From Salegentibacter sp. (lineage in GTDB: Bacteria > Bacteroidota > Bacteroidia > Flavobacteriales > Flavobacteriaceae): a stretch of 64,000 bases of DNA. The stretch is from positions 157,566 through 221,565 of the forward strand of contig JAGXIH010000013.1 in assembly GCA_024635795.1 (NCBI GenBank), read 5' to 3'. Both the position numbers and the translations under genes were made by a program. Below are positions 1 to 64,000 of this stretch, in pieces; within the stretch, counting starts at the first letter, position 1; each line of letters begins with the position of its first letter. Below the pieces are notes generated by a model. It had not been told where the DNA came from. It ran no database searches and saw only the letters and a list, made by a program, of their open reading frames with translations.

Positions 1-1525
1 GCTTGATATTTTTAATTAGCTGATAGTTCTTTGGACCGATCATCATCCCGATAAATTCTGCTCTCACCCTACCGTCTCCGTGTTCTCCGCTTAGGGAGCC
101 ATTATACTTTTTCACAAGTTTTGCCACATCCTCGGTGATCTGCCGGAACAGCTTTACATCTTCAGACCTTTTAAGGTTTAGAATTGGCCTTAAATGTATT
201 TCCCCGGCCCCGGCGTGGGCATAATACACCGCGTCCTGCCCGTAGTTTTTCATGATCTGTCCAAACTCCGAGATATAATCGGCCAGGTGTGGCAGGGCTA
301 CCGCCGTATCTTCTATACAGGCCACGGCTTTCTTGTCACCAATAATATTTCCCAGCAATCCCAGGCCTGCCTTTCGTAATTCCAGGGCCAGTTCTATCTG
401 CTCGTCAAAAAGCACAGGTAAGGCATAGCTCAAACCTGAATTATCAAGGGTTTCCAGCAATGCTTTGGTTTGCTTTTGTAATTCTTCCTGGGAATTTGCC
501 CGCATTTCCAACATAAGGATAGCCTGTGGGTCTCCTTCAATAAAAAAACGGTTCTCCTTGTATTTCAGGTTTTGTTTGGTGCAATCCAGGATCACCTTAT
601 CCATCATCTCGCAGGTGAAGAGAGAATGTTCCATCGCGGGAACTACCGCCTGCATACAGGCATCTATACTCGAAAAATGCGCAGCGATCATTGCGGTATG
701 AGGTGGCTGCAGCGCGTCTAATTGCAGGGTGATCTCGGTGGTAAAGGCAAGGGTTCCTTCGCTTCCGCTTAAAAGCCGGCATAGGTTAATTGGATCTGTT
801 GTTTCTGAAAAGACTTCAGAATAGATGAGTTCATCCACCGCATAACCGGTATTTCTACGGTGTAATTCTTTGGGTGGAAATTTTTCAATGATTTCCTTTC
901 TGGCTTCTGCAGGAGATAATTCAGCATAGATCTTTTGGTAAATCTCTCCTTCCAGATTTTTCAGTTTATGCTTTTGCTGAAATTCTTCTGCAGAAATTTC
1001 CCTGAATTCGGCTCCACTCCCATCGCTGAGCAAAACCTTCATAGAAACTACTTTGTCACGGGTAGTGCCATATTTTATGGAGGTGGTTCCGCTGGAATTA
1101 TTTCCAACCATTCCACCAATCATACAACGATTGGAGGTTGAAGTGTTCGGCCCGAAAAACAAGCCGTGTTCAGCCAGAACACGATTCAGATCATCTCTTA
1201 TAACCCCGGGTAGCACCCTAACCGTTTTTTCCTGAAGGTCTATCTCTATTATATCGGTGAAATGCTTTGAAACATCTACTACAATGCCATCCCCTACGCA
1301 CTGGCCGGCGAGGGAAGTTCCTGCGGTTCTGGGGATAAGGGAAGTTTTGTTTTCCCTGGCAAAATTGATAAGTCGTTTAAGGTCTTGCTCGTTTTTAGGG
1401 TAACAAACGGCCAAAGGCAGCTCCCGGTAGACCGAAGCATCGGTAGCATAGATTGACCGCCATAATTCATCGTAATATAACTGACCGTCAATTTCCTGTG
1501 AAAGTTGTTGCAATTTTTTTTCCAT
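1..1525 (-). CDS. FAD-binding oxidase/dehydrogenase (GlcD/D-lactate dehydrogenase-like), 3' part cut by window edge
   Basis: Not in ORF track because it runs off the edge. Reverse strand from ATG at 1525 reads MEKKLQQLSQEIDGQLYYDELWRSIYATDASVYRELPLAVCYPKNEQDLKRLINFARENKTSLIPRTAGTSLAGQCVGDGIVVDVSKHF..., a PCMH-type FAD-binding N-terminus. Confidence 0.85.
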   Translation of the reverse strand, partial: MEKKLQQLSQEIDGQLYYDELWRSIYATDASVYRELPLAVCYPKNEQDLKRLINFARENKTSLIPRTAGTSLAGQCVGDGIVVDVSKHFTDIIEIDLQEKTVRVLPGVIRDDLNRVLAEHGLFFGPNTSTSNRCMIGGMVGNNSSGTTSIKYGTTRDKVVSMKVLLSDGSGAEFREISAEEFQQKHKLKNLEGEIYQKIYAELSPAEARKEIIEKFPPKELHRRNTGYAVDELIYSEVFSETTDPINLCRLLSGSEGTLAFTTEITLQLDALQPPHTAMIAAHFSSIDACMQAVVPAMEHSLFTCEMMDKVILDCTKQNLKYKENRFFIEGDPQAILMLEMRANSQEELQKQTKALLETLDNSGLSYALPVLFDEQIELALELRKAGLGLLGNIIGDKKAVACIEDTAVALPHLADYISEFGQIMKNYGQDAVYYAHAGAGEIHLRPILNLKRSEDVKLFRQITEDVAKLVKKYNGSLSGEHGDGRVRAEFIGMMIGPKNYQLIKNIK

Positions 1526-1631
1526 AGTAAGCCGCTAAAAATACATAAATAAGCTTAAATACTTAACAGATTTTTATGTAATATTAACAATAGATTGGGC
1601 TAGCAAGGCGTTAACATACTCATTTAACAAT

Positions 1632-1639
1632 TAAATTTG
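1632..1639 (+). promoter_or_regulatory. Bacteroidota -7 box (TAAATTTG)
   Basis: TAnnTTTG match about 20 nt upstream of the ATG at 1659; no clear -33 box seen. Confidence 0.45.
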
Positions 1640-1658
1640 CACAACGAATCTAAAAACT

Positions 1659-2165
1659 ATGAATATGAAAAAACTAATTTTAATAGCCGTTTTTGCTATT
1701 GGAGCAACTTTCCTTAGCGAAACACAGGCTCAAAGTATTTCTGAAAATGCACTGGGGTTAAGACTTGGTGGTGGAGACGGGATTGGTCCTGAAATTTCAT
1801 ACCAAAGAGCCCTTGGAGGAAACAATCGTTTGGAACTAGATTTAGGATGGCGTACTCACGATCGCTATGATGCTTTTAAACTTTCCGGCTTATACCAATG
1901 GGTTTGGAATATTGATGGTGGTTTTAACTGGTATGCCGGTCTTGGTGGTGGCGTTGGAAGTGTAGGTGTAAATGACGAATGGCGTGATCGTTATCCAAAT
2001 GATGGTGCGTTTCTATTCGTAGCCGGAGATATAGGGATAGAATATAATTTTGATATTCCGTTATTGTTGTCTCTGGATTTCAGACCAGAAATCGGTTTTA
2101 ACGACTATAATATAACAAATGATCTTTCTCCGGATATCGCTCTGGGAATAAGATACCAGTTCTAA
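1659..2165 (+). CDS. Outer-membrane beta-barrel-like hypothetical protein with signal peptide
   Basis: 168 aa; signal peptide (MKKLILIAVFAIGATFLSETQAQ), alternating aromatic/glycine strands, terminal YQF. Confidence 0.65.
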   Translation: MNMKKLILIAVFAIGATFLSETQAQSISENALGLRLGGGDGIGPEISYQRALGGNNRLELDLGWRTHDRYDAFKLSGLYQWVWNIDGGFNWYAGLGGGVGSVGVNDEWRDRYPNDGAFLFVAGDIGIEYNFDIPLLLSLDFRPEIGFNDYNITNDLSPDIALGIRYQF

Positions 2166-2187
2166 AAACAGATCTTTATAAAAACTA

Positions 2188-2222
2188 GAAAAAGTGGAAG
2201 TAAACCTTCCACTTTTTTTTAT
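2188..2222 (+). terminator. Intrinsic terminator
   Basis: AAAAAGTGGAAGTAAACCTTCCACTTTTTTTT hairpin plus T-tract between convergent genes. Confidence 0.8.
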
Positions 2223-3349
2223 TTCTCTTTTAAAGCTTTTTCATAGATCGCCTCGTACATAGGAACGATTTTGTTGATATCAAATTTAGCGGCAGTTCTT
2301 ACTGCGCCTCTTTTAAACTCCTTGAGTCGCTTTTCGTCGCTTAGGATATACAAAGCATTTTTGGCCATATCTTCTATATCGCCAACATCGCTTAAATAAC
2401 CAGACACCCCCTCAATATTTACTTCTGATAGTCCGCCTGTATTGGAAGAAATAACAGGAACCGAATGTACCATAGCTTCCAGGGCTGCTAATCCAAAGCT
2501 TTCGGTTTTTGAAGGTAATAGAAACAGATCTGAAAAACATAGAATTTTATCGATCTCGTGGCTTTGTCCAACAAACAGAACTTTATCCCCAATCCCCAGT
2601 TCTATGGCCATATTTTCGGCCATTTCTTTTTCCGGGCCTTCCCCTACCATCATTAACTTTGCCTTAATCTTCTTCTGAATTTCAAAAAATATTTTTATCA
2701 CATCATCGATGCGCTTAACTTTTCTGAAATTACTGATGTGAGTAATAATTTTTTCGTCTTCTCCGGCCATCATAGTACGTTGACAATCCGTAAAAGAGAA
2801 GCGTTCACATTTGGTAAGGTCTATAAAATTGGGGATAACTTCAATCTCCTTACGGATTTTGAATGAGTTGAAAGTGTCTGTCCTTAAACTTTCTGAAACC
2901 GAAGTTACCACATCACTATTATTTATACTAAAAGTAACTGCAGGTTTATAAAAAGGGTGATTTCCCACAAGAGTAATATCCGTGCCGTGAAGGGTAGTAA
3001 CCATTGGAAGCTCTATTCCTTCTTCAGCAAGCATCTTCTTAGCCATATAGCCTGCATACGCATGTGGAATGGCATAATGAACGTGTAAAACATCAATCCC
3101 ATGAAGTTTTACCATATTCACCAACTTGCTGCTCAAGGCAAGTTCATATGGCTGATAATGGAAAAGAGGGTATTCGGGGACGTGGACTTCATGAAATCTA
3201 ACATTGCTGGATAACTGATCCAGTCTCACTGGTTGGCTGTAAGTAATAAAATGAACTTCGTGACCACGCCTGGATAGTGCAAGACCTAACTCGGTGGCTA
3301 CTACCCCACTCCCACCAAAAGTAGGGTAACAAACAATGCCTATTTTCAT
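2219..3349 (-). CDS. bshA: N-acetyl-alpha-D-glucosaminyl L-malate synthase (bacillithiol pathway GT4)
   Basis: 376 aa; MKIGIVCYPTFGGSGVVATELGLALSRRGHEVHFITY and HVHYAIPHAYAGYMAKKML characteristic of BshA. Confidence 0.85.
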   Translation of the reverse strand: MKIGIVCYPTFGGSGVVATELGLALSRRGHEVHFITYSQPVRLDQLSSNVRFHEVHVPEYPLFHYQPYELALSSKLVNMVKLHGIDVLHVHYAIPHAYAGYMAKKMLAEEGIELPMVTTLHGTDITLVGNHPFYKPAVTFSINNSDVVTSVSESLRTDTFNSFKIRKEIEVIPNFIDLTKCERFSFTDCQRTMMAGEDEKIITHISNFRKVKRIDDVIKIFFEIQKKIKAKLMMVGEGPEKEMAENMAIELGIGDKVLFVGQSHEIDKILCFSDLFLLPSKTESFGLAALEAMVHSVPVISSNTGGLSEVNIEGVSGYLSDVGDIEDMAKNALYILSDEKRLKEFKRGAVRTAAKFDINKIVPMYEAIYEKALKEK

Positions 3350-3391
3350 TAAAATTTTATTTAAATATAAACATATTCATTTTGTGACCCA

Positions 3392-6319
3392 TTAAAAATC
3401 AATGGCATCATAGATCACTTCCTGAATTTTTGATCGTACATCTTCCCTTATTAATTTTCTGTTATTAGAATCGGGGAAGGTCCTGTTAGACAAAAATACG
3501 TATACAATCTCTTCTTCAGGGTCTGCCCAGGCAAAAGTTCCGGTAAAGCCTGAATGTCCAAAACTTGACATGGAAACGCAATTACAGGTTGGACCGGAAG
3601 TTTGCAGTTGTGGTTTGTCGAAACCAACACCGCGCCTTACATTTTCTTCACAATAATAGCAAGTGTTAAATTTACCTACGGTTTCTTCTTTAAAGTATTT
3701 CTCACCGCCGTAGACTCCATCATAAAGGAAAACATGCATCATTTTAGCAACATCGTTTGCTGTACTAAAAAGCCCGGCGTGTCCACCAATCCCACCTTGC
3801 ATTGCTGCGCCCTGATCATGAACATAGCCACGAACCACCTGGCCGCGCCAAAGTTTATCGTTTTCGGTAGGAACTATCTGCTCTTTTGGAAATTTCGTTA
3901 ATGGAAGATAACCTGTATAATTTGCTCCTAAAGGTTTATATAAGTTTTCCTGTGTAATGCTGTGTAAAGTGGTCTGGTAATAAGCTTCGAGATAATACTT
4001 TAGCATATAAAAAGGAAGATCACTGTATTTGTACTGTTGCCGGGGTTCCAATTTGCTTTCTTTTATAATATCCAAAATCGTATCCTGAATATCATTACGA
4101 ATATACATTTCTTCTGCTACAGTAGTATTGAAATCTGCTGATGGTGTTTTCGAATAATAAACTGTAGAGGGCTTTCGCGTCACTTTGTCAATAGTTGGTA
4201 CATAAAATGGCAACCATGCTTTTAACCCGGCATAATGCATAAGCATATCCTGAAGTGTGATATGTCCCTTATTTGAGCCTTTAAAAAGTGGAAGCAATTC
4301 ATCCAGGCGGGTATTGAAATTCACAATCCCTTCTTCTTCCTGTTGCATTATAAGCGGAAGGGTTGCGAGAATTTTGGTTAAGGAAGCCAGGTCATAGAGC
4401 GAAGTGTCACTAACCGGAATATTTTTTTCATAGGTATGATGCCCGAAATTCCTCTGGTAAACTACCTTTCCCTTTCTGGCAACAAGGATTTGGGCGCCCG
4501 GTGTCATTCTCTTATCGATGGCATCTTTTATAATACTATCTATTTTCTGAAGTTTATGGGAATTAAGTCCTACATTTTCAGGTTGACCGTAAGACATCCG
4601 GTTAAGACCTTTGGTCTGGAATCCCGTCCCTACAGGATATTCAGTTCCCAGGCTCACGGGGAGTAAACCCTTTGCCTTTATCCCTCCAAAAATTACCTGA
4701 GCCAATTTTTGCTGGGCAATTTTATTGTTTTGATACCCAATTAAAATTCCCTCCAGATTTTGTGTAGGTAAGGGAGTTAATGCATAAGGCCGGGTAAACA
4801 GACCTAAGACGGTGGTATTTCTGCTGGCAATTTCGTGAATCCATTCAATTTCCCGTGCTGAGAATTTGTAACCTGCCCAGGGGTTCACATCAGGTTTATG
4901 AAAACCAATTACTACATAATTGTATTCCTTTAGTTTTTTCAACAAAGCTGATATTGTGGTAGCACTAACCCAGTCTACCTTTGCATATTTTCGCATTTGG
5001 GCCAAAAACTCACTACCATCGGCATCTCCAAAATTCACATAAGCAATTTTCTTTTTTTCAAGGTTTTTGACAGGAACTACCGCTTTATTGTTTTTAATAA
5101 GCGTAAGCGAATTTTCAACCAAAGTTTCAAAAAGCGCACTGTCCTTAACGGTATTTAATTCTTCATAGATATAACCGGGATTTACTGGCTTATAATCATT
5201 TAAACCAACCTTGTATTTGGCTAAGAGAATCTTCTTTACCGAGTGTGCCAGTCTGGGCTCAGAGATGGTTCCTTTTATATAAGCATTAGTAAAGGTTTCT
5301 ATGGCTTTAGGCACATCTTTAGACATTAGCAAAATATCATTTCCTGCGAGAAAAGCGGCAAGATCTATTTCTCCGGTAGTCTGATAATCTGCTGCTCCTT
5401 TCATATTAAGCGCATCGGTAAAAATAAGGCCGTTAAAACCCATTTGATCTTTGAGCAGATCAGAAATAATATTTTTGCTTAAAGAAGACGGCAGGTTTTC
5501 CCTGTCTTCTAGTTCAGGAACATTTAAATGAGCTACCATCACGCTGGAAAGCCCTTCCCTGATTAAATCATAATATGGATAAAGTTCTACCTCTTTGATC
5601 CTTTCTTCTGAAAAACTTATTGTGGGAAGAGTTTTATGCGAATCTGAATCGGTATCACCGTGTCCAGGAAAATGTTTTGCGCTGGAAAGCACACCCGCCT
5701 TGTGTAGGCCTTTCATGAAAGCGACAGATTTTTCCGCAACATTTTCTTTTTCTTCCCCAAAACTTCTATTCCCGATTATCGGGTTATTAGGGTTGGTGTT
5801 GATGTCTACTACAGGAGCAAAGTTTATATGCACTCCCATTCTTTTACTATGTCTACCAATAGCTGCCCCGGCAGATTCAATTAGTTTGTTGTCTTTAATG
5901 GCTCCCAGGGTCATATTCCACGGAAGGGCAAATGTAGAATCAAGGCGCATAGATAGGCCCCATTCGGCATCCATTCCTATAAGTAGAGGAAAATCTGATA
6001 ATTCCTGAAATTCGTTGTGAATACTGATCTGTCTTTTCGGGCCTCCTTTAGAAAAAATGAGCCCACCTATCTTGTTTTCTTTGATAAGCTTTCGGGTCCT
6101 GTTCAGTTCTCTTTCTGAAGCACTCGAGAAAACATCAACCATAAATAGTTGTCCAATTTTTTCATCAAGGCTCATTTGAGCGTACACGCTATCTACCCAT
6201 TTTCGTTGCACTTCAGCATCATCGGCCAGTAAAGGATGTGTATTCTGTCCGAATGAATTAAAGCTAATAAAAACGAGAAAGAAAAATAGAAAACGAATCT
6301 GACCTCCAAAATTTATCAT
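3392..6319 (-). CDS. GH3 (NagZ-like) N-terminal domain fused to C-terminal serine hydrolase (beta-lactamase/class C-like)
   Basis: KHFPGHGDTDSDSH NagZ signature; C-terminal half has SLTK, YSD and HSGFTG motifs. Start likely at internal M (MINFGG), which overlaps the upstream stop. Confidence 0.85.
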   Translation of the reverse strand: MINFGGQIRFLFFFLVFISFNSFGQNTHPLLADDAEVQRKWVDSVYAQMSLDEKIGQLFMVDVFSSASERELNRTRKLIKENKIGGLIFSKGGPKRQISIHNEFQELSDFPLLIGMDAEWGLSMRLDSTFALPWNMTLGAIKDNKLIESAGAAIGRHSKRMGVHINFAPVVDINTNPNNPIIGNRSFGEEKENVAEKSVAFMKGLHKAGVLSSAKHFPGHGDTDSDSHKTLPTISFSEERIKEVELYPYYDLIREGLSSVMVAHLNVPELEDRENLPSSLSKNIISDLLKDQMGFNGLIFTDALNMKGAADYQTTGEIDLAAFLAGNDILLMSKDVPKAIETFTNAYIKGTISEPRLAHSVKKILLAKYKVGLNDYKPVNPGYIYEELNTVKDSALFETLVENSLTLIKNNKAVVPVKNLEKKKIAYVNFGDADGSEFLAQMRKYAKVDWVSATTISALLKKLKEYNYVVIGFHKPDVNPWAGYKFSAREIEWIHEIASRNTTVLGLFTRPYALTPLPTQNLEGILIGYQNNKIAQQKLAQVIFGGIKAKGLLPVSLGTEYPVGTGFQTKGLNRMSYGQPENVGLNSHKLQKIDSIIKDAIDKRMTPGAQILVARKGKVVYQRNFGHHTYEKNIPVSDTSLYDLASLTKILATLPLIMQQEEEGIVNFNTRLDELLPLFKGSNKGHITLQDMLMHYAGLKAWLPFYVPTIDKVTRKPSTVYYSKTPSADFNTTVAEEMYIRNDIQDTILDIIKESKLEPRQQYKYSDLPFYMLKYYLEAYYQTTLHSITQENLYKPLGANYTGYLPLTKFPKEQIVPTENDKLWRGQVVRGYVHDQGAAMQGGIGGHAGLFSTANDVAKMMHVFLYDGVYGGEKYFKEETVGKFNTCYYCEENVRRGVGFDKPQLQTSGPTCNCVSMSSFGHSGFTGTFAWADPEEEIVYVFLSNRTFPDSNNRKLIREDVRSKIQEVIYDAIDF

Positions 6320-6801
6320 TTTAAAAATCTGTTGTGCCAGCTTTCTGAAGCAGGTACTTCCCAATTAGAAAGATATTCTGCCTTGTTATTAACGAGGTTG
6401 TTGAAAACAATAGTATTTGGAGAAACCGATTTGTTTTTGGCCATTTTCCTAAAATCAATCAGGGTCTTATAGGCCACAAATTCTCCTTGTTTATAAGAAA
6501 CGTTCATTTTATCCAGGAGATCAACATTGTAGTCTTTTTCCAGTTGTTGGATAAAAGTAACTGATGCATCTATCGAGCAGCCTGAAGCAGGATTAACCTG
6601 TTGGTCCAGCCCAATAGTAATAAAACGTTTGTATTTAATATCATAACCTGCTTTAAGTTCTGAACCGTGCACTGTCCATTGGGTTAGAAAGTCGTCTAAC
6701 CTGGCTTTTATTTCTTCTAATTCTTCCTGGGTAAAAGACCGGTTGGCCTGATAAACCCATACACGGGCAGAGTCTGGCAGATTTTCAAAGGGTACTAACA
6801 T
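6316..6801 (-). CDS. Conserved Bacteroidota protein (often annotated as ABC transporter ATPase)
   Basis: 161 aa ORF in operon with GH3 gene; no Walker motifs seen, so the common label is doubtful. Confidence 0.6.
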   Translation of the reverse strand: MLVPFENLPDSARVWVYQANRSFTQEELEEIKARLDDFLTQWTVHGSELKAGYDIKYKRFITIGLDQQVNPASGCSIDASVTFIQQLEKDYNVDLLDKMNVSYKQGEFVAYKTLIDFRKMAKNKSVSPNTIVFNNLVNNKAEYLSNWEVPASESWHNRFLK

Positions 6802-6886
6802 TTGCTGTAAATTTAGGTGATCACAAAACTAATTGATTTCCTTGTTGGAATTCAAATATAGTACCAGTATTTAGTGTTAAAATCTC

Positions 6887-7678
6887 CTATAAATCTTCAG
6901 CGGAAGCGATAAGTTCGGCCACGTCCATTACTGCAATGTCGTCTTCCTGATTTTTACTTTTTACGCCATCGGTCATCATGGTATTACAAAATGGGCAACC
7001 TGCGGCTATAACTTCAGGCTTCACTTCTAAAGCCTGCTCGGTTCTTTCGATATTTACATCTTTATTGCCTGGTTCAGGTTCCTTGAACATCTGTCCGCCT
7101 CCTGCGCCACAGCATAAGCCTTCACTCTTGCATTTTTTCATCTCAATGAGTTCTACCTCGAGTTTACGAAGTAAATCGCGTGGTGCTTCATATTCTCCAT
7201 TTCCACGTCCCAAATAACAGGGGTCGTGAAAAGTGATGCGCTTACCTTTAAATTTTCCGCCTTCCACTTTTAACCTACCTTCTTCAAGGAGTGATTTCAG
7301 GAACTGAGTATGGTGCACTACCTCGTAGTTTCCTCCCAGGGCGGGATATTCGTTTTTGATCGTATTAAAGCAATGAGGGCAGGCAGTTACTATCTTTTTT
7401 ATTTCATAGCCGTTAAGCACTTCAATATTGGTCGCAGCCTGCATTTGGAATAAAAATTCATTTCCGGCACGTTTTGCCGGATCTCCGGTACAGCTTTCTT
7501 CAGTACCCAGAACCGCAAAATCTACTCCGGCGTTATGCAGCAATTTTACAAAAGCTTTGGTTATTTTTTTTGCACGATCATCAAAACTTCCGGCACATCC
7601 CACCCAAAAAAGAACTTCGGGTTTCTTGCCTTCCGCCATATATTCGGCCATTGTAGGTACCTTTAGTGCTTCTGCCAT
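6887..7678 (-). CDS. (Fe-S)-binding protein, HdrB/GlcF-like with two CCG domains
   Basis: CCG-type motifs: ...GLCCGAGGGQMF..., ...AAGCPFCNTMM.... Confidence 0.85.
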   Translation of the reverse strand: MAEALKVPTMAEYMAEGKKPEVLFWVGCAGSFDDRAKKITKAFVKLLHNAGVDFAVLGTEESCTGDPAKRAGNEFLFQMQAATNIEVLNGYEIKKIVTACPHCFNTIKNEYPALGGNYEVVHHTQFLKSLLEEGRLKVEGGKFKGKRITFHDPCYLGRGNGEYEAPRDLLRKLEVELIEMKKCKSEGLCCGAGGGQMFKEPEPGNKDVNIERTEQALEVKPEVIAAGCPFCNTMMTDGVKSKNQEDDIAVMDVAELIASAEDL

Positions 7679-7720
7679 AATTGTATAATTTTATTCAGAA
7701 ATTTTTCTTCTTGATTAGTC

Positions 7721-9064
7721 TTAATTCTCATTAGCCCAGTTAAGGCGATCCTGTTGATTATAGGGCCAGGGCGCACCATTATTTTCAATATTTGTCATCG
7801 ATATCCCTAATTCATTAGGAGCGGCACTTTCTTCCATTACAAGGTAACGGCGCATATCAAGGATAATTGATAATGGATCTATCCCAATAGGGCAAGCCTC
7901 CACACAGGCATTACAGGTGGTACAGGCCCAAAGTTCTTCCCGAAGAATATAATCGTCCAGCAATTGCTTGCCATCATCTTCGAATTTTCCATTTTTATTT
8001 ATAATCTCTCCTATTTCCTCTACCCTATCGCGGGTATCCATCATAATTTTTCGCGGAGATAATTTCTTACCCGTTAGATTTGCAGGACATTCCGAAGTAC
8101 ATCTACCACATTCAGTACAGGTGTAGGCATTGAGTAATTGCACCCTGTTGAGATCCATCACATCTGAGGCACCAAATTTTTCGGGTTCAGCAGCATCTCC
8201 TTCGTCTTCAGCAGGCGCGGCAAAAGGATCGGCATCGGGATCCATCATAAGTTTCACCTCGTTGGTCACGGCTTCAAGGTTATCCATTTCTCCTTTAGGC
8301 TGAAGTTTGGAATAATAAACATTAGGGAAAGCCAGAAGTATGTGTAAATGTTTTGAATAATATAGATAATTAAGAAAGATCAAAATTCCCAGGATATGAA
8401 GCCACCAGGCCGCCCTTTCAATAATGATAAGCGTGGCATTAGCCATTCCGTCAAAAATGGGCAGTAAAAACTGGCTCACCGGGAAGGCACCTACAACACC
8501 CGCTTCCTGCGAATAGTGTGCAACACCGTTTAGCTGAAGCTGATAATCTGTGGCATTCATCACCAAAAACAGGAGCATAAGCACCATTTCGAAATAGAGA
8601 ATATAGTTGGCATCATTCTTAGGCCATCCTTTTAATTCCCTGCTTAAAAACCTGTAAATATTGCTGATGTTCCTTCGGGTCCAGAAAATTATCACTCCAA
8701 TAAAAACCAGGAGCGCAAGAATTTCAAAAGATCCAATGAGGAAGTTATAGAACCCACCCATAAAAGACAGTATACGGTGTGTGCCAAACAGACCATCAAT
8801 AATGATCTCCAATACTTCAATATTGATAATAATAAAACCAACATATACTATAACATGAAGAATTCCGGCAATTGGTCGTTTTACCATCTTACTCTGCCCC
8901 AATGCTATTCTGGACATTTTTACCCAGCGTTCTCCGGAACGGTCGGTGCGGTCTATTTCTTTTCCTAATTTAATATTGCGGATGAGGCGTTTTACATTTC
9001 TGGTAAAAAACCAAATACCGGCCACAAGGGCCAGTAGGAATAAAATCTGGGAAATAATTTGCAT
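7721..9064 (-). CDS. Membrane (Fe-S)-binding protein, HdrC/NarI-like with 4Fe-4S dicluster
   Basis: N-terminal TM helices; CTECGRCTSECP and CTTCNACVEACPIGIDP cluster motifs. Confidence 0.85.
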   Translation of the reverse strand: MQIISQILFLLALVAGIWFFTRNVKRLIRNIKLGKEIDRTDRSGERWVKMSRIALGQSKMVKRPIAGILHVIVYVGFIIINIEVLEIIIDGLFGTHRILSFMGGFYNFLIGSFEILALLVFIGVIIFWTRRNISNIYRFLSRELKGWPKNDANYILYFEMVLMLLFLVMNATDYQLQLNGVAHYSQEAGVVGAFPVSQFLLPIFDGMANATLIIIERAAWWLHILGILIFLNYLYYSKHLHILLAFPNVYYSKLQPKGEMDNLEAVTNEVKLMMDPDADPFAAPAEDEGDAAEPEKFGASDVMDLNRVQLLNAYTCTECGRCTSECPANLTGKKLSPRKIMMDTRDRVEEIGEIINKNGKFEDDGKQLLDDYILREELWACTTCNACVEACPIGIDPLSIILDMRRYLVMEESAAPNELGISMTNIENNGAPWPYNQQDRLNWANEN

Positions 9065-9074
9065 AACAGGTTGG

Positions 9075-10025
9075 TTATTTTAATGAATCCTGCGGCTGCT
9101 CATAAGGTCCCGGTTTTTTTCCAAAGACAGAGAAGTGAACATAACGCTTAGGATTCAGTTTTATATCTTGTAATAATTGTTCCAGCTCTTTTGTTGCCCT
9201 GTTAAGATTATCGTATACCTTATCGTCATTAAGCAATTTTCCTGCAGTTCCATGGCCATTGTTCAGGTTAGTGGATATCTGTTCAAAATCGGCGACCACG
9301 CTTTCAATATCATTGGTGATCTTACCTATATTCATTGTTGATAGTGTATCAGAGAATTTATTGAAATTGGTAGACATTTCATCCAGGTTTGTAAAAGTCC
9401 GGTCTAATTTAGGTGAATTGGTTTTCACCAGGCCTTCCAGTTCAAAAGCAGTTCCTTTAAAAGAGCGGGCTGTTTCTCCCAGATCATTAAAGGTGCTTCT
9501 GATATTGTTACGGGTACTATCATCCATTATCTCGTTAAAGGCGGTTAGCAAAGAATCGGCGCTAACAATGGAACTTTCGATCTTTTCCTGAAGCGGGGCT
9601 AGTTTTTCATTTACCAATTCCATGATTCCCTCTTCCACATCACTTTTTAAGATATCTCCGGATTCAGCCATCTCAGGATCCTCATAATTTGGGATGATAG
9701 CCAGAGATTTATTACCAAGGATGCTACCTCCGTAAACTTCGGCAATACTGGATTTAGAAAACTTAAAATCATTTTCTACGGTAAAGGTTACCCGGATCAA
9801 TCCAGACTGGTCCACAAAATCAATATTAGTGATCTGGCCCACTTTGAGACCGTTTATAGTCACGGGCGAGGAAGGAGATAAGCCTTCTACATCATCATAC
9901 ATGGCGTAAAAGGTCCTGCTCGAATCGAGAAGATTTTTTCCTTTCAGAAAACTGTAACCAAATATCAGGAGAATGATAGCTGTAATAGCTAAAAGGGCAG
10001 TTTTTACCTCACGTGTAAATTTCAA
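9075..10025 (-). CDS. MCE/MlaD family lipid-transport protein
   Basis: One TM plus MCE domain (YDDVEGLSPSSPVTINGLKVGQI). Confidence 0.85.
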   Translation of the reverse strand: MKFTREVKTALLAITAIILLIFGYSFLKGKNLLDSSRTFYAMYDDVEGLSPSSPVTINGLKVGQITNIDFVDQSGLIRVTFTVENDFKFSKSSIAEVYGGSILGNKSLAIIPNYEDPEMAESGDILKSDVEEGIMELVNEKLAPLQEKIESSIVSADSLLTAFNEIMDDSTRNNIRSTFNDLGETARSFKGTAFELEGLVKTNSPKLDRTFTNLDEMSTNFNKFSDTLSTMNIGKITNDIESVVADFEQISTNLNNGHGTAGKLLNDDKVYDNLNRATKELEQLLQDIKLNPKRYVHFSVFGKKPGPYEQPQDSLK

Positions 10026-10080
10026 GAGCTAATTTTTTTTTGAATATGCACAAATTTAGAAATAAAAATAGAAGATAGCT

Positions 10081-11184
10081 CTAATTGACCTCAGATTTTA
10101 GCGCCTCATTAACCGTAATCTTTTTATCATCCCTAAATGCGACAATAAAACTGGAAGGATATCCCTTCTGTTTTGCTTCTCTATGCAATTCCTGAATTCT
10201 CATATAATTGGAGGTGTCTCCATAATAGTATTTAAAAAGCCTATCCTCTTTTTTACGGGTTACATTCCTAAGCCCCTTGAAGTTGTAGGGTTTTGTATCC
10301 AGTTTAGTGCTTCCGGCTGCCAGTTGAACTTTAAAAGTAATACCTTCATAATAATCTGAAGATTCAGCACTTCCAAATTCCCGGTCTGAAATACTTTCCA
10401 GGGTGTTTAGATTAATGTTTTCAGCGTACTTGATTATAGCATCCACAATAGCATTAGAAAGTTTTTCCTGCCCATTCCTACTATTTAAATAGGGGCCTTC
10501 ATGATTATTGGTCAAAAATCCGGTTTCGATTAATACGCTCGGCATAACCGCATTTTTCAATACAAGAAAACCAGCTTGCTTTACGCCACGATTTTTACGT
10601 TTTAGTTTATGGGTGAAATTTTTCTGAATAAAATCAGCCAAAAGGATGCTTTGATTAAGATACTCTTCCTGCATAAGTGCCATCCCTATATAGGATTCAG
10701 GAGAATTGGGATCAAAACCATCGTAGGTGATCTCATAATCCTCCTCGAGGAAGATCACAGAGTTCTCTTTTTTGGCAACCTCAAAGTTTTCCTGAGATTT
10801 ATGGAGTCCCAGCACGAAAGTTTCGGTACCGTAGGCTTGTGAGTTATGAGCATTTAAGTGTACCGAAACAAAAAGATCGGCGTTTGCTTCGTTGGCAATT
10901 TTGGCTCTCTGGTTTAGCTCGATAAAAACATCACTTTTTCGGGTGTAGATAACCTCTATATCCCCTCGTTTTTCAAGGGCTTTCCCTACCTGCAACACAA
11001 TATTTAAGGCAATTTCTTTTTCCCTGAATCCATTACCGCGGTTTCCGGGATCTTTTCCGCCGTGGCCTGCATCAAGTACAACCACAAAACGATCCCTCGG
11101 TGGCTTTTCGGTTTCAAAAGCATAAAGGTAAGATGCTGGCAGAAGAAAAATTAATACGAAAAGTTTAAGTAGGTTCGTTCTCAT
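10081..11184 (-). CDS. N-acetylmuramoyl-L-alanine amidase (Amidase_3)
   Basis: VVLDAGHGGKDPGNRG, SVHLNAH, LIETGFLTN motifs; start trimmed to MRTNLL with signal peptide. Confidence 0.88.
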   Translation of the reverse strand: MRTNLLKLFVLIFLLPASYLYAFETEKPPRDRFVVVLDAGHGGKDPGNRGNGFREKEIALNIVLQVGKALEKRGDIEVIYTRKSDVFIELNQRAKIANEANADLFVSVHLNAHNSQAYGTETFVLGLHKSQENFEVAKKENSVIFLEEDYEITYDGFDPNSPESYIGMALMQEEYLNQSILLADFIQKNFTHKLKRKNRGVKQAGFLVLKNAVMPSVLIETGFLTNNHEGPYLNSRNGQEKLSNAIVDAIIKYAENINLNTLESISDREFGSAESSDYYEGITFKVQLAAGSTKLDTKPYNFKGLRNVTRKKEDRLFKYYYGDTSNYMRIQELHREAKQKGYPSSFIVAFRDDKKITVNEALKSEVN

Positions 11185-11321
11185 AAATACGTAACGCAAA
11201 GTTTGGGGTGAATATTTTAATTACTATTTTTCCTTAAATCTCAAATCCAAGCTGAAAAAATATATGTAATTTTGAATTCGCAAAAAGCGAGCCATTCCTT
11301 ACAAAAATAGCATTTAAAGCA

Positions 11322-14036
11322 TTGCAACCAACTATACAAAATATACTTTTTTGCTCTATTTTTTTTCTTTTTCCGGGTATGATTGCAGCCCAGGAAATCG
11401 GGAAACAAGACGGAATAGAGATTGAAGCCCAGCGCGATACCCTGGTTTCAGTTGGAGATTCGCTTCCTCTTGCTCAAAGCATAAAATCGCTCGATACTAT
11501 TATTGGAGATTCTATAGTTCAGGATACCATAAAACCGCAGGGAAATCAACTTATCACCGATGTAATCACCTATACGGCCAAAGATTATATGCGGATTAGT
11601 CAGAAAGAAAACAGAATGTATCTTTATAATGAAGCCATGATCACTTATGAAGATATGGTTATAAATGCGGGGCTAATTGTTATTGATAATAATAAAAATG
11701 AAGTTTACGCCTATGGCATCCCCGACTCTACCGGGACATACTCGCAAAAACCGGTGTTCACCCAGGCAAACCAAACGGTAGAACCCGATTCAATTCGCTT
11801 TAATTTTGATACTGAAAGAGCTCTGATTTATAATTCCAGGACTCAGCAAGCGTCCTTTAATGTACTGGGAGAAGTTACCAAGCGGGAAAATGATTCGGTT
11901 TATTTTATGAAGAATGTTAGATTTACTACTTCTGAAGATGTAGAAAACCCCGATTATTTTTTCTATGCCCGGCGGATTAAATTAGTCCCGGATAAAAAGA
12001 TAGTTTCAGGGCTCGTAAATATGTATATCGCCGATGTTCCCACGCCTCTGGGATTGCCTTTTGGATATTTCCCTATGACCGATGAGGAAACCTCGGGCTT
12101 TATCCTTCCCAGTTTTGGAGATAGCCGTAGAGGATATTTTCTGCAAAACGGAGGTTATTATTTTGCAATTAGCGATTATGTAGACCTTATGGTTTTGGGA
12201 GCCTATTATACCAACGGTAGTTATGAGCTAAGCACAGCATCCAATTACGCAAAACGATATAGATACCGAGGTAATTTCAGATTAAGGTATGAGAACCAGC
12301 TGGATAGTGAACGTGGCTTTCCCGATTATGCTGAAAGAACGCAATATAACATACAGTGGACCCACAATCAGGATGCAAAAGCAAATCCCAATTCACGATT
12401 TTCTGCATCGGTTAACCTTGGGAGTAGCACCTATTACAAAGAATCTGCAAATCAAGGGAATACAGGGAATTTCTTAAACAATACTTTAAGTTCTTCGGTG
12501 TCTTACAGTAAAACCTTTGAAGGAGAGCCTCAGGTTAATTTAAGCGTTGCGGCCAGGCATTCTCAGAATACCAATACGCAAAGTATTAATATGAGTTTGC
12601 CAACCGCGCAGTTGAGTATGTCCAGAATCTATCCCTTCGCCCCTAAGACGGGTGCAAAAAAGGGATTTATTGAAAATATCAATTTTCAGTATAATTTTAG
12701 GGGAGAAAATCAGATCCAGACTACAGATTCGCTCTTTTTTCAACCAGAAATGTTTGAGGGGATGAATTTTGGTGCAAAGCATACCATCCCGGTTTCCACC
12801 AACTTTAAGGTATTTAAATATTTAAGCGCAAGTGTAAATGCCAATTACGATGAAAACTGGGTCTTCAAAACCTTTGAGCGATCCTGGGATGATGTAGCCA
12901 ATGAAGAAGTTATCGATACCATTAATAAATTCGATTCATACCGAACTTATAATTTCAGCACCAATATAGGAACTACAATTTACGGTTTAAAAAACTTCGG
13001 TAAAGACAAAAAGATACAGGCTATACGCCACGTTATGCGCCCTAATATAAGTTATAATATTAATCCTGCCTTCGATCAATATTACGATAGCTATGAGCGT
13101 ATTAATCCGGCAAACCCACTGGAAACCAACATGGTTGATTATTCCCGTTTTCAGGGAACGCTCTACGGGGCTCCGGGAAGAAGGTTTTCAAGTTCTATTG
13201 GTTTAAGCCTAAGCAATACCCTGGAAGCCAAAATTCGCTCTAAAGACAGCACTGCAACGGAGCCCGAAAAGATCACCCTGCTTAATAACTTTTCTTTAAA
13301 TACCTCTTATAATCTTGCGGGAGACTCCCTGCGCTTATCTCCTATTTCTTTTCGTGGAGGCATTCCTATTATTCGAAATAAACTGGATATAAATGTGGCC
13401 GGGAATATAGATATCTATGCGTTGGACAATAACAACCGAAGAATAGATAAGCTGAATATTAATAATGGTGGAAGTCTCTTCCGGTTTACCAATGCCAATA
13501 TAAGTTTCGGGTATTCCTTTTCCAGTAAGGATTTTGAAGATGATGGCGAAGAAGGTGATGAACTGGATAATGAAACTTACAGAAATGGTGGTCGTCGTGA
13601 TGATCTCTTCGGAAAAGGAACGGACTTGGACGGGCGGTTCTATGATGAAGATGATTCTGAAGACGAAAGCCGCGACGAACGTGACGACAGTTGGTACAAT
13701 TATAAGATTCCTTGGGACCTGCGGCTATCCTACACCATGACTTATAACAACAGTGCCAGGCAAAATGAGATCACCTCTCATTCCATAATGTTTTCGGGAG
13801 ACGTGGAAATTTCCCCAAAATGGACGGTAGGTGGTTCGTCAGGGTTCGACTTAAAGGAACAAGGATTCACCTATACGCAGTTGCGTTTTCAACGAGACCT
13901 TGATAGCTGGAGAATGAGTTTTAACTGGGTACCTTTTAGCGAACGTAGTTCATGGTACTTTTTTATAGGAATAAAATCATCTATCTTAAGCGATATTAAA
14001 TATGATAAGCGACGGGAGCCAGACCGCCAGCTTTAA
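11322..14036 (+). CDS. lptD: LPS-assembly protein LptD-like (OstA domain + beta-barrel)
   Basis: 904 aa; signal peptide, OstA-like N-terminus, PLGLPFGYFPM..SGFILPSFGDS; TTG start. Confidence 0.75.
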   Translation: MQPTIQNILFCSIFFLFPGMIAAQEIGKQDGIEIEAQRDTLVSVGDSLPLAQSIKSLDTIIGDSIVQDTIKPQGNQLITDVITYTAKDYMRISQKENRMYLYNEAMITYEDMVINAGLIVIDNNKNEVYAYGIPDSTGTYSQKPVFTQANQTVEPDSIRFNFDTERALIYNSRTQQASFNVLGEVTKRENDSVYFMKNVRFTTSEDVENPDYFFYARRIKLVPDKKIVSGLVNMYIADVPTPLGLPFGYFPMTDEETSGFILPSFGDSRRGYFLQNGGYYFAISDYVDLMVLGAYYTNGSYELSTASNYAKRYRYRGNFRLRYENQLDSERGFPDYAERTQYNIQWTHNQDAKANPNSRFSASVNLGSSTYYKESANQGNTGNFLNNTLSSSVSYSKTFEGEPQVNLSVAARHSQNTNTQSINMSLPTAQLSMSRIYPFAPKTGAKKGFIENINFQYNFRGENQIQTTDSLFFQPEMFEGMNFGAKHTIPVSTNFKVFKYLSASVNANYDENWVFKTFERSWDDVANEEVIDTINKFDSYRTYNFSTNIGTTIYGLKNFGKDKKIQAIRHVMRPNISYNINPAFDQYYDSYERINPANPLETNMVDYSRFQGTLYGAPGRRFSSSIGLSLSNTLEAKIRSKDSTATEPEKITLLNNFSLNTSYNLAGDSLRLSPISFRGGIPIIRNKLDINVAGNIDIYALDNNNRRIDKLNINNGGSLFRFTNANISFGYSFSSKDFEDDGEEGDELDNETYRNGGRRDDLFGKGTDLDGRFYDEDDSEDESRDERDDSWYNYKIPWDLRLSYTMTYNNSARQNEITSHSIMFSGDVEISPKWTVGGSSGFDLKEQGFTYTQLRFQRDLDSWRMSFNWVPFSERSSWYFFIGIKSSILSDIKYDKRREPDRQL

Positions 14037-14048
14037 AAATAATACTTC

Positions 14049-14432
14049 ATGAAAAAGATTATCAGAACAAAAAATGCACCGGCTCCTATAGGGCCATATA
14101 ATCAGGCGGTAATGAGCGGGAATATGCTTTTTGTTTCGGGACAAATCGCTATTAACCCTGAAACCGGAGAACTGGAAACATCAGATCTCAAAAGAGAAAC
14201 CAGTCTTGTGATGGAAAATCTTAGAGCCATCCTTAAGGAAGCAGGTTTAAGTTTCGAAAACGTAATTAAAACCTCCATTTTCATAAGTGATATGAATAAT
14301 TTCGCCCAAATAAATGAGGTCTATGCTAAGTATTTTGATGCAGAGACCGCCCCTGCCAGGGAGACTGTGGAAGTGGCAAACCTGCCAAAATTCGTAAACG
14401 TGGAGATAAGCGCTATCGCTGTGAAGTTTTAA
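14049..14432 (+). CDS. RidA family enamine/imine deaminase
   Basis: APAPIGPYNQAV...VSGQIAINPETG, PARETVEVANLPKFVNVEI. Confidence 0.92.
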   Translation: MKKIIRTKNAPAPIGPYNQAVMSGNMLFVSGQIAINPETGELETSDLKRETSLVMENLRAILKEAGLSFENVIKTSIFISDMNNFAQINEVYAKYFDAETAPARETVEVANLPKFVNVEISAIAVKF

Positions 14433-14457
14433 ATACTCTTACCCGAAGGAAACCAAA

Positions 14458-14826
14458 TTAAATTCCCTGAATAAGCAATTTTGCGGTGGCCGGATTAGTT
14501 GCCAGCGGAATATTATGGACGTCACAAATACGCATAAGCATGAAAATATCTGGTTCATGAGGGTGTTTGTCCATAGGATCCCTAAAGAAAATCACCATTT
14601 GGATCTGCCCTTCTGCAACTTTGGCAGCTATTTGGGCATCCCCGCCTATAGGCCCGGATAGTAATTTTTCTACTTCAAATCCGGCTGTTTCGGTTTTTGC
14701 ACCGGTTGTTCCCGTTGCGATGAGATGAATTTCCTTGGATTGCAGAATTTCCCGGTTTTCATTTAAAAATTGAACCATTTCAGCTTTCTTCCCGTTATGG
14801 GCTATTATTGCTATTGTTTTCTTCAT
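14458..14826 (-). CDS. mgsA: Methylglyoxal synthase
   Basis: ATGTTGAKTE, SGPIGGDAQI, FFRDPMDKHPHEPD motifs. Confidence 0.95.
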   Translation of the reverse strand: MKKTIAIIAHNGKKAEMVQFLNENREILQSKEIHLIATGTTGAKTETAGFEVEKLLSGPIGGDAQIAAKVAEGQIQMVIFFRDPMDKHPHEPDIFMLMRICDVHNIPLATNPATAKLLIQGI

Positions 14827-14827
14827 T

Positions 14828-15814
14828 TTAAGTGGAAAGGATATCGGAGATTCTTAGCAATTCTTTATTAATAGTTGGCTTGTCTTTTAAGGCCTTATCC
14901 AGATCGCAGGCTTCAATTCGGTTATTCATCATCCCCACCATTACATTATGCTGACCGTCCAGAAGTAATTCCACCGCTTTTACACACATCCTACTGGCCA
15001 AAACCCTGTCAAAGCAGGTGGGACTACCCCCACGTTGAATATGCCCTAATACGGTTACTTTAGCATCATAGTACGGAAGGTTTTCCTTTACATATTCTGC
15101 AAGTTCAAATACATTTTTTCCGATCTTGTCCCCTTCTGAAACTACCACGATACTGGAAGTCTTACCTGAGCGCCTACTTCTTTCGAGGGAATTTAATAAT
15201 CTATCGAGACCTAAATTCTCTTCAGGAATAAGGATTTCCTCTGCACCCGCTCCAATTCCACTGTTAAGAGCGATAAAACCGGCATCCCGGCCCATAACTT
15301 CCACAAAGAATAACCTATTATGAGAGCTAGCGGTATCTCTTATTTTGTCTATGGCCTCCACTACAGTATTCAAAGCAGTATCGTAGCCAATGGTATATTG
15401 AGTTCCAAAAATATCGTTATCTATCGTACCGGGCACTCCCAGTACCGGGATGCCATGTTCTTTGAAAAGCACCTGTCCACCTCTAAATGTCCCATCTCCA
15501 CCGATAAGAACCATTGCGTCTATACCAAGTTTTTTAATATTAGCTGCTGCTTTTGCCCTGCCTTCTTCAGTTAAAAATTCTTTGGAACGCGCAGATTGCA
15601 GAATAGTGCCCCCAAGTTGGATAATATTTCGCACACTACGCGCATTAAGTTCCAGATAATCATCCTCAATCATTCCCTGAAAGCCTCTTTTAAAACCAAA
15701 GCATTCTACATGATAATATGCGCAGGCCCGGGTTACAGCACGTATGGCAGCATTCATCCCGGGAGAATCTCCCCCGGAGGTCATTAATCCTATTCTTTTT
15801 ATTCTTGGTGGCAT
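14828..15814 (-). CDS. pfkA: 6-phosphofructokinase
   Basis: TSGGDSPGMNAAIRAV, GGDGTFRG, GTIDND motifs. Confidence 0.96.
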   Translation of the reverse strand: MPPRIKRIGLMTSGGDSPGMNAAIRAVTRACAYYHVECFGFKRGFQGMIEDDYLELNARSVRNIIQLGGTILQSARSKEFLTEEGRAKAAANIKKLGIDAMVLIGGDGTFRGGQVLFKEHGIPVLGVPGTIDNDIFGTQYTIGYDTALNTVVEAIDKIRDTASSHNRLFFVEVMGRDAGFIALNSGIGAGAEEILIPEENLGLDRLLNSLERSRRSGKTSSIVVVSEGDKIGKNVFELAEYVKENLPYYDAKVTVLGHIQRGGSPTCFDRVLASRMCVKAVELLLDGQHNVMVGMMNNRIEACDLDKALKDKPTINKELLRISDILST

Positions 15815-15958
15815 CTTCTTTTATTTAACATTATAAATCTACGAACAAAGGCTTAAATAGCCGCGCCTGCACAAAATTTAATTTATGGCCAACAAATGAA
15901 CAAATAGCAATCTTAAAATAAAAATGAATTTATTTCATCCGGTCAAATTCCTGCCAAT

Positions 15959-18900
15959 TTAATTGAAGCGTTCCTCCGGGAAGTTTATGTAATCTGGCGC
16001 GATAGATTTTGGCGATTTCTCCTGTCCTTCCTCTTCTTCAGATTTTATATTTTCCTTATTCAGAATTTTTCGTATCATTTCCTTAAAAGTATCAAAATCA
16101 ACTGAATAGGAAATTCCAATTCCCTGGGTGAAGCCAATCTCCTCTCCAATGAACTGGATATTGTTTTCACGATTAAAAACTTTTGCTCTCAGCGACCCGT
16201 CTTCATTCAGAAGAAAATCTATTTGAAGATCCCCCACAATTATCGACTCGGTAACACCTCCAATAGGAACCCCCACCTGTCCGTTTATAATTACCCGGTC
16301 ACTAATTTGTGTAGAAAGGGTTAGACCAAATCTATCTACTTTTTGCTGATCTGGAGTACGGTCGCCCTGAACATAGTTCACGCCCACCTGAAATTTCCCA
16401 TCCTCATCTGCAAAAATATCGTTTACTATACTTGAAGCTCTTTCTGCCAGGGTTCCTGTGATGGCATTTTGACGTAAGCCAAACTCACTATAAAAAGAGC
16501 CCTGGGTAACCAGGAATAGGGCCTGTAATTCCCTACTCGCCCTGTCATCCATACGGTATTCCAATTCTGAACGTACCACGGAGCTGGCGTTGGGAAATTC
16601 AATTTCAAAGGTAATATCGGGTTGAATAATCTCTCCCTGAAGATCTATGATCACTTCTACCGGTATTTTTCTGTTTATACTGGGGTTTTCAAGGAGTACC
16701 GCAGGGTTGGCATTAAGCTCGTAAATGGCACGAACATCAAGCTGAGCCCGGGCCGGATTACCATCCCAGTTAATACTTCCGCCAGATTCCACTTTAAAAA
16801 CTTTTTGAACTAAACCAGCATACTTAAAGTTGTAAACCCCTTCGTAGGCCACAAAATCACCCCACATATTGAATTTTCCATTGGTGTTGATTTCCAACAA
16901 AAGGTTCCCTGCACCGCGGCCGCGAAGCGTACTTCCGCTGGTTTGGTCTACCACAACTTCCACTTCAGCATCACTGGTGACATCAAGATCAAACACCATT
17001 TCCATACCTTTCACCTCCCTGGTGACGATTTTTTCGCCGGCCAATCGGGCTGCTTTTTCCTCAGGACTAAGGAAATAGATATAGGAATTATCTCCGGCCG
17101 ATTCGGTTTCATTTAAAGGAATTTTAAAAACAGTACCTCTTTCGGTGGCGGCATTTACTTCAATAACCAGTTCATCGGTAGGTCCTTTAATACTCGCTTC
17201 CCCACTAATAAAAGCTGTTCCATAGTACAGAGCATCTTCACTGGCGTCTGTATCAAGGACCAAAAGCCTGTCTGTAGTGACATCCAGATTAAGCATCCAT
17301 TCCCGGAAATTGCGATGTCTTATATAACCATCAAGAGTTCCGCGAGTACCATATTTAGTGTCCACTAATTCAATTTGATCAAAATTGAATTGTTGTTCGG
17401 TAAGGTTAATCGTGGCTTCATCCCTGAAATCAAAATCCACATTCAGATAAGGAATTCTAAGACCTGCATCTATAAGACTTAGTTGCCCTGAAAATTCGGG
17501 ATTCTTGTAATTCCCTGAAACCCCAGCGCTTCCTGAAGCGAAACCTCTAATATTACTGATAACTTCCCCTCCCAGCGGACTGAAAGCTGCCATATTTAGG
17601 CGATTAAGGTCCACATCGAGATCAATCCTGGGTTCCTGGCCACTTACATCAATATTTCCCAGGGCCGAAAGTGATTCGAACTCTTTTTTCCTAAGAGTTG
17701 CATTGACATTATAATTGGTAAGGTCTTCATTTCCTTCTACATCAATCACAAGGTTCCCCAGGAGGTTGTCATTCACATCCAGGGAATCAATGCGTAAAGA
17801 GGTATTCGGATAATAGGCGCCATCCTCCTGTAACAAGTCCAGTTTTCCGTTCAGGACACCTGCCAGTCGTAGGCTATCGATTTGCGGAGTGATCTTCCCG
17901 ATATCCACATCGTCAAATTCCATACTGAAATTTTTATAAGTTGAATCCCGAAGCACCCCGCTTAGTCTTATTTCCTCATTCTGATGGCTCATCACCAGAG
18001 AATCAATGGTGATGTTTTTAAAATTATTATCAAAGACTATTTTGTTGCTCTTATTCCGGTCTTCATTGATGTACCAAATATTTTCCCTGAAACGGATATC
18101 AGATCGCTGGATTCCCACCACCGATTTATTATTTTCGTTTATAGTATGGAAAAGGTTGATGTTAAATACATCGTCATTTTTCTTTCCTCCCTGGAATTCT
18201 GAGCGGATAAAAAGCGTGTCCCTTTGAGTTACATTAATAAAGCTGAATTCTGAAAAATTATAAAATTCAGTAGAAACGCTATCTGACTCAAAGTAGGTAT
18301 TATAAATGGGGTTGGTGTTATCTACCTGCAGGTTCACGTTTTCCAACATATTTCCGAAGAGATCTATCCTGGGCGATCTGAAGGTGATCTTGAATTCAGA
18401 TTCGTCTGATTCCACTCTACCGCGAATAAAAGTATTTGGGGCCAAGATTATTTTGGGGTAGAAAACCTCTATGATCTTGTTGTAAATATCAAAATCGAAT
18501 TCCATAAACTGGTTGCTCGTAATAGTTTCGGGCTCGTAGTTGGTATAAATACTTCCCAGGGAGTTTTTAAACAGGTCAACGATTTCATCTACCTGGAAGA
18601 TTCCCTCCACCTGCCCGCTTATCACATCGGGAGAATTAATTCCTATAGTCCTCACCTGTCCTTCAAAACTGGAAACTATACTGAAATCATCAAAATAATA
18701 AAGGTCATTTTGATTCTGGTACGAGGTATTAAGCAGCAGTATCTCCCCAAAGGCATTATCTATTGTGGTACCCTTCATATTCATAATTACATCTCCCTTA
18801 AAAATGGAAAGACTATCCCTGGTTACCAGGTTGAGTTTATTCAGGTTTGCATATCTTACCGCAGCCTCAAAATCATATACGTTTATTTCTTCCGAAAGGT

Positions 18901-20365
18901 CTGCAAGACCATTAAATTCCATTTTTAAATTGGGGTCGTTGGCCATAAGCAAACCATTAAATAAGGGTTGGCGCATATCGCCAATTACCCGGATATTCGA
19001 ATAGCTGTAATTATTGAATTCGAACTGGGAGATCTGGCCTTTCAGGCGGGCACTTAAACTTTCCTGGTCGAAGCCTATCCCGTCTACATTTAAGTTAAAA
19101 CTGGTTTTCCCCAGATTTTCGTTGTTGAGCAATCTTCCTAAATTGAACTCTTTCAGAATCAGGTTACCTTTATACTCTGCCAATTTAACATTGTTGAAAT
19201 TATTAAGTGTAAAGAAAGCCTCGGCATCCCCCAGTTGGGTAGTAATGTCAATATCGGCATCCAGGGAGTTTTTGGTAAGAATAGCATCACCCATTATCCT
19301 GATATTTCCAAAATCCCGAATGTTTTCCGGTAATTTTCCACGAAGGTCCCCTGGCAACAAATTCACCAGATCATAATAGTTCGAGGTGAACTCATTAAAA
19401 TTACCTGTAATTCTAAGGTTCTCTTCTGGAGTTGAGAAGGCACCTTCTATCCTCACCCGGCCATCCACACGGCTCCGGTCCATTCCTTTTAGATCCAGAT
19501 CCTCCAGATAGAAATCATTGAGTGACCCACTGAATTTAGTATCAAAAACCAGTAACTGGTCTTCTCCAAAACTATCGTAAAATACTTTTAAATCTGAACT
19601 GGACACAACAGTTTCCTCAAAATCACCGCTTATCTGCACCTCGTTGGTAAAATCGGAAAAGCCGTCCAGAGTATAATTCAGTTTTAGATCGGCCTTAATC
19701 AGGGAATGTGGGGTTTGCAGGATGAAATCGTCAAGGACCATTCCGGTTGGCGTGTAGGTAAGATCAGTACTTAAGTGATTTATATTAAGGCCCCGTTTTT
19801 CTTTACCTCGTATATTAGTAATTTGAGTGCTTATTTTACCGCCATCAATCTTAAAGTCCTTTGCAAGAATTGCTAAATTGTCGAGGATGATTATTTCAGG
19901 ATTATCAAGATTTTCATCTGTAAAGCTGTAATGACCATTAAGGACTTCCATCGAGCTGACATCCATTCTGAAGACCGTTGAATCCCCGGTGGGTTCTTTT
20001 TTTAATTTATCGAGAAAGATAGCTAGATTGTCCTTATCCTCATTAGCGTATTTTTTCATTTTGAGTCTAAAAACGTCCAGCTGAGTAAACCCTAAAGAAG
20101 GATTTCCTCCTATTATATTGGAGAGACTTAAAACTGATGTGCGAAGCTGCCGGGCGTGCATGAGCGTATCGCCGTGGTGGTCTTCCACGAAAATTCCATT
20201 GAGCTTAACTTTACCAAAATATCCTAAACTTACCCTTTCCACCGATACATTCACATCGTTGTTTTCTTTAAGGGATTTGGTTATCCTCCCGGCCACCGAA
20301 GTTTGAACAGCCGGAATGGAAAAAATAATAAGAAGTAGAATAAAAAATAAAACCAGCGCAACCAC
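15959..20365 (-). CDS. tamB: Translocation/assembly module TamB
   Basis: 1468 aa, N-terminal TM, AsmA/TamB-like repeats, TamB C-terminal domain (DYINFPEERFN end). Confidence 0.85.
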   Translation of the reverse strand: MVALVLFFILLLIIFSIPAVQTSVAGRITKSLKENNDVNVSVERVSLGYFGKVKLNGIFVEDHHGDTLMHARQLRTSVLSLSNIIGGNPSLGFTQLDVFRLKMKKYANEDKDNLAIFLDKLKKEPTGDSTVFRMDVSSMEVLNGHYSFTDENLDNPEIIILDNLAILAKDFKIDGGKISTQITNIRGKEKRGLNINHLSTDLTYTPTGMVLDDFILQTPHSLIKADLKLNYTLDGFSDFTNEVQISGDFEETVVSSSDLKVFYDSFGEDQLLVFDTKFSGSLNDFYLEDLDLKGMDRSRVDGRVRIEGAFSTPEENLRITGNFNEFTSNYYDLVNLLPGDLRGKLPENIRDFGNIRIMGDAILTKNSLDADIDITTQLGDAEAFFTLNNFNNVKLAEYKGNLILKEFNLGRLLNNENLGKTSFNLNVDGIGFDQESLSARLKGQISQFEFNNYSYSNIRVIGDMRQPLFNGLLMANDPNLKMEFNGLADLSEEINVYDFEAAVRYANLNKLNLVTRDSLSIFKGDVIMNMKGTTIDNAFGEILLLNTSYQNQNDLYYFDDFSIVSSFEGQVRTIGINSPDVISGQVEGIFQVDEIVDLFKNSLGSIYTNYEPETITSNQFMEFDFDIYNKIIEVFYPKIILAPNTFIRGRVESDESEFKITFRSPRIDLFGNMLENVNLQVDNTNPIYNTYFESDSVSTEFYNFSEFSFINVTQRDTLFIRSEFQGGKKNDDVFNINLFHTINENNKSVVGIQRSDIRFRENIWYINEDRNKSNKIVFDNNFKNITIDSLVMSHQNEEIRLSGVLRDSTYKNFSMEFDDVDIGKITPQIDSLRLAGVLNGKLDLLQEDGAYYPNTSLRIDSLDVNDNLLGNLVIDVEGNEDLTNYNVNATLRKKEFESLSALGNIDVSGQEPRIDLDVDLNRLNMAAFSPLGGEVISNIRGFASGSAGVSGNYKNPEFSGQLSLIDAGLRIPYLNVDFDFRDEATINLTEQQFNFDQIELVDTKYGTRGTLDGYIRHRNFREWMLNLDVTTDRLLVLDTDASEDALYYGTAFISGEASIKGPTDELVIEVNAATERGTVFKIPLNETESAGDNSYIYFLSPEEKAARLAGEKIVTREVKGMEMVFDLDVTSDAEVEVVVDQTSGSTLRGRGAGNLLLEINTNGKFNMWGDFVAYEGVYNFKYAGLVQKVFKVESGGSINWDGNPARAQLDVRAIYELNANPAVLLENPSINRKIPVEVIIDLQGEIIQPDITFEIEFPNASSVVRSELEYRMDDRASRELQALFLVTQGSFYSEFGLRQNAITGTLAERASSIVNDIFADEDGKFQVGVNYVQGDRTPDQQKVDRFGLTLSTQISDRVIINGQVGVPIGGVTESIIVGDLQIDFLLNEDGSLRAKVFNRENNIQFIGEEIGFTQGIGISYSVDFDTFKEMIRKILNKENIKSEEEEGQEKSPKSIAPDYINFPEERFN

Positions 20366-20458
20366 GGTTCTAGTTAATATTTTCCAGAATTTTTTGATAC
20401 GCTTTTATGTTTTAACTTTGTAAACAATATTAACAATTTCTATGCCCCTTATTTCTTA

Positions 20459-21481
20459 ATGGCTTCACAAAATATTTACATTTTAGGGATCGAATCTTCC
20501 TGCGACGACACGGCTGCGGCCATACTTCATAACGGTAAAATTTTATCTAATGTTGTAGCCACACAAGAGGTCCACAAGCAGTATGGCGGGGTTGTTCCCG
20601 AACTCGCCTCCAGGGCGCACCAGCAAAATATTGTGCCGGTGATCCATCAGGCCATAACTCAGGCAAATATCGTTAAAAAAGATATAAATGCAATCGCTTT
20701 TACACGCGGTCCCGGACTTATGGGATCTTTGCTTGTTGGAACCTCCTTCGCAAAATCTTTGGCAATGGGTCTTGGCATCCCTCTTATTGACGTAAATCAT
20801 ATGCAGGCCCACATTTTAGCCCATTTTATTGAGGAAGATGCCTTTGAAAAACCCGAGTTTCCTTTCCTTGCCCTAACAATAAGCGGAGGCCACACCCAAA
20901 TCGTAAAAGTCTCCGATTATTTCCAGATGGAAGTTATTGGCGAAACAATCGATGATGCGGTGGGCGAAGCCTTCGATAAAAGTGCAAAAATCTTAGGCTT
21001 GCCCTACCCCGGTGGTCCTCTTATAGACAAATATGCACAATCCGGTAATCCAAAAGCATTCAAATTTCCAAAACCTAAAGTGCCGGAGCTGAATTTTAGC
21101 TTTAGCGGATTTAAAACTGCGGTACTCTATTTTATCCAAAGAGAAACCAAAAACAATCCTGAATTTGTAAAAGAGAACCTGGAAGATATTTGCGCCTCCA
21201 TTCAGTATTCTATCGTGGGGATTTTGATGGATAAGCTGAAAAAGGCCGTAAAACAAACCGGGATAAACCATATTGCCATTGCCGGTGGGGTTTCGGCCAA
21301 TAGTGGAATCAGGAATGCCCTGATGGAAGCCGAAAAGAACCTCGGGTGGAAATGCCATATTCCAAAATTTGAATACACAACAGATAATGCTGCGATGATC
21401 GCCATTGCAGGGCATTATAAATATCTTGAAAAAGATTTCGCCGATTTCTCGGTCACAGCTCAGGCGCGCTATAAATTTTAA
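20459..21481 (+). CDS. tsaD: tRNA N6-threonylcarbamoyladenosine transferase
   Basis: ILGIESSCDDTAAA, HMQAHILAHF, GGVSANSGIR motifs. Confidence 0.96.
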   Translation: MASQNIYILGIESSCDDTAAAILHNGKILSNVVATQEVHKQYGGVVPELASRAHQQNIVPVIHQAITQANIVKKDINAIAFTRGPGLMGSLLVGTSFAKSLAMGLGIPLIDVNHMQAHILAHFIEEDAFEKPEFPFLALTISGGHTQIVKVSDYFQMEVIGETIDDAVGEAFDKSAKILGLPYPGGPLIDKYAQSGNPKAFKFPKPKVPELNFSFSGFKTAVLYFIQRETKNNPEFVKENLEDICASIQYSIVGILMDKLKKAVKQTGINHIAIAGGVSANSGIRNALMEAEKNLGWKCHIPKFEYTTDNAAMIAIAGHYKYLEKDFADFSVTAQARYKF

Positions 21482-21484
21482 GTT

Positions 21485-22195
21485 ATGCAGCTCTTCTATA
21501 ATCCTGAAATCGTCGAAAACCAGAAAGACATTGAATTTCCCCGGGATGAAAGTAAACACATCGTCAAGGTCTTAAGGAAAAATGCCGGAGATGTCCTGGA
21601 GGTCACAAACGGGCGTGGATTCCTGTTTTCAGTAAGAATAACCGATGCCAACCCTAACCGATGTAAAGCAGAAATTATCGCTTCAGAAAAAGAAAAGCCA
21701 GATGATTGGTATCTTCACCTTGCCGTGGCTCCTACAAAGATGAACGATCGCTACGAATGGTTTCTTGAGAAAGCTACAGAAATTTGCCTGCACGAGGTCA
21801 CCCCTGTTATTTGCGATCACAGCGAAAGAAAGCATGTGAAGCTTAATCGCTTTGAGAGAGTTTTGCAAAGCGCTATGAAACAATCGCTGCATTTAAGCCT
21901 TCCGCAGTTAAACGAAACCGAAAAACTGGAAGATTTTCTTAAAAAAAAATTTTCAGGGCAAAAGTTTATCGCACATTGCCAAGAGGGAATGGAACGATTT
22001 CAGTTAAAAGATAAAGTTTTGACTTCTTCTGAAGTAACCATATTAATAGGTCCTGAGGGAGACTTTTCTCCAGAAGAGATTAAACTAGCCCTTAAAAATG
22101 GCTGGCAGCCGGTAAGTCTTGGCAATAGCCGCTTAAGAACCGAAACCGCTGCCATTGTAGCTTGCCATACGATTGCCCTTGCAAATCAAGAATAG
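21485..22195 (+). CDS. rsmE: 16S rRNA (uracil1498-N3)-methyltransferase
   Basis: ILIGPEGDFSPEEI, LGNSRLRTETAA knotted MTase motifs. Confidence 0.93.
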   Translation: MQLFYNPEIVENQKDIEFPRDESKHIVKVLRKNAGDVLEVTNGRGFLFSVRITDANPNRCKAEIIASEKEKPDDWYLHLAVAPTKMNDRYEWFLEKATEICLHEVTPVICDHSERKHVKLNRFERVLQSAMKQSLHLSLPQLNETEKLEDFLKKKFSGQKFIAHCQEGMERFQLKDKVLTSSEVTILIGPEGDFSPEEIKLALKNGWQPVSLGNSRLRTETAAIVACHTIALANQE

Positions 22196-22244
22196 CTCAA
22201 CACAAATAATTATTTTATATTTTTACCAAAATCCAAAATTATCT

Positions 22245-22889
22245 ATGAAGATTTGGTTTGGTGTTTTTCTAATGGTTTTAAGTGTTTCTGCGGTATATCC
22301 TCAGAAAATCGCGCTTCTTAAATATGATGGCGGGGGCGATTGGTATGCCAACCCTACTGCCCTTCCCAACCTTATTAAATTCAGCAATGAAAATGCTAAA
22401 ACTTCCGTTGATCCTAAACCGGAAAGTGTAACCCCGGGAAGTACAGATATATTTCAATATCCATTTATTCATATGACAGGCCATGGGAATGTTTATTTTA
22501 GCGATGCAGATGCTGAAAACTTAAGAAATTATCTCTTAAGCGGCGGCTTTTTACATATTGATGATAATTATGGGATGGAGCCTTATCTGCGGGAAGCTTT
22601 AAAAAAAGTATTCCCAGACAGGGAATTACAGGAATTAAGCAGTGCACACCCTGTTTTTAATCAGGTATATAATTTCCCTGAAGGTTTGCCGAAAATTCAC
22701 GAACACGATAATAAACCGCCACAGGCCCTGGGGATTTTTGAAGAAAAACGTTTGGTGCTTTTGTTTACAGTCGAGAGCGACCTTGGTGATGGCTGGGAAA
22801 GCCCTGAGGTACATAATGATCCGGAAGAAGTTCGTCTTAAAGCCTTAAAAATGGGGGCTAACATTCTTAAATATGCTTTCGAAAATTGA
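22245..22889 (+). CDS. DUF4159 domain-containing secreted protein
   Basis: Signal peptide (MKIWFGVFLMVLSVSAVYPQ), MTGHGNVYFSDADAENLRNYLLSGGFLHIDDN; start corrected downstream of ORF-track start. Confidence 0.8.
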   Translation: MKIWFGVFLMVLSVSAVYPQKIALLKYDGGGDWYANPTALPNLIKFSNENAKTSVDPKPESVTPGSTDIFQYPFIHMTGHGNVYFSDADAENLRNYLLSGGFLHIDDNYGMEPYLREALKKVFPDRELQELSSAHPVFNQVYNFPEGLPKIHEHDNKPPQALGIFEEKRLVLLFTVESDLGDGWESPEVHNDPEEVRLKALKMGANILKYAFEN

Positions 22890-23407
22890 TGCAGCTCATT
22901 CACGAACAGACTAAATTTCCAAAAAAGAAGTTTCCCATTGTCCTTTTACTGGATAATATAACCGATGAGGCAAATATTGGCAGTATCTTCAGGCTGGCAG
23001 ATGCTTTTAATGTCGAAAAGATAATATTCACAGGCACGCCCCCAAACCTTCAAAGCAACCGTCTAAAAAAAACTGCAAGAAGCACCCATCAAAGAATGCT
23101 TTTCGAGATAAAAGAAGACAGTCTTCAGGTTGCTGAAAATTTGAAATCACAGGGATATTTGCTTTATGCTCTTGAAATAACTTCAGACAGCCTCCCAATT
23201 GATGATTTTGACTATCAGCCCGGAAATCCTATTTGTATTATTCTTGGTAATGAAGTTTCAGGAATTGCAGAAGAATTGCTAAAAATCACAGATAAAAGAC
23301 TGCATATCAATATGTATGGGGAAAATAGCAGTATGAATGTGGCGCAGGCAGCGGGAATTGCACTTTACGAAATAACAAAAACAATCATTGCTTTCAACAA
23401 GAAATAA
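22889..23407 (+). CDS. TrmH/SpoU family RNA methyltransferase
   Basis: LLDNITDEANIGSIFRLADAF, IILGNEVSGI, NSSMNVAQAAGIALYE; ATG overlaps upstream TGA. Confidence 0.9.
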   Translation: MQLIHEQTKFPKKKFPIVLLLDNITDEANIGSIFRLADAFNVEKIIFTGTPPNLQSNRLKKTARSTHQRMLFEIKEDSLQVAENLKSQGYLLYALEITSDSLPIDDFDYQPGNPICIILGNEVSGIAEELLKITDKRLHINMYGENSSMNVAQAAGIALYEITKTIIAFNKK

Positions 23408-23419
23408 TATATTTACCCT

Positions 23420-24508
23420 GTGAATTCAAAAGCGATTACATTAGGAATATTACGTGCAGCCGGGATTATGGTAGGTATTATCCTCCTACTTTATCTACTG
23501 TACCAGATTCAGTCAGTTCTAATTTATATAGCCATTGCGGGAGTAATTTCCCTGATTGGCCGGCCTGTTGTTTTATTTTTAAAACACCGGCTTCTAATCC
23601 CTAATAAGTTGGCGGTTATCTTTGTGCTACTCCTTGTGCTCTCTATACTCGTGGGGATTGTATTCGTATTCGTTCCAATTGTTATTGAACAGAGTCAGCA
23701 CCTGGGACAGATCGATATTGAAGCCTTCCGAAGTGATCTTAATGAGCTAAATCAAGAGATCAATGATTACCTGGGCGTAGAAGAAATCAATATAATTGAA
23801 GGTTTAAGCCAAAGTGAATTCTTTCGGGATTTTGATATAGGTGGAATTCCAAGATTTTTAAACAATGTCTTCGGAATATTAGGCGCAGTTTTGATAGCCA
23901 TCTTCTCGGTGATCTTCATTTCGTTCTTCCTTCTAAAGGATAGTAGATTAATGTTGAATTCTATCCTGGTTTTCGCCAACCGCGGAGAAGAAAAGAAGTT
24001 CCAAAGAATTTTTAATAAGATCAAGATCTTGCTTTCACGCTACTTTGTAGGGCTTTTTTTACAGATAACAGTTTTATTTATTTTATACACCATTTTACTA
24101 ACCGTTTTTGAGATCAACAACCCTGTGGCAATAGCTTTTATTTGCGCATTTTTAAACCTTATCCCCTACCTGGGGCCGATTTTCGCCGGGATCTTAATGG
24201 GCTTATTCGTGATCTCCAGTTTTCTGGGAGCCGATTTCACTACCATTATTTTGCCCAGGCTTGGTTATGTAATGTTGGGTTATGGAATTTCCCAGGTGAT
24301 AGATAATTTTATATCCCAGCCTATGATCTTTGGCGCGAGTGTACGTTCGCATCCTCTTGAGATATTTCTTATCATTCTTATTTCCGGTTTACTTTTCGGT
24401 ATTTCGGGAATGGTAGTGGCTGTGCCTGTTTACACCGCCCTGAAAGTTATCGCCAAGGAATCTCTTAGTGAATATAAAATTGTAAAAAGACTTACCCGCG
24501 ATCTTTAA
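23420..24508 (+). CDS. AI-2E family transporter
   Basis: Multi-TM; NLIPYLGPIFAGI, QVIDNFISQPMIFG. Confidence 0.9.
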   Translation: MNSKAITLGILRAAGIMVGIILLLYLLYQIQSVLIYIAIAGVISLIGRPVVLFLKHRLLIPNKLAVIFVLLLVLSILVGIVFVFVPIVIEQSQHLGQIDIEAFRSDLNELNQEINDYLGVEEINIIEGLSQSEFFRDFDIGGIPRFLNNVFGILGAVLIAIFSVIFISFFLLKDSRLMLNSILVFANRGEEKKFQRIFNKIKILLSRYFVGLFLQITVLFILYTILLTVFEINNPVAIAFICAFLNLIPYLGPIFAGILMGLFVISSFLGADFTTIILPRLGYVMLGYGISQVIDNFISQPMIFGASVRSHPLEIFLIILISGLLFGISGMVVAVPVYTALKVIAKESLSEYKIVKRLTRDL

Positions 24509-24518
24509 ATCTCTTGCT

Positions 24519-25694
24519 TTGAATGAAGCGCTCTTAAAACCGGAAATTCAAAAATTTATCAGGGAAAACCTGAAAACCGACCTTACCGGGCTTGTACTAA
24601 AAGGGAGCCCGTTTCCCGGGGTTTCATCCGCCGAAATAGCCATGCAGATTTCAGGTTTAAAGACCGCCAAAAAAAAACTTCCTACCTGGTTTGAGACCCA
24701 AAATATTTATTATTCGCCTAAATTAAACCTGGAACAAACTTCTTCGGAGATCACCGCAAAATATAAGGCTTCTCTCATACGGGGCGACCGACTTATAGAC
24801 CTTACCGGTGGTTTTGGTATCGATGATCATTTTTTTGCTGAAAGTTTTAAAGAAGTGGTCTATTGCGAATTAAATGAAGAACTCGCAGAGATTGCAAGAC
24901 ATAATTTCAAGCAGCTTAAAAAAGATAACATCCAGATTATTCCAGGAGATAGTATAAAAACACTGGAAATCAGCGATAAAAATTTTGAGGTGATCTATGC
25001 CGATCCCGCCCGCCGGGATGACCACGGCGGAAAAGTCTTTAGACTCGCAGATTGCCTCCCAGATATACCCTCTAACTTGGACCTACTATTCAATAAAACT
25101 GATAGAATTTTAATTAAAACCTCCCCGCTTCTGGATCTTACGGCAGGTTTAGCAGAATTAAAATACGTATCAGCGATTCATATCGTGGCGGTAAATAATG
25201 AGGTGAAGGAACTTCTTTGGTTTATGTATAAAGGTTTTTCAGGGTCTCCTCAGATTAAAACCATCAATTTTAATAAAAATCAGCAGGAAGAATTTTCAGG
25301 AAGTATAGAAAACAGACCTGAAATAAATTTCAGCCTTCCTAAAAAATACCTTTATGAGCCAAATGCTGCCATAATGAAAAGCGGTCTATTTGAACTTTTA
25401 GCCGAAAAAACCGGGACCTTCAAACTGCATAAGAATTCGCATTTATTTACTTCAGAGGAAGTAAAAGAATTCCCTGGAAGAAATTTTGAAATAACTGATA
25501 TAAAACACTTTAGGCCTTCCTCACTAAAAAAAGAGTTCAAGGGTAAAAAAGCAAATATCACCACCCGAAATTTTCCTGAAAGCGTTGCAGGTTTACGCAA
25601 ACTTCTCAGGATCAAAGACGGTGGGGAGCGCTATCTTTTCTTCACCACTAACCTGGATGATAAAAAGATTGTTCTGGATTGTCGTAAGGTTTAA
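24519..25694 (+). CDS. Class I SAM-dependent methyltransferase with C-terminal THUMP-like domain
   Basis: DLTGGFGIDDHFFAESF, YADPARRD; C-terminal FRPSSLKKEFKGKKANITTRNFP. Confidence 0.82.
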   Translation: MNEALLKPEIQKFIRENLKTDLTGLVLKGSPFPGVSSAEIAMQISGLKTAKKKLPTWFETQNIYYSPKLNLEQTSSEITAKYKASLIRGDRLIDLTGGFGIDDHFFAESFKEVVYCELNEELAEIARHNFKQLKKDNIQIIPGDSIKTLEISDKNFEVIYADPARRDDHGGKVFRLADCLPDIPSNLDLLFNKTDRILIKTSPLLDLTAGLAELKYVSAIHIVAVNNEVKELLWFMYKGFSGSPQIKTINFNKNQQEEFSGSIENRPEINFSLPKKYLYEPNAAIMKSGLFELLAEKTGTFKLHKNSHLFTSEEVKEFPGRNFEITDIKHFRPSSLKKEFKGKKANITTRNFPESVAGLRKLLRIKDGGERYLFFTTNLDDKKIVLDCRKV

Positions 25695-25726
25695 TGCTTT
25701 AAATTGAATCCTGATTAACCAGCGCG

Positions 25727-26929
25727 CTATGGCTTAACCACCTGTTGCTGCTTTGTAACCGAGAACATTAAATAAAATACTGCCCATAGAATTAGCGCAA
25801 TTACTCCAGCCAGGGCAAAACTTCCAACTATGTACTGCCAGAAGCCCTGGATCAAATCTGTAGCCGAGTCAAAATCTTCCGGACGTAATTCCCATCTAAA
25901 GCCTCTTCCGGTAATAAAAGATCCCATCTGGTAACTGGCGTAAACGATTAATGGTATCAGAGGCGGAATACTTATATTAGAAAATAAGAAGGCTACCACT
26001 TTATTCAGCTTGAAAACTGCTGCCAGGGTGAAAACTAACAGGGTATGAAATCCCCAGAGAGGAGAAATCCCAACAAATACTCCCAATGCTATGGCTGCAG
26101 CTTTTTTATGGGCCGGTTCCTCGCTTTTGATAATGTTTTCTTTCCAAAAGCGCCTAAAGCCTTTTCTTCTGAAATCGGCATAAGTATTTCTGGGGTGAAT
26201 ATAGAAGAAACTTACCAACACAAACCAGATATAAAGCAGAGTGATTCGGGTAATATCCCAGAAAGGCCTAAAATGGGTTACCCGATTTTTTTCCTCGTAG
26301 AAAACTTTAATAGGGATGTTTTTAACTTTCACCTTGCGCCAGGCCGCTTTCACTATAACCTCGATCTCCAATTCAAACTTTTTAGTATAAAGCTTGATCT
26401 CGTTTATAGTTTTGAGGGGATATAAGCGGTAACCACTTTGAGTATCTGTTAAATTGATTCCGGTAACAACCAGAAACCAGAAACTAGAAAATTTATTACC
26501 TAAAGTGCTTTTCCCTGGAATCCCATCCTGGGTCATATTTCGATCTCCAACCAAAAGGATTTCGGTGCCGGGTTTCTTATTTTCAAGTTCACTTAGAAAA
26601 ATATCCAGATCATCGGGATAGTGTTGCCCATCAGAATCTATTGTCACCGCATAATCATAACCAAGCTCCTGAGCAATGCTGAAGCCTTGTTTTAAAGCTT
26701 CGCCTTTACCCTGATTTTGTTCAAAATGGTGAATATTTATTTCAGAAAAATTCCGAAGGATTTGTCGTGTGGAGTCAGTAGAACCATCATTAACCACTAC
26801 CAGATTGGAAGTATAAAGCAGCAGATCCTGCAGGACACTCGCCAGCGTTTTTTCATTGTTGTAAGTCGGAATAAGGATGCAGCAATTAAGTTCCTCAAAT
26901 CTGGATTGGTATATAGGTGTGCTACTCAA
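25727..26929 (-). CDS. Glycosyltransferase family 2 fused to DUF2062
   Basis: ILIPTYNNEKTLASVLQDLL...VVNDGSTDST; C-terminal AIALGVFVGISPLWGFHTLL DUF2062. Confidence 0.88.
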   Translation of the reverse strand: MSSTPIYQSRFEELNCCILIPTYNNEKTLASVLQDLLLYTSNLVVVNDGSTDSTRQILRNFSEINIHHFEQNQGKGEALKQGFSIAQELGYDYAVTIDSDGQHYPDDLDIFLSELENKKPGTEILLVGDRNMTQDGIPGKSTLGNKFSSFWFLVVTGINLTDTQSGYRLYPLKTINEIKLYTKKFELEIEVIVKAAWRKVKVKNIPIKVFYEEKNRVTHFRPFWDITRITLLYIWFVLVSFFYIHPRNTYADFRRKGFRRFWKENIIKSEEPAHKKAAAIALGVFVGISPLWGFHTLLVFTLAAVFKLNKVVAFLFSNISIPPLIPLIVYASYQMGSFITGRGFRWELRPEDFDSATDLIQGFWQYIVGSFALAGVIALILWAVFYLMFSVTKQQQVVKP

Positions 26930-26956
26930 ATCTATTTTATTTTTCGGCGAAAGTAA

Positions 26957-27322
26957 TTAAATTAATTTGTATACAGCGTTGATTTTTAACGAAATACCCT
27001 CATTTGTTTTAGCTATTCCCTTAAGCCTGATTTCTTGGTTAATATCCTCAAAATGATACTCCAGGAACAATTCGTCATGGATCTTAGGATCCACCACGGC
27101 CATAAATTTTATATTATTTGCATTTTTTAATTGCAGCGATTTCTCCAATCGACGCTCAGCATCCTCTTTGAACAACTGTATTAAGATAACTCCGGGGGTC
27201 ACGGGGCGGTTTGGAAAATGACCATCATATACCTGGTGGTCTTTATTGATTTTTATGTGGGTAATCCATTTTCCACCTTCTTCCTTTGAAGATTCCACCG
27301 AATAAAAGTCTTTTAAAAGCAT
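26957..27322 (-). CDS. 3-hydroxyacyl-ACP dehydratase (FabZ-like hotdog)
   Basis: DGHFPNRPVTPGVILIQL motif. Confidence 0.8.
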   Translation of the reverse strand: MLLKDFYSVESSKEEGGKWITHIKINKDHQVYDGHFPNRPVTPGVILIQLFKEDAERRLEKSLQLKNANNIKFMAVVDPKIHDELFLEYHFEDINQEIRLKGIAKTNEGISLKINAVYKLI

Positions 27323-27423
27323 CTGTTCTTTTTGGATATTCGTACTAAAATATATAGAAAAATAGGATTAAAAAGCCCGGGGGCCTATAAATTTGGACCT
27401 ACACTGAAATCTTCAAAATTCAA

Positions 27424-27879
27424 TTAATCTACCGTGACGGTTTTCATTTCAGAAGTTGCAAGTAATTTTCCACTCTCATCCTCTGTTCGTGCGCCTACCG
27501 AAGTAACATTCTTAAATTCCTGCAGGATTTCCACATAGGTAGTGAGAGTGCTTCCGGCCTTTGGCAACTCAAAGATCTCCACCGATTTGATCGAACCTAT
27601 AAAACCTGTCTTCGGTTTGTCCAGTCCCGCTAAAAAACCCTGATAACCTCTCCAAAGTGACATACTTTGAGCCATGTGCTCAATAAGCCCGGGTTCAGAG
27701 AAAACACCATTCTCCACCAGAATATTATCCTTCGGAATAACAAAACCGGTCTTTCCGGTGCTTTCGGTATATTCGAGGAGACGGTCTACCATTACAAAAG
27801 GTGGTTTCTGCGGAATTAATTCAAGAATACGTTCAATTTCAAGTATGGGTTCTTTGAGTAAACTTTGTTTCATAGACAT
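27424..27879 (-). CDS. 3-hydroxyacyl-ACP dehydratase (aryl-polyene/flexirubin type hotdog)
   Basis: LIPQKPPFVMVDRLLEY, EPGLIEHMAQSMSLWRGYQ. Confidence 0.75.
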   Translation of the reverse strand: MSMKQSLLKEPILEIERILELIPQKPPFVMVDRLLEYTESTGKTGFVIPKDNILVENGVFSEPGLIEHMAQSMSLWRGYQGFLAGLDKPKTGFIGSIKSVEIFELPKAGSTLTTYVEILQEFKNVTSVGARTEDESGKLLATSEMKTVTVD

Positions 27880-28142
27880 TTCTATAGCTGATTTATACAG
27901 GTAGATTCAAGCAAGGCTAATTTATTAAAAAATTAAAGATAAGCTTTTAGCAGGGTTTTGTCGGGTTTGATCCTGCGATCCGTTTAATTACTGCTCCTTA
28001 TTGAAAATAATTACAGGAAAATTTCCGGTCAAAAATATTAAGGGAGACCTATAAAAATTCAAATATTTTTTTGCTTAAAATTCTGATGCAAAAGTGATTA
28101 ATAAAATGCTATATTTTTATTGCATGTTTTAGCCCTAAAAAG

Positions 28143-28174
28143 TTTGGAAGCTACCTAAGTAAAAGTTACATTTG
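28143..28174 (+). promoter_or_regulatory. tRNA-Ser promoter (TTTG-N20-TACATTTG)
   Basis: TTTG 28143-28146, 20-bp gap, TACATTTG 28167-28174; followed by GCAACCGCAAAA as upstream of tRNA-Arg. Confidence 0.7.
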
Positions 28175-28208
28175 CAACCGCAAAATAATTGCGACGTTCA
28201 TAAATATT

Positions 28209-28290
28209 GGAGAGGTGGCAGAGTGGTAATGCAGCAGCCTGCTAAGCTGTCATCCTTTTGGATGCCCGGGTTCGAATCCCGGTCTCTCCG
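28209..28290 (+). tRNA. tRNA-Ser(GCT)
   Basis: GGAGAGG...TCTCTCC acceptor, anticodon loop CTGCTAA, TTCGAATC T-loop. Confidence 0.93.
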
Positions 28291-28434
28291 CAAGATTTTT
28301 AGTCTGTGGATTATCTATTCTCCTTTTCAACAGAAAAGACAGGGATAGATTTCCTCCGCTTCCCGACTGCTTCAGTGTATTTTGGAACGGAAAAGGCTAA
28401 AAATTGAGTTGAAAATACCACGCAAGTTGTTTTC

Positions 28435-28575
28435 TCCGGGTGTAGCCCTTCGACATGTCTCTTTCGAGACTTGCTCAGGACAGGCTCTACCTCCTTATCG
28501 CGCCGATCGCGATTCAAAAATTTTCGGGGTGTAGCCCTGACCTTCGTCAGGATGAACTCCGCCCGGTTCCCGGTC
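28435..28575 (+). repeat. Two interrupted partial copies of tRNA-Pro 5' region
   Basis: CCGGGTGTAG (28436-28445) and CGGGGTGTAG (28525-28534), each followed by a REP-like insert then CTTATCGCGCC or GCCCGGTT, as in the intact tRNA-Pro. Confidence 0.55.
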
Positions 28576-28635
28576 TATTTTAAAAGACTTGGAACCAAAA
28601 ACTTGAAACATTGTACTACAACGTAAGTTGTACTT

Positions 28636-28710
28636 CGGGGTGTAGCGTAGCCCGGTTATCGCGCCTGCTTTGGGAGCAGGAGGCCGCAGGTTCGAATCCT
28701 GCCACCCCGA
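28636..28710 (+). tRNA. tRNA-Pro(TGG)
   Basis: CGGGGTG...CACCCCG acceptor, anticodon TGG, GTTCGAATC T-loop. Confidence 0.94.
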
Positions 28711-28713
28711 CAA

Positions 28714-28750
28714 AAAAAAGCCCTGCACAGAAGTGCGGGGCTTTTTTGTT
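28714..28750 (+). terminator. Intrinsic terminator after tRNA-Pro
   Basis: AAAAAAAAGCCCTGCACAGAAGTGCGGGGCTTTTTT. Confidence 0.85.
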
Positions 28751-28755
28751 GCTTC

Positions 28756-29187
28756 AAGGCGAAAGCTTGCTTTCAGGCCGAAGAGGCAACAAAAAAGACC
28801 AAGCAGGCGATAGCCTGTGGGCTTTCCTTTGTCACTTCCCCCACTCAGGATCACCGACCAGAGGGAGGTAATCCTCCTGTAAAAATTAAGGCGTGAGCTT
28901 GCTCACAAGCCGCAAGAACAACAAAAAAGAACCGACAGGCATTAGCCTGAGGGCTTTTCTTTGTCACTTCCCCCACTCAGGATTACGGACCAGAGGGAGG
29001 TAATCCTGAAGTTGAAGCTGGAAGTAAGAATCACGAATTGCTTCCAAGTAAATAATAGAAGGCCCTGAACTTAAACCCGCCCACAAGCAGCAAGACCAAC
29101 AAAAAAGACCTGGCAGGCGTGAGTCGGCTTTTCTTTGTTATTTCTCATTTCTCCATCCAGAATCATCGACTGCAGGGAGGTAATTCT
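28756..29187 (+). repeat. Tandem array of three ~120-bp degenerate structured repeats
   Basis: Units ~28756-28875, 28888-29007, ~29061-29187 share CAACAAAAAAGAnC...CAGGC..., CACTTCCCCCACTCAGGAT...GACCAGAGGGAGGTAATCCT (third unit diverged). Confidence 0.85.
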
Positions 29188-29374
29188 CATATTTTTTCAA
29201 GGAAAAAGTGACCTATTCGGTTACCTAAAACAAAGGCGACGAAATCAAAAACTGTTATAAAATGCTCTGATTTCTTTATCAGTATTTCTCTGAGCCTACA
29301 CAGGGAATAAATTCAGGTATTAGAGTATGAGGTTTACATACAAACGCCTTCCTGTTGCTGTAATCTTAGATCCA

Positions 29375-31597
29375 TTATTTTTTACTTATAAATATCAATG
29401 CCGTATCTGTTTTTTCAGCCAGGGAAAGTGCCAGATGTCCAAATGCTTTCTGATGTTTCCCAGCTTTGCCCAGTCCCATTATTACCAGATCATGCCCCGC
29501 AGCCTGTTTGATAAGTTCTGATTCCACGTCATCATTTGGTATGATACGCACCTCGGTCTTTCCTGGAATTATGCGGCTCGCAAAACGTGAAAGCCTCAAA
29601 TTATTCTTTTGAAGCGTTTCCCGGGGGGTATTTGAAGGAAGGACTTGTATAAATGTTATTTCAGGCTGAGAAGCCCGCCACAGGCTGGCAGCAACTCGTG
29701 CCCGGAGTGGGTCATGACTTCCAAAACCGGCTACCGGAATTAGGATTTTACGCGCTTCAGTAATTTTCCATCCGCTGTAAGGCTGCCGGAATACAACCAC
29801 ATCCGCCTTCACGTGTTTCACCAGTTTTTCCAAATTTTGAAGGGTTGGTAAATCGTTTAAATCACTCAATCCCAACAACAAACTCCCGCAATTGTGTTCC
29901 TTGGCCACCCGTTCAATCTCTTCCCATGGATGGTCTGCGATAGTGGTGAGTGTTTCCGGGCGCAAGCCTGCTTCAAAAGAGGCTTTGAGTGCATACTGTG
30001 TAACATCCCGGCTCGATAAAAGTCGTTTCTCAAGATCATCCTGTTCAGTGCTTGGGATAACGATCGAATGAAGCAGGATCCGTCCTATTACCGGCGGTGC
30101 CAGTGCATTCGCCAGAAAAACCATGGATTCCGCATTTGCAGGATTTGAAATTGGGAGCAGCACGAGAGGACTTAATCCTCTTAACCGGACCAGATCGGGA
30201 TCCAGGGCATGTTCAGACGCTTCAATAGCCCGGGCTTTATTTACAAAAAAGGATACAAAAAGGACGGCACCTATAACGAGCCATAACAGTGCAATAAATC
30301 CGGCAGCCGGCACCACAATGGCCTGAAATATTGCCAATCCTAAACAAGTGACTATTCCCACGATTGGAAGGGTGGGAAAAAAAGGCGCCCTGAATGTTTC
30401 ACTCTCTTTATATCCGCGATTTCGCATTAAGATCATGATGAGATGTGCCAGTGCAAAAGTGATGAGAAAGATTAAACTGGAAGCCGCACCGGCCGCCGCC
30501 AAATCTGGCAGGATCAAAACAAGAAGTGCTACAATTCCACAGGTAACCCATATCGAGGTTACAGGCGTACCGAATTTCTCATCAATATTTGACAGGTGAT
30601 GGTTTAAGGTTCGGTCTTTTGCCATTCTTAGTGAAATTCGTGAAGCTGCAAAGAGGTTGGCCTGTAAAGCTGATAACATAGAAAAGATACCCGCTACCAA
30701 AACCAGCCAGAACCCAAATGCTCCCAGATAATTTTGTGCAGCAACGGCCAAAACGGTTTCAGGGTTTTCCCTGCTCATTTCTGTTATTGACTCCCCCGGC
30801 AACACGCCTACGGTCGACATTAAAAAAAGTAATGGCAAATAAACTGCGAGGCCTACCACAAGTGTTCCTACCATTGCCTTAGGGATTGTTTTTTCCGGAT
30901 TTTTAATTTCACCTGCGGCAGAACCAATTAAATCAAATCCCTGGAGGGCGATAAATGTATAACCCATTGCTGCGATCACTCCGCTGAATCCACCGGAGAA
31001 AAAGGGATCGAGGCTTTGTTTTATCTGACTGAATGGCGTTTGCACAAAAACAGCGAGTCCGCCAGCTATGAGCACGGCGAATACCGCAAGTTTACCAATA
31101 TTGATAACGGCACCGCCATCACCGGAACTTCTGGTAAGGCTAAAGGCGAAGTAACCTATGGCGGCTATGGCCAGCAAAACGGGGAGCATACCGAACTCCA
31201 GGATTCCGCGGAGACCTTCTGACGGAATTTGCTGAAGTGCAAACAGAGCAAAGGCCCCAAATCCAAGGGCATACAGAACTGCCGCAACCAGTGAGGCAAA
31301 CCAAACGATCCACCCCACCCCAAATGCGACCTGAAGAGATAGTGCCTTCTTAGCATAGGTATAGGTACCGCCCGACTGCGGATTCGCCGAAGCCATTTCA
31401 GCAAAACTGAGAGCAGTAATAAAGGCTATTAAGCCATTTAGGGTAAAGGCCAGGATTGCTGAAGGCCCGCTGACCGCAAAGGCCACCCCGGCCAGGGCCA
31501 AGATTCCGCCCCCAACCATGGCTCCCACCCCAATGCCTAACGCCCCTAAAAATCCGATTGTGCGTGTCGTTACTGACGAGGATGGATCTGGATTCAT
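29375..31597 (-). CDS. APC-superfamily amino acid permease with C-terminal universal-stress-like domains
   Basis: GALGIGVGAMVGGGILALAGVAFAVSGPSAILAF; C-terminal ~300 aa soluble, Usp-like (HDLVIMGLGKAG). Confidence 0.82.
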   Translation of the reverse strand: MNPDPSSSVTTRTIGFLGALGIGVGAMVGGGILALAGVAFAVSGPSAILAFTLNGLIAFITALSFAEMASANPQSGGTYTYAKKALSLQVAFGVGWIVWFASLVAAVLYALGFGAFALFALQQIPSEGLRGILEFGMLPVLLAIAAIGYFAFSLTRSSGDGGAVINIGKLAVFAVLIAGGLAVFVQTPFSQIKQSLDPFFSGGFSGVIAAMGYTFIALQGFDLIGSAAGEIKNPEKTIPKAMVGTLVVGLAVYLPLLFLMSTVGVLPGESITEMSRENPETVLAVAAQNYLGAFGFWLVLVAGIFSMLSALQANLFAASRISLRMAKDRTLNHHLSNIDEKFGTPVTSIWVTCGIVALLVLILPDLAAAGAASSLIFLITFALAHLIMILMRNRGYKESETFRAPFFPTLPIVGIVTCLGLAIFQAIVVPAAGFIALLWLVIGAVLFVSFFVNKARAIEASEHALDPDLVRLRGLSPLVLLPISNPANAESMVFLANALAPPVIGRILLHSIVIPSTEQDDLEKRLLSSRDVTQYALKASFEAGLRPETLTTIADHPWEEIERVAKEHNCGSLLLGLSDLNDLPTLQNLEKLVKHVKADVVVFRQPYSGWKITEARKILIPVAGFGSHDPLRARVAASLWRASQPEITFIQVLPSNTPRETLQKNNLRLSRFASRIIPGKTEVRIIPNDDVESELIKQAAGHDLVIMGLGKAGKHQKAFGHLALSLAEKTDTALIFISKK

Positions 31598-31769
31598 GTT
31601 GAATTCTAATTTTGGAAAATAAATTTAATCAAAAATGTCAACGAATTATAAAATATCGTTGTAGTCCGGTAAAAATTAAAACAATTGCCTTAATCCTTGC
31701 AATAACCTGACTTATATAATATTTCGCTCCTCTTTTCGATGACAAACTTTTCTTTTCTACCAATATACC

Positions 31770-31856
31770 GTCCCGATGGGACTAAAAACAGCTCTGTTAG
31801 GAGCAAAATATCAGTAGAAAAATAGGTGTTTGCGTTTTTTTAAGCCCCATAGGGGC
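31770..31856. repeat. Three-hairpin interspersed repeat element
   Basis: GTCCCGATGGGAC, GCTCTGTTAGGAGC, GCCCCATAGGGGC hairpins in one noncoding block. Confidence 0.6.
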
Positions 31857-32280
31857 GGAACATGACAGGCATTCTATTTTTATCGGACAATAGTACTAAA
31901 ATATCTAAGTAAGACCAGAATATAAATAACATTCAAATATCAATAATAGGAGCATTTACTTTGACGAAGGACAGTTAAGTTCTTGATTGATAATTATAAT
32001 AGCGGAAACCTTGGAAGATATAAGAAATTATAAAGAAATAATTTTTCAATTTTTCCTTATAGGTATTATGGGAGGGGCAAATTAACCTTGCCAAAAGTAG
32101 TGGTTATGAAAACTGTTTATATATTTTTTTAGTGTTTTTATCAAACTGGGGATTTACAATTATGGATAACCTGTCTTCTTGAGTTTGTTGGTCAACAAAC
32201 ATGCCTTTTAAAAGTGTTGAACGCCACTAGTAATTCAATCGGTGATATGCCAAATTCAGAATATGCATGAAAACCTGGTT

Positions 32281-33918
32281 TCAAAGATTTAAGTCCCTGT
32301 ACATTTTCTCAAACTGCCGGATGCTTTCATCGGTTCCGACTACAATAACATCATCCTGATCCCGGAATTTAAACTCATGAGGATCTATGGCAGAAATTTT
32401 TTTTCCTTCCCTGATTACGGTGAGTATAGTGCAGCCCGTTTCAGCCCGTACATTGCTTTTGGCCAGGGTAGTTCCCGACAAATTTCCGGCGGGCAATTGG
32501 ACGAGGTTAATCTGTTTTTCAGCGGCTAATGATGTTTCGTCTTCAAATATACTGGAGGCAAGCATCCGGCCGCTCACTGTTGCAAGAGACTGAACATAAT
32601 CGGCACCTGCATCATACAGTTTTTTCACATTTTCAATATTATTGGCCCGCACTATAATGTGAGTTTTACTGTTCATACTTCTCGCCAATAGCGTGGCAAA
32701 CAGAGCTATTGTATCGTCCTGAATGGTAATAATCATGGCAGATGCATCATTAATTCCAGCCTCTTGAAGTGTTTCAGGTTCCCGGATATCACCGACAATG
32801 TTTACACCTTCTTCATTACGAATATCAATAACCTTTAACTCTACGCTCTTCGTCTCCAGGATACTAAAAGCAGCTTTCCCCGATACACCGTACCCGACGA
32901 TTAATACTTTATTCCGGGCGAAATGCCGGATTGTGGCTTCGGCCTTTTTACTGAGTTTCGCAAGTTCATCCCTGTCACCGGCAACAAGTAACCGTATTTT
33001 TGATTTCAAAATCAGGTCAGGGGATACCGGGCTTTGAAACTCATCGTTCTTCCATGCACCGATAATATTTATCGGATATTTATCCAGCAAATGAGCTTCA
33101 CCGATAGATTTATTACAAAGTTCACTTCCTTCCTCTATATCAATTTCGATCAGCTCAATGGTATTATCAATTTCCACACTGTCATTGATTGAAATGGCAG
33201 GAACCTGGACAGCAAGGCTTTTTCCAATTAATTGTCTTGGTGAAATGGTACTATCAGCCCCGGCCAGTTTATGGTATGTTTCCATCTCTTCATCTTCAAG
33301 AACCGCAATTGTTTTTACAGATTTATTGATATTTCTGATAGAAAAAATGATGCTTATATTTTTGTCGGTGGTTGAATTAAGTACAACAACCTTTGCATGT
33401 TTTAAACCGGCAGCTTCCAGTGTGGATTCCGACTCGGGGTTGCCTTTCATTACCTCTAATCCGGAACCAAAAAGATCTTTTGCTGTTTCCTCACCCGATT
33501 CTATAATTACATAATCCTGGTTTCGGGATGTAAGCTCTTTAATCAATACTTCGGCGTGAGTGGAATAGGAACATATAATTATATGATTTTTTTTAGTGAC
33601 TTTGGTTGGTGGGGATTTTTCGATTGCACCCTTTAAAAAAGGGAGAAAAAAAACAGGGAAAGCCACAAAAACAAGTACCACACCGGTCAGATTCATAATG
33701 AGCACAAAATAATTTAAGAAGTCACTTTCCCAGGGTGAAAAACCTCCATAACCACTTGTTGTCAAAGATTCCACAACAACCTGTAACGACTGTGCAAAAG
33801 TCACATCACGATTTTCAAAAAAAAGCATGGACCATAAAAAGATCTCTGCATATATTACAATTATTGAAGCAACAATGAGAGTTGCGAATACAATTCTTTT
33901 TTTCAGGTCTTTATGCAT
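32281..33918 (-). CDS. K+ channel-like protein: TM pore with two tandem RCK (TrkA-N/TrkA-C) modules
   Basis: SLTTSGYGGFSPW pore motif; two Rossmann RCK repeats (HIIICSYSTHAEVLIKEL, VLIVGYGVSGKAAFSIL). Confidence 0.85.
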   Translation of the reverse strand: MHKDLKKRIVFATLIVASIIVIYAEIFLWSMLFFENRDVTFAQSLQVVVESLTTSGYGGFSPWESDFLNYFVLIMNLTGVVLVFVAFPVFFLPFLKGAIEKSPPTKVTKKNHIIICSYSTHAEVLIKELTSRNQDYVIIESGEETAKDLFGSGLEVMKGNPESESTLEAAGLKHAKVVVLNSTTDKNISIIFSIRNINKSVKTIAVLEDEEMETYHKLAGADSTISPRQLIGKSLAVQVPAISINDSVEIDNTIELIEIDIEEGSELCNKSIGEAHLLDKYPINIIGAWKNDEFQSPVSPDLILKSKIRLLVAGDRDELAKLSKKAEATIRHFARNKVLIVGYGVSGKAAFSILETKSVELKVIDIRNEEGVNIVGDIREPETLQEAGINDASAMIITIQDDTIALFATLLARSMNSKTHIIVRANNIENVKKLYDAGADYVQSLATVSGRMLASSIFEDETSLAAEKQINLVQLPAGNLSGTTLAKSNVRAETGCTILTVIREGKKISAIDPHEFKFRDQDDVIVVGTDESIRQFEKMYRDLNL

Positions 33919-34222
33919 ATGCAGACGATTTGTTAAAAGAACTGTTTTATTTTTTTATCAAAATCTGCCCGCCTGTTTGCCGGTAGGCAAGCTGGATCTA
34001 AGCTAAGGTTATGCTGTGTCATTTTCCATTTGGTTTATTCTCTTGAGTTCATTTTGATTTTGTATTTCTACGGGTAGTTTTCTAGAGTGGTACCATTCCA
34101 GACTTCTGCTTCCTTGTTTCCAAAAGATATTATCACGGAAATTTCTGTTCCATATTACTAAGGTTTAAGATAAGTAAAATAGTCCGATTTGAGAAATAAT
34201 ACATGCAGCACAACGGCCCACA

Positions 34223-34291
34223 GGTCAAGTAGGCACAGGGAGTTTTACCCCGACCCTCTCATCCCGGCCGGGAGACTTGAGAGTCTGGCAA
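34223..34291 (-). mobile_element. Possible decayed group II intron 3' end (domain V-VI remnant)
   Basis: Minus strand GACTCTCAAGTCTCCCGGCCGGGATGAGAGGGTCGGGGTAAAACTCCCTGTGCCTACTTGACC resembles DV 3' half/DVI of bacterial group II introns. Confidence 0.35.
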
Positions 34292-34615
34292 AAAAAGAGG
34301 TGCTTCATCTTTTCTTTGAAGAGCGTAACATCGTTCTCAAGGAAGAATCCTCCCGGTTTTAATCTCGAAGGGTTTTCATAAAGAAGTAACTATTCAAGAC
34401 TTTCTTCTGTCCAATTTTTTGCTATAAAGAATGAATCAAACCTAAATGTTGTGGACTAGGCAAAAATATCTGAAAATTCCTACAAGTCGTTTTCCGAAGA
34501 AGGCCTTTATCAAGAATTTAAGTTATTGGGCTAAAGTATTTTGCAGCGCCTCTTTTTCTTCTTATCTTGGTAAGACCATAACATAAGTAGGTTAAGTTCA
34601 TGGTAGATTTGGGGC

Positions 34616-34648
34616 AAAAAAAGGTGGATGAACAATCCGCCTTTTTTT
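34616..34648 (+). terminator. Strong intrinsic terminator with no upstream CDS
   Basis: AAAAAAAGGTGGAT-GAACA-ATCCGCCTTTTTTT, 14-bp stem with one G-T wobble. Confidence 0.8.
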
Positions 34649-34765
34649 ATGTCCAATTTTCTGGATTCTGAATCAGAAAAGAAGGATTTGAAACCGGTTG
34701 AATATGCTACAACAATTTTAAAAATTTTCTTAAAGTTCTAAGCTTTAATCCATAGCTGTTTTAAG

Positions 34766-34798
34766 TTTGTAATTTGTTAATGGTTTGCCTTATATTTG
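34766..34798 (+). promoter_or_regulatory. Promoter TTTG-N21-TATATTTG
   Basis: -33 TTTG 34766-34769 and -7 TATATTTG 34791-34798, immediately before ATG at 34804. Confidence 0.65.
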
Positions 34799-34803
34799 TC
34801 CCT

Positions 34804-35904
34804 ATGACTGAGACACCTAGAACTGATGCCCGGAAATTGCGAAAGCTCGATTTTGACCTTTCAAATTACTTTTCTAATACTATAATTCCCCAGCTGTTCG
34901 TAGACGCAGATCTCATTTTAAGGATTTTCACCCCACCTGCTATGAAGCAGTTTTCCCTGACGTATGATCACGTGGGCATGAAGATTACAGACATCAAAGA
35001 CAATTTACGATATCCCTATGTTGTTGAAGATATTCAGGACGTAATAGTTAATACCAACAGGAATCTCGAAAAAGAAGTGCAGACCACCGATGGCCGCTGG
35101 TTCCAGATGAACATTGTACCTTATATAGAGCACGAGCAGGATGTCATTAATGGAGTGATCATCACTTTTGTGGACATCACAAAGCGATTGAAGGCCTTGA
35201 GAGAACTGGAAAAACTGAATTCGCAATACGAGACCCTCAAATACGCCTTATCACACGACATAAGGCAACCCATTTCAACCATCACTTTGATCGCCGACGG
35301 TTTATCAATGGCCTATGAAAAAAACGATACAAGGCAGTTCAAGAAATGGATCCATACCCTAAAAGAATCCTCAAAAAGCCTGGATGCCATGGTTGAGGAT
35401 TTTGCTTCAGGTAAGGTGGAAGAGAATGGGGAATTTTCCGAAGAGACGGCCCTGAACATTGAAGAGATCTGCTATGACATACTTACCGCTCTTAAGGGAG
35501 ATATCAGGGAGAAAAAAATAAAAATTTCTACCGATTTGAGGGTAAAGGAAATCACCTTTCCCAGAAGCAGCCTGAGAAGCGTGTTCTACAACCTTATTTA
35601 TAACGCCGTTAAATTTAGTGATCCCAAAAAAAATTCAGAGATTAAAATATCCACAGCTGAAGTGAAAGGTTTTGTGATCCTGTGTGTACAGGATAATGGA
35701 TTGGGTATAGCCCTAAAAGATCAAAGGCGGGTATTTAAAAAATCTTCAAGATTATCTGAGAAGATCCAGGGAACCGGGATGGGGCTCTATGTGGTGAAAA
35801 AAATGATCGAGGAAAATAAGGGCCGCATAAAACTCGAGAGCACAGAGGGAGAAGGAGCCACCTTTAGTGTTTTCTTTAAAAGCCGGTCTGATCTGGCTGT
35901 TTAG
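34804..35904 (+). CDS. PAS domain sensor histidine kinase (CheR/CheB-type PAS)
   Basis: TIIPQLFVDADLILRIFTPPAMKQF PAS; HDIRQPIS H-box; DNGLGI, GTGMGLYVVKKM. Start moved to ATG 34804. Confidence 0.85.
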   Translation: MTETPRTDARKLRKLDFDLSNYFSNTIIPQLFVDADLILRIFTPPAMKQFSLTYDHVGMKITDIKDNLRYPYVVEDIQDVIVNTNRNLEKEVQTTDGRWFQMNIVPYIEHEQDVINGVIITFVDITKRLKALRELEKLNSQYETLKYALSHDIRQPISTITLIADGLSMAYEKNDTRQFKKWIHTLKESSKSLDAMVEDFASGKVEENGEFSEETALNIEEICYDILTALKGDIREKKIKISTDLRVKEITFPRSSLRSVFYNLIYNAVKFSDPKKNSEIKISTAEVKGFVILCVQDNGLGIALKDQRRVFKKSSRLSEKIQGTGMGLYVVKKMIEENKGRIKLESTEGEGATFSVFFKSRSDLAV

Positions 35905-36230
35905 ATTAGCTTTCAATAAATTGCGGTCTCCTGTTACGCCACCTGCTTTAACCGAGAAACGTAAAAAAAGCACTGATTTTCTGGTATAACGGAGATGGCT
36001 AATTAATCCTGTCACCCCCGATTAAATCAAGCCTTGTACTATAGTGTATAGCTTTTATTTGTCACTATCCTTTTTAATTCCAACCTCTTCCCTCCTATCT
36101 AAAGTATTTACAACTATAAAATTAGATTTTTATAAAACCTCTTTATTTTTCCATAAAGGCATAGCCTTCAATGACTTTCCTCATATTTTTCCAGCGGATT
36201 TTTGATTTAATTTGAGAAAGATTTGATCCT

Positions 36231-37313
36231 ATGAAAGCTGCTTTAATAATATCTGCTTTTCTGATTTTTTTCTCGTGTTCAAAGCCAGTTGAGAAAATCA
36301 CACCCCAAAGGGCCAATTTGGTAGAATCTGTATATTCTTCTGTTGTTATTCAACCTGACAGTCTTTATAGGGCTTATGCCACTGTAATTGGTATTCTAGA
36401 TCAAAACCTTGTTGAAGAAGGTGACCGGGTGGAAGCTGAAACTCCTATTATTCAGCTCATTAATATTGCTCCTGAATTAAGAATGGAGAATGCAAAACTT
36501 AGTTTTAAGCAAGCCCAGGATAATTACAGTGGGACATCTGCATTACTCAAATCATTGGAAAAAGAAATTGAATCGGCCAGGTTAAACCTGCGAAACGATT
36601 CTATTAATTACCTCCGACAAAAAAGATTATGGGAGCAGAACATAGGATCGAAGCTGGATTACGAAAACAGAAAGCTTGCCTATGAGCTTTCCAGTAATAA
36701 ACTGCAGGTATTAAAAGAAGAATATGATCGTACCAGGAACGATTTATCCATTCAGGTGCGACAGGCCTTAAATAATTATAAGTCTTCAGAATTCACTTCC
36801 GGAGAGTTCACCGTCACCAGCAAAATTAATGGAGTTGTATATGCTCTTTATAAGGAACCGGGTGAGATCGTAAATACCGTAGAGCCATTAGCCCTTATAG
36901 GAAGTGCGAATAATTTTGTGATAGAGCTCCTGGTAGATGAAATGGATATCGTTAAAGTGGAAGAAGGGCAAAGAACTTTCGTCACTTTAGAAGCATATGG
37001 CTCCCGGGTTTTCGAGGCAAATATTAAAAAAATTTACCCGGCCAAGGATGAGAGTACTCAGACCTTTAAAATTGAAGCTGAATTTTTAAAAGATCCTCCT
37101 AAATTATTTCCGGGACTGGTTGGCGAAGCAAATATTGTTGTTGCTGAAAAAGAAGATGCCTTAATCATTCCAAAGGAGTATCTGCTGGATGAAAACCGGG
37201 TTCTAACCGAAGACGGACCGGTAAAGATTGTTACCGGAATCCAGGACATGGAGCACATAGAGATCATTTCTGGTATAGATGAAAATGAACCTGTTTACAA
37301 ACCGGAACAATGA
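36231..37313 (+). CDS. Efflux periplasmic adaptor (HlyD/MFP family lipoprotein)
   Basis: Lipobox-like FLIFFSCSKP; biotinyl-lipoyl and coiled-coil regions; precedes ABC permease and ATPase. Confidence 0.85.
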   Translation: MKAALIISAFLIFFSCSKPVEKITPQRANLVESVYSSVVIQPDSLYRAYATVIGILDQNLVEEGDRVEAETPIIQLINIAPELRMENAKLSFKQAQDNYSGTSALLKSLEKEIESARLNLRNDSINYLRQKRLWEQNIGSKLDYENRKLAYELSSNKLQVLKEEYDRTRNDLSIQVRQALNNYKSSEFTSGEFTVTSKINGVVYALYKEPGEIVNTVEPLALIGSANNFVIELLVDEMDIVKVEEGQRTFVTLEAYGSRVFEANIKKIYPAKDESTQTFKIEAEFLKDPPKLFPGLVGEANIVVAEKEDALIIPKEYLLDENRVLTEDGPVKIVTGIQDMEHIEIISGIDENEPVYKPEQ

Positions 37314-38572
37314 GATCCTGGAAAGTAATATTGGAAATTGCAAGGACCCATCTTTTCACCAAACTGAAATCTACGGTTACAGCTTCAATTGGAGTAACCT
37401 TTGGAATAGCAGCTTATATAACCCTGGTGAGTTTTATGACAGGCCTTAATTCCATGCTGGACGATCTTATTTTAAACCAGGTTCCTCATATACATCTCTA
37501 CAACGAAATAAAACCCAGCGAAAATCAACCTATCAGTCTTTACAATGAATTTGAGGATGCCATTCCAATCATTCATTCCATTAAACCCAGGCAAAACCAA
37601 AGGAAGATCCATAATGCGCTACCAATTTTGAATGATCTGGAAAAGAATAAAAACGTGAAGGGAGCAAGCCCGCAATTACAGGCCCAGATCTTCTATCTCT
37701 CAGGAACCATTGAATTAGGGGGGAATTTGACGGGAGTAGATATTATGAAAGAATCTAAACTCTCCAACATTCAGGATTATATTACCCAGGGGAGCATCCT
37801 GGATTTAAAGAATACTCAAAATGGCATCCTCCTTGGCTCCGGTATAGCTGAAAAAATGTCTCTTTCGATTGGGAGAAAAATAATGGTAAGCACCGCCCAA
37901 GGTGATCGTTTCCAGTTAAAAGTGGTGGGTATCTACCAAAGCGGTATAGCCGAAATTGATAATATACAAAGTTTTGCCAACCTGAAAACAGTACAAAGGA
38001 TCTTAGGTGAGGCTGAAAATTATATCACCGATATTAATATAAAACTAAATGATATCACCCAGGCTCCTGCCCTGGCCAAAGTCCTGGAAAGGAAATATAA
38101 TGTTTCGGCTAAAGATATAAATGAAATAAATGCCCAGTTTGAAACGGGAACCAACGTTAGGAATCTCATCACCTATGCAGTATCTATTACCCTCCTAATA
38201 GTTGCGGGTTTTGGAATCTATAATATTCAGAATATGCTTATTTATGAAAAGATGAATGATATTGCAATTCTGAAGGCAATTGGTTTTTCGGGGATAGATG
38301 TACAATTCATTTTTCTGAGTCAGGCCGCATTTATCGGAATATCCGGAGGAATTCTGGGGCTTATCCTTGGGTTGGGACTGACTAATTTTATAGATAATGT
38401 TCCCTTTGAAACCGAGGCTTTGCCCACCATAACTACTTATCCTGTTAATTATAACCCAGCGAATTATATAATCGGATTCTTTTTTGCGCTTTTATCCACC
38501 TTTATCGCAGCGTATTTTCCTTCTAAAAAAGCAAAAAATATAGATCCGGTCCAAATAATACGGGGAAATTGA
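37310..38572 (+). CDS. ABC transporter permease (MacB/FtsX/LolE family)
   Basis: N-terminal TM, large extracytoplasmic domain, three C-terminal TM; MNDIAILKAIGFSG. Confidence 0.88.
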   Translation: MRSWKVILEIARTHLFTKLKSTVTASIGVTFGIAAYITLVSFMTGLNSMLDDLILNQVPHIHLYNEIKPSENQPISLYNEFEDAIPIIHSIKPRQNQRKIHNALPILNDLEKNKNVKGASPQLQAQIFYLSGTIELGGNLTGVDIMKESKLSNIQDYITQGSILDLKNTQNGILLGSGIAEKMSLSIGRKIMVSTAQGDRFQLKVVGIYQSGIAEIDNIQSFANLKTVQRILGEAENYITDINIKLNDITQAPALAKVLERKYNVSAKDINEINAQFETGTNVRNLITYAVSITLLIVAGFGIYNIQNMLIYEKMNDIAILKAIGFSGIDVQFIFLSQAAFIGISGGILGLILGLGLTNFIDNVPFETEALPTITTYPVNYNPANYIIGFFFALLSTFIAAYFPSKKAKNIDPVQIIRGN

Positions 38573-38579
38573 AATTATT

Positions 38580-39254
38580 ATGAGTTTAATTCTGGAAACA
38601 AAAAATATCAATAAATACTTCGGAAAGGCAAAACCCTTCCATGTACTTAAAGATATAAGCATGGGTATCAAACAAGGTGAATTTGCCAGTATTATGGGTA
38701 AGTCGGGATCTGGGAAATCTACTTTGTTGTATATCCTTTCTACTATGGATACCGATTACACCGGAGAGCTTTTCCTCCAGGATGAACTTGTAACAGGAAA
38801 ATCGCAGCCTGAGTTATCTCATATCAGGAACGAAAAGATAGGATTCATATTTCAGTTTCACTATCTCTTGCCGGAGTTCAGTGTGCTGGAGAACGTGATG
38901 CTTCCTGCTAAAAAATTAGGACTCAAAACTCCGGAGGAAATCAGGGAAGAGGCCATGGATTTACTTAAAAAACTAAATATTGGTCACCTGGATTCTCAAA
39001 AAGCTTCAAAAATTTCAGGGGGTGAAAAACAAAGGGTAGCTGTTGCCCGCGCTCTTATAAATGAACCAATTCTTCTTATCGGCGATGAACCAACCGGAAA
39101 CCTGGATAGTTATAATTCAGAAAATTTGTTCCAGATTTTGAAAACTTTAAAAGACGATAAAGGCCTTTCCCTGCTTATGGTAACTCATGATGAAGATCTT
39201 GCCAAAAGAACTGACCGCACGATCTACCTCGAGGATGGCCGTATTATCGATTAA
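38580..39254 (+). CDS. ABC transporter ATP-binding protein (LolD/MacB type)
   Basis: MGKSGSGKST Walker A, SGGEKQRVAVARAL signature, LLIGDEPTGNLD. Confidence 0.93.
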   Translation: MSLILETKNINKYFGKAKPFHVLKDISMGIKQGEFASIMGKSGSGKSTLLYILSTMDTDYTGELFLQDELVTGKSQPELSHIRNEKIGFIFQFHYLLPEFSVLENVMLPAKKLGLKTPEEIREEAMDLLKKLNIGHLDSQKASKISGGEKQRVAVARALINEPILLIGDEPTGNLDSYNSENLFQILKTLKDDKGLSLLMVTHDEDLAKRTDRTIYLEDGRIID

Positions 39255-39414
39255 ACTTTTGAACAAGACTTCAAAAGTTGATTTTTATTCAAAATATTAC
39301 TGACTTTCCATGAAAAAAATATTTGATTTCAATTTAAAACTTCCTGTTAATTGATCTCCCAAAACGCACTAATTCACTATCTTTAATCGTACTATCCCTT
39401 TTAAATTCAATATA

Positions 39415-40875
39415 ATGAGTGTTTCAGTTATTCGAAAAGATGTGGAGTTTCTTCCAGATTCGAGCAGAATTCTGGCCCGGTTTTTTAGAGGCGGCGATTT
39501 AAGAACCCAAAAACTGGTATCCAGGGTACTTGCCCTGGAGGAGACCGAAGTTCAACTCGCCCTGGAACAAACCCTGCGGGATTTTGCCCACAGACATAGA
39601 AATATTTCCCGGGTATTTTATAGGCATTGCAAAAATATCCAGGGGATAATTGAAAAGATGGAAGTAGACTTCGATCAATTATCTGAAGAACAAAAATTAT
39701 TGATAGGCGCCTACTGTACTATGGAATATTCCATCGAATCTGCGGCTTTCTTTAACCCTTCCATTATGGAAGATTTTGATCAAACTATGCTCGAACCCGG
39801 TGAGAAAAGGGTTATTTTATCCTTTCGGGCAACAGGAGAAGGGCACATCTCCTCTATTGTTTTCAGAAGGGCTATTATTGACGAGAATTGCAATATGAAA
39901 CTCCGTAAAATTGGAGAAGATATTGATATGCCGGAGATCTCTCATAAAAAACTCTATGATAAAGAACGCTTTATCAAGAAGCTAAAAGAAATGAAAATCC
40001 CCGAAAAGTATTCCATGACTATTATGGAGCATCTCCCTGAAAAATTTGAATATTATACCTTAAAAGAATCAGTGGCTCAGGTTTTGAATAACAAACGCAT
40101 AAAAGCAGAAAAGCGACTGGCTTTAGAGGAGATCACCTGGCTGGTCGATTCATTCTATGATCTTAAATTCCATCACGATTCAGATCTTACCGAAAGGGTT
40201 ATTTTCCCGATATCTGCTTCAGAGAGCCGGGGAATTGAGGATGCTCGCTTTGTTCGCTTTCAGGATGTGAATGATACTTCTAAAGTTTACGCTACCTATA
40301 CGGCCTATAATGGACATACAATTCTTCCAAAACTCGTCTCTACTAACGATTTTTATACCTTCAGAATTATGCCTCTTCATGGGAAAGGTGCAAAAGATAA
40401 GAACCTGGCTTTCTTTCCCAGAAAAGTTAATGGTAAATATGCTATGCTTTCCCGGGTTGATGGGGTAAATAATTACATAATGTTTTCTGAAAGGCCAACT
40501 TTGTGGAATGACCCTATTAAAATTCAGGAACCAAAATATCCCTGGGAATTCACCCAAATAGGAAACTGTGGGTCTCCCATCTGGACCGAAGAAGGTTGGC
40601 TCATTTTAACCCATGGTGTTGGTACTATGCGCCGGTACTGTATTGGTGCATCCCTTTTCGATCTGGATGATCCCACTAAAGAAATCGGAAGGCTGAAGGA
40701 GCCTTTACTTACTCCTTTAGAAAGTGAACGTGATGGGTATGTGCCTAATGTGGTATATTCCTGCGGATCTATAATTCACAACCATCACCTGATCCTGCCT
40801 TATGCCGTATCAGATTATTCTTCCACCTACGCCGCGGTGAACATGGATGAGTTGTTTTCAGAATTAAAAAAATAA
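39415..40875 (+). CDS. Glycoside hydrolase family 130 protein (beta-mannoside phosphorylase-like)
   Basis: ESRGIEDARFVRF, GNCGSPIWTEEGWLILTHGVG. Confidence 0.82.
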   Translation: MSVSVIRKDVEFLPDSSRILARFFRGGDLRTQKLVSRVLALEETEVQLALEQTLRDFAHRHRNISRVFYRHCKNIQGIIEKMEVDFDQLSEEQKLLIGAYCTMEYSIESAAFFNPSIMEDFDQTMLEPGEKRVILSFRATGEGHISSIVFRRAIIDENCNMKLRKIGEDIDMPEISHKKLYDKERFIKKLKEMKIPEKYSMTIMEHLPEKFEYYTLKESVAQVLNNKRIKAEKRLALEEITWLVDSFYDLKFHHDSDLTERVIFPISASESRGIEDARFVRFQDVNDTSKVYATYTAYNGHTILPKLVSTNDFYTFRIMPLHGKGAKDKNLAFFPRKVNGKYAMLSRVDGVNNYIMFSERPTLWNDPIKIQEPKYPWEFTQIGNCGSPIWTEEGWLILTHGVGTMRRYCIGASLFDLDDPTKEIGRLKEPLLTPLESERDGYVPNVVYSCGSIIHNHHLILPYAVSDYSSTYAAVNMDELFSELKK

Positions 40876-40891
40876 TTAAGTTTTATTCAGG

Positions 40892-42091
40892 TTAATCTTC
40901 GTCTAATACGGGTCTTTTTCTCATCTCGTCAAAAAAGTCGGTTTTCCTGGTGGACACACAATGGGCCGCATAGAGATATAATGCTGCACTCCAGGTCTGC
41001 CAGTCCTGTCCTTTGGGCGTTCCATCCTGTGCCTTTAGCCATTCATTAAAGCCAAATTCCAACTCCGGATCTCTGGACATAGATATTATACGGGTTAGTT
41101 CCAGCAGTTTTTTTTCTGCAAGAGCAAATTTTCCTGCGGCAACAAGGGCAGCTATATAAATTCCATCTATAAATGGCCAGTTCCCACCATTATGATAATC
41201 TCCCGGAAGATTAAAAGAGCTATATCTCTCGTGCCAGTCAAGGTCCCGGGGTTTAATGAATGGAAAAAAGTTTGGGGGAAGGTCCACTGCCAGATCCCCA
41301 CTTAATTTCATAGCTTCGCATTCTTTTTCGATCCAGTTAATCATTCGTCGTGCTCTGGACGGAGAACTTAAACCGGAGAGAATGGCCAGACTGTTTCCCA
41401 ATAGATCAAAGCGTTCACTTCTCAATATCTTGTAAGACCATAAAGCATAATAGGGTTTGTTCTTTAACACCAAACCTTCGTGCACATAATGGTGCATTTT
41501 TTCTGCGGTGATGGCAAATCTGTCCATTTCCTTGCGAACCGAATCTGCTCTTTCATTATAACCTAACATCCTCAGGTAGCTGTAAACCAAGGTGTTTACA
41601 AAAAGGCCATATCCCAAAACCCATTGTTCGTCCCGCCAGTCACTTGTAGGTTGCTGGGCTACAAGATATTGATCTGCGGGACTTTGGTATTCCATCCACA
41701 GAAGAGCTTTTTCTACGGGTTCCTTCAGAAAATCGGGTTCTTTTAGGAGTTTCCTGTAAATCCCCACCCCGAGTAAAAATAAGGGCGTGGTATCACTTGC
41801 TCCTCTGTCTTCTTTGTCGTTAGCCAAAGAAGGAATATGTCCTTTTCCAGACTGCGTTTCAGAAAGTTTTTCCAATACCTTTTGGTAACTGGCAATCAAT
41901 TCAGAGTTACCGCTCACAGCAACGCCAAAAATCGCAAGCATCAGGTCCCTGGTATATGGCTCGGGATAGCCCCAGGCTGCTGTTCTGGGAAGTCCATGCT
42001 TTGTTCCCCTTGAATTATTAAGCAGAACCTCCAATGCTGCTTTTTTAGCCGCAGCTATTATATTTTGATTTTCAGCATTCATCTTTTTCAA
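40892..42091 (-). CDS. Six-hairpin glycosidase-like protein (amylo-alpha-1,6-glucosidase/neutral-invertase-like)
   Basis: YPEPYTRDLMLAIFGVAVSGN, HNGGNWPFIDGIYIAALVAAG, QDWQTWSAALYLYA. Confidence 0.7.
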   Translation of the reverse strand: MKKMNAENQNIIAAAKKAALEVLLNNSRGTKHGLPRTAAWGYPEPYTRDLMLAIFGVAVSGNSELIASYQKVLEKLSETQSGKGHIPSLANDKEDRGASDTTPLFLLGVGIYRKLLKEPDFLKEPVEKALLWMEYQSPADQYLVAQQPTSDWRDEQWVLGYGLFVNTLVYSYLRMLGYNERADSVRKEMDRFAITAEKMHHYVHEGLVLKNKPYYALWSYKILRSERFDLLGNSLAILSGLSSPSRARRMINWIEKECEAMKLSGDLAVDLPPNFFPFIKPRDLDWHERYSSFNLPGDYHNGGNWPFIDGIYIAALVAAGKFALAEKKLLELTRIISMSRDPELEFGFNEWLKAQDGTPKGQDWQTWSAALYLYAAHCVSTRKTDFFDEMRKRPVLDED

Positions 42092-42093
42092 TT

Positions 42094-43236
42094 TTAATCG
42101 ATTCCCAGCTTATTCTGAATTATCTGTACAAATCTTTTTGCAACTATTCTATAATCAAAATTATTGACCACATGTTCACGGGCTGCTTCCCCCATATTTT
42201 GGCGTAACTCGGGATCATTCATTAACTGAAGCAGATACTTAGCAATATCCTGAACATTGGCCCGGTAATCTACAGTCCGCGGAGAATCAAAGCTCACCTT
42301 ATGATTCTTCTTAAATCCGGATTCCTTACCTAAGATCACCTCATTAACCACGTTTTGTTTTGCGATTTCTGCAAGGAAAGCTGTTTTATTATGGATCAGG
42401 GTATCGAGCATTCCCATCGCTTTTAAACTTATAACCGGTTTGCCACAGGCACCGGCCTCTACTTGAGGCATGCCAAAACCTTCGAGCCGTGAAGGGGCCG
42501 CATAAATATCACAGGCTCCTATCAGGTAAGGCATAAAATTTCGGGAGGTTGTGTTGGTGGCATAATAGATATTCTTTTCTATCCCCAGCTGCTGAGCCAG
42601 TTCCAGATCCAAGAGGTTCTGAACCTTTGTTCTTGGTTGGGGCCATACCTTACACACATATTTCCAATCGGGTGCCTGAGTATCAATTATGGCCAGGGCC
42701 TGCATAACTTCCTGTGCTCCTTTTGAAGCGGCATCGCCTCCAACGGTAAGAATCATGATCTGGTCTGGAGATATTCCCAGAGAGTCTCTTACTGCCTGAA
42801 TTTTAGGATCATCTTTCTTATGAGAAGTGAAAGTAGTTGTATCACAGCCTACCGGAAGCACTTCAATATTATCGGGTTTGATTCCATCGCGGACATACAT
42901 CTCCTTAACCCAGTTAGAGGTCACAAGAATAAGTGGCAACTCGTTGAGGATTTCCTGATAATTTGCTATATATCCATCGGCTACTAACCAGGGGACGGGC
43001 TGAATGCCATATCGTTGCGGATGCAGAATAAGATGCGGGGTGTGCCCCCAATACCCTACTCCCACCACAATATCAGGTTTAAACCAACGATAATACCATT
43101 CCTTCTCTTGCACCGATTCAAAATGAACCGCGTGGACATCGACACCCATTTCAAGAAGGCCTTTGTACAATAAATCCCCCTGGGTGGCCAAACCTCCCGG
43201 AGATGGCGGGTAATCATAGAGTACCAGTACTTTCAT
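42094..43236 (-). CDS. GT4 family glycosyltransferase
   Basis: YDYPPSPGGLATQGDLLYKGLLEMG; SRLEGFGMPQVEAGACGKPVIS. Confidence 0.88.
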   Translation of the reverse strand: MKVLVLYDYPPSPGGLATQGDLLYKGLLEMGVDVHAVHFESVQEKEWYYRWFKPDIVVGVGYWGHTPHLILHPQRYGIQPVPWLVADGYIANYQEILNELPLILVTSNWVKEMYVRDGIKPDNIEVLPVGCDTTTFTSHKKDDPKIQAVRDSLGISPDQIMILTVGGDAASKGAQEVMQALAIIDTQAPDWKYVCKVWPQPRTKVQNLLDLELAQQLGIEKNIYYATNTTSRNFMPYLIGACDIYAAPSRLEGFGMPQVEAGACGKPVISLKAMGMLDTLIHNKTAFLAEIAKQNVVNEVILGKESGFKKNHKVSFDSPRTVDYRANVQDIAKYLLQLMNDPELRQNMGEAAREHVVNNFDYRIVAKRFVQIIQNKLGID

Positions 43237-43259
43237 ATCACTTTAGTTTAACAATAATA

Positions 43260-43964
43260 TTAGCTTTTTGATTGGGATCTTTTCAACCATTTAAGGGCAT
43301 CCCCTGGCTTTTTGAATCTCCAGAAAGCTTCGGTCTTTGGTGTTGTCTCTGCCTCAAAACCTCCGGGTTCGAAGCCATAGATTTCTGTGATAAATTTAAA
43401 TTTCATTTTCCAGGTCTTCTCAGGCAGAGGCTCTAGAAATGAAGCACTTTCAATGACTTTTGGAAAGTACATCTTCCCTCCGTCTTCATATGCAAATGTC
43501 CACAGCTCTGTTGTCTTAATCTCGTTTTTGTTCCAAAGGCTGATAACCGCCCTCCCCGTTTCCTCATGACGTCTATGCCTTGTATATTCCCCTGAAGGAT
43601 CGTGTGTAATCACCAGATCAAAACTTTGTGAAGGCAAAAGTTCGAGAATTATTTTCATTACCTCTTGGTCCTCCAGCGGAACCTGTCCCGGGCCATCATC
43701 CATATCCCCCATGGCACCATTTGCATTCAGCATTTTCAGCACCTTGTAAAATTTAGGAGCCCTGTCGGGGTCTAATTTTCTACAAAGGGAAATTATATGC
43801 CAGTTGTGGTCTGGGTGCATAAGGATAAGGCCTCCGCACCATAGCGTTTCGTCATCGGGATGCGCCACAATAACCACCACCTTTCGCCCCGGAATATCTA
43901 AGATCGAATTCATATCTCCCCCATCAGAAATATTAAAATTACCGGCAAATTCTTTGGATAACAA
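43260..43964 (-). CDS. PIG-L family deacetylase
   Basis: VVIVAHPDDETLWCGG; ITHDPSGEYTRHRRHEETGRAV. Start may be the internal MNSILDIPGRK. Confidence 0.9.
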   Translation of the reverse strand: MLSKEFAGNFNISDGGDMNSILDIPGRKVVVIVAHPDDETLWCGGLILMHPDHNWHIISLCRKLDPDRAPKFYKVLKMLNANGAMGDMDDGPGQVPLEDQEVMKIILELLPSQSFDLVITHDPSGEYTRHRRHEETGRAVISLWNKNEIKTTELWTFAYEDGGKMYFPKVIESASFLEPLPEKTWKMKFKFITEIYGFEPGGFEAETTPKTEAFWRFKKPGDALKWLKRSQSKS

Positions 43965-44101
43965 TGATATATATCAAGAGAAACGATTTATTTTGAAAGG
44001 AAATTGGTAACCAGAAATTACTGTAATATCCTGATATATATTATTTTATGAAGTAGAAATTAATAGTAAATTCAGGTTATTAATTCTAAAATACCAATAT
44101 C

Positions 44102-44599
44102 ATGAAAAAGCTATTAATAAGTCTGTTTGTACTGGGATTTACCTTCCAATCTTCTGCCCAGATCACAGAATTGCCGGAAATTGAACTGGTTGCCGTGAAT
44201 TATAAATATCTGGATGCAGCCGGGGATGAGGATGTAGCCATTCCTGTGAAGCAACTTCAGCGGCAGGTGGCCGAGTATGATGTTAGAAAGGCCGATTTTT
44301 ATTCCGACGAATATGACTTTTATACCGTAAACTTCTTTATTCCCCAGGGTAAGATCCTGGCTTCCTATGACAAGGATGGTAATTTATTGCGTACCGCTGA
44401 AAAGTTTAAAAATGTCGCCTTGCCCCAGGCTGTAAGTAATGCAATTGCGAAACGCTTTCCCAACTGGAATATGGCCGAAGATGTGTACCAGGTAAACTAT
44501 CATGAAAGTGGTAATGTTAAGAAACGATATAAGGTCCTTCTTAAAAACGGTGACAAACGAATGCGGATCAAAATCGATGAAAAAGGAAATTTCCTTTAA
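44102..44599 (+). CDS. Secreted small protein, PepSY-like/DUF2874-type
   Basis: Signal peptide; VSNAIAKRFPNWNMAEDVYQVNYHESGNVKKRYKVLLKNGDKRMRIKIDEKG. Confidence 0.6.
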   Translation: MKKLLISLFVLGFTFQSSAQITELPEIELVAVNYKYLDAAGDEDVAIPVKQLQRQVAEYDVRKADFYSDEYDFYTVNFFIPQGKILASYDKDGNLLRTAEKFKNVALPQAVSNAIAKRFPNWNMAEDVYQVNYHESGNVKKRYKVLLKNGDKRMRIKIDEKGNFL

Positions 44600-44614
44600 A
44601 ATGAAGTTTTAAAA

Positions 44615-44649
44615 AAACCAATAAGAGCGGCAAAACCGCTCTTATTTTC
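44615..44649 (+). terminator. Intrinsic terminator (bidirectional-looking)
   Basis: AATAAGAGCGGCAAAACCGCTCTTATT between convergent genes. Confidence 0.8.
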
Positions 44650-44664
44650 TTGATATATAAAAAA

Positions 44665-45396
44665 TCACTTGGTTTTGTCCCTGCTTTGAAGGTATTTTGC
44701 ATCTGTAAGATCCAGGATCATAGGCGTTATACTGGTTTTTCCCTGTTTAACAGCCCAGCGATCAGAACCTTCATCTTCAGGTTCAATGGGTACAACGGTA
44801 AACCAATAATGTTGTCTTCCCATAGGATCTTTATTTGCGATAACCTTACCGTCATAATGCCTCACAGATTGCGAGGTCCAAAGGATTTCACCATCGGGAA
44901 AACGTGGGAAATTGATATTTAGAAGTTCCCGGTCTTCCTTATCGATCACTTCATCAAAAGCCTTTTTCACAAAAGGTTCAAGAGCTTCAAAATCGGGTTC
45001 ACTATCCCCTACTGAAACGCTAAAAGCAATTCCTCGTATTCCAAAAAGAACGGCCTGCCTGGCGGCAGAAAGCGTCCCGGAGTGCCAGGCCGAATTTCCA
45101 ATATTGGAACCTATATTAATTCCGGAAACCACCAGATCTATATCTTCCATAAGGTGAGTACCCAGGGCCACACAGTCGGCGGGGGTGCCGCTTACCCTGT
45201 AAGCTTCAATTCCCTCAAAATGTATAGGTGAGGTTTTATAGGTTATCGGTTTGCCCGAGGTTATCGCCTGCCCCATCGACGATTGTTCCACATCTGGGGC
45301 CATCACAATCACCTCTCCGTAATTTAAAGCTACCCTGGCCAGGCAGGATAAGCCGGGGCTGTATATACCATCATCATTAGTGACCAAAATTTTCAT
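44665..45396 (-). CDS. surE: 5'/3'-nucleotidase SurE
   Basis: ILVTNDDGIYSPGL; VSGINIGSNIGNSAWHSGTLSAAR. Confidence 0.95.
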   Translation of the reverse strand: MKILVTNDDGIYSPGLSCLARVALNYGEVIVMAPDVEQSSMGQAITSGKPITYKTSPIHFEGIEAYRVSGTPADCVALGTHLMEDIDLVVSGINIGSNIGNSAWHSGTLSAARQAVLFGIRGIAFSVSVGDSEPDFEALEPFVKKAFDEVIDKEDRELLNINFPRFPDGEILWTSQSVRHYDGKVIANKDPMGRQHYWFTVVPIEPEDEGSDRWAVKQGKTSITPMILDLTDAKYLQSRDKTK

Positions 45397-45604
45397 AGCT
45401 TAAATTTCAAAGGTTTATAAAATTTAATTTACGAAAATATATACGGCTTAATGTCCCTAATAAAGTACAGAGTCCAAAAATTATCATTATTTTAATAGAG
45501 TTGCGGATTTCATTTATAAAGCTTTTAAACCTAAATCATAACTTATCGTTAAGTGGAACAGAAACCTTACTTCTGTATTTTAAATTTGAAGGAAAGTTAA
45601 AATC

Positions 45605-46552
45605 ATGAAGAAAGCTCAAATTATACATAATCCCACAGCAGGAAATGCTGCTTATACCAAAGATGAGGTTATTGAGCTGGTAAAAATGGCTGGCTTTACA
45701 ACAAAGTATGTTTCTACCGATGATGAAGAATGGGAAACCTTCAGCAAAAATGAAATGGATGTGATCTTCCTGGCCGGAGGAGATGGTACTGTTCGAAAAC
45801 TCGCCTCGGTCCTGATTGAGAAAGAGATGTGTGACAGGCATATCCCAATTTACCTTTTACCTCTCGGTACTGCCAATAATATCGCCACCAGCCTTGGAAT
45901 TTTTAAAAAACTGAATACTGCATATTCAAATAAGGAGAAAGAAATTCAGAAATTCACCTGTGGTAAGCTAAAGGGTATAAACGATGAGAATTTTTTCCTG
46001 GAGGGCGTGGGCTTTGGGGTGTTCCCTGAGTTGATCCGGCAAATGAAAGATACAGGGAAGGATGATGAAACCTCCGATGAAAAACTGAAACGCACTTTAA
46101 GAGTTCTACTGGAAATATTGAAAGACTACAAGGCACAAAAGGCTAAGATCAAAGCCGATGGTTTAAAGATCAAAGGGACTTTCCTCCTTGTGGAATTAAT
46201 GAATATTCAATATATAGGTCCGAACCTTGAATTTGCTCCAAATGCCAATGTTGAAGATAATTTTCTGGACCTGGTGCTCATCCCTGAAGAAAAAAGGAAA
46301 GCTTTTGCAGAATATGTGGAGAGCCTGGTTAACGGAAATTCAGAATTCTGCGATATTAGAGATTTCATAAAGGTCCTTCGCGTTAAAAAGCTAAAGATAA
46401 AATGGGGGGGTTCAAAACTACACGTAGATGATAACCTTATTGAAGATTACGATGGAAAAAAGATCAAGATGAAAATGAATTCAAAAACTCTTGAATTTTT
46501 TACCAACAGCCCGGTCTATAAGGAAATATTAAAGGGCAAATTGGAAGCTTAA
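45605..46552 (+). CDS. Diacylglycerol kinase family lipid kinase (YegS-like)
   Basis: IIHNPTAGNA, VIFLAGGDGTVRKLA, LPLGTANNIATSLG. Confidence 0.9.
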   Translation: MKKAQIIHNPTAGNAAYTKDEVIELVKMAGFTTKYVSTDDEEWETFSKNEMDVIFLAGGDGTVRKLASVLIEKEMCDRHIPIYLLPLGTANNIATSLGIFKKLNTAYSNKEKEIQKFTCGKLKGINDENFFLEGVGFGVFPELIRQMKDTGKDDETSDEKLKRTLRVLLEILKDYKAQKAKIKADGLKIKGTFLLVELMNIQYIGPNLEFAPNANVEDNFLDLVLIPEEKRKAFAEYVESLVNGNSEFCDIRDFIKVLRVKKLKIKWGGSKLHVDDNLIEDYDGKKIKMKMNSKTLEFFTNSPVYKEILKGKLEA

Positions 46553-46559
46553 TCGCCAA

Positions 46560-48083
46560 CTAATTCTTCCTATTTTTGGATAAGCTCTGAAACCGCGATA
46601 TCGATTCTTCCAGAATTAAAATTGCTACATCTGCCATATTTTTTAATTCGTAGAATGCGACAGAAGGCTTTTCCTCATCCTCAATTTCCTTTTTTAACTG
46701 AAGCAACTTCTTCAGCGCGCTTTCTTTAAATTTTTTGTTGGTTCCCTGAACTGCCTCATATCCCATTAATTCATTTAACCTGTTAAGTTTCCTTTCAATA
46801 GAAACACTATCATGGGATATTTCATTAGTCTCAGATTCAAAAGTTCCGAAACCAGACAATTCTATATGATCTATTTCCTTAACTACATTTTCAAAAGCCT
46901 GGTGAGAATAAACCAAGGCCTCCAGAAGGGAATTGGATGCAAGACGGTTAGCGCCGTGGAGCCCGGTATACGCACATTCCCCTGAAGCATACAAGTTCTT
47001 AATCGAGGATCTCGCAAAAGAATCTACTTCAATTCCTCCACATTGATAATGGGCAGCAGGAACAACAGGGATAAGCTCATTTTCAGGCTTGATTCCTACG
47101 GAATTACAATAGGAAACTATGGTGGGGAAGTGCTTCTCAAAGTCTTTAGAGTAAAGGTGGCTGCAATCCAAAAACACGAATTCTTCCCTGGATTCTGCCA
47201 ATTCCTTAACGATCGCAGAAGAAACTATATCTCTGGTAGCGAGTTCGCCCCGGGAATCATATTTAAATAGAAATCGTTGGCCGGCTTTATTCACAACATA
47301 AGCTCCAAAACCCCTTACCGCTTCTGAAATGAGAAATAAGGGATGTTTATCAGGTTCATATAATGCCGTAGGATGAAACTGAATAAAATCCATATCCTTT
47401 ATTCCGGCTCCTGCTCTATTGGCAATGGCCACACCATCGGCGGTAGCAACAGATGGATTTGTGGTATTCCTGAAAATCATCCCGCTTCCCCCTGTGGCCA
47501 GAAATATGATCCTGGCTTGAATTGCGATTAGTCTGTTTCTGTTTTTATCAATGGCTTTTACCCCTATGCATTTAGTTTGTTCCTTCTCCTCTATCGTTAA
47601 AAGATCGGTAACAAAATAATGATCCTGAATACTGATATTTGGTAAAACTGCCACTTTTTTCAAAAGCGTTGTTTCCATCTCCAGACCGGTTAAGTCCCGA
47701 TGATGAACTATTCTTGCCTGGGAGTGGCCACCCTCAAGTCCAAGAGCAAGTTCGCCATTGTTATTCTTATCAAATGAAGCTCCCCACTCCATTAGCTCTT
47801 CCAGACGAGCCGGGGCCTGCGACACTACCATTTCTACAACTTTTTTGTTGCTCTGGCCCTTTCCGGCCTTCATCGTATCTTCAATATGCTGATCGAAACT
47901 ATCTTTAAGTTTATTCAACACAACGGCTATTCCCCCCTGTGCCCGGGCGGTGTTACTCTCCTCACCGGCATTTTTAGTAAGGATCAAAACCGAAAGATCA
48001 GGCCGGCTTTCCGCAATTTTAATCGCAAAGGAGAGTCCGGCAATCCCTGAACCAATAATAAGGACATCGCTTACTTTTTTCAT
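46560..48083 (-). CDS. nadB: L-aspartate oxidase
   Basis: IIGSGIAGLSFAIKIAE, GLEGGHSQARIVHHRDLTG, AAHYQCGGIEVD. Confidence 0.94.
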   Translation of the reverse strand: MKKVSDVLIIGSGIAGLSFAIKIAESRPDLSVLILTKNAGEESNTARAQGGIAVVLNKLKDSFDQHIEDTMKAGKGQSNKKVVEMVVSQAPARLEELMEWGASFDKNNNGELALGLEGGHSQARIVHHRDLTGLEMETTLLKKVAVLPNISIQDHYFVTDLLTIEEKEQTKCIGVKAIDKNRNRLIAIQARIIFLATGGSGMIFRNTTNPSVATADGVAIANRAGAGIKDMDFIQFHPTALYEPDKHPLFLISEAVRGFGAYVVNKAGQRFLFKYDSRGELATRDIVSSAIVKELAESREEFVFLDCSHLYSKDFEKHFPTIVSYCNSVGIKPENELIPVVPAAHYQCGGIEVDSFARSSIKNLYASGECAYTGLHGANRLASNSLLEALVYSHQAFENVVKEIDHIELSGFGTFESETNEISHDSVSIERKLNRLNELMGYEAVQGTNKKFKESALKKLLQLKKEIEDEEKPSVAFYELKNMADVAILILEESISRFQSLSKNRKN

Positions 48084-48084
48084 C

Positions 48085-49050
48085 CTATTGAGATAATTCC
48101 ATCATACGTTTTATTGGCTTGTGAGCTTTCTCCATAAGATCTTCTTCCAGCAGGATTTCAGGAGTTTCATTTTTCAAACACTTATATAGTTTTTCCAGGG
48201 TGTTCATCTTCATAAAGGCGCATTCGCTGCAAGCACAGGAATTATCTTCCTTGGCCGGAGCAGGAATTAGTTCTTTTTGTGGTACATCCTTTTGCATCTC
48301 GTACAGGATTCCCGCTTCAGTGGCTACGATAAAACTGTTCTTCGGACTTTCCTTCACATAATTGAGCATTCCCGAAGTAGAACCAATATAACTTGCAGTT
48401 TTCAGAATATGTGTCTCAGATTCCGGATGAGCGATGATCTCTGCCTGCGGGTTTTCCTTGTGAAGTGCTATTAATTTATCCAGCGAAAATGCTTCATGAA
48501 CAATACAGGCACCATCCCATAAAAGCATTTCCCTCCCGGTTTTTTCTATCAGATATTTTCCCAGGTTCTTATCGGGTGCGAAAATGATCTCTTTCTCCTT
48601 CGGAATGGAATTGATCACCTTTTCGGCATTTGAGGAGGTACAAACAATATCGCTTAAAGCCTTGATCTCTGCAGAACAGTTTATATAAGTTACCACCACG
48701 TGGTCGGGATATTTTGCTTTAAGTTCCCCAAAAGTATCAGGGGGACAACTATCTGCCAGCGAACATCCCGCCTGAAGATCGGGTAAAAGAACTTTTCGGG
48801 ATGGGTTGAGGATCTTAGCGGTTTCGGCCATAAAATGTACGCCCGCAAAAACTATTATATCCGCTTCAGTTTGGGCCGCTTTTTTAGCTAGTTCCAGGCT
48901 ATCGCCTACAAAATCTGCTATTTGCTGAATTTCCGGTTCCTGGTAGTAATGCGCCAGGATTACGGCATTTTTTTTCTTTCTGAGCATATTGATCTTCTCC
49001 TGTAATTCGGCAGTATTCGGTTTGAAAACGTTCATGGGTATATTTTGCAA
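48085..49050 (-). CDS. nadA: Quinolinate synthase
   Basis: ILAHYYQEPEIQQIADFVGDSLELA, GVHFMAETAKIL, CACSECAFMKMNTLEKL. Confidence 0.95.
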   Translation of the reverse strand: MQNIPMNVFKPNTAELQEKINMLRKKKNAVILAHYYQEPEIQQIADFVGDSLELAKKAAQTEADIIVFAGVHFMAETAKILNPSRKVLLPDLQAGCSLADSCPPDTFGELKAKYPDHVVVTYINCSAEIKALSDIVCTSSNAEKVINSIPKEKEIIFAPDKNLGKYLIEKTGREMLLWDGACIVHEAFSLDKLIALHKENPQAEIIAHPESETHILKTASYIGSTSGMLNYVKESPKNSFIVATEAGILYEMQKDVPQKELIPAPAKEDNSCACSECAFMKMNTLEKLYKCLKNETPEILLEEDLMEKAHKPIKRMMELSQ

Positions 49051-49313
49051 ACAAAGCTACAGGCATTGGCGAAGGTATTTTATGATTGTAATCAGTATTT
49101 AAAAAGAACTCCCGCTATTTTCACTCCAGTTTAAGCTTATTTTAGCGAAGCTTTAATAGTGATCGGGGCGCATTCTTCGTAAATTTAAGTAAGATGAAAC
49201 CAGCAAGCTGCTGGACTCAAAAAGGGCAACACACAGGCACTTGATTACAAGCATGTCCCTGTTTCCCATACTGGGATTAAAATTATAAACAGATCAAAAA
49301 CAGGCCCATCATA

Positions 49314-49520
49314 TTGCTTATAATCACAAGTATCATCCTGGTACTGGTCACTGTTTTGTCCTATTTTAACGTTCAATTTCCTTTAGTATTCTATTTGACA
49401 ATAATCGGGCAGGCTTTATTGATCTACACAGTATATAGCGTACTTACCAATAATTATAAAACCACCAAGACCTTTGATGACTGGTATGAAGACCACCCAA
49501 TAGGTGATGAAGAATTGTAG
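49314..49520 (+). CDS. Small two-TM hypothetical membrane protein
   Basis: 68 aa; two hydrophobic segments and acidic tail. Confidence 0.5.
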   Translation: MLIITSIILVLVTVLSYFNVQFPLVFYLTIIGQALLIYTVYSVLTNNYKTTKTFDDWYEDHPIGDEEL

Positions 49521-49604
49521 GCCAAATAAAATATAACCTGATACTCATCATACCGTACATCTTTATAAAAACCCTAAATTTGCTGTAAAGACTAATAAAT
49601 TTAT

Positions 49605-50243
49605 ATGGAATTCAACCAGTATATAGACCATACCCTACTTAAACCCACAGCAACCCCTTCAGACATAAAAAAACTTTGCACAGAAGCCGTTCAATATAAG
49701 TTTTACGCGGTTTGTGTAAATGGCTGTTATGTAGAAACCGCTAAAAAAGCAATAGAAAGTTCAGATGTAAAAGTCGCTGCGGTAATAGGTTTTCCACTTG
49801 GGGCTTCAACTACCGCATCAAAGGTTTTTGAAGCTGAAGATTGTGTAAAAAAAGGTGCCGATGAGATTGATATGGTGATCAATATCGGGATGCTGAAAAG
49901 CGGGAACCTGAAATACGTTGAAGAAGAGATCGCCGCTATAAAAAAGGCTATTGGAGATAAAATCCTGAAAGTAATTATTGAAACCTGTTTTCTTACCGAT
50001 GAGGAGAAAACACTGGCTTGTCGTGCGGCCCTAAGGGCAAAGGCCGATTTCGTAAAAACTTCTACAGGTTTTGGCCCTGGAGGCGCTACTCCTGAAGATA
50101 TCGAAATTATGAAAGATGTTGTTGGTGATAAATTGCAGATCAAAGCTTCCGGAGGGATCAAGGATACCAAAACCGCCAGGAAATATATCAAATTAGGTGT
50201 TTCCCGCCTCGGTACCTCTTCCGGAATTGCTTTAATCAGTTAA
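49605..50243 (+). CDS. deoC: Deoxyribose-phosphate aldolase
   Basis: QYIDHTLLKPTAT, VKTSTGFGPGGAT, KASGGIKD. Confidence 0.95.
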   Translation: MEFNQYIDHTLLKPTATPSDIKKLCTEAVQYKFYAVCVNGCYVETAKKAIESSDVKVAAVIGFPLGASTTASKVFEAEDCVKKGADEIDMVINIGMLKSGNLKYVEEEIAAIKKAIGDKILKVIIETCFLTDEEKTLACRAALRAKADFVKTSTGFGPGGATPEDIEIMKDVVGDKLQIKASGGIKDTKTARKYIKLGVSRLGTSSGIALIS

Positions 50244-50256
50244 ATATTAGAATTAG

Positions 50257-50955
50257 ATGAGTGTACATATACAAGCTAAAAAAGGAGAAATTGCTGACAC
50301 TGTTTTAATGCCCGGAGATCCGCTGCGGGCTAAATGGATCGCTGAGACTTTTTTAGAAGATCCTTTTCTTTATAATTCGGTTAGAGGAATGTATGGCTAT
50401 ACAGGAACTTATAAAGGCAAAAAAGTATCGGTGCAGGCTTCCGGAATGGGAATTCCTTCGGCTTTGATCTACTGCAACGAACTTATCACAGACTACGGAG
50501 CAAAAAAACTTATAAGGGTAGGCTCTGCCGGTTCATATCAAAAAAACTTAAAGGTAAATGAAGTGGTGATCGCGATGGCCGCCTCTTCCAATTCTGGTTT
50601 TAACCGTGCAAAATTCCCTCACGCCGACTTCGCCCCTACTGCAGATTTTGAGCTTTTTATGAAGGCTGTAAAATATGCTGAAGAAAACCAGATTAAATTC
50701 CGAGCCGGAAATGTATTTTCTTCTGATGTATTCTACGAAGACAATCCGCAGGAATATGAAAAATGGGCAAAATACGGCGTTTTATGTGTAGAAATGGAAA
50801 CCGCCGGCCTCTACACCGTGGCCGCCAGGCATAAGGTACAGGCCCTTTCGGTATTGACAATTTCAGATTCCCTGGTGACCGGGGAGCACCTCCCCGCTGA
50901 AGATCGCGAGCGTAGTTTTAGCCGAATGGTGGAGATCGCGCTGGCTACTGTTTAA
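50257..50955 (+). CDS. deoD: Purine-nucleoside phosphorylase
   Basis: VLMPGDPLRAKWIAETFL, VEMETAGLYTVAARH. Confidence 0.94.
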   Translation: MSVHIQAKKGEIADTVLMPGDPLRAKWIAETFLEDPFLYNSVRGMYGYTGTYKGKKVSVQASGMGIPSALIYCNELITDYGAKKLIRVGSAGSYQKNLKVNEVVIAMAASSNSGFNRAKFPHADFAPTADFELFMKAVKYAEENQIKFRAGNVFSSDVFYEDNPQEYEKWAKYGVLCVEMETAGLYTVAARHKVQALSVLTISDSLVTGEHLPAEDRERSFSRMVEIALATV

Positions 50956-50992
50956 AACTATTCAGGAATACTTCTGCAGAATTTTTTCTAAC

Positions 50993-51898
50993 TTGAACTA
51001 TCTAATATCCTTTCTCATGAAGTATTTCTTTTTTATCTCTTTTCTGATCTTTTCAGCATCTGTTTTCTCTCAAAACACAACTCAAATCCTTAAACAGCAG
51101 ATCGATTCGGTATTTGCTGAAACCCAGGGAGATTTTGCACTTGCATTTAAAGAACTTTCCGAAGAGAAAAGAACGATCTTCATTGATGAACATGAAAATT
51201 TTCATGCTGCCAGCACTATGAAAACCCCGGTAATGATCGAGGTTTTTAAACAAGCTGAAGCAGGAAAGTTTTCTCTTGATGATTCCCTTCTGATAAAAAA
51301 TGAATTTAAGAGCATTCTGGACGGCAGCGGCTATAGTCTTAAGCTTGGCCGGGACAGCGGCGAACATTTATACAGCCTGATTGGGAAGAAGCGACGCATA
51401 AAAGACCTTGTGATCGATATGATTAGCCAGAGCAGTAACCTGGCGACTAATATCATTATAGAACTCGTAGATGCTGAAAACGTCAATAAAAGTATGCGCG
51501 AGCTTGGTGCCAAAAATATCAATGTGCTTCGAGGCGTTGAAGATATGAAGGCCTATGAGGCCGGCCTGAGCAACTCCACCACTGCCTATGATCTTATGCT
51601 GATTTTTGAAGCCCTGGCCAATGGACAGGCGGTAAATCCAAAAGCCGATAAGGAGATGCTGGAAATTCTAAGGCTTCAGCAACATACCGATCTTATTCCG
51701 GCCTTGCTTCCGAAAGATGTAAAAATAGCCAACAAAACCGGCTGGATCACCGGCGTGCATCACGATTCGGCCCTTGTGGAATTACCTGATGGAAGAAGGT
51801 ATGTGCTGGTTTTGCTTTCTAAGAATATGGAAGATATGAAGGCCGGCACCCGAATGCTTGCGGGCATATCAAAAATGATATACGATCTTTTTCAATAA
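50993..51898 (+). CDS. Serine hydrolase, class A beta-lactamase fold
   Basis: Signal peptide; STMK (SxxK), SSN (SxN), KTG motifs. Confidence 0.82.
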   Translation: MNYLISFLMKYFFFISFLIFSASVFSQNTTQILKQQIDSVFAETQGDFALAFKELSEEKRTIFIDEHENFHAASTMKTPVMIEVFKQAEAGKFSLDDSLLIKNEFKSILDGSGYSLKLGRDSGEHLYSLIGKKRRIKDLVIDMISQSSNLATNIIIELVDAENVNKSMRELGAKNINVLRGVEDMKAYEAGLSNSTTAYDLMLIFEALANGQAVNPKADKEMLEILRLQQHTDLIPALLPKDVKIANKTGWITGVHHDSALVELPDGRRYVLVLLSKNMEDMKAGTRMLAGISKMIYDLFQ

Positions 51899-51918
51899 TC
51901 CTTAAATCTAAAATTATA

Positions 51919-52914
51919 ATGAATACCTACACAGCAAACGAAAGCCGATATGAAAAAATGCAATACCGTCGCTGTGGGAAAAGCGGTATCCTACTCCCCT
52001 TGCTTTCCCTTGGCTTATGGCATAACTTTGGGAACAATGCCAACCAGGACAATGCCCGTCGCCTTTTAAGAGCGGGCTTTGATAACGGAATTACACACTT
52101 TGATCTTGCCAATAATTACGGACCACCTTATGGCTCAGCTGAAAGAAATTTCGGGAAGATCTTTGCCGAAGATTTCAAACAATACCGTGATGAGCTTATT
52201 ATTTCTACCAAAGCCGGCTGGGATATGTGGCCTGGGCCTTACGGAAATTTTGGTTCCAGAAAATATCTTATCGCCAGCCTGGATCAGTCGCTAAAAAGAA
52301 TGGGGCTCGATTATGTTGATATTTTTTACCATCACCGCCCCGATCCCGATACGCCCCTTGAGGAAACTATGGGCGCTTTAGACCAGATCGTAAGACAAGG
52401 AAAGGCTTTGTATGTGGGAATTTCCCAGTACCCGGCTAAAGATACCACCAGGGCTGCCAAAATCCTTAGAGCACAGGGCACCCCATTCATCATTCATCAG
52501 CCCCGTTATAATATGATGGACCGCTGGGTGGAAAATGGACTGATGAATACTCTGGAACACGAAGGCATTGGAAGTATTGTTTTTTCACCGCTGGAACAGG
52601 GGATATTAACTTCAAAATACCTTGATGGTATCCCTGAAGACAGCCGCGCCGCTACCGAAGGAACTTATTTAGATAAAACCCAGATCACTCCCAAAGTAGT
52701 AGAGCAGATACAGGAATTAAACAAACTGGCTGAAAAACGCGAACAAAGCCTGGCTCAAATGGCTGTGTCCTGGTTGTTGAAGGATACGAGGGTAACTTCG
52801 GTTCTGGTAGGCGTGAGTAAAGTTTCCCAGTTAGAGGATAATATTAACGCTTTACATAACCTGGAATTTAGTTCGGAGGAATTAAAGACGATCGACAGGA
52901 TCCTTGGTTTCTAG
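51919..52914 (+). CDS. Aldo/keto reductase (YghZ-like)
   Basis: MQYRRCGKSGILLPLLSLGLW; YVDIFYHHRPDPDTPLEETM. Confidence 0.93.
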   Translation: MNTYTANESRYEKMQYRRCGKSGILLPLLSLGLWHNFGNNANQDNARRLLRAGFDNGITHFDLANNYGPPYGSAERNFGKIFAEDFKQYRDELIISTKAGWDMWPGPYGNFGSRKYLIASLDQSLKRMGLDYVDIFYHHRPDPDTPLEETMGALDQIVRQGKALYVGISQYPAKDTTRAAKILRAQGTPFIIHQPRYNMMDRWVENGLMNTLEHEGIGSIVFSPLEQGILTSKYLDGIPEDSRAATEGTYLDKTQITPKVVEQIQELNKLAEKREQSLAQMAVSWLLKDTRVTSVLVGVSKVSQLEDNINALHNLEFSSEELKTIDRILGF

Positions 52915-53055
52915 TATTACATAAACTTTAAAATTTCATTTTGGGCGCAGTCGGAAATACTATTATTGATTCAATATATTTCGACTGCGCTAAATGTGAC
53001 AATGGAAGATCCTGAGCCATTCAGACAGACTCTTCAGAATAAATATTTAAAAATT

Positions 53056-54027
53056 CTAATTGATAAAAACTTCGAGTAGTTCACAGGCCTCGGCCTGGAG
53101 AATCACTTTTTTGTTTTTGGCAGGAATAAGCAGGCTTTCGCCCTGGTCAAGTTTTTCACTATGCCCATTTGTAGCAATTTCAACGCTACCACTAACACAC
53201 ATATAGATCACAAAAGAATCCAGAGCGCTATAGTCTTTACTTACCTTTCCCCCTACCGGAAGGTAATTGGTCGTGAAATATTTACAACTTGCTATCTCAG
53301 AAGAATGATTTTTCTTCTTCTCATAACTGAGTTTGAAATCGTCCCTTTTTTCAAAAACTATTGCGTCAATGGCCAGTGCTGTATGTAACTCTCTACCCTT
53401 CCCCTGGTCGTCTACCCTGTCCCAGTCATAAATGCGGTAAGTAATATCTGATGTTTGCTGAATTTCGGCCAGTAAAACCCCGGCGCCAATAGCATGCACC
53501 TTTCCGGTATTAATAAAGAAACTGTCTCCTTTCTTAACCTTTTCAAAATTAAGTACCTCGGTAATAGTTCCTTCCTCCAGGTGTTTTATATAGTCTTCTT
53601 TAGAAATGCTTTCCTTGAAGCCAATATTAATATTTGCACCCTCATCGGCCTGCATGATGTACCACATTTCTGTTTTACCAAAGGAATTATGCCGTTGCTG
53701 TGCCAGTTCATCGTTAGGATGCAGTTGTACCGAAAGTTCGGTCCTGGCATCTATATATTTTATTAGAAGGGGGAATTCATTGCCGAAGCGTTCGTAGATG
53801 TGATTCCCCACGAGTTTCCCGTGATATTTTTCCAGCAGGTCGTTCAGGGATTTTCCTTTTAAAGATCCGTTAGCCACCAGGGAAACATCCTCCTTAACTC
53901 CTGAGATTTCCCAACTCTCTCCTAAATTCTCAAGGCTACTGTCTTTATTTAAAATTGTTTTGAGCTTATTGCCTCCCCAAATTTTCTCTTTTAAAATTGG
54001 TCTGAACTTTAAGGGATAATCTAACAT
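53056..54027 (-). CDS. manA: Type I mannose-6-phosphate isomerase
   Basis: IWGGNKLKTIL, ELSVQLHPNDELAQ, GKTEMWYIMQAD. Confidence 0.92.
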   Translation of the reverse strand: MLDYPLKFRPILKEKIWGGNKLKTILNKDSSLENLGESWEISGVKEDVSLVANGSLKGKSLNDLLEKYHGKLVGNHIYERFGNEFPLLIKYIDARTELSVQLHPNDELAQQRHNSFGKTEMWYIMQADEGANINIGFKESISKEDYIKHLEEGTITEVLNFEKVKKGDSFFINTGKVHAIGAGVLLAEIQQTSDITYRIYDWDRVDDQGKGRELHTALAIDAIVFEKRDDFKLSYEKKKNHSSEIASCKYFTTNYLPVGGKVSKDYSALDSFVIYMCVSGSVEIATNGHSEKLDQGESLLIPAKNKKVILQAEACELLEVFIN

Positions 54028-54168
54028 GGTTTTGACTTTGGTGGGTTAAAAGCGATGTAAATATAATCAATATTAATGATGCTGGAAAATGGATGAAAAC
54101 CTTTAAAATCCTAATTCTTTCAGCTTAACTTACTTAGGAGCCAAATGCAGAATTTTAAATAAAAAACA

Positions 54169-54198
54169 TTGTTTTATTTACAAAGAGGTTTATATTTG
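54169..54198 (+). promoter_or_regulatory. tRNA-Arg promoter (TTG-N19-TATATTTG)
   Basis: TTG 54169-54171 and TATATTTG 54191-54198 followed by GCAACCGCAAAA. Confidence 0.7.
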
Positions 54199-54214
54199 CA
54201 ACCGCAAAAACAAT

Positions 54215-54288
<74 letters not shown>

Positions 54289-54310
54289 CTTTTTGAGAAC
54301 ACCACAAAAG

Positions 54311-54346
54311 CAAAACCCTTTGATCTTCAAGGGGTTTTTTGTTTTA
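54311..54346 (+). terminator. Intrinsic terminator after tRNA-Arg
   Basis: AAAACCCCTTTGATCTTCAAGGGGTTTTTTGTTT. Confidence 0.8.
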
Positions 54347-54830
54347 TATGACTCATGCGTACCCCTGCCCTTCCCGCTAAATCACCACAATTAAACCACT
54401 CAAAAAATCCATCAAGCCCGGACCTAAATCGAATAAACCGGATGGCACTCCAAACAGACGAAGAGGTTAATATGATGTTGATAGATTCTTTCAGGAATTC
54501 CTACAAATTATAAATCTAATTCCTATATTGTTAAAAATTTAACAAGCAGAGTCCAAATGAATTGGATTTTGCAGCAGGCGGCATCCCCTACATTGCCGTT
54601 TTAAATAAGCACAAGCCCATTTCTGCATGCAGACGGAACAAGAAATTAATCCTGGGAACCTATCTATACTCAAGCCTCGCAAGGCACTTCATAAAACTTT
54701 TTTAAAGGTAAAGGCCTTTGTCCTTAAAGTGGAGATCGGCCGGCTTGGGTTACGAGCTATTGGGTCAGGAAATTACTTTTTATCCCGGGAGAAGTTAGGT
54801 TGAAAGATTATAGAATAAGTTATATAACGA

Positions 54831-54846
54831 GTTAGCAAAAATTACA
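54831..54846 (+). repeat. Left inverted repeat of cassette-like module 1 (GTTAGCAAAAATTACA)
   Basis: Reverse complement of 56122-56136 region (TGTAACTTTTGCTAAC), one mismatch. Confidence 0.75.
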
Positions 54847-54865
54847 AATCAAGAGATAGCATTAA

Positions 54866-56125
54866 ATGAAAAATAATTTGAACTCGCCCTTTGCAATATT
54901 TTCAATTTTAGGAATTGCAATTTTATTATTAGGAATTTTAATTGGATTTATTGTAAAAAGCCCTGTTTCTGATACTATAAATATGAATCCTAACATTATA
55001 GTTAAGGATTCAATAGATTTTGAAAAATTAAATAATAGTAGTTATAAAGAAGCTGCTCTTGTTTTTGAAAAATCCGTTGAGAGCACAATTGATAAAGAGT
55101 TTGATAGAACTATTAATTATTTAAATTTCACGATTGCTCTTTTTGCAGGTTTTCTCACAATTACTTTAGTAGCATTTGGATTTTTCACTATCAGAAAAAT
55201 GGCTGAAGCTAAAGAAATGTTGGATAAGATTATTGCTGCTCCAGATTTAGTAATGCAAAAGTATCATGATAATCAATTAAATGAATTATTACCAAAATTA
55301 TTATCGTCAGATAATAGAGAAAAATCAGATGCAATTCAAAGCATATATTCTAACACTCAATTAGATGAGGAAAAACATTTTGATATTCTATCTAACGCAA
55401 TTGACCGAGAATATCAGTATTCTAATTCTTATACATATTTAAACGTTTTCAATCTATTTGATTCTATGTCACGTTTAAATTATTCTAAAACAATTTTAAA
55501 AGGATTCGAACTTTTCGAAAACAATCACAAGGATAGTACGATGCAATTTGTTGTACCTCGAATAATGGAAAGTAAGGAAAGAGGTCATAAAGAAAGATTT
55601 CTAAATTTATTATGTTCAGAAGATAATAGTTTAGTCAACGATTTAATTAAAAATATTGATCATTTCGAAAATTTTGATAAAGAAATGATTATTTACTTAT
55701 CAAAAAATGCCTCAATACAAATAACATTTCGAATTATAAACTCAATTAATCAAAAAAACAATCAATTAATTAACTATAGGGATTTAATCTCTGAGTTAGA
55801 CAAAAAAGTATTTACCTACAATTATTTTCATCAATTCATCAATCTTTTGAGGCAGCAAAATCAATTAGATAAAGAGATTATTATTGAATTAGTAGATAAA
55901 ATAATTGAAAGTAATGAAACCAATATTGACTATTTTTCTAATATCATTAGAACAATTATTAATTCCTCATTATTAGAAAGTGAAAAAGTTTTTATAATCA
56001 AAACATTGCACGAAAAGTATTCATCTACGTACAACATCTCAGATATTTTAAGGAAAATTAAAAATGAGAATAATCTGAATTTTTTAAATATGGAACTTCA
56101 ATTCAAAAATGCAGGTTTATTGTAA
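54866..56125 (+). CDS. Orphan two-TM membrane protein with long helical cytoplasmic domain
   Basis: 419 aa; TMs SPFAIFSILGIAILLLGILIGFIV and TIALFAGFLTITLVAFGFFTI; markedly AT-rich. Confidence 0.75.
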   Translation: MKNNLNSPFAIFSILGIAILLLGILIGFIVKSPVSDTINMNPNIIVKDSIDFEKLNNSSYKEAALVFEKSVESTIDKEFDRTINYLNFTIALFAGFLTITLVAFGFFTIRKMAEAKEMLDKIIAAPDLVMQKYHDNQLNELLPKLLSSDNREKSDAIQSIYSNTQLDEEKHFDILSNAIDREYQYSNSYTYLNVFNLFDSMSRLNYSKTILKGFELFENNHKDSTMQFVVPRIMESKERGHKERFLNLLCSEDNSLVNDLIKNIDHFENFDKEMIIYLSKNASIQITFRIINSINQKNNQLINYRDLISELDKKVFTYNYFHQFINLLRQQNQLDKEIIIELVDKIIESNETNIDYFSNIIRTIINSSLLESEKVFIIKTLHEKYSSTYNISDILRKIKNENNLNFLNMELQFKNAGLL

Positions 56126-56136
56126 CTTTTGCTAAC
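56121..56136 (-). repeat. Right inverted repeat of cassette-like module 1
   Basis: TGTAACTTTTGCTAAC contains the ORF stop codon and pairs with 54831-54846. Confidence 0.75.
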
Positions 56137-56537
56137 ATCGGTTACGAGCAAATTGCGGGCAATTAGGTGAAAAGTACTATTTTAGAGACCAAGTAAAACC
56201 AACTAAGCCGACAAGAACGCGTCCCTACTCCACGCCACTTGCCGTAACCAAGACCGTTGTGCACAATTTCCACGTTGTTCTGGTCTTCTTGTATGTACTT
56301 TAAGTGATATTTATAAATTTAATTTCTACAAATAAAAAAATTTAATGAGCTTTTCACAAAGAATAGGAAAAACCCTATGCTGGATAATGGTTATGAAATG
56401 ACGAAAAATGAAGATGGGACTTTTCATCTAAAAGCAGTGGATTGTGATTAACCTATTCCGACTGAAATTCACCTAAATCCTCAAAGTTCCCTGATTAGCT
56501 TATCTTGTAATAAATTAAAAATCATATAACAAAGTCT

Positions 56538-56915
56538 ATGAGCCTTTTAAATAAAATACTGGGGAATGCTTCTAATGTCTCTTTAGAAGAGCTAAACGAA
56601 AAATACAAGCGCTTATTAACCGAAAACGAAGAAATAGAATTGGGATTTTCTCTGCTTCGTGATGTTTTTATGTTTACCAACAAACGCCTGATCCTAATCG
56701 ATATTCAGGGCTTAACCGGTAGAAAGCAGGAATACCTGTCGCTCCCTTACAAACATATTTCTAGGTTCTCCCTGGAAACCGCCGGTACTTTCGACCTCGA
56801 TGCCGAACTAAAGATCTGGATTTCCAGTGAAAACACCCCTACCGTGAGTAAAAGGTTCAATAAGAGTATAGATATCTACGGCGTACAGAGATACCTGGCC
56901 GGAAAGGTATTGTAA
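56538..56915 (+). CDS. Bacterial PH domain-containing protein
   Basis: 125 aa; ELGFSLLRDVFMFTNKRLILIDIQGLTGRKQEYLSLPYKHISRFSLET. Confidence 0.82.
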   Translation: MSLLNKILGNASNVSLEELNEKYKRLLTENEEIELGFSLLRDVFMFTNKRLILIDIQGLTGRKQEYLSLPYKHISRFSLETAGTFDLDAELKIWISSENTPTVSKRFNKSIDIYGVQRYLAGKVL

Positions 56916-57026
56916 ATTTAAAGGTCCAATAGAGACCTGGCTATCAATTCTATTTACAGGTAATTCCCTCATAATTATAATGCGTAAATAACTACTTTTA
57001 TATTTGCCAGGACAACAAGCGCCTTA

Positions 57027-58109
57027 TTGGAATTTTATAAAAAAATAAATGAGAACCAGCCTATCCAATACCTTATTGGAATTGGCACTATTATCTTGGT
57101 TTCGCTTCTTTCATATCTTTTTATTGATATTATTGGTTACCAGGTTGTAGCGCTTATTCTTCTGCTTGCTGTTTCTATCCTGGCGATGTTCTTCGAAATT
57201 TACCCCATAGTCACTGTAGCTGTTTTAAGTGCATTGATCTGGAATTTCTTCTTTATTCAACCCCAATACACTTTTAAGATCAGCACTCCCGAAGACGCGC
57301 TTTTCTTCTTAATGTATTTTATGATAGCCGTGATGAATGCTGTTTTTACCACAAAGATCAGGAAAGCCGAAGCCGCGACCCGAAAACGAAAAGAGAGAGG
57401 TAAAACCCTGGAATTATACAACACCATGCTGAATTCACTTTCCCATGAATTAAAAACCCCAATAGCAGCCATTATAGGATCTGTTGATACCTTGAAGGAA
57501 AATTCAGTAAAACTATCTCAGCAGAATAAAAATGAACTTTACTCCGAAATTGAAATTGCCGGAAACAGGCTAAACCGACAGGTGAAAAACCTGCTTAATA
57601 TGAGCCGACTGGAGAGTGATTCCATACAACTACAATTGAACTGGTATGATATAAATGAATTAATCCATGGGGTGATTCAAGTCAATAAGCCTGATTCTGC
57701 TAATCATAAAATCCTTTTTAAACCTGGTGACGACCTTCCCCTTTTCCGGTTAGATGCTGCTTTGGTAGAGCAAATATTACATAATATTCTGCATAATGCG
57801 CTTCAGTATACCCCTACCCGATCGCTCATTGAAATCGAGGTCTCTCATACTTCATTAGACTGTGTTATTGAAATAGCCGACAATGGGAAGGGTTTTCCGG
57901 AGGATACATTAGATAGGGTATTTGATAAATTTTACCGTTTACCGAATTCGGCCATCGGTGGCACAGGACTTGGACTTTCTATCGCCCTGGGATTTGCCAG
58001 GGCCCATAATGGAACTATTCAATTAAAAAACCGACCTTCGGGGGGCGCGATATTTACAATAAGAATACCTGCCGCCATGACCGATCCAAAAAGATATCAG
58101 AATGAATAA
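57027..58109 (+). CDS. KdpD C-terminal-like sensor histidine kinase (DUF4118 TM region + kinase)
   Basis: DUF4118-like IYPIVTVAVLSALIWNFFFIQPQYTFKISTPEDALFF; LSHELKTPIAAIIGSVDTL; TTG start, TATATTTG at 56999-57006. Confidence 0.85.
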   Translation: MEFYKKINENQPIQYLIGIGTIILVSLLSYLFIDIIGYQVVALILLLAVSILAMFFEIYPIVTVAVLSALIWNFFFIQPQYTFKISTPEDALFFLMYFMIAVMNAVFTTKIRKAEAATRKRKERGKTLELYNTMLNSLSHELKTPIAAIIGSVDTLKENSVKLSQQNKNELYSEIEIAGNRLNRQVKNLLNMSRLESDSIQLQLNWYDINELIHGVIQVNKPDSANHKILFKPGDDLPLFRLDAALVEQILHNILHNALQYTPTRSLIEIEVSHTSLDCVIEIADNGKGFPEDTLDRVFDKFYRLPNSAIGGTGLGLSIALGFARAHNGTIQLKNRPSGGAIFTIRIPAAMTDPKRYQNE

Positions 58110-58779
58110 TGCTGAAATACTTGTTATTGATGATGAACCTCAAATCAGGAAACTGCTCAAGATTTCCCTGGAAAGCAATGATTATAAAGTCACCTTAGCA
58201 GAAACCGGCACTGAAGGCCTGCATCTTGCAGCGAACCACACTCCTGATCTTATCATCCTTGATTTGGGTCTACCCGATAAAAACGGTCATGAATTATTAA
58301 AGGAATTACGGGAGTGGTATGAAAAATCCATCATTATTCTTTCGGTACAGGATGAAGAGACCGATATCATTAAATGCCTGGATAATGGTGCTACCGATTA
58401 TCTTACTAAACCCTTTAGAACAGGAGAACTACTGGCCAGAATAAGATCATCCCTCAGAATTAACCAGAATACGGATTTAAAACCAAGAATTTTTGCCAAT
58501 GATCTTGAGATCGATCTTTCTGCAAGACTGGTTGAAAAAGATAAAAAACCCGTTAAATTAACCTCTACCGAATACAATTTAATAGCGCTCCTGGCAAAAA
58601 ACCAGGGGAGAGTTCTCACCCATCAGTTTATACTTAAGAAGGTTTGGGGAGTGGGCTCCCAGAACGAAACCCAATACCTTCGGGTTTTTATTGCTCAGCT
58701 TCGTAAAAAACTGGAAAAAAATCCAAATGTCCCTGTTCATATTATAACCGAAAGTGGCGTAGGCTATCGTTTTGTCTAA
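58102..58779 (+). CDS. KdpE-like OmpR-family response regulator
   Basis: ILVIDDEPQIRKLLKISLESNDY; LDLGLPDKNGHELLKELR; winged helix with LKKVWGVGSQNETQYLRVFIAQLRKKLE. Confidence 0.88.
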   Translation: MNNAEILVIDDEPQIRKLLKISLESNDYKVTLAETGTEGLHLAANHTPDLIILDLGLPDKNGHELLKELREWYEKSIIILSVQDEETDIIKCLDNGATDYLTKPFRTGELLARIRSSLRINQNTDLKPRIFANDLEIDLSARLVEKDKKPVKLTSTEYNLIALLAKNQGRVLTHQFILKKVWGVGSQNETQYLRVFIAQLRKKLEKNPNVPVHIITESGVGYRFV

Positions 58780-58839
58780 TCTTTATAAAATCTTTATGTC
58801 TTTGCCCTAAATTTTATATTCTTTTTATACCTTGAGTCC

Positions 58840-58847
58840 TAACTTTG
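58840..58847 (+). promoter_or_regulatory. Bacteroidota -7 box (TAACTTTG)
   Basis: TAnnTTTG match ~30 nt upstream of the 42-aa ORF; -33 box weak. Confidence 0.45.
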
Positions 58848-58876
58848 CAAGTCAATCAACTAAACCAACATCATGG

Positions 58877-59005
58877 ATGGCTAAGCGGAAAGATAGCTCA
58901 GGAGAAACTAAAAATGAGTTTAATTCTCACCTAAAATGGCCGGCGATAATTATGGGAATTTTAATTGTAGTATTAATAGTTAGCCTCAATTATTGTTCCC
59001 GATAA
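58877..59005 (+). CDS. Unlisted 42-aa single-TM small protein
   Basis: Manual translation: MAKRKDSSGETKNEFNSHLKWPAIIMGILIVVLIVSLNYCSR*, basic N-terminus then hydrophobic helix; 21 nt before trkH-like ORF. Confidence 0.6.
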   Translation: MAKRKDSSGETKNEFNSHLKWPAIIMGILIVVLIVSLNYCSR

Positions 59006-59026
59006 GGTATTAAATTCTTCCTCTTA

Positions 59027-60814
59027 ATGTTATCATTTTTAAATTCGTTTCAGTCCAATGTAAAAGTGGAAAGTAGACTCAGGAAATTCTCAGGTTTCTT
59101 AAGTTTGATGGGAATAGGTTTAGCCATTTTCGATCTGGGCTTTACCCATGGAGAAGGAGAAAAGGCCATACTTAAGGAACTCTATTATTTTATCATAGGA
59201 ATAGGCCTGGTTATTATACTCTTCAGGAAATTCATAGCCAGGGAAAAACCTCCTAAAAAAGTAGTACTATTTGACTGGCTGTTAAGCATAGCTTTTCTGC
59301 TCCTGCTCTTTGTCAGGAATGAATTTATAGTAGAAAATTTTGAGTTTTTAAAGTTCTTTAATAAGATGGGATGGCTTTACCTGGCCATATTCCTGTATTT
59401 CCTCCGCGAGATTTTTTCCTTTCGGATGAATTTCAAAAAGGAATATCTTAACCCCGCCCAACTCTTTGTAATTAGCTTTATGCTAATTATTTTCCTGGGG
59501 ACACTTTTTCTATTGCTCCCAAAAGCCACCCATTCAGGCATTTCCCTGGTTGATGCACTTTTTACAGCTACCAGCGCGGTTTGTGTCACCGGGCTTATCG
59601 TCGTAGACACCGGGACCTTTTTTACAGGCTTCGGGCAGAGTGTCATCATGATCTTAATTCAGTTGGGAGGCCTTGGGATAATGACCTTCGCGAGTTATTT
59701 TAGTTATTTTTTCCGCGGAAATACCTCTTATGCTAATCAGCTTATGCTGAAAGATATCAGCAATTCAGATAAAATAGGTGAAGTTTTCGAAATCTTAAAA
59801 AAAATTCTTTTGCTCACCTTTGGGATCGAAGCAATAGGAGCACTCCTGATCTATCTAAATCTGGACAGGAGTCTTTTCAGCTCGGTTCCCGATCAAATAT
59901 TCTTTTCGGTGTTCCACAGTATTTCCGGCTTTTGTAACGCCGGCTTCTCTACCCTGGAGAACAGTCTTTACGAACCGGGGTTCCGGTTTAATTATCCCTT
60001 GCATCTCATCATCGCAGCATTGTTTATTCTTGGCGGTATTGGCTTCCCTATCCTGCTTAACATGTATAAATATCTCCGGTATTATTTTTTAAGAAAATTT
60101 CAAAAATTTAAAGATCCCAGACAGGCGAATTATTTACCCTGGGTGCTTAACCTTAATTCACGGATCATACTTCTCACTACTTTGATTTTACTAATTAGCG
60201 GTACGGTGGTATTCTATATATTTGAATATAACAATACCCTGGCAGAACACGGCCCATTCGGAAAAATAGTGACCGCATTCTTTGGGGCCGCTACCCCCAG
60301 AACCGCCGGTTTTAACTCGGTAGATACCTCGGCACTTCATTTCTCCACCTTAATGATCGTATTTCTACTGATGTGGATAGGTGCTTCCCCGGCATCAACA
60401 GGAGGGGGAATAAAAACCAGTACTATCGCTTTGGCTTCGCTCAATTTCTTTAGCCTTGCCCGCGGAAAAGATAGGATTGAGGCTTACCACCGTGAAATTT
60501 CTACCCTTTCAGTAAGACGTGCTTTTGCCATTATATCCTTATCCCTGTTGGTTATTGGCGCATCCATTTTTCTGATCGCGACTTTAGAAGGAGATAAAAA
60601 TATTACCGATATCACTTTTGAAGCATTTTCAGCATACAGTACGGTAGGATTGAGCATGGGAATTACCGCGGGCCTTAGTAGTTATTCCAAGTTGGTAATA
60701 ATTGCCACTATGTTTATAGGAAGGGTCGGTATGCTTACGGTACTTATTGCGATGCTTAGAAACATAAAAAATCTTAATTACCGGTATCCTTCAGAAGAGA
60801 TATTGATCAACTAA
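59027..60814 (+). CDS. TrkH/KtrB family potassium uptake protein
   Basis: ATSAVCVTGLIVVDTGTFFTGFGQ; FHSISGFCNAGFSTLENSL; GASPASTGGGIKTSTIALA. Confidence 0.92.
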   Translation: MLSFLNSFQSNVKVESRLRKFSGFLSLMGIGLAIFDLGFTHGEGEKAILKELYYFIIGIGLVIILFRKFIAREKPPKKVVLFDWLLSIAFLLLLFVRNEFIVENFEFLKFFNKMGWLYLAIFLYFLREIFSFRMNFKKEYLNPAQLFVISFMLIIFLGTLFLLLPKATHSGISLVDALFTATSAVCVTGLIVVDTGTFFTGFGQSVIMILIQLGGLGIMTFASYFSYFFRGNTSYANQLMLKDISNSDKIGEVFEILKKILLLTFGIEAIGALLIYLNLDRSLFSSVPDQIFFSVFHSISGFCNAGFSTLENSLYEPGFRFNYPLHLIIAALFILGGIGFPILLNMYKYLRYYFLRKFQKFKDPRQANYLPWVLNLNSRIILLTTLILLISGTVVFYIFEYNNTLAEHGPFGKIVTAFFGAATPRTAGFNSVDTSALHFSTLMIVFLLMWIGASPASTGGGIKTSTIALASLNFFSLARGKDRIEAYHREISTLSVRRAFAIISLSLLVIGASIFLIATLEGDKNITDITFEAFSAYSTVGLSMGITAGLSSYSKLVIIATMFIGRVGMLTVLIAMLRNIKNLNYRYPSEEILIN

Positions 60815-60825
60815 AATTTTAGAAT

Positions 60826-61524
60826 ATGAAATATATAATAATAGGATTAGGAAATTTTGGCGCATCCCTGGCTGAGAAACTGACTTCCATGGGCAATGAA
60901 GTGATTGGAGTAGACAATAACATGGATCGCGTTGAAGCCATAAAGGAGAAGATCACTCATGCGATAAGCCTGGATGCGACAGAATTTAACGCGGTGACCA
61001 ACTTACCGCTTAAAGATACCGATGTAGTAATAGTTGGAATAGGTGAAGATCTGGGAGCCAACATTATGGCTACGGCCTTAATGAAACAACTTAAAGTAAA
61101 AAGGTTGATAAGCAGGGCTGTATCATCCTTACAGGAAATGGTTCTCGAAGCTATGGGTGTAGAAGAGATCATTCACCCCGAAGAGGAAACCGCAGAGCGT
61201 TGGTCTAAAAAACTCAATCTTGAAGGGGTAATAGATTCTTTTGAAGTAACCGGAGAGTATAGTATCGTTGAGACCGAGGTCCCAAAGGAGTATGATGGAC
61301 GAACCCTGGAAGAGGTAGGTTTAAAGCGTGATTTTAATATCATTGTGCTTACTACCATTAAAATTTCCGGAGAAAAAAATGAAATTGGGGCCAATAAAAA
61401 TGTCTCTTCGGTACAGGGAGTGGCTTCAGCACAAACCAAATTACATTATGGTGATGTGATGGTATTGTACGGCAATAACCGCGATATAAAAAAGCTGCTA
61501 AAGGAGGTCAAAGCAAAAAAATAA
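60826..61524 (+). CDS. TrkA/KtrA family potassium uptake regulatory protein
   Basis: MKYIIIGLGNFGASLAEKLTSMGNEVIGVDNN Rossmann RCK + TrkA-C. Confidence 0.93.
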   Translation: MKYIIIGLGNFGASLAEKLTSMGNEVIGVDNNMDRVEAIKEKITHAISLDATEFNAVTNLPLKDTDVVIVGIGEDLGANIMATALMKQLKVKRLISRAVSSLQEMVLEAMGVEEIIHPEEETAERWSKKLNLEGVIDSFEVTGEYSIVETEVPKEYDGRTLEEVGLKRDFNIIVLTTIKISGEKNEIGANKNVSSVQGVASAQTKLHYGDVMVLYGNNRDIKKLLKEVKAKK

Positions 61525-61833
61525 AAATGATCGAAACCCGAAGGGCGAGAGTTTGACCTGCTGAAAATGAGAATTTTGGTTCCCGTTTCTTTTTCTTTAT
61601 TTGAATGAAATAAGAATGCCCACTTCCGTGTTTGGGGCTGCTGGAAATGGCGGATTCTTGAGTTTCGCGAAATAAACATAAATTGATGTTATTCCATATG
61701 GGGGATTTCCCCTATTTTTAACCAAATATTTTTTCTCTTTATGAAGAAATTCCGGAAATAATTGTTTCGGGAACCGATTGCCGGGGTGTTTTTATATTCC
61801 CAGTTTTGAATATTCTTCCAAGCAGGTATTCGT

Positions 61834-62871
61834 TTAATTGCAGTAAATTATTTCACGTATAATCACGCTGTTCAAAGTACCATCCAGCCTTTCTCTCTTA
61901 ATTACCCAATTCCCACGATTATCGTTTTCTGTTTCACTTGTCCTCATACTTGTTGAACCGGAGTATTGGCCACTGTAATCCCATACGATTATTTTGGACT
62001 CTTTATGGGTTTTTAAAGCGCTAAGCGTGTCCTTTTCTTCATTAAATCTGTATTCGTTAGAATTTGTAGAATCTGCATATTTCCTGGCAATAGTTCTTTC
62101 AGATAAATATCCCATTCTACTGTACTCTTCTTTTATTTCAGTCTTAACCCCAGGCTGAGTTACCGCTTTGGAAATTTCATCCAATTCTCCATTTGAATAT
62201 TTTTGGCTTATTAAAGTATCTCCTGCCCTATGGTATTCATAAGTTATTGAGTCGTTAGGATAAAGTGTTTTTTCATCCTTAGTCCCCGTTATACTTTTTC
62301 CGATGATGATCCCATACCCATTTTTAGTATTTACCTTAATCTGCTCGATTAACCTATCAGCTTCATCATATTTAAAAACACTGTAGGTCCTTAAAGTATC
62401 TCTCCTATAATGTTCCTGCCGAATTACCAGGCTATCTCTAAAACTGTTCCTATAGGATTCATTTTTATTGTTATTGAAATAGAAATTAGTGGAATCAGGA
62501 TATTGGGATGTATTTGAAAAATACTGAACGATCTTAAATTTTTTATCGTAGTGATTTTTTCTTTTCAGCATGGTTATTCTCCCCAGGGAGTCATAAACAA
62601 TGGTTTGAGATGGGGTTGAATCATTTTCAGTATAGCTTATTCGTTTAGTCAATTTAGCATTATTAAATACAGCCAGATATTCCCTGTTGATGGTATCTAA
62701 TTCCATCCGGTTTTTCTTGAAATAAGAAGATTTAACTCTGATACTATCTACACAAGCCTGGTAATCTAAAGCACGAGCAGGAACAACATAACGGTTAATT
62801 GGATTTTGTTGTGAATATATGCTGAAGGATATTAATAGGAAAAGTAAAAAAGTTTTAATTTCAATCTTCAT
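61834..62871 (-). CDS. Secreted hypothetical protein with YD-like/MORN-like repeats
   Basis: 345 aa; signal peptide; repeated YDSLGRI / YDEADRLIEQ segments. Confidence 0.6.
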   Translation of the reverse strand: MKIEIKTFLLFLLISFSIYSQQNPINRYVVPARALDYQACVDSIRVKSSYFKKNRMELDTINREYLAVFNNAKLTKRISYTENDSTPSQTIVYDSLGRITMLKRKNHYDKKFKIVQYFSNTSQYPDSTNFYFNNNKNESYRNSFRDSLVIRQEHYRRDTLRTYSVFKYDEADRLIEQIKVNTKNGYGIIIGKSITGTKDEKTLYPNDSITYEYHRAGDTLISQKYSNGELDEISKAVTQPGVKTEIKEEYSRMGYLSERTIARKYADSTNSNEYRFNEEKDTLSALKTHKESKIIVWDYSGQYSGSTSMRTSETENDNRGNWVIKRERLDGTLNSVIIREIIYCN

Positions 62872-62962
62872 AGAAATGCTTAATAATGCTCTTTAAAACT
62901 TAAATATAAAAAAATCTCCTGGTTTTCAATAGGATTCCACCTTGTTCCGGATTATCCCGTTA

Positions 62963-63050
62963 GGTTCCGACCGAAGGGAACAGCGCAGCACAATCCGCTA
63001 AGCTAGCGAGCCCGAAGTTTCGATTTGAGACAGGTTTGAGCATTGCTTTT
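62963..63050 (+). repeat. Direct repeat copy A flanking cassette-like module 2
   Basis: GGTTCCGACCGAAGGGAACAGCGCAGCACAATCCGCT...GACAGGTTTGAGCATTGCTTTT; matches 63630-63716 with about a dozen differences. Confidence 0.85.
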
Positions 63051-63064
63051 CATAGGATACATTA

Positions 63065-63073
63065 TTGTAGCAC
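63065..63073 (+). repeat. Inverted repeat TTGTAGCAC of cassette-like module 2
   Basis: Perfect 9-bp reverse complement of 63579-63587 (GTGCTACAA). Confidence 0.65.
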
Positions 63074-63074
63074 G

Positions 63075-63560
63075 TTATTTATATTCATATTTATTCCGCC
63101 AAACATTTTCTCCTTTTAAAAACGTAAGCAGTATTTCAGTCATTTGGTCAACCGTTTCTAGTGGCTTTGCCATTAGTATATGGTCATCATCTGTCACAAA
63201 TCCAGATGCTAAACCGTCATCTCTTAAACTTCCACCCACGTCCAAAGCTTTATATCCATTACCATTTTCGTCTTCTAATTGCACAATGTGAAATTCATTC
63301 CAATTAATTGATTTCATAGTGCTTTTTATTATTTCCGCTGTCGCTTTTTCAGATATAGTTTTTGTGTTTTCTCCGTAGTCATAAGTGACAACAAGTTTTA
63401 AATCTCGTTTTTCTTGTCGGATTTCACTATTCGGTAATTCAGTCCTATTTTCAGCAATTTCGAGTGTGCTGGATTTCTGTTTTGTATTCCAAATAATCAA
63501 AATAATTATCCCGATTAAAGCTAAAACTCCTAAGATTATGTAGGTATTCATTCTTTTCAT
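63075..63560 (-). CDS. Orphan membrane-anchored hypothetical protein, possible immunity-like
   Basis: 161 aa; N-terminal TM; C-terminal GNGYKALDVGGSLRDDGLASGFVTDDDHILMAKPLETVDQMTEILLTFLKG. Confidence 0.65.
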   Translation of the reverse strand: MKRMNTYIILGVLALIGIIILIIWNTKQKSSTLEIAENRTELPNSEIRQEKRDLKLVVTYDYGENTKTISEKATAEIIKSTMKSINWNEFHIVQLEDENGNGYKALDVGGSLRDDGLASGFVTDDDHILMAKPLETVDQMTEILLTFLKGENVWRNKYEYK

Positions 63561-63578
63561 TTGATTTTTTTTGATAAT

Positions 63579-63587
63579 GTGCTACAA
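63579..63587 (-). repeat. Inverted repeat GTGCTACAA of cassette-like module 2
   Basis: 18 nt upstream of the ORF start; pairs with 63065-63073. Confidence 0.65.
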
Positions 63588-63629
63588 CGTCCCGTATAAA
63601 AACAGAGCGGGCGAACTTGATTGTCCGCA

Positions 63630-63716
63630 GGTTCCAACCGAAGGGAACAGCGCAGCACAATCCGCTGAGCAAGCAAGCACAGATTTCGATTAAAGACAGG
63701 TTCAAGCATTGCTTTT
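63630..63716 (+). repeat. Direct repeat copy B flanking cassette-like module 2
   Basis: GGTTCCAACCGAAGGGAACAGCGCAGCACAATCCGCT...GACAGGTTCAAGCATTGCTTTT. Confidence 0.85.
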
Positions 63717-63725
63717 ATATGTTGT

Positions 63726-64000
63726 GTGTGCCCAGCATGGGCATCTCTTAATATATCGAAGATATATTATTAATCTAGAGGGTGCAAGTCCCTTATGGGC
63801 AGGGGTGACGCCCTGAACCATTAGTAAGCCGCAAGGTTGCCAACTGTGAAGTTGGGACTAAAGGAAGCGGGACTACAAACCCTGGTACTGACGAACAGGA
63901 ACCGGATATGAGGCTGCAAGGTTGGATGAGCAAGCACATCATTGTGATGTCCTAAACATTTCTTTCGAAATGAATACCGAAGTAGTAGATCCGGCAGGAA
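63726..64000 (+). mobile_element. Group II intron, 5' end and domain I (continues beyond window)
   Basis: GTGTGCCCAGCATGGGC 5' end; GGTGCAAGTCCCTTATGGGCAGGGGTGACGCCCTGAACC...AGTAAGCCGCAAGG...ACTAAAGGAAGCGGGACTACAAACCCTGGTACTGACGAACAGGAACCGGATATGAGGCTGCAAGG as in bacterial group II domain I. Confidence 0.8.

Follow-up and report, generated by a model that had tools for sequence, protein, structure and literature searches.

Directly behind the tRNA-Pro(TGG) gene of the window, by which we mean the whole stretch of 64,000 nucleotides that was analysed, three similar units of DNA follow one another, and they raise the question of what kind of feature they are and whether the pairing that they preserve belongs to an RNA or to a DNA. 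Repeat comparison located these tandem units, already proposed in a preliminary description of the locus, on the 3′ side of the tRNA gene, with u1 at 28756-28876, u2 at 28888-29010 and u3 at about 29070-29190, and u2 showed 83% identity to u1 over 120 nt at a spacing of 132. The two compensatory changes that had been read from the units are indeed in the sequence: hairpin 1 passes from GAAAGC-TT-GCTTTC to GTGAGC-TT-GCTCAC, and the last hairpin from AGGAT/ATCCT to AGAAT/ATTCT.

The repeat locus behind tRNA-Pro

The features of the locus are listed below, where R1 is the covariance model of the unit and R2 that of the full element.

28636..28711, plus strand: tRNA-Pro(TGG), the docking gene (ARAGORN; Rfam RF00005)
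Within 28636..28711, plus strand: T-stem 3′ strand of tRNA-Pro, AATCCTG plus CCACCCCGAC, the sequence copied at the far end of the elements
28709..28752, plus strand: T1, trailer and intrinsic-terminator hairpin, ACAAAAAAAAGCCC-TGCACAGAAGTGC-GGGGCTTTTTTGTTGC (sequence; inverted repeats I1-I5; element MFE, L008; model R2)
Within 28709..28752, plus strand: T1 5′ arm, which is P1 5′ of the four-way junction, and T1 3′ arm, which is P2 5′
28758..28779, plus strand: H1 of unit 1, GGCGAAAGC-TT-GCTTTCAGGCC, loop gCTTGc (sequence, folding)
28786..28833, plus strand: P2 3′ arm GCAACAAAAAAGACC, H2 and P1 3′ arm GGGCTTTCCTTTGTC of unit 1 (sequence, inverted repeats, folding)
Within 28786..28833, plus strand: H2 of unit 1, CAGGC-GATA-GCCTG, with a cGNYAg loop
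28846..28875, plus strand: H3 of unit 1, CAGGATCAC..GTAATCCTC, a hairpin like a T-arm, with a 3′ strand that is a copy of the tRNA-Pro T-stem 3′ strand
28888..29010, plus strand: unit 2, short, without a tRNA end or T1 of its own (similarity to unit 1; R1 and R2 matches)
28890-28911, 28919-28965 and 28978-29008, plus strand: H1, H2 with its arms, and H3 of unit 2
29070..29190, plus strand: unit 3, a degenerate short unit (repeat comparison, folding, R1 match)
29195..29262, plus strand: relic of an island once integrated at tRNA-Pro, with remains of its arm sites and integrase start, GTGACCTATTCGGTTACCTAAAACAAAGGCGACGAAATCAAAA (comparison with congeners)

The arms whose likeness to the tRNA-Pro terminator had been noted do pair over a long range: each of u1, u2 and u3 is complementary to T1 (28709-28752; inverted repeats I1, I2, I4 and I5). 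As this complementarity involves both flanks of the middle hairpin of each unit, T1 has to be regarded as part of the structure. The third unit is degenerate, with H1 missing, H2 disrupted and H3 retained as AGAAT/ATTCT. Compared with shuffled sequences, the plus-strand fold gave z values of -2.1 for u1, -2.9 for u2 and +1.55 for u3, the last being no better than the shuffles, and R1 still detected u3 (E 5e-18). For the island relic that follows u3, three congeners (L278, L279 and L287) carry the counterpart with intact repeats and the gene start directly 3′ of tRNA-Pro.

Two further observations concern the surroundings of the locus. Upstream of tRNA-Pro, at 28436-28590, there are stretches like the 5′ half of the gene (CGGGGTGTAGC.., ..CCGCCCGGTT.., TTATCGCGCC) with hairpin-like sequence between them, and similar stretches precede tRNA-Pro in L004 and L006. 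At 63840-64000 the window contains a match to a group II intron domain (RF02001, 94.9 bits) that is cut by the window end.

A covarying four-way junction

Homologues revealed the order of the full element, namely tRNA end, P1 5′, T1, P2 5′, H1, P2 3′, H2, P1 3′, linker and H3, in about 170 bp devoid of ORFs, so that a unit begins at the tRNA end and is closed by H3. P1 encloses three helices (T1, H1 and H2), which results in a four-way junction that is seen in single-sequence folds of many genera. The hairpins noted at the outset are real, but they are arranged in a junction that includes the tRNA terminator and not as separate hairpins in a chain. In the GC-rich genome of L156, T1 lacks a T-run and yet P1 and P2 are perfect, so that these arms are not by-products of A/T runs. 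Tandem arrays often include copies of the tRNA 3′ end, and some contain 5′-truncated units without tRNA end and T1 that keep the common H3 end (u2 and u3 of the window, L095, L106). Behind two tRNA-Pro genes of genome G250 (L106 and L107), arrays of 5′-truncated units have the absent part replaced by the repeat GAAATAGACCCTGAATCAAGTTCAGGGTGACA.

Three units of a single window prove little about covariation, and it is the homologues that supply the evidence. In a model-fitted alignment of 108 distinct elements, two-sided changes occurred in 46 of 48 pairs and 91.8% of the cells were paired, with a covariation score of 0.620 compared to 0.157 for shuffled and 0.06-0.10 for slid alignments, values that reflect an alignment fitted to the structure. 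Fitting biases an alignment towards the model, and a second, unfitted test therefore combined the 5′ arm of one element with the 3′ arm of another. The best stems of own versus swapped arms scored 25.8 and 14.0 for P1, 32.2 and 19.4 for P2, 12.7 and 8.2 for H1, and 15.8 and 8.4 for H2 (z 26-50), kinship among elements being still included in both tests. The initial claim of selection on structure instead of simple duplication is supported in part, in that pairing is kept despite drift across many genera and families, but duplication is also involved, as arrays grow in tandem units.

Covariation could also arise without selection through template switching in quasi-palindromes, a known mutational mechanism that keeps the arms complementary and agrees with perfect arms that differ freely among loci. 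As a general explanation it is very improbable, given that it predicts neither the conserved loop classes, arm order and spacing nor the different loop type of T1, and that palindromes free of selection should be lost by deletion. The same process, acting as concerted correction of palindromes, is a possible source of part of the compensatory changes.

Loop types: RNA or DNA

The preliminary description had left the structure as either RNA or single-stranded DNA, and the loop types favour, by inference, the second. Loop classes, which were called from folds with loop bonuses off, were 53 GNRA versus 6 GNYA in T1 and 12 GNRA versus 40 GNYA in H2 (Fisher p 3e-13, with copies that are not all independent), whereas GNA triloops were found in 17 of 158 T1 and 62 of 158 H2 hairpins. 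Moreover, H1 loops were CNNG in 108/158 elements and H3 loops GNA in 80/174. GNRA loops are expected of an RNA terminator, whereas GNA, GNYA and CNNG are stable DNA loop classes; the DNA loop motifs cGNNAg and gCNNGc, together with GNA triloops, were reportedly described by Nakano and colleagues in 2002. Because the classes contrast within one and the same element, the sequences suggest, indirectly, that T1 works as RNA and the remaining hairpins as DNA.

The same data bear on a reading in which the whole element is RNA. In the tyrT operon of E. coli, rtT repeats occur in tandem directly 3′ of a tRNA gene, each with a copy of the tRNA 3′ end. By analogy, read-through of T1 would produce from the tRNA transcript a four-way-junction RNA with a T-arm-like end. 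The strand-specific placement 3′ of tRNAs, the strong covariation, a T-arm mimic potentially seen by RNase P or Z, and tandem repeats with tRNA ends as in rtT would all fit. Such an RNA is nonetheless unlikely, as most copies have a strong intrinsic terminator in T1, with the remainder of the element lying past it, and the loops of H2 and H3 are GNA/GNYA rather than the GNRA of T1. It also has no Rfam counterpart: only tRNA and the group II intron exceeded the gathering threshold in the window, no family matched in ten tRNA-less element loci, and the rtT (RtT) covariance model matched neither at the gathering threshold nor with E relaxed to 5. A known RNA family was rejected at gathering and relaxed thresholds alike, in keeping with the first impression that no described feature type matched, at least among Rfam families.

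Elements at the ends of tRNA genes

A single unit used as DNA query reached only congeners and one further genus. With R1, matches were found in 60 of 249 Flavobacteriaceae genomes. In the genus of the window the presence is patchy (4 of 15 genomes clearly positive). R2 detected 5 to 30 copies per genome in 24 genomes picked for having R1 matches, spread genome-wide, as well as copies in other families and classes of Bacteroidota. All 174 distinct elements lie directly 3′ of a whole tRNA or of a tRNA 3′-end fragment, and the docking tRNAs include Pro, Ser, Met, Val, Leu, Arg, Lys, Phe and His. The repeats had been rightly placed at tRNA-Pro, but what defines the feature is its link to tRNA genes at large, not the window locus. 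An ARAGORN-recognised tRNA, of 13 isotypes, precedes 135 of these elements; of the other 39, some follow an unrecognised tRNA, some the tRNA 3′ end within an array, and some a short 3′ fragment of a tRNA after foreign DNA, the last being attR-like scars. Elements occupy 16 of the 31 tRNA transcription-unit ends of G257, and 12 such ends in G250.

A 25-nt pattern of H3, independent of the model and containing no tRNA sequence, was used for an exact scan of 84,980 species genomes. It returned 45 records, all titled Bacteroidota except one MAG. Of 55 occurrences, 40 lie on the 3′ side of a tRNA at no more than 450 bp, the usual distance being 130-156 bp, and contig edges account for most of the rest. 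The exception, L324, labelled Euryarchaeota archaeon SP189, has its H3 match 136 bp behind a tRNA-Pro and is probably a misbinned Bacteroidota contig. An origin in phages or plasmids was rejected: phages gave no match, plasmids a single trivial one of 36 nt to a terminator-like stretch, and viral contigs matched the pattern only in unrelated sequence.

Genome G257 harbours a second class of tRNA-linked repeats, at L248, L249, L252, L254 and L241 (behind tRNA-Gln, Gln, Met, Asn and Leu), sometimes in tandem, with the order terminator, inverted T-arm-like sequence, hairpin (for instance AAATGTCCACCGGACATTT) and the tRNA 3′ end, copied exactly or nearly so.

Palindromic repeats with DNA-type loops bring to mind REP sequences mobilised by a Y1 (HUH) transposase of the RAYT type. 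The probability of such movement is close to negligible, since Y1_Tnp is absent from the element-rich G257, G250, G275, G243 and G212 and occurs several times in element-poor genomes, a lack of co-occurrence that goes together with a placement confined to tRNA ends.

A copy of the T-stem at the far end

The match between the 3′ strand of H3 and the cognate T-stem 3′ strand begins at about position 60 of the tRNA. Compared with positions 57-67 of the cognate tRNA, H3 had a local score of 13.4 versus 9.0 with other isotypes, the cognate being better in 131/135 cases, and in 103/128 cases its own tRNA also surpassed tRNAs of the same isotype whose T-stem differs. Identity specific to the tRNA jumps at positions 63-64 (0.76 and 0.65 versus 0.26 and 0.37) and fades past 65, and nucleotide 59 is the A of the element itself, also in cases in which the tRNA has G, T or C there. 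In 20 of the 174 copies, compared to 0.6% for mispaired tRNAs, 12-28 nt of the tRNA 3′ end recur as an exact direct repeat, which in most single copies has decayed to the T-stem only. After this repeat there is a further terminator in L180 (Phe, 21 nt) and L110 (Arg, 17 nt). In L042, three units with 75-82% mutual identity are joined at exact tRNA-3′-end junctions. Such divergent units with exact junctions, the direct repeats and the constant breakpoint are what repeated insertion into the T-loop predicts. The linker before H3 was considered as a mimic of the cognate acceptor stem and dropped as a general rule, since its score (11.3 versus 9.8), obtained jointly with the H3 5′ strand, came mostly from H3.

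On these grounds, we see an even chance that the elements are ORF-less mini-elements site-specifically recombined into the tRNA T-loop, bringing a replacement tRNA end and a terminator and acting as folded DNA. A non-autonomous element of about 170 bp would insert at the T-loop/T-stem boundary, around nucleotide 59/60, and would supply the terminator T1 together with a substitute for the final ~14 nt of the tRNA, so that the tRNA would stay functional; T1 would in this way be the reason for tolerance by the host. The palindromic core (P1, P2, H1 and H2) could form a four-way junction, and the right half of the terminal T-arm-like hairpin H3 would be the displaced T-stem half-site. A recombinase acting in trans, on folded single-stranded or cruciform DNA, would join H3 or a free element to the T-arm wherever the 3′ end of a tRNA matches. 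This would account for tandem accretion, for the direct repeats of tRNA 3′ ends and for exchange between isoacceptor genes whose ends are alike. We found no recombinase or transposase within the element or regularly beside it, and XerC/XerD or the integrases of visiting islands may be candidate helpers. Genomes G257, G250 and G170 contain just 3-6 PF00589 genes despite their 20-34 copies, and tyrosine recombinases number only 4 in G257 and 3 in G250. Simple integration does not predict the 5′-truncated units, and short arrays without tRNA end and T1 need another process than insertion at the T-loop.

Inheritance, transfer and islands

When lineages were compared with the tRNA-derived parts taken out, the nearest relative sat on the same isotype in 99 of 126 elements (about 19 expected), in another genome in 73 cases and in the same genome in 26 (0.5 expected). 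Nearest neighbours were frequently the same tRNA in another genus, and most copies accordingly look old and vertically inherited, which speaks against insertion. Such isotype-bound relationships imply that element lineages are tied to tRNA ends and for the most part inherited, and that elements are also transferred from one isoacceptor gene to another.

The main rival to mini-elements, with the rtT-like RNA coming next, builds on this inheritance: a resident DNA structure of tRNA gene ends, vertically inherited and selected as DNA, whose T-stem copy would be kept by selection and not by insertion, and which might serve as a bidirectional double terminator, insulator, fork barrier or integrase decoy. 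The same-isotype neighbours across genera, the occupation of about half of the G257 ends and of those in G250, and the DNA-type loops all suit it. So does the arrangement at G257:C1:816332-837431, where an island of ~21 kb lies between tRNA-Ser(tga) and its element, with a 13-nt scar of the tRNA 3′ end and an integrase gene near the far end, close to the scar, as islands of this kind insert upstream of the element and push it away. We nevertheless consider a resident structure rather unlikely in view of the patchy presence in the genus of the window, the exact tRNA-3′-end repeats, the second terminator behind some copies, and the divergent units joined at exact tRNA-3′-end junctions.

Alternatively, elements could be footprints, attP-side modules remaining after the loss of tRNA-integrating islands, as the relic directly behind u3, the order element, arm sites and integrase in L003, and the many attR-like scars adjoining elements might indicate. 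This origin appears decidedly unlikely when some 30 elements are set against one or two non-Xer integrases per genome; moreover, the islands of congeners have other sequences at this place, and the G257 element lies outside its island.

Returning to mini-elements inserted at the T-loop, a broader and more tentative possibility is that they form part of a phylum-wide set of tRNA-customised DNA elements that lack their own integrase and recombine in folded form, as single strands or cruciforms, that class II relatives (Gln, Asn, Met and Leu) follow the same logic, and that much of the tRNA set of some Bacteroidota may have been edited at its 3′ ends by such satellites.

Significance and comparison with known systems

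Mobile DNA of bacteria docks mainly at tRNA genes. If true, a protein-free family that is tailored to each tRNA and found on up to half of the tRNA transcription-unit 3′ ends of a genome would add a new participant at such sites, with a bearing on the evolution of tRNA ends, on how islands find their sites and on the annotation of tRNA terminators. In addition, with RNA-type loops in T1 and DNA-type loops in the other hairpins, the element offers a clean test of DNA versus RNA hairpins. A literature search, the coverage of which excluded most subscription journals, found no description of it, and we regard it as a previously undescribed, protein-free element at the 3′ ends of many tRNA genes across Bacteroidota.

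Among short mobile repeats, REP/BIME sequences with RAYT and MITEs are likewise non-coding, palindromic and presumably moved in trans, but the element is not dispersed intergenically and shows no short random target duplication. Integron attC sites share imperfect palindromes, conserved unpaired bases, possible recombination as folded single strands and organisation in arrays. The element differs from them in its anchoring at tRNA genes, the absence of gene cassettes and a general lack of the core boxes RYYYAAC/GTTRRRY, as the H3 arms GGATCAC/GTAATCC agree at best in 6 of 7 positions and the AAC/GTT part varies. CIMEs, the att-flanked remnants of integrative elements, also lack an integrase and have att-like flanking repeats; they are kilobase-long and heterogeneous, unlike the uniform small structure seen here. 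With islands, ICEs and prophages integrated at tRNAs by tyrosine integrases, the element has in common the proposed T-loop crossover, tandem accretion, the replaced 3′ end and a duplication of the tRNA 3′ end from the T-loop on (12 nt or more in the 20 copies mentioned, the T-stem only in most). It differs from them in the lack of an integrase or any other ORF within its ~170 bp, in its conserved fold, and in its tens of copies on many isotypes. The rtT repeats, finally, are also tandem and carry tRNA 3′ end copies behind a tRNA gene, but they belong to one tRNA locus in enterobacteria, with no described four-way junction or tracking of the T-stem. The element would work like tRNA-targeting integrative elements and resembles rtT, yet departs from the former in having no integrase of its own and from the latter in giving no match to the rtT covariance model, and it has a fair chance of deserving a class of its own.

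Follow-up and report, generated by a model that had tools for sequence, protein, structure and literature searches.

Integrons (IntI/attI/attC), including the sedentary chromosomal type, are recognized by an IntI-family integrase with an I2 domain, an attI site beside the integrase gene, and tandem co-oriented cassettes whose hairpin attC sites (R''-L''...L'-R') carry the core GTTRRRY/RYYYAAC and recombine as folded single strands, with exchange at G|TT. The I2 helix is needed for cassette capture, has been reported only in IntI, and is thought to have been acquired by an Xer-like ancestor of IntI (PMC7790495). Group IIC-attC introns insert into the bottom strand of attC sites, within R'' at the reported target TTGT/, and opposite in orientation to the cassettes (PMC7923331). 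In the sections of a study of simple tyrosine recombinases considered here, attI, attC, and arrays are not described for the insertion-less members of the integron-like subgroup (PMC8138268). With respect to Bacteroidetes proper, a survey recorded only In0 elements and one complete integron, that of Salinibacter ruber (PMC9024848), and no earlier description of a flavobacterial cassette system was found in the literature searched, preprints and many journals lying outside its scope; within that scope, the system described below therefore appears to be undescribed.

The window analyzed here is a stretch of 64,000 nucleotides at the contig end of a Salegentibacter MAG (62% complete). Comparative evidence indicates that a repeat-bounded unit near its edge is very probably a gene cassette that belongs to an integron-like system in Flavobacteriaceae.

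The window unit and its attC-like sites

A first-pass annotation had described an ORF (63075–63560, minus strand) with inverted arms at either end and an ~88-bp direct repeat outside them, and this observation was confirmed: the ORF, TTGTAGCAC at 63065–63073, and GTGCTACAA at 63579–63587 lie exactly where reported, and the repeat is genuine, a 37-nt pattern recurring at 62963–62999 and 63630–63666 with 0 mismatches (0 expected from shuffles). The two window copies are 92% identical across 50 nt and 88% identical across another 33 nt, and both carry an additional hairpin in the apical loop. On refinement, the arms were found to comprise 10 nt plus a conserved mismatch, namely GTTGTAGCAC-A before the start and AA-C-GTGCTACAAT after the stop. 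The coordinates of the features are given in Table 1. A NusG_II annotation of the ORF was not adopted, the match being weak and below the cut-off (E 0.004).

Table 1. Positions of the cassette-associated features in the window
Feature	Position	Strand	Remarks
Cassette ORF, 161 aa	63075..63560	−	three other genera have homologues (71–80% identity) bearing these arms
R' core at cassette start, GTTGTAGCACAT	63577..63588	−	putative crossover at ACG|TT; same box in homologues
R'' core at stop, AACGTGCTACAAT	63064..63076	−	AAT for AAC; complements R' except for the conserved A/C mismatch
L'-like box TGTTTTTATAC, upstream attC-like site	63594..63604	−	invariant in the genus
Internal body, upstream attC-like site (second repeat copy of the first-pass annotation)	63629..63716	−	extra GTTCCcttcggttGGAAC apical insertion
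L''-like box CATATAAAAGCA, upstream attC-like site	63710..63721	−	
Downstream attC-like site remnant (first repeat copy)	62962..63063	−	lacks L'-like box and R'
Group IIC intron, 5' part	~63726..64000	+	RF02001, E 1.2e-18, 63840–64000; cut by the contig end
Second cassette-shaped unit	54831..56136	+	GTTAGCAAAA - ORF 54866–56125 (419 aa) - TTTTGCTAAC

Further copies of the repeat were sought, and 4 were found in the MAG and up to 15 per same-genus genome among the matches listed. The repeat is an INTERCASSETTE site and, combined with the short arms, makes up an attC-like site for the recombination of gene cassettes. Across Salegentibacter loci, 166 copies occur in tandem, in a single orientation per locus and with a median spacing of 765 bp. 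Read in the ORF direction, the site begins after the stop codon with N6-7-AAC and AACATATAAAAACAATGC, continues into a variable body that holds the hairpin ATTGTCC-TGC-GGACAAT, and ends in TGTTTTTATACGAGACG|TT, N6-7, A, and the next start codon. A co-oriented main ORF was found in 85 of 88 cassettes, occupying a median 92% of the cassette, and a Pfam search of 73 cassette proteins returned no family with more than two members. No Rfam family matches the attC-like site itself.

The arms belong to the cassette and not to the intergenic site. For a given ORF, R' (which follows GTT) and R'' (which precedes AAC) are complementary over at least the six leading nucleotides in 88 of 111 cassettes, compared with a mean of 3.1 and a maximum of 11 for shuffled partners (2000 trials), whereas R'' matches the R' of the next cassette across the same site in only 3 of 104 cases. 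Since the arms pair across the ORF, the arrangement is that of an integron cassette, with attC whole only in the circle. Base 8 after GTT never pairs, being an A opposite C in 83 of 88 cassettes, and the next two bases pair again. The same pattern was observed in 124 cassettes from other genera, in which the first six positions match because the cassettes were selected for this, a match at position 8 is seen in 1%, and positions 9 and 10 match in 92% and 91%, respectively. All 212 R' boxes have GTTR and an A at box position 11; the integron core GTTRRRY fits only 8 of these 212.

When the linear window sites were folded one at a time, no significant structure emerged (z about −0.1 to −1.6), since each site combines arms of different cassettes and that at 62962–63073 is truncated; the circular form was therefore rebuilt. 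The consensus fold of 83 rebuilt circular sites comprises an R box, an asymmetric spacer, an L-like helix (TATAAAAAC/GTTTTTATA, 9 bp, invariant), and an apical stem. The R-box pairs in this fold, which include several pair types, form by construction because the 83 sites were picked for matching arms, so that the independent evidence for arm pairing is the comparison of pairing across the ORF with pairing across the site. Site bodies folded alone gave a mean z of −3.2, with 30 of 40 below −2. At two loci (L199, L210), very short attC-like bodies (44–80 nt) lie 3' of the recombinase beside the usual classes of ~117 and ~182 nt.

The intron sits on the bottom strand of the upstream site at TTGT/GTGTG (63722–63726) and runs opposite to the cassette ORFs, and group IIC introns occupy the same place in three site copies (the window, L073, and L067). 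Bottom-strand insertion in R'' at TTGT/, opposite the cassettes, is shared with the IIC-attC introns; the difference is that the sites here are non-canonical and attC-like, and the genome's other intron copies lie elsewhere. The downstream site (62962–63073) has neither an L'-like box nor GTT, and AAT replaces AAC. With L' and R' missing there and the upstream site split by the intron, the window cassette is probably no longer mobile and stranded at the array edge. At L003 (~1590–1690) and L243 (~6934), a group II intron 3' end abuts a cassette R' GTT on the strand of the ORF, opposite to the usual IIC-attC layout, which may bear on intron-made cassettes.

The companion module to which the first-pass annotation had likened this unit, probably that at 54831–56136, is likewise cassette-shaped, on the plus strand. 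It is preceded by GTTATATAACGAG|TT, resembling a type-2 attI, and is a probable cassette of the type-2 system. Nearby, a short fragment (56366–56452, plus strand; MLDNGYEMTKNEDGTFHLKAVDCD) resembles the C-terminus of a cassette protein in locus L070 (7303–8016) and is probably a decayed cassette.

Array heads, the recombinase, and their distribution

No recombinase gene lies within the 64-kb window. In Salegentibacter, arrays are headed by a gene for a 374-aa tyrosine recombinase in the same orientation as the array. Six genomes of the genus carry, directly 3' of the recombinase stop codon, a ~50-bp attI-like sequence, AAAGACATAATAGATATAAATGTAATACTGCATTTATACGTACG, with 1–2 substitutions. This site ends ACG|TT, and from TT onward a different first cassette follows in each of the six, revealing cassette turnover between genomes. 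The 3' half of attI, TTTATACGTACG|TT, resembles the attC-like 3' half, TTTATACGAGACG|TT. A second recombinase clade (386–392 aa) has its own attI, GATATAACACG|TT or similar, directly after the stop. Sequence comparison thus places an attI-like site beside the recombinase gene, followed by tandem co-oriented cassettes with R''-L''...L'-R' hairpin sites. The MAG's sole close relative, a type-2 recombinase (G000:C13; L083, 6776–7945), has no attI-like sequence after its stop and is possibly an inactivated array head. For the two cassette pairs shared most recently, the site downstream moves along with the ORF (0.975 and 0.917, versus 0.862 and 0.744 for the upstream site); this rule was not seen in four more divergent pairs.

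Recombinases of 298–306 aa near the arrays were also considered and were rejected as the array enzyme, those checked being followed by an IS91-type transposase (Y2_Tnp) and thus nested elements. Pairs of a ~298-aa recombinase and such a transposase are nested in or lie beside arrays at L062, L080, L081, and L082.

The array recombinase passes the XerA-type model NF040815 (231 versus a cut-off of 220) and fails the IntI model TIGR02249 (210 bits versus a cut-off of 265). When it is aligned with IntI4 (2a3v), the alignment skips from 179 to 243, and ~21 residues of the query stand opposite ~64 of IntI4; the recombinase thus lacks ~43 residues, including the I2 helix of IntI. Consistent with this, an AlphaFold model (AF2; pLDDT 79, pTM 0.51) has no extra helix at the place of I2, between 270–283 and 300–313. 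The modeled domains are a beta-alpha N-terminal domain (1–75), a SAM-like domain, and a catalytic domain, and the closest folds are XerA and IntI4. In alignments, the catalytic-type motifs GLR, K, HxLRHS, LGH, and Y are kept. In a recombinase tree, IntI is separate from types 1 and 2, but the modest support (83/75) and the meeting of long branches permit no conclusion about ancestry. The recombinase does not fit Xer chromosome-dimer resolution, a housekeeping and near-universal function at dif: the gene is patchily present, as the count for type 2 below shows, and adjoins attI and cassettes; separate genes of Xer size (299 and 308 aa) occur in the same genomes.

A type-1 profile scan found at least 519 relatives, and the 80 retained are nearly all from Flavobacteriaceae, including Aquimarina, Maribacter, Arenibacter, Winogradskyella, Gillisia, and others. 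Among the 48 loci in other genera with enough downstream sequence, 44 have a first cassette with a returning arm (control mean 4.2, maximum 11), and 31 have chains of 2–8 cassettes (0 of 144 shuffles). In these genera, the crossover GTT lies a median of 44.5 nt past the recombinase stop, and attI is often a palindrome with CAATTG|TT after it. Of 201 genomes sampled from across the family Flavobacteriaceae, 75 have the type-2 recombinase.

A search of 250 other Flavobacteriaceae genomes for the window ORF yielded close homologues (71–80% identity) in 3, which represent three other genera. All three carry the same R' GTTGTAGCACAT and R'' CGTGCTACA, so that the window unit moves with its R boxes. 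Their neighbors differ: an attI-like palindrome, the end of an intron, or another type of short site body. The same cassette is therefore present in four genera, including that of the window, with differing site bodies, a finding for which the simple transfer of cassettes does not account.

Proposed mechanism and competing explanations

In the mechanism proposed here, a cassette consists of TT and R' (GTT-R-N6-A), the ORF, R'' (the reverse complement of the cassette's own R', ending AAC), L'', a variable body, L', and ACG. Circle formation, if it occurs, would re-form the whole R''-L''...L'-R' hairpin, which is attC-like. The putative catalyst is the XerA-like tyrosine recombinase (374–392 aa), whose gene lies immediately 5' of the array in the same orientation; it would insert cassettes at the attI-like site that adjoins the stop codon of this gene, with crossover at ACG|TT. 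With insertion at the head, cassettes would pile up as a co-oriented array. The structure and junction positions suggest that the substrate is a folded single strand rather than duplex DNA. By analogy, the need of IntI for I2 would count against this candidate catalyst, which is without I2. We infer recombination at these sites from the compared sequences.

The first-pass annotation had taken the long repeat for the recombination site. That view holds in part, in that the repeat is the internal body of the site, but the crossover would fall at the arm (ACG|TT), making the process site-specific and not homologous recombination between repeats. Its further suggestion of a general gene-capture system gains support from arrays of unrelated ORFs between repeat copies with cassette-specific arms, from the attI-like head adjoining the recombinase with differing first cassettes at near-identical attI, and from the cassette found in four genera; the comparative data contradict the notion that the repeat is confined to this place and has fixed content.

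An ordinary integron array or CALIN, with attC sites that are simply divergent and a canonical IntI encoded at another place in the genome, would also present the order R''-L''-L'-R', a GTT core, co-oriented small ORFs, and a IIC intron at TTGT/, all of which are integron-like. We consider this improbable: no TIGR02249 match above the cut-off was found in 15 Salegentibacter genomes, and among 299 Bacteroidota genomes, 86 have canonical IntI by the curated cut-off, with one in the window's class and none in Flavobacteriaceae among the matches listed. Furthermore, the enzyme at the array heads lacks I2, and GTTRRRY is rare among the cores (8/212). It is also hard to believe that the arrays are real but inert relics beside which a mobilizable element carrying the recombinase inserts, even though L070 has mobilization-type genes 5' of the recombinase gene, IS91-type elements that bring a different recombinase lie nested within arrays, and the window copy is decayed; in six species, attI is otherwise near-identical but is followed by different first cassettes, and in 44 of 48 loci from many genera, matching arms come immediately after attI, both of which need insertion at that place. 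That the repeats are short, structured, and intergenic would suit a REP/MITE-like element or a terminator between genes, with the arms as transcription terminators. This explanation is scarcely tenable, being contradicted by arms that pair across the ORF (88/111) and not across the intergenic site (3/104), by the fixed mismatch position, and by a first arm at the constant GTT adjoining the recombinase.

Relation to integrons and Xer recombinases, and implications

The flavobacterial system shares with integrons the cassette arrays, the attI-like site at the head, the R and L boxes, the G|TT crossover position, R''/R' complementarity, a majority of ORFs of unknown function, and IIC introns in the bottom strand of the site. 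In contrast to IntI, its recombinase is without the IntI-specific insertion, has an N-terminal extension of ~100 residues, and reads toward the array, with attI just 3' of the stop; the core is GTTR-N6-A with a conserved mismatch, and attI is often palindromic. The XerA/Xer family (NF040815; PDB 5hxy, 4a8e) is nearest to the catalytic part in sequence and fold, with the difference that the array recombinase has the N-terminal extension and is tied to attI-like sites and arrays, not dif. Overall, the system works like an integron and is not a member of that group as defined, because it has neither IntI with I2 nor the GTTRRRY core.

On balance, we lean toward the broader view that Flavobacteriaceae, and perhaps much of Bacteroidia, have an integron system of their own, with several I2-less Xer-like clades, the core GTTR-N6-A, a fixed A/C mismatch, and an often palindromic attI. 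Such a system would either use folded single-stranded attC without I2, perhaps with the N-terminal domain or the mismatch as a strand signal, or capture cassettes as duplex, like the state proposed to precede IntI.

A large gene-capture system of marine Bacteroidota has apparently been overlooked so far. If this is true, a widespread cassette system headed by an I2-less enzyme would either have arrived at the same device independently or be a surviving relative of its ancestor, and the origin of integrons would become testable. The occurrence of the same ORF and R boxes with different attC bodies across genera bears on how attC is acquired by cassettes. Many cassettes may escape the present integron finders, and the system would account for the travel of many orphan genes of marine Flavobacteriaceae.
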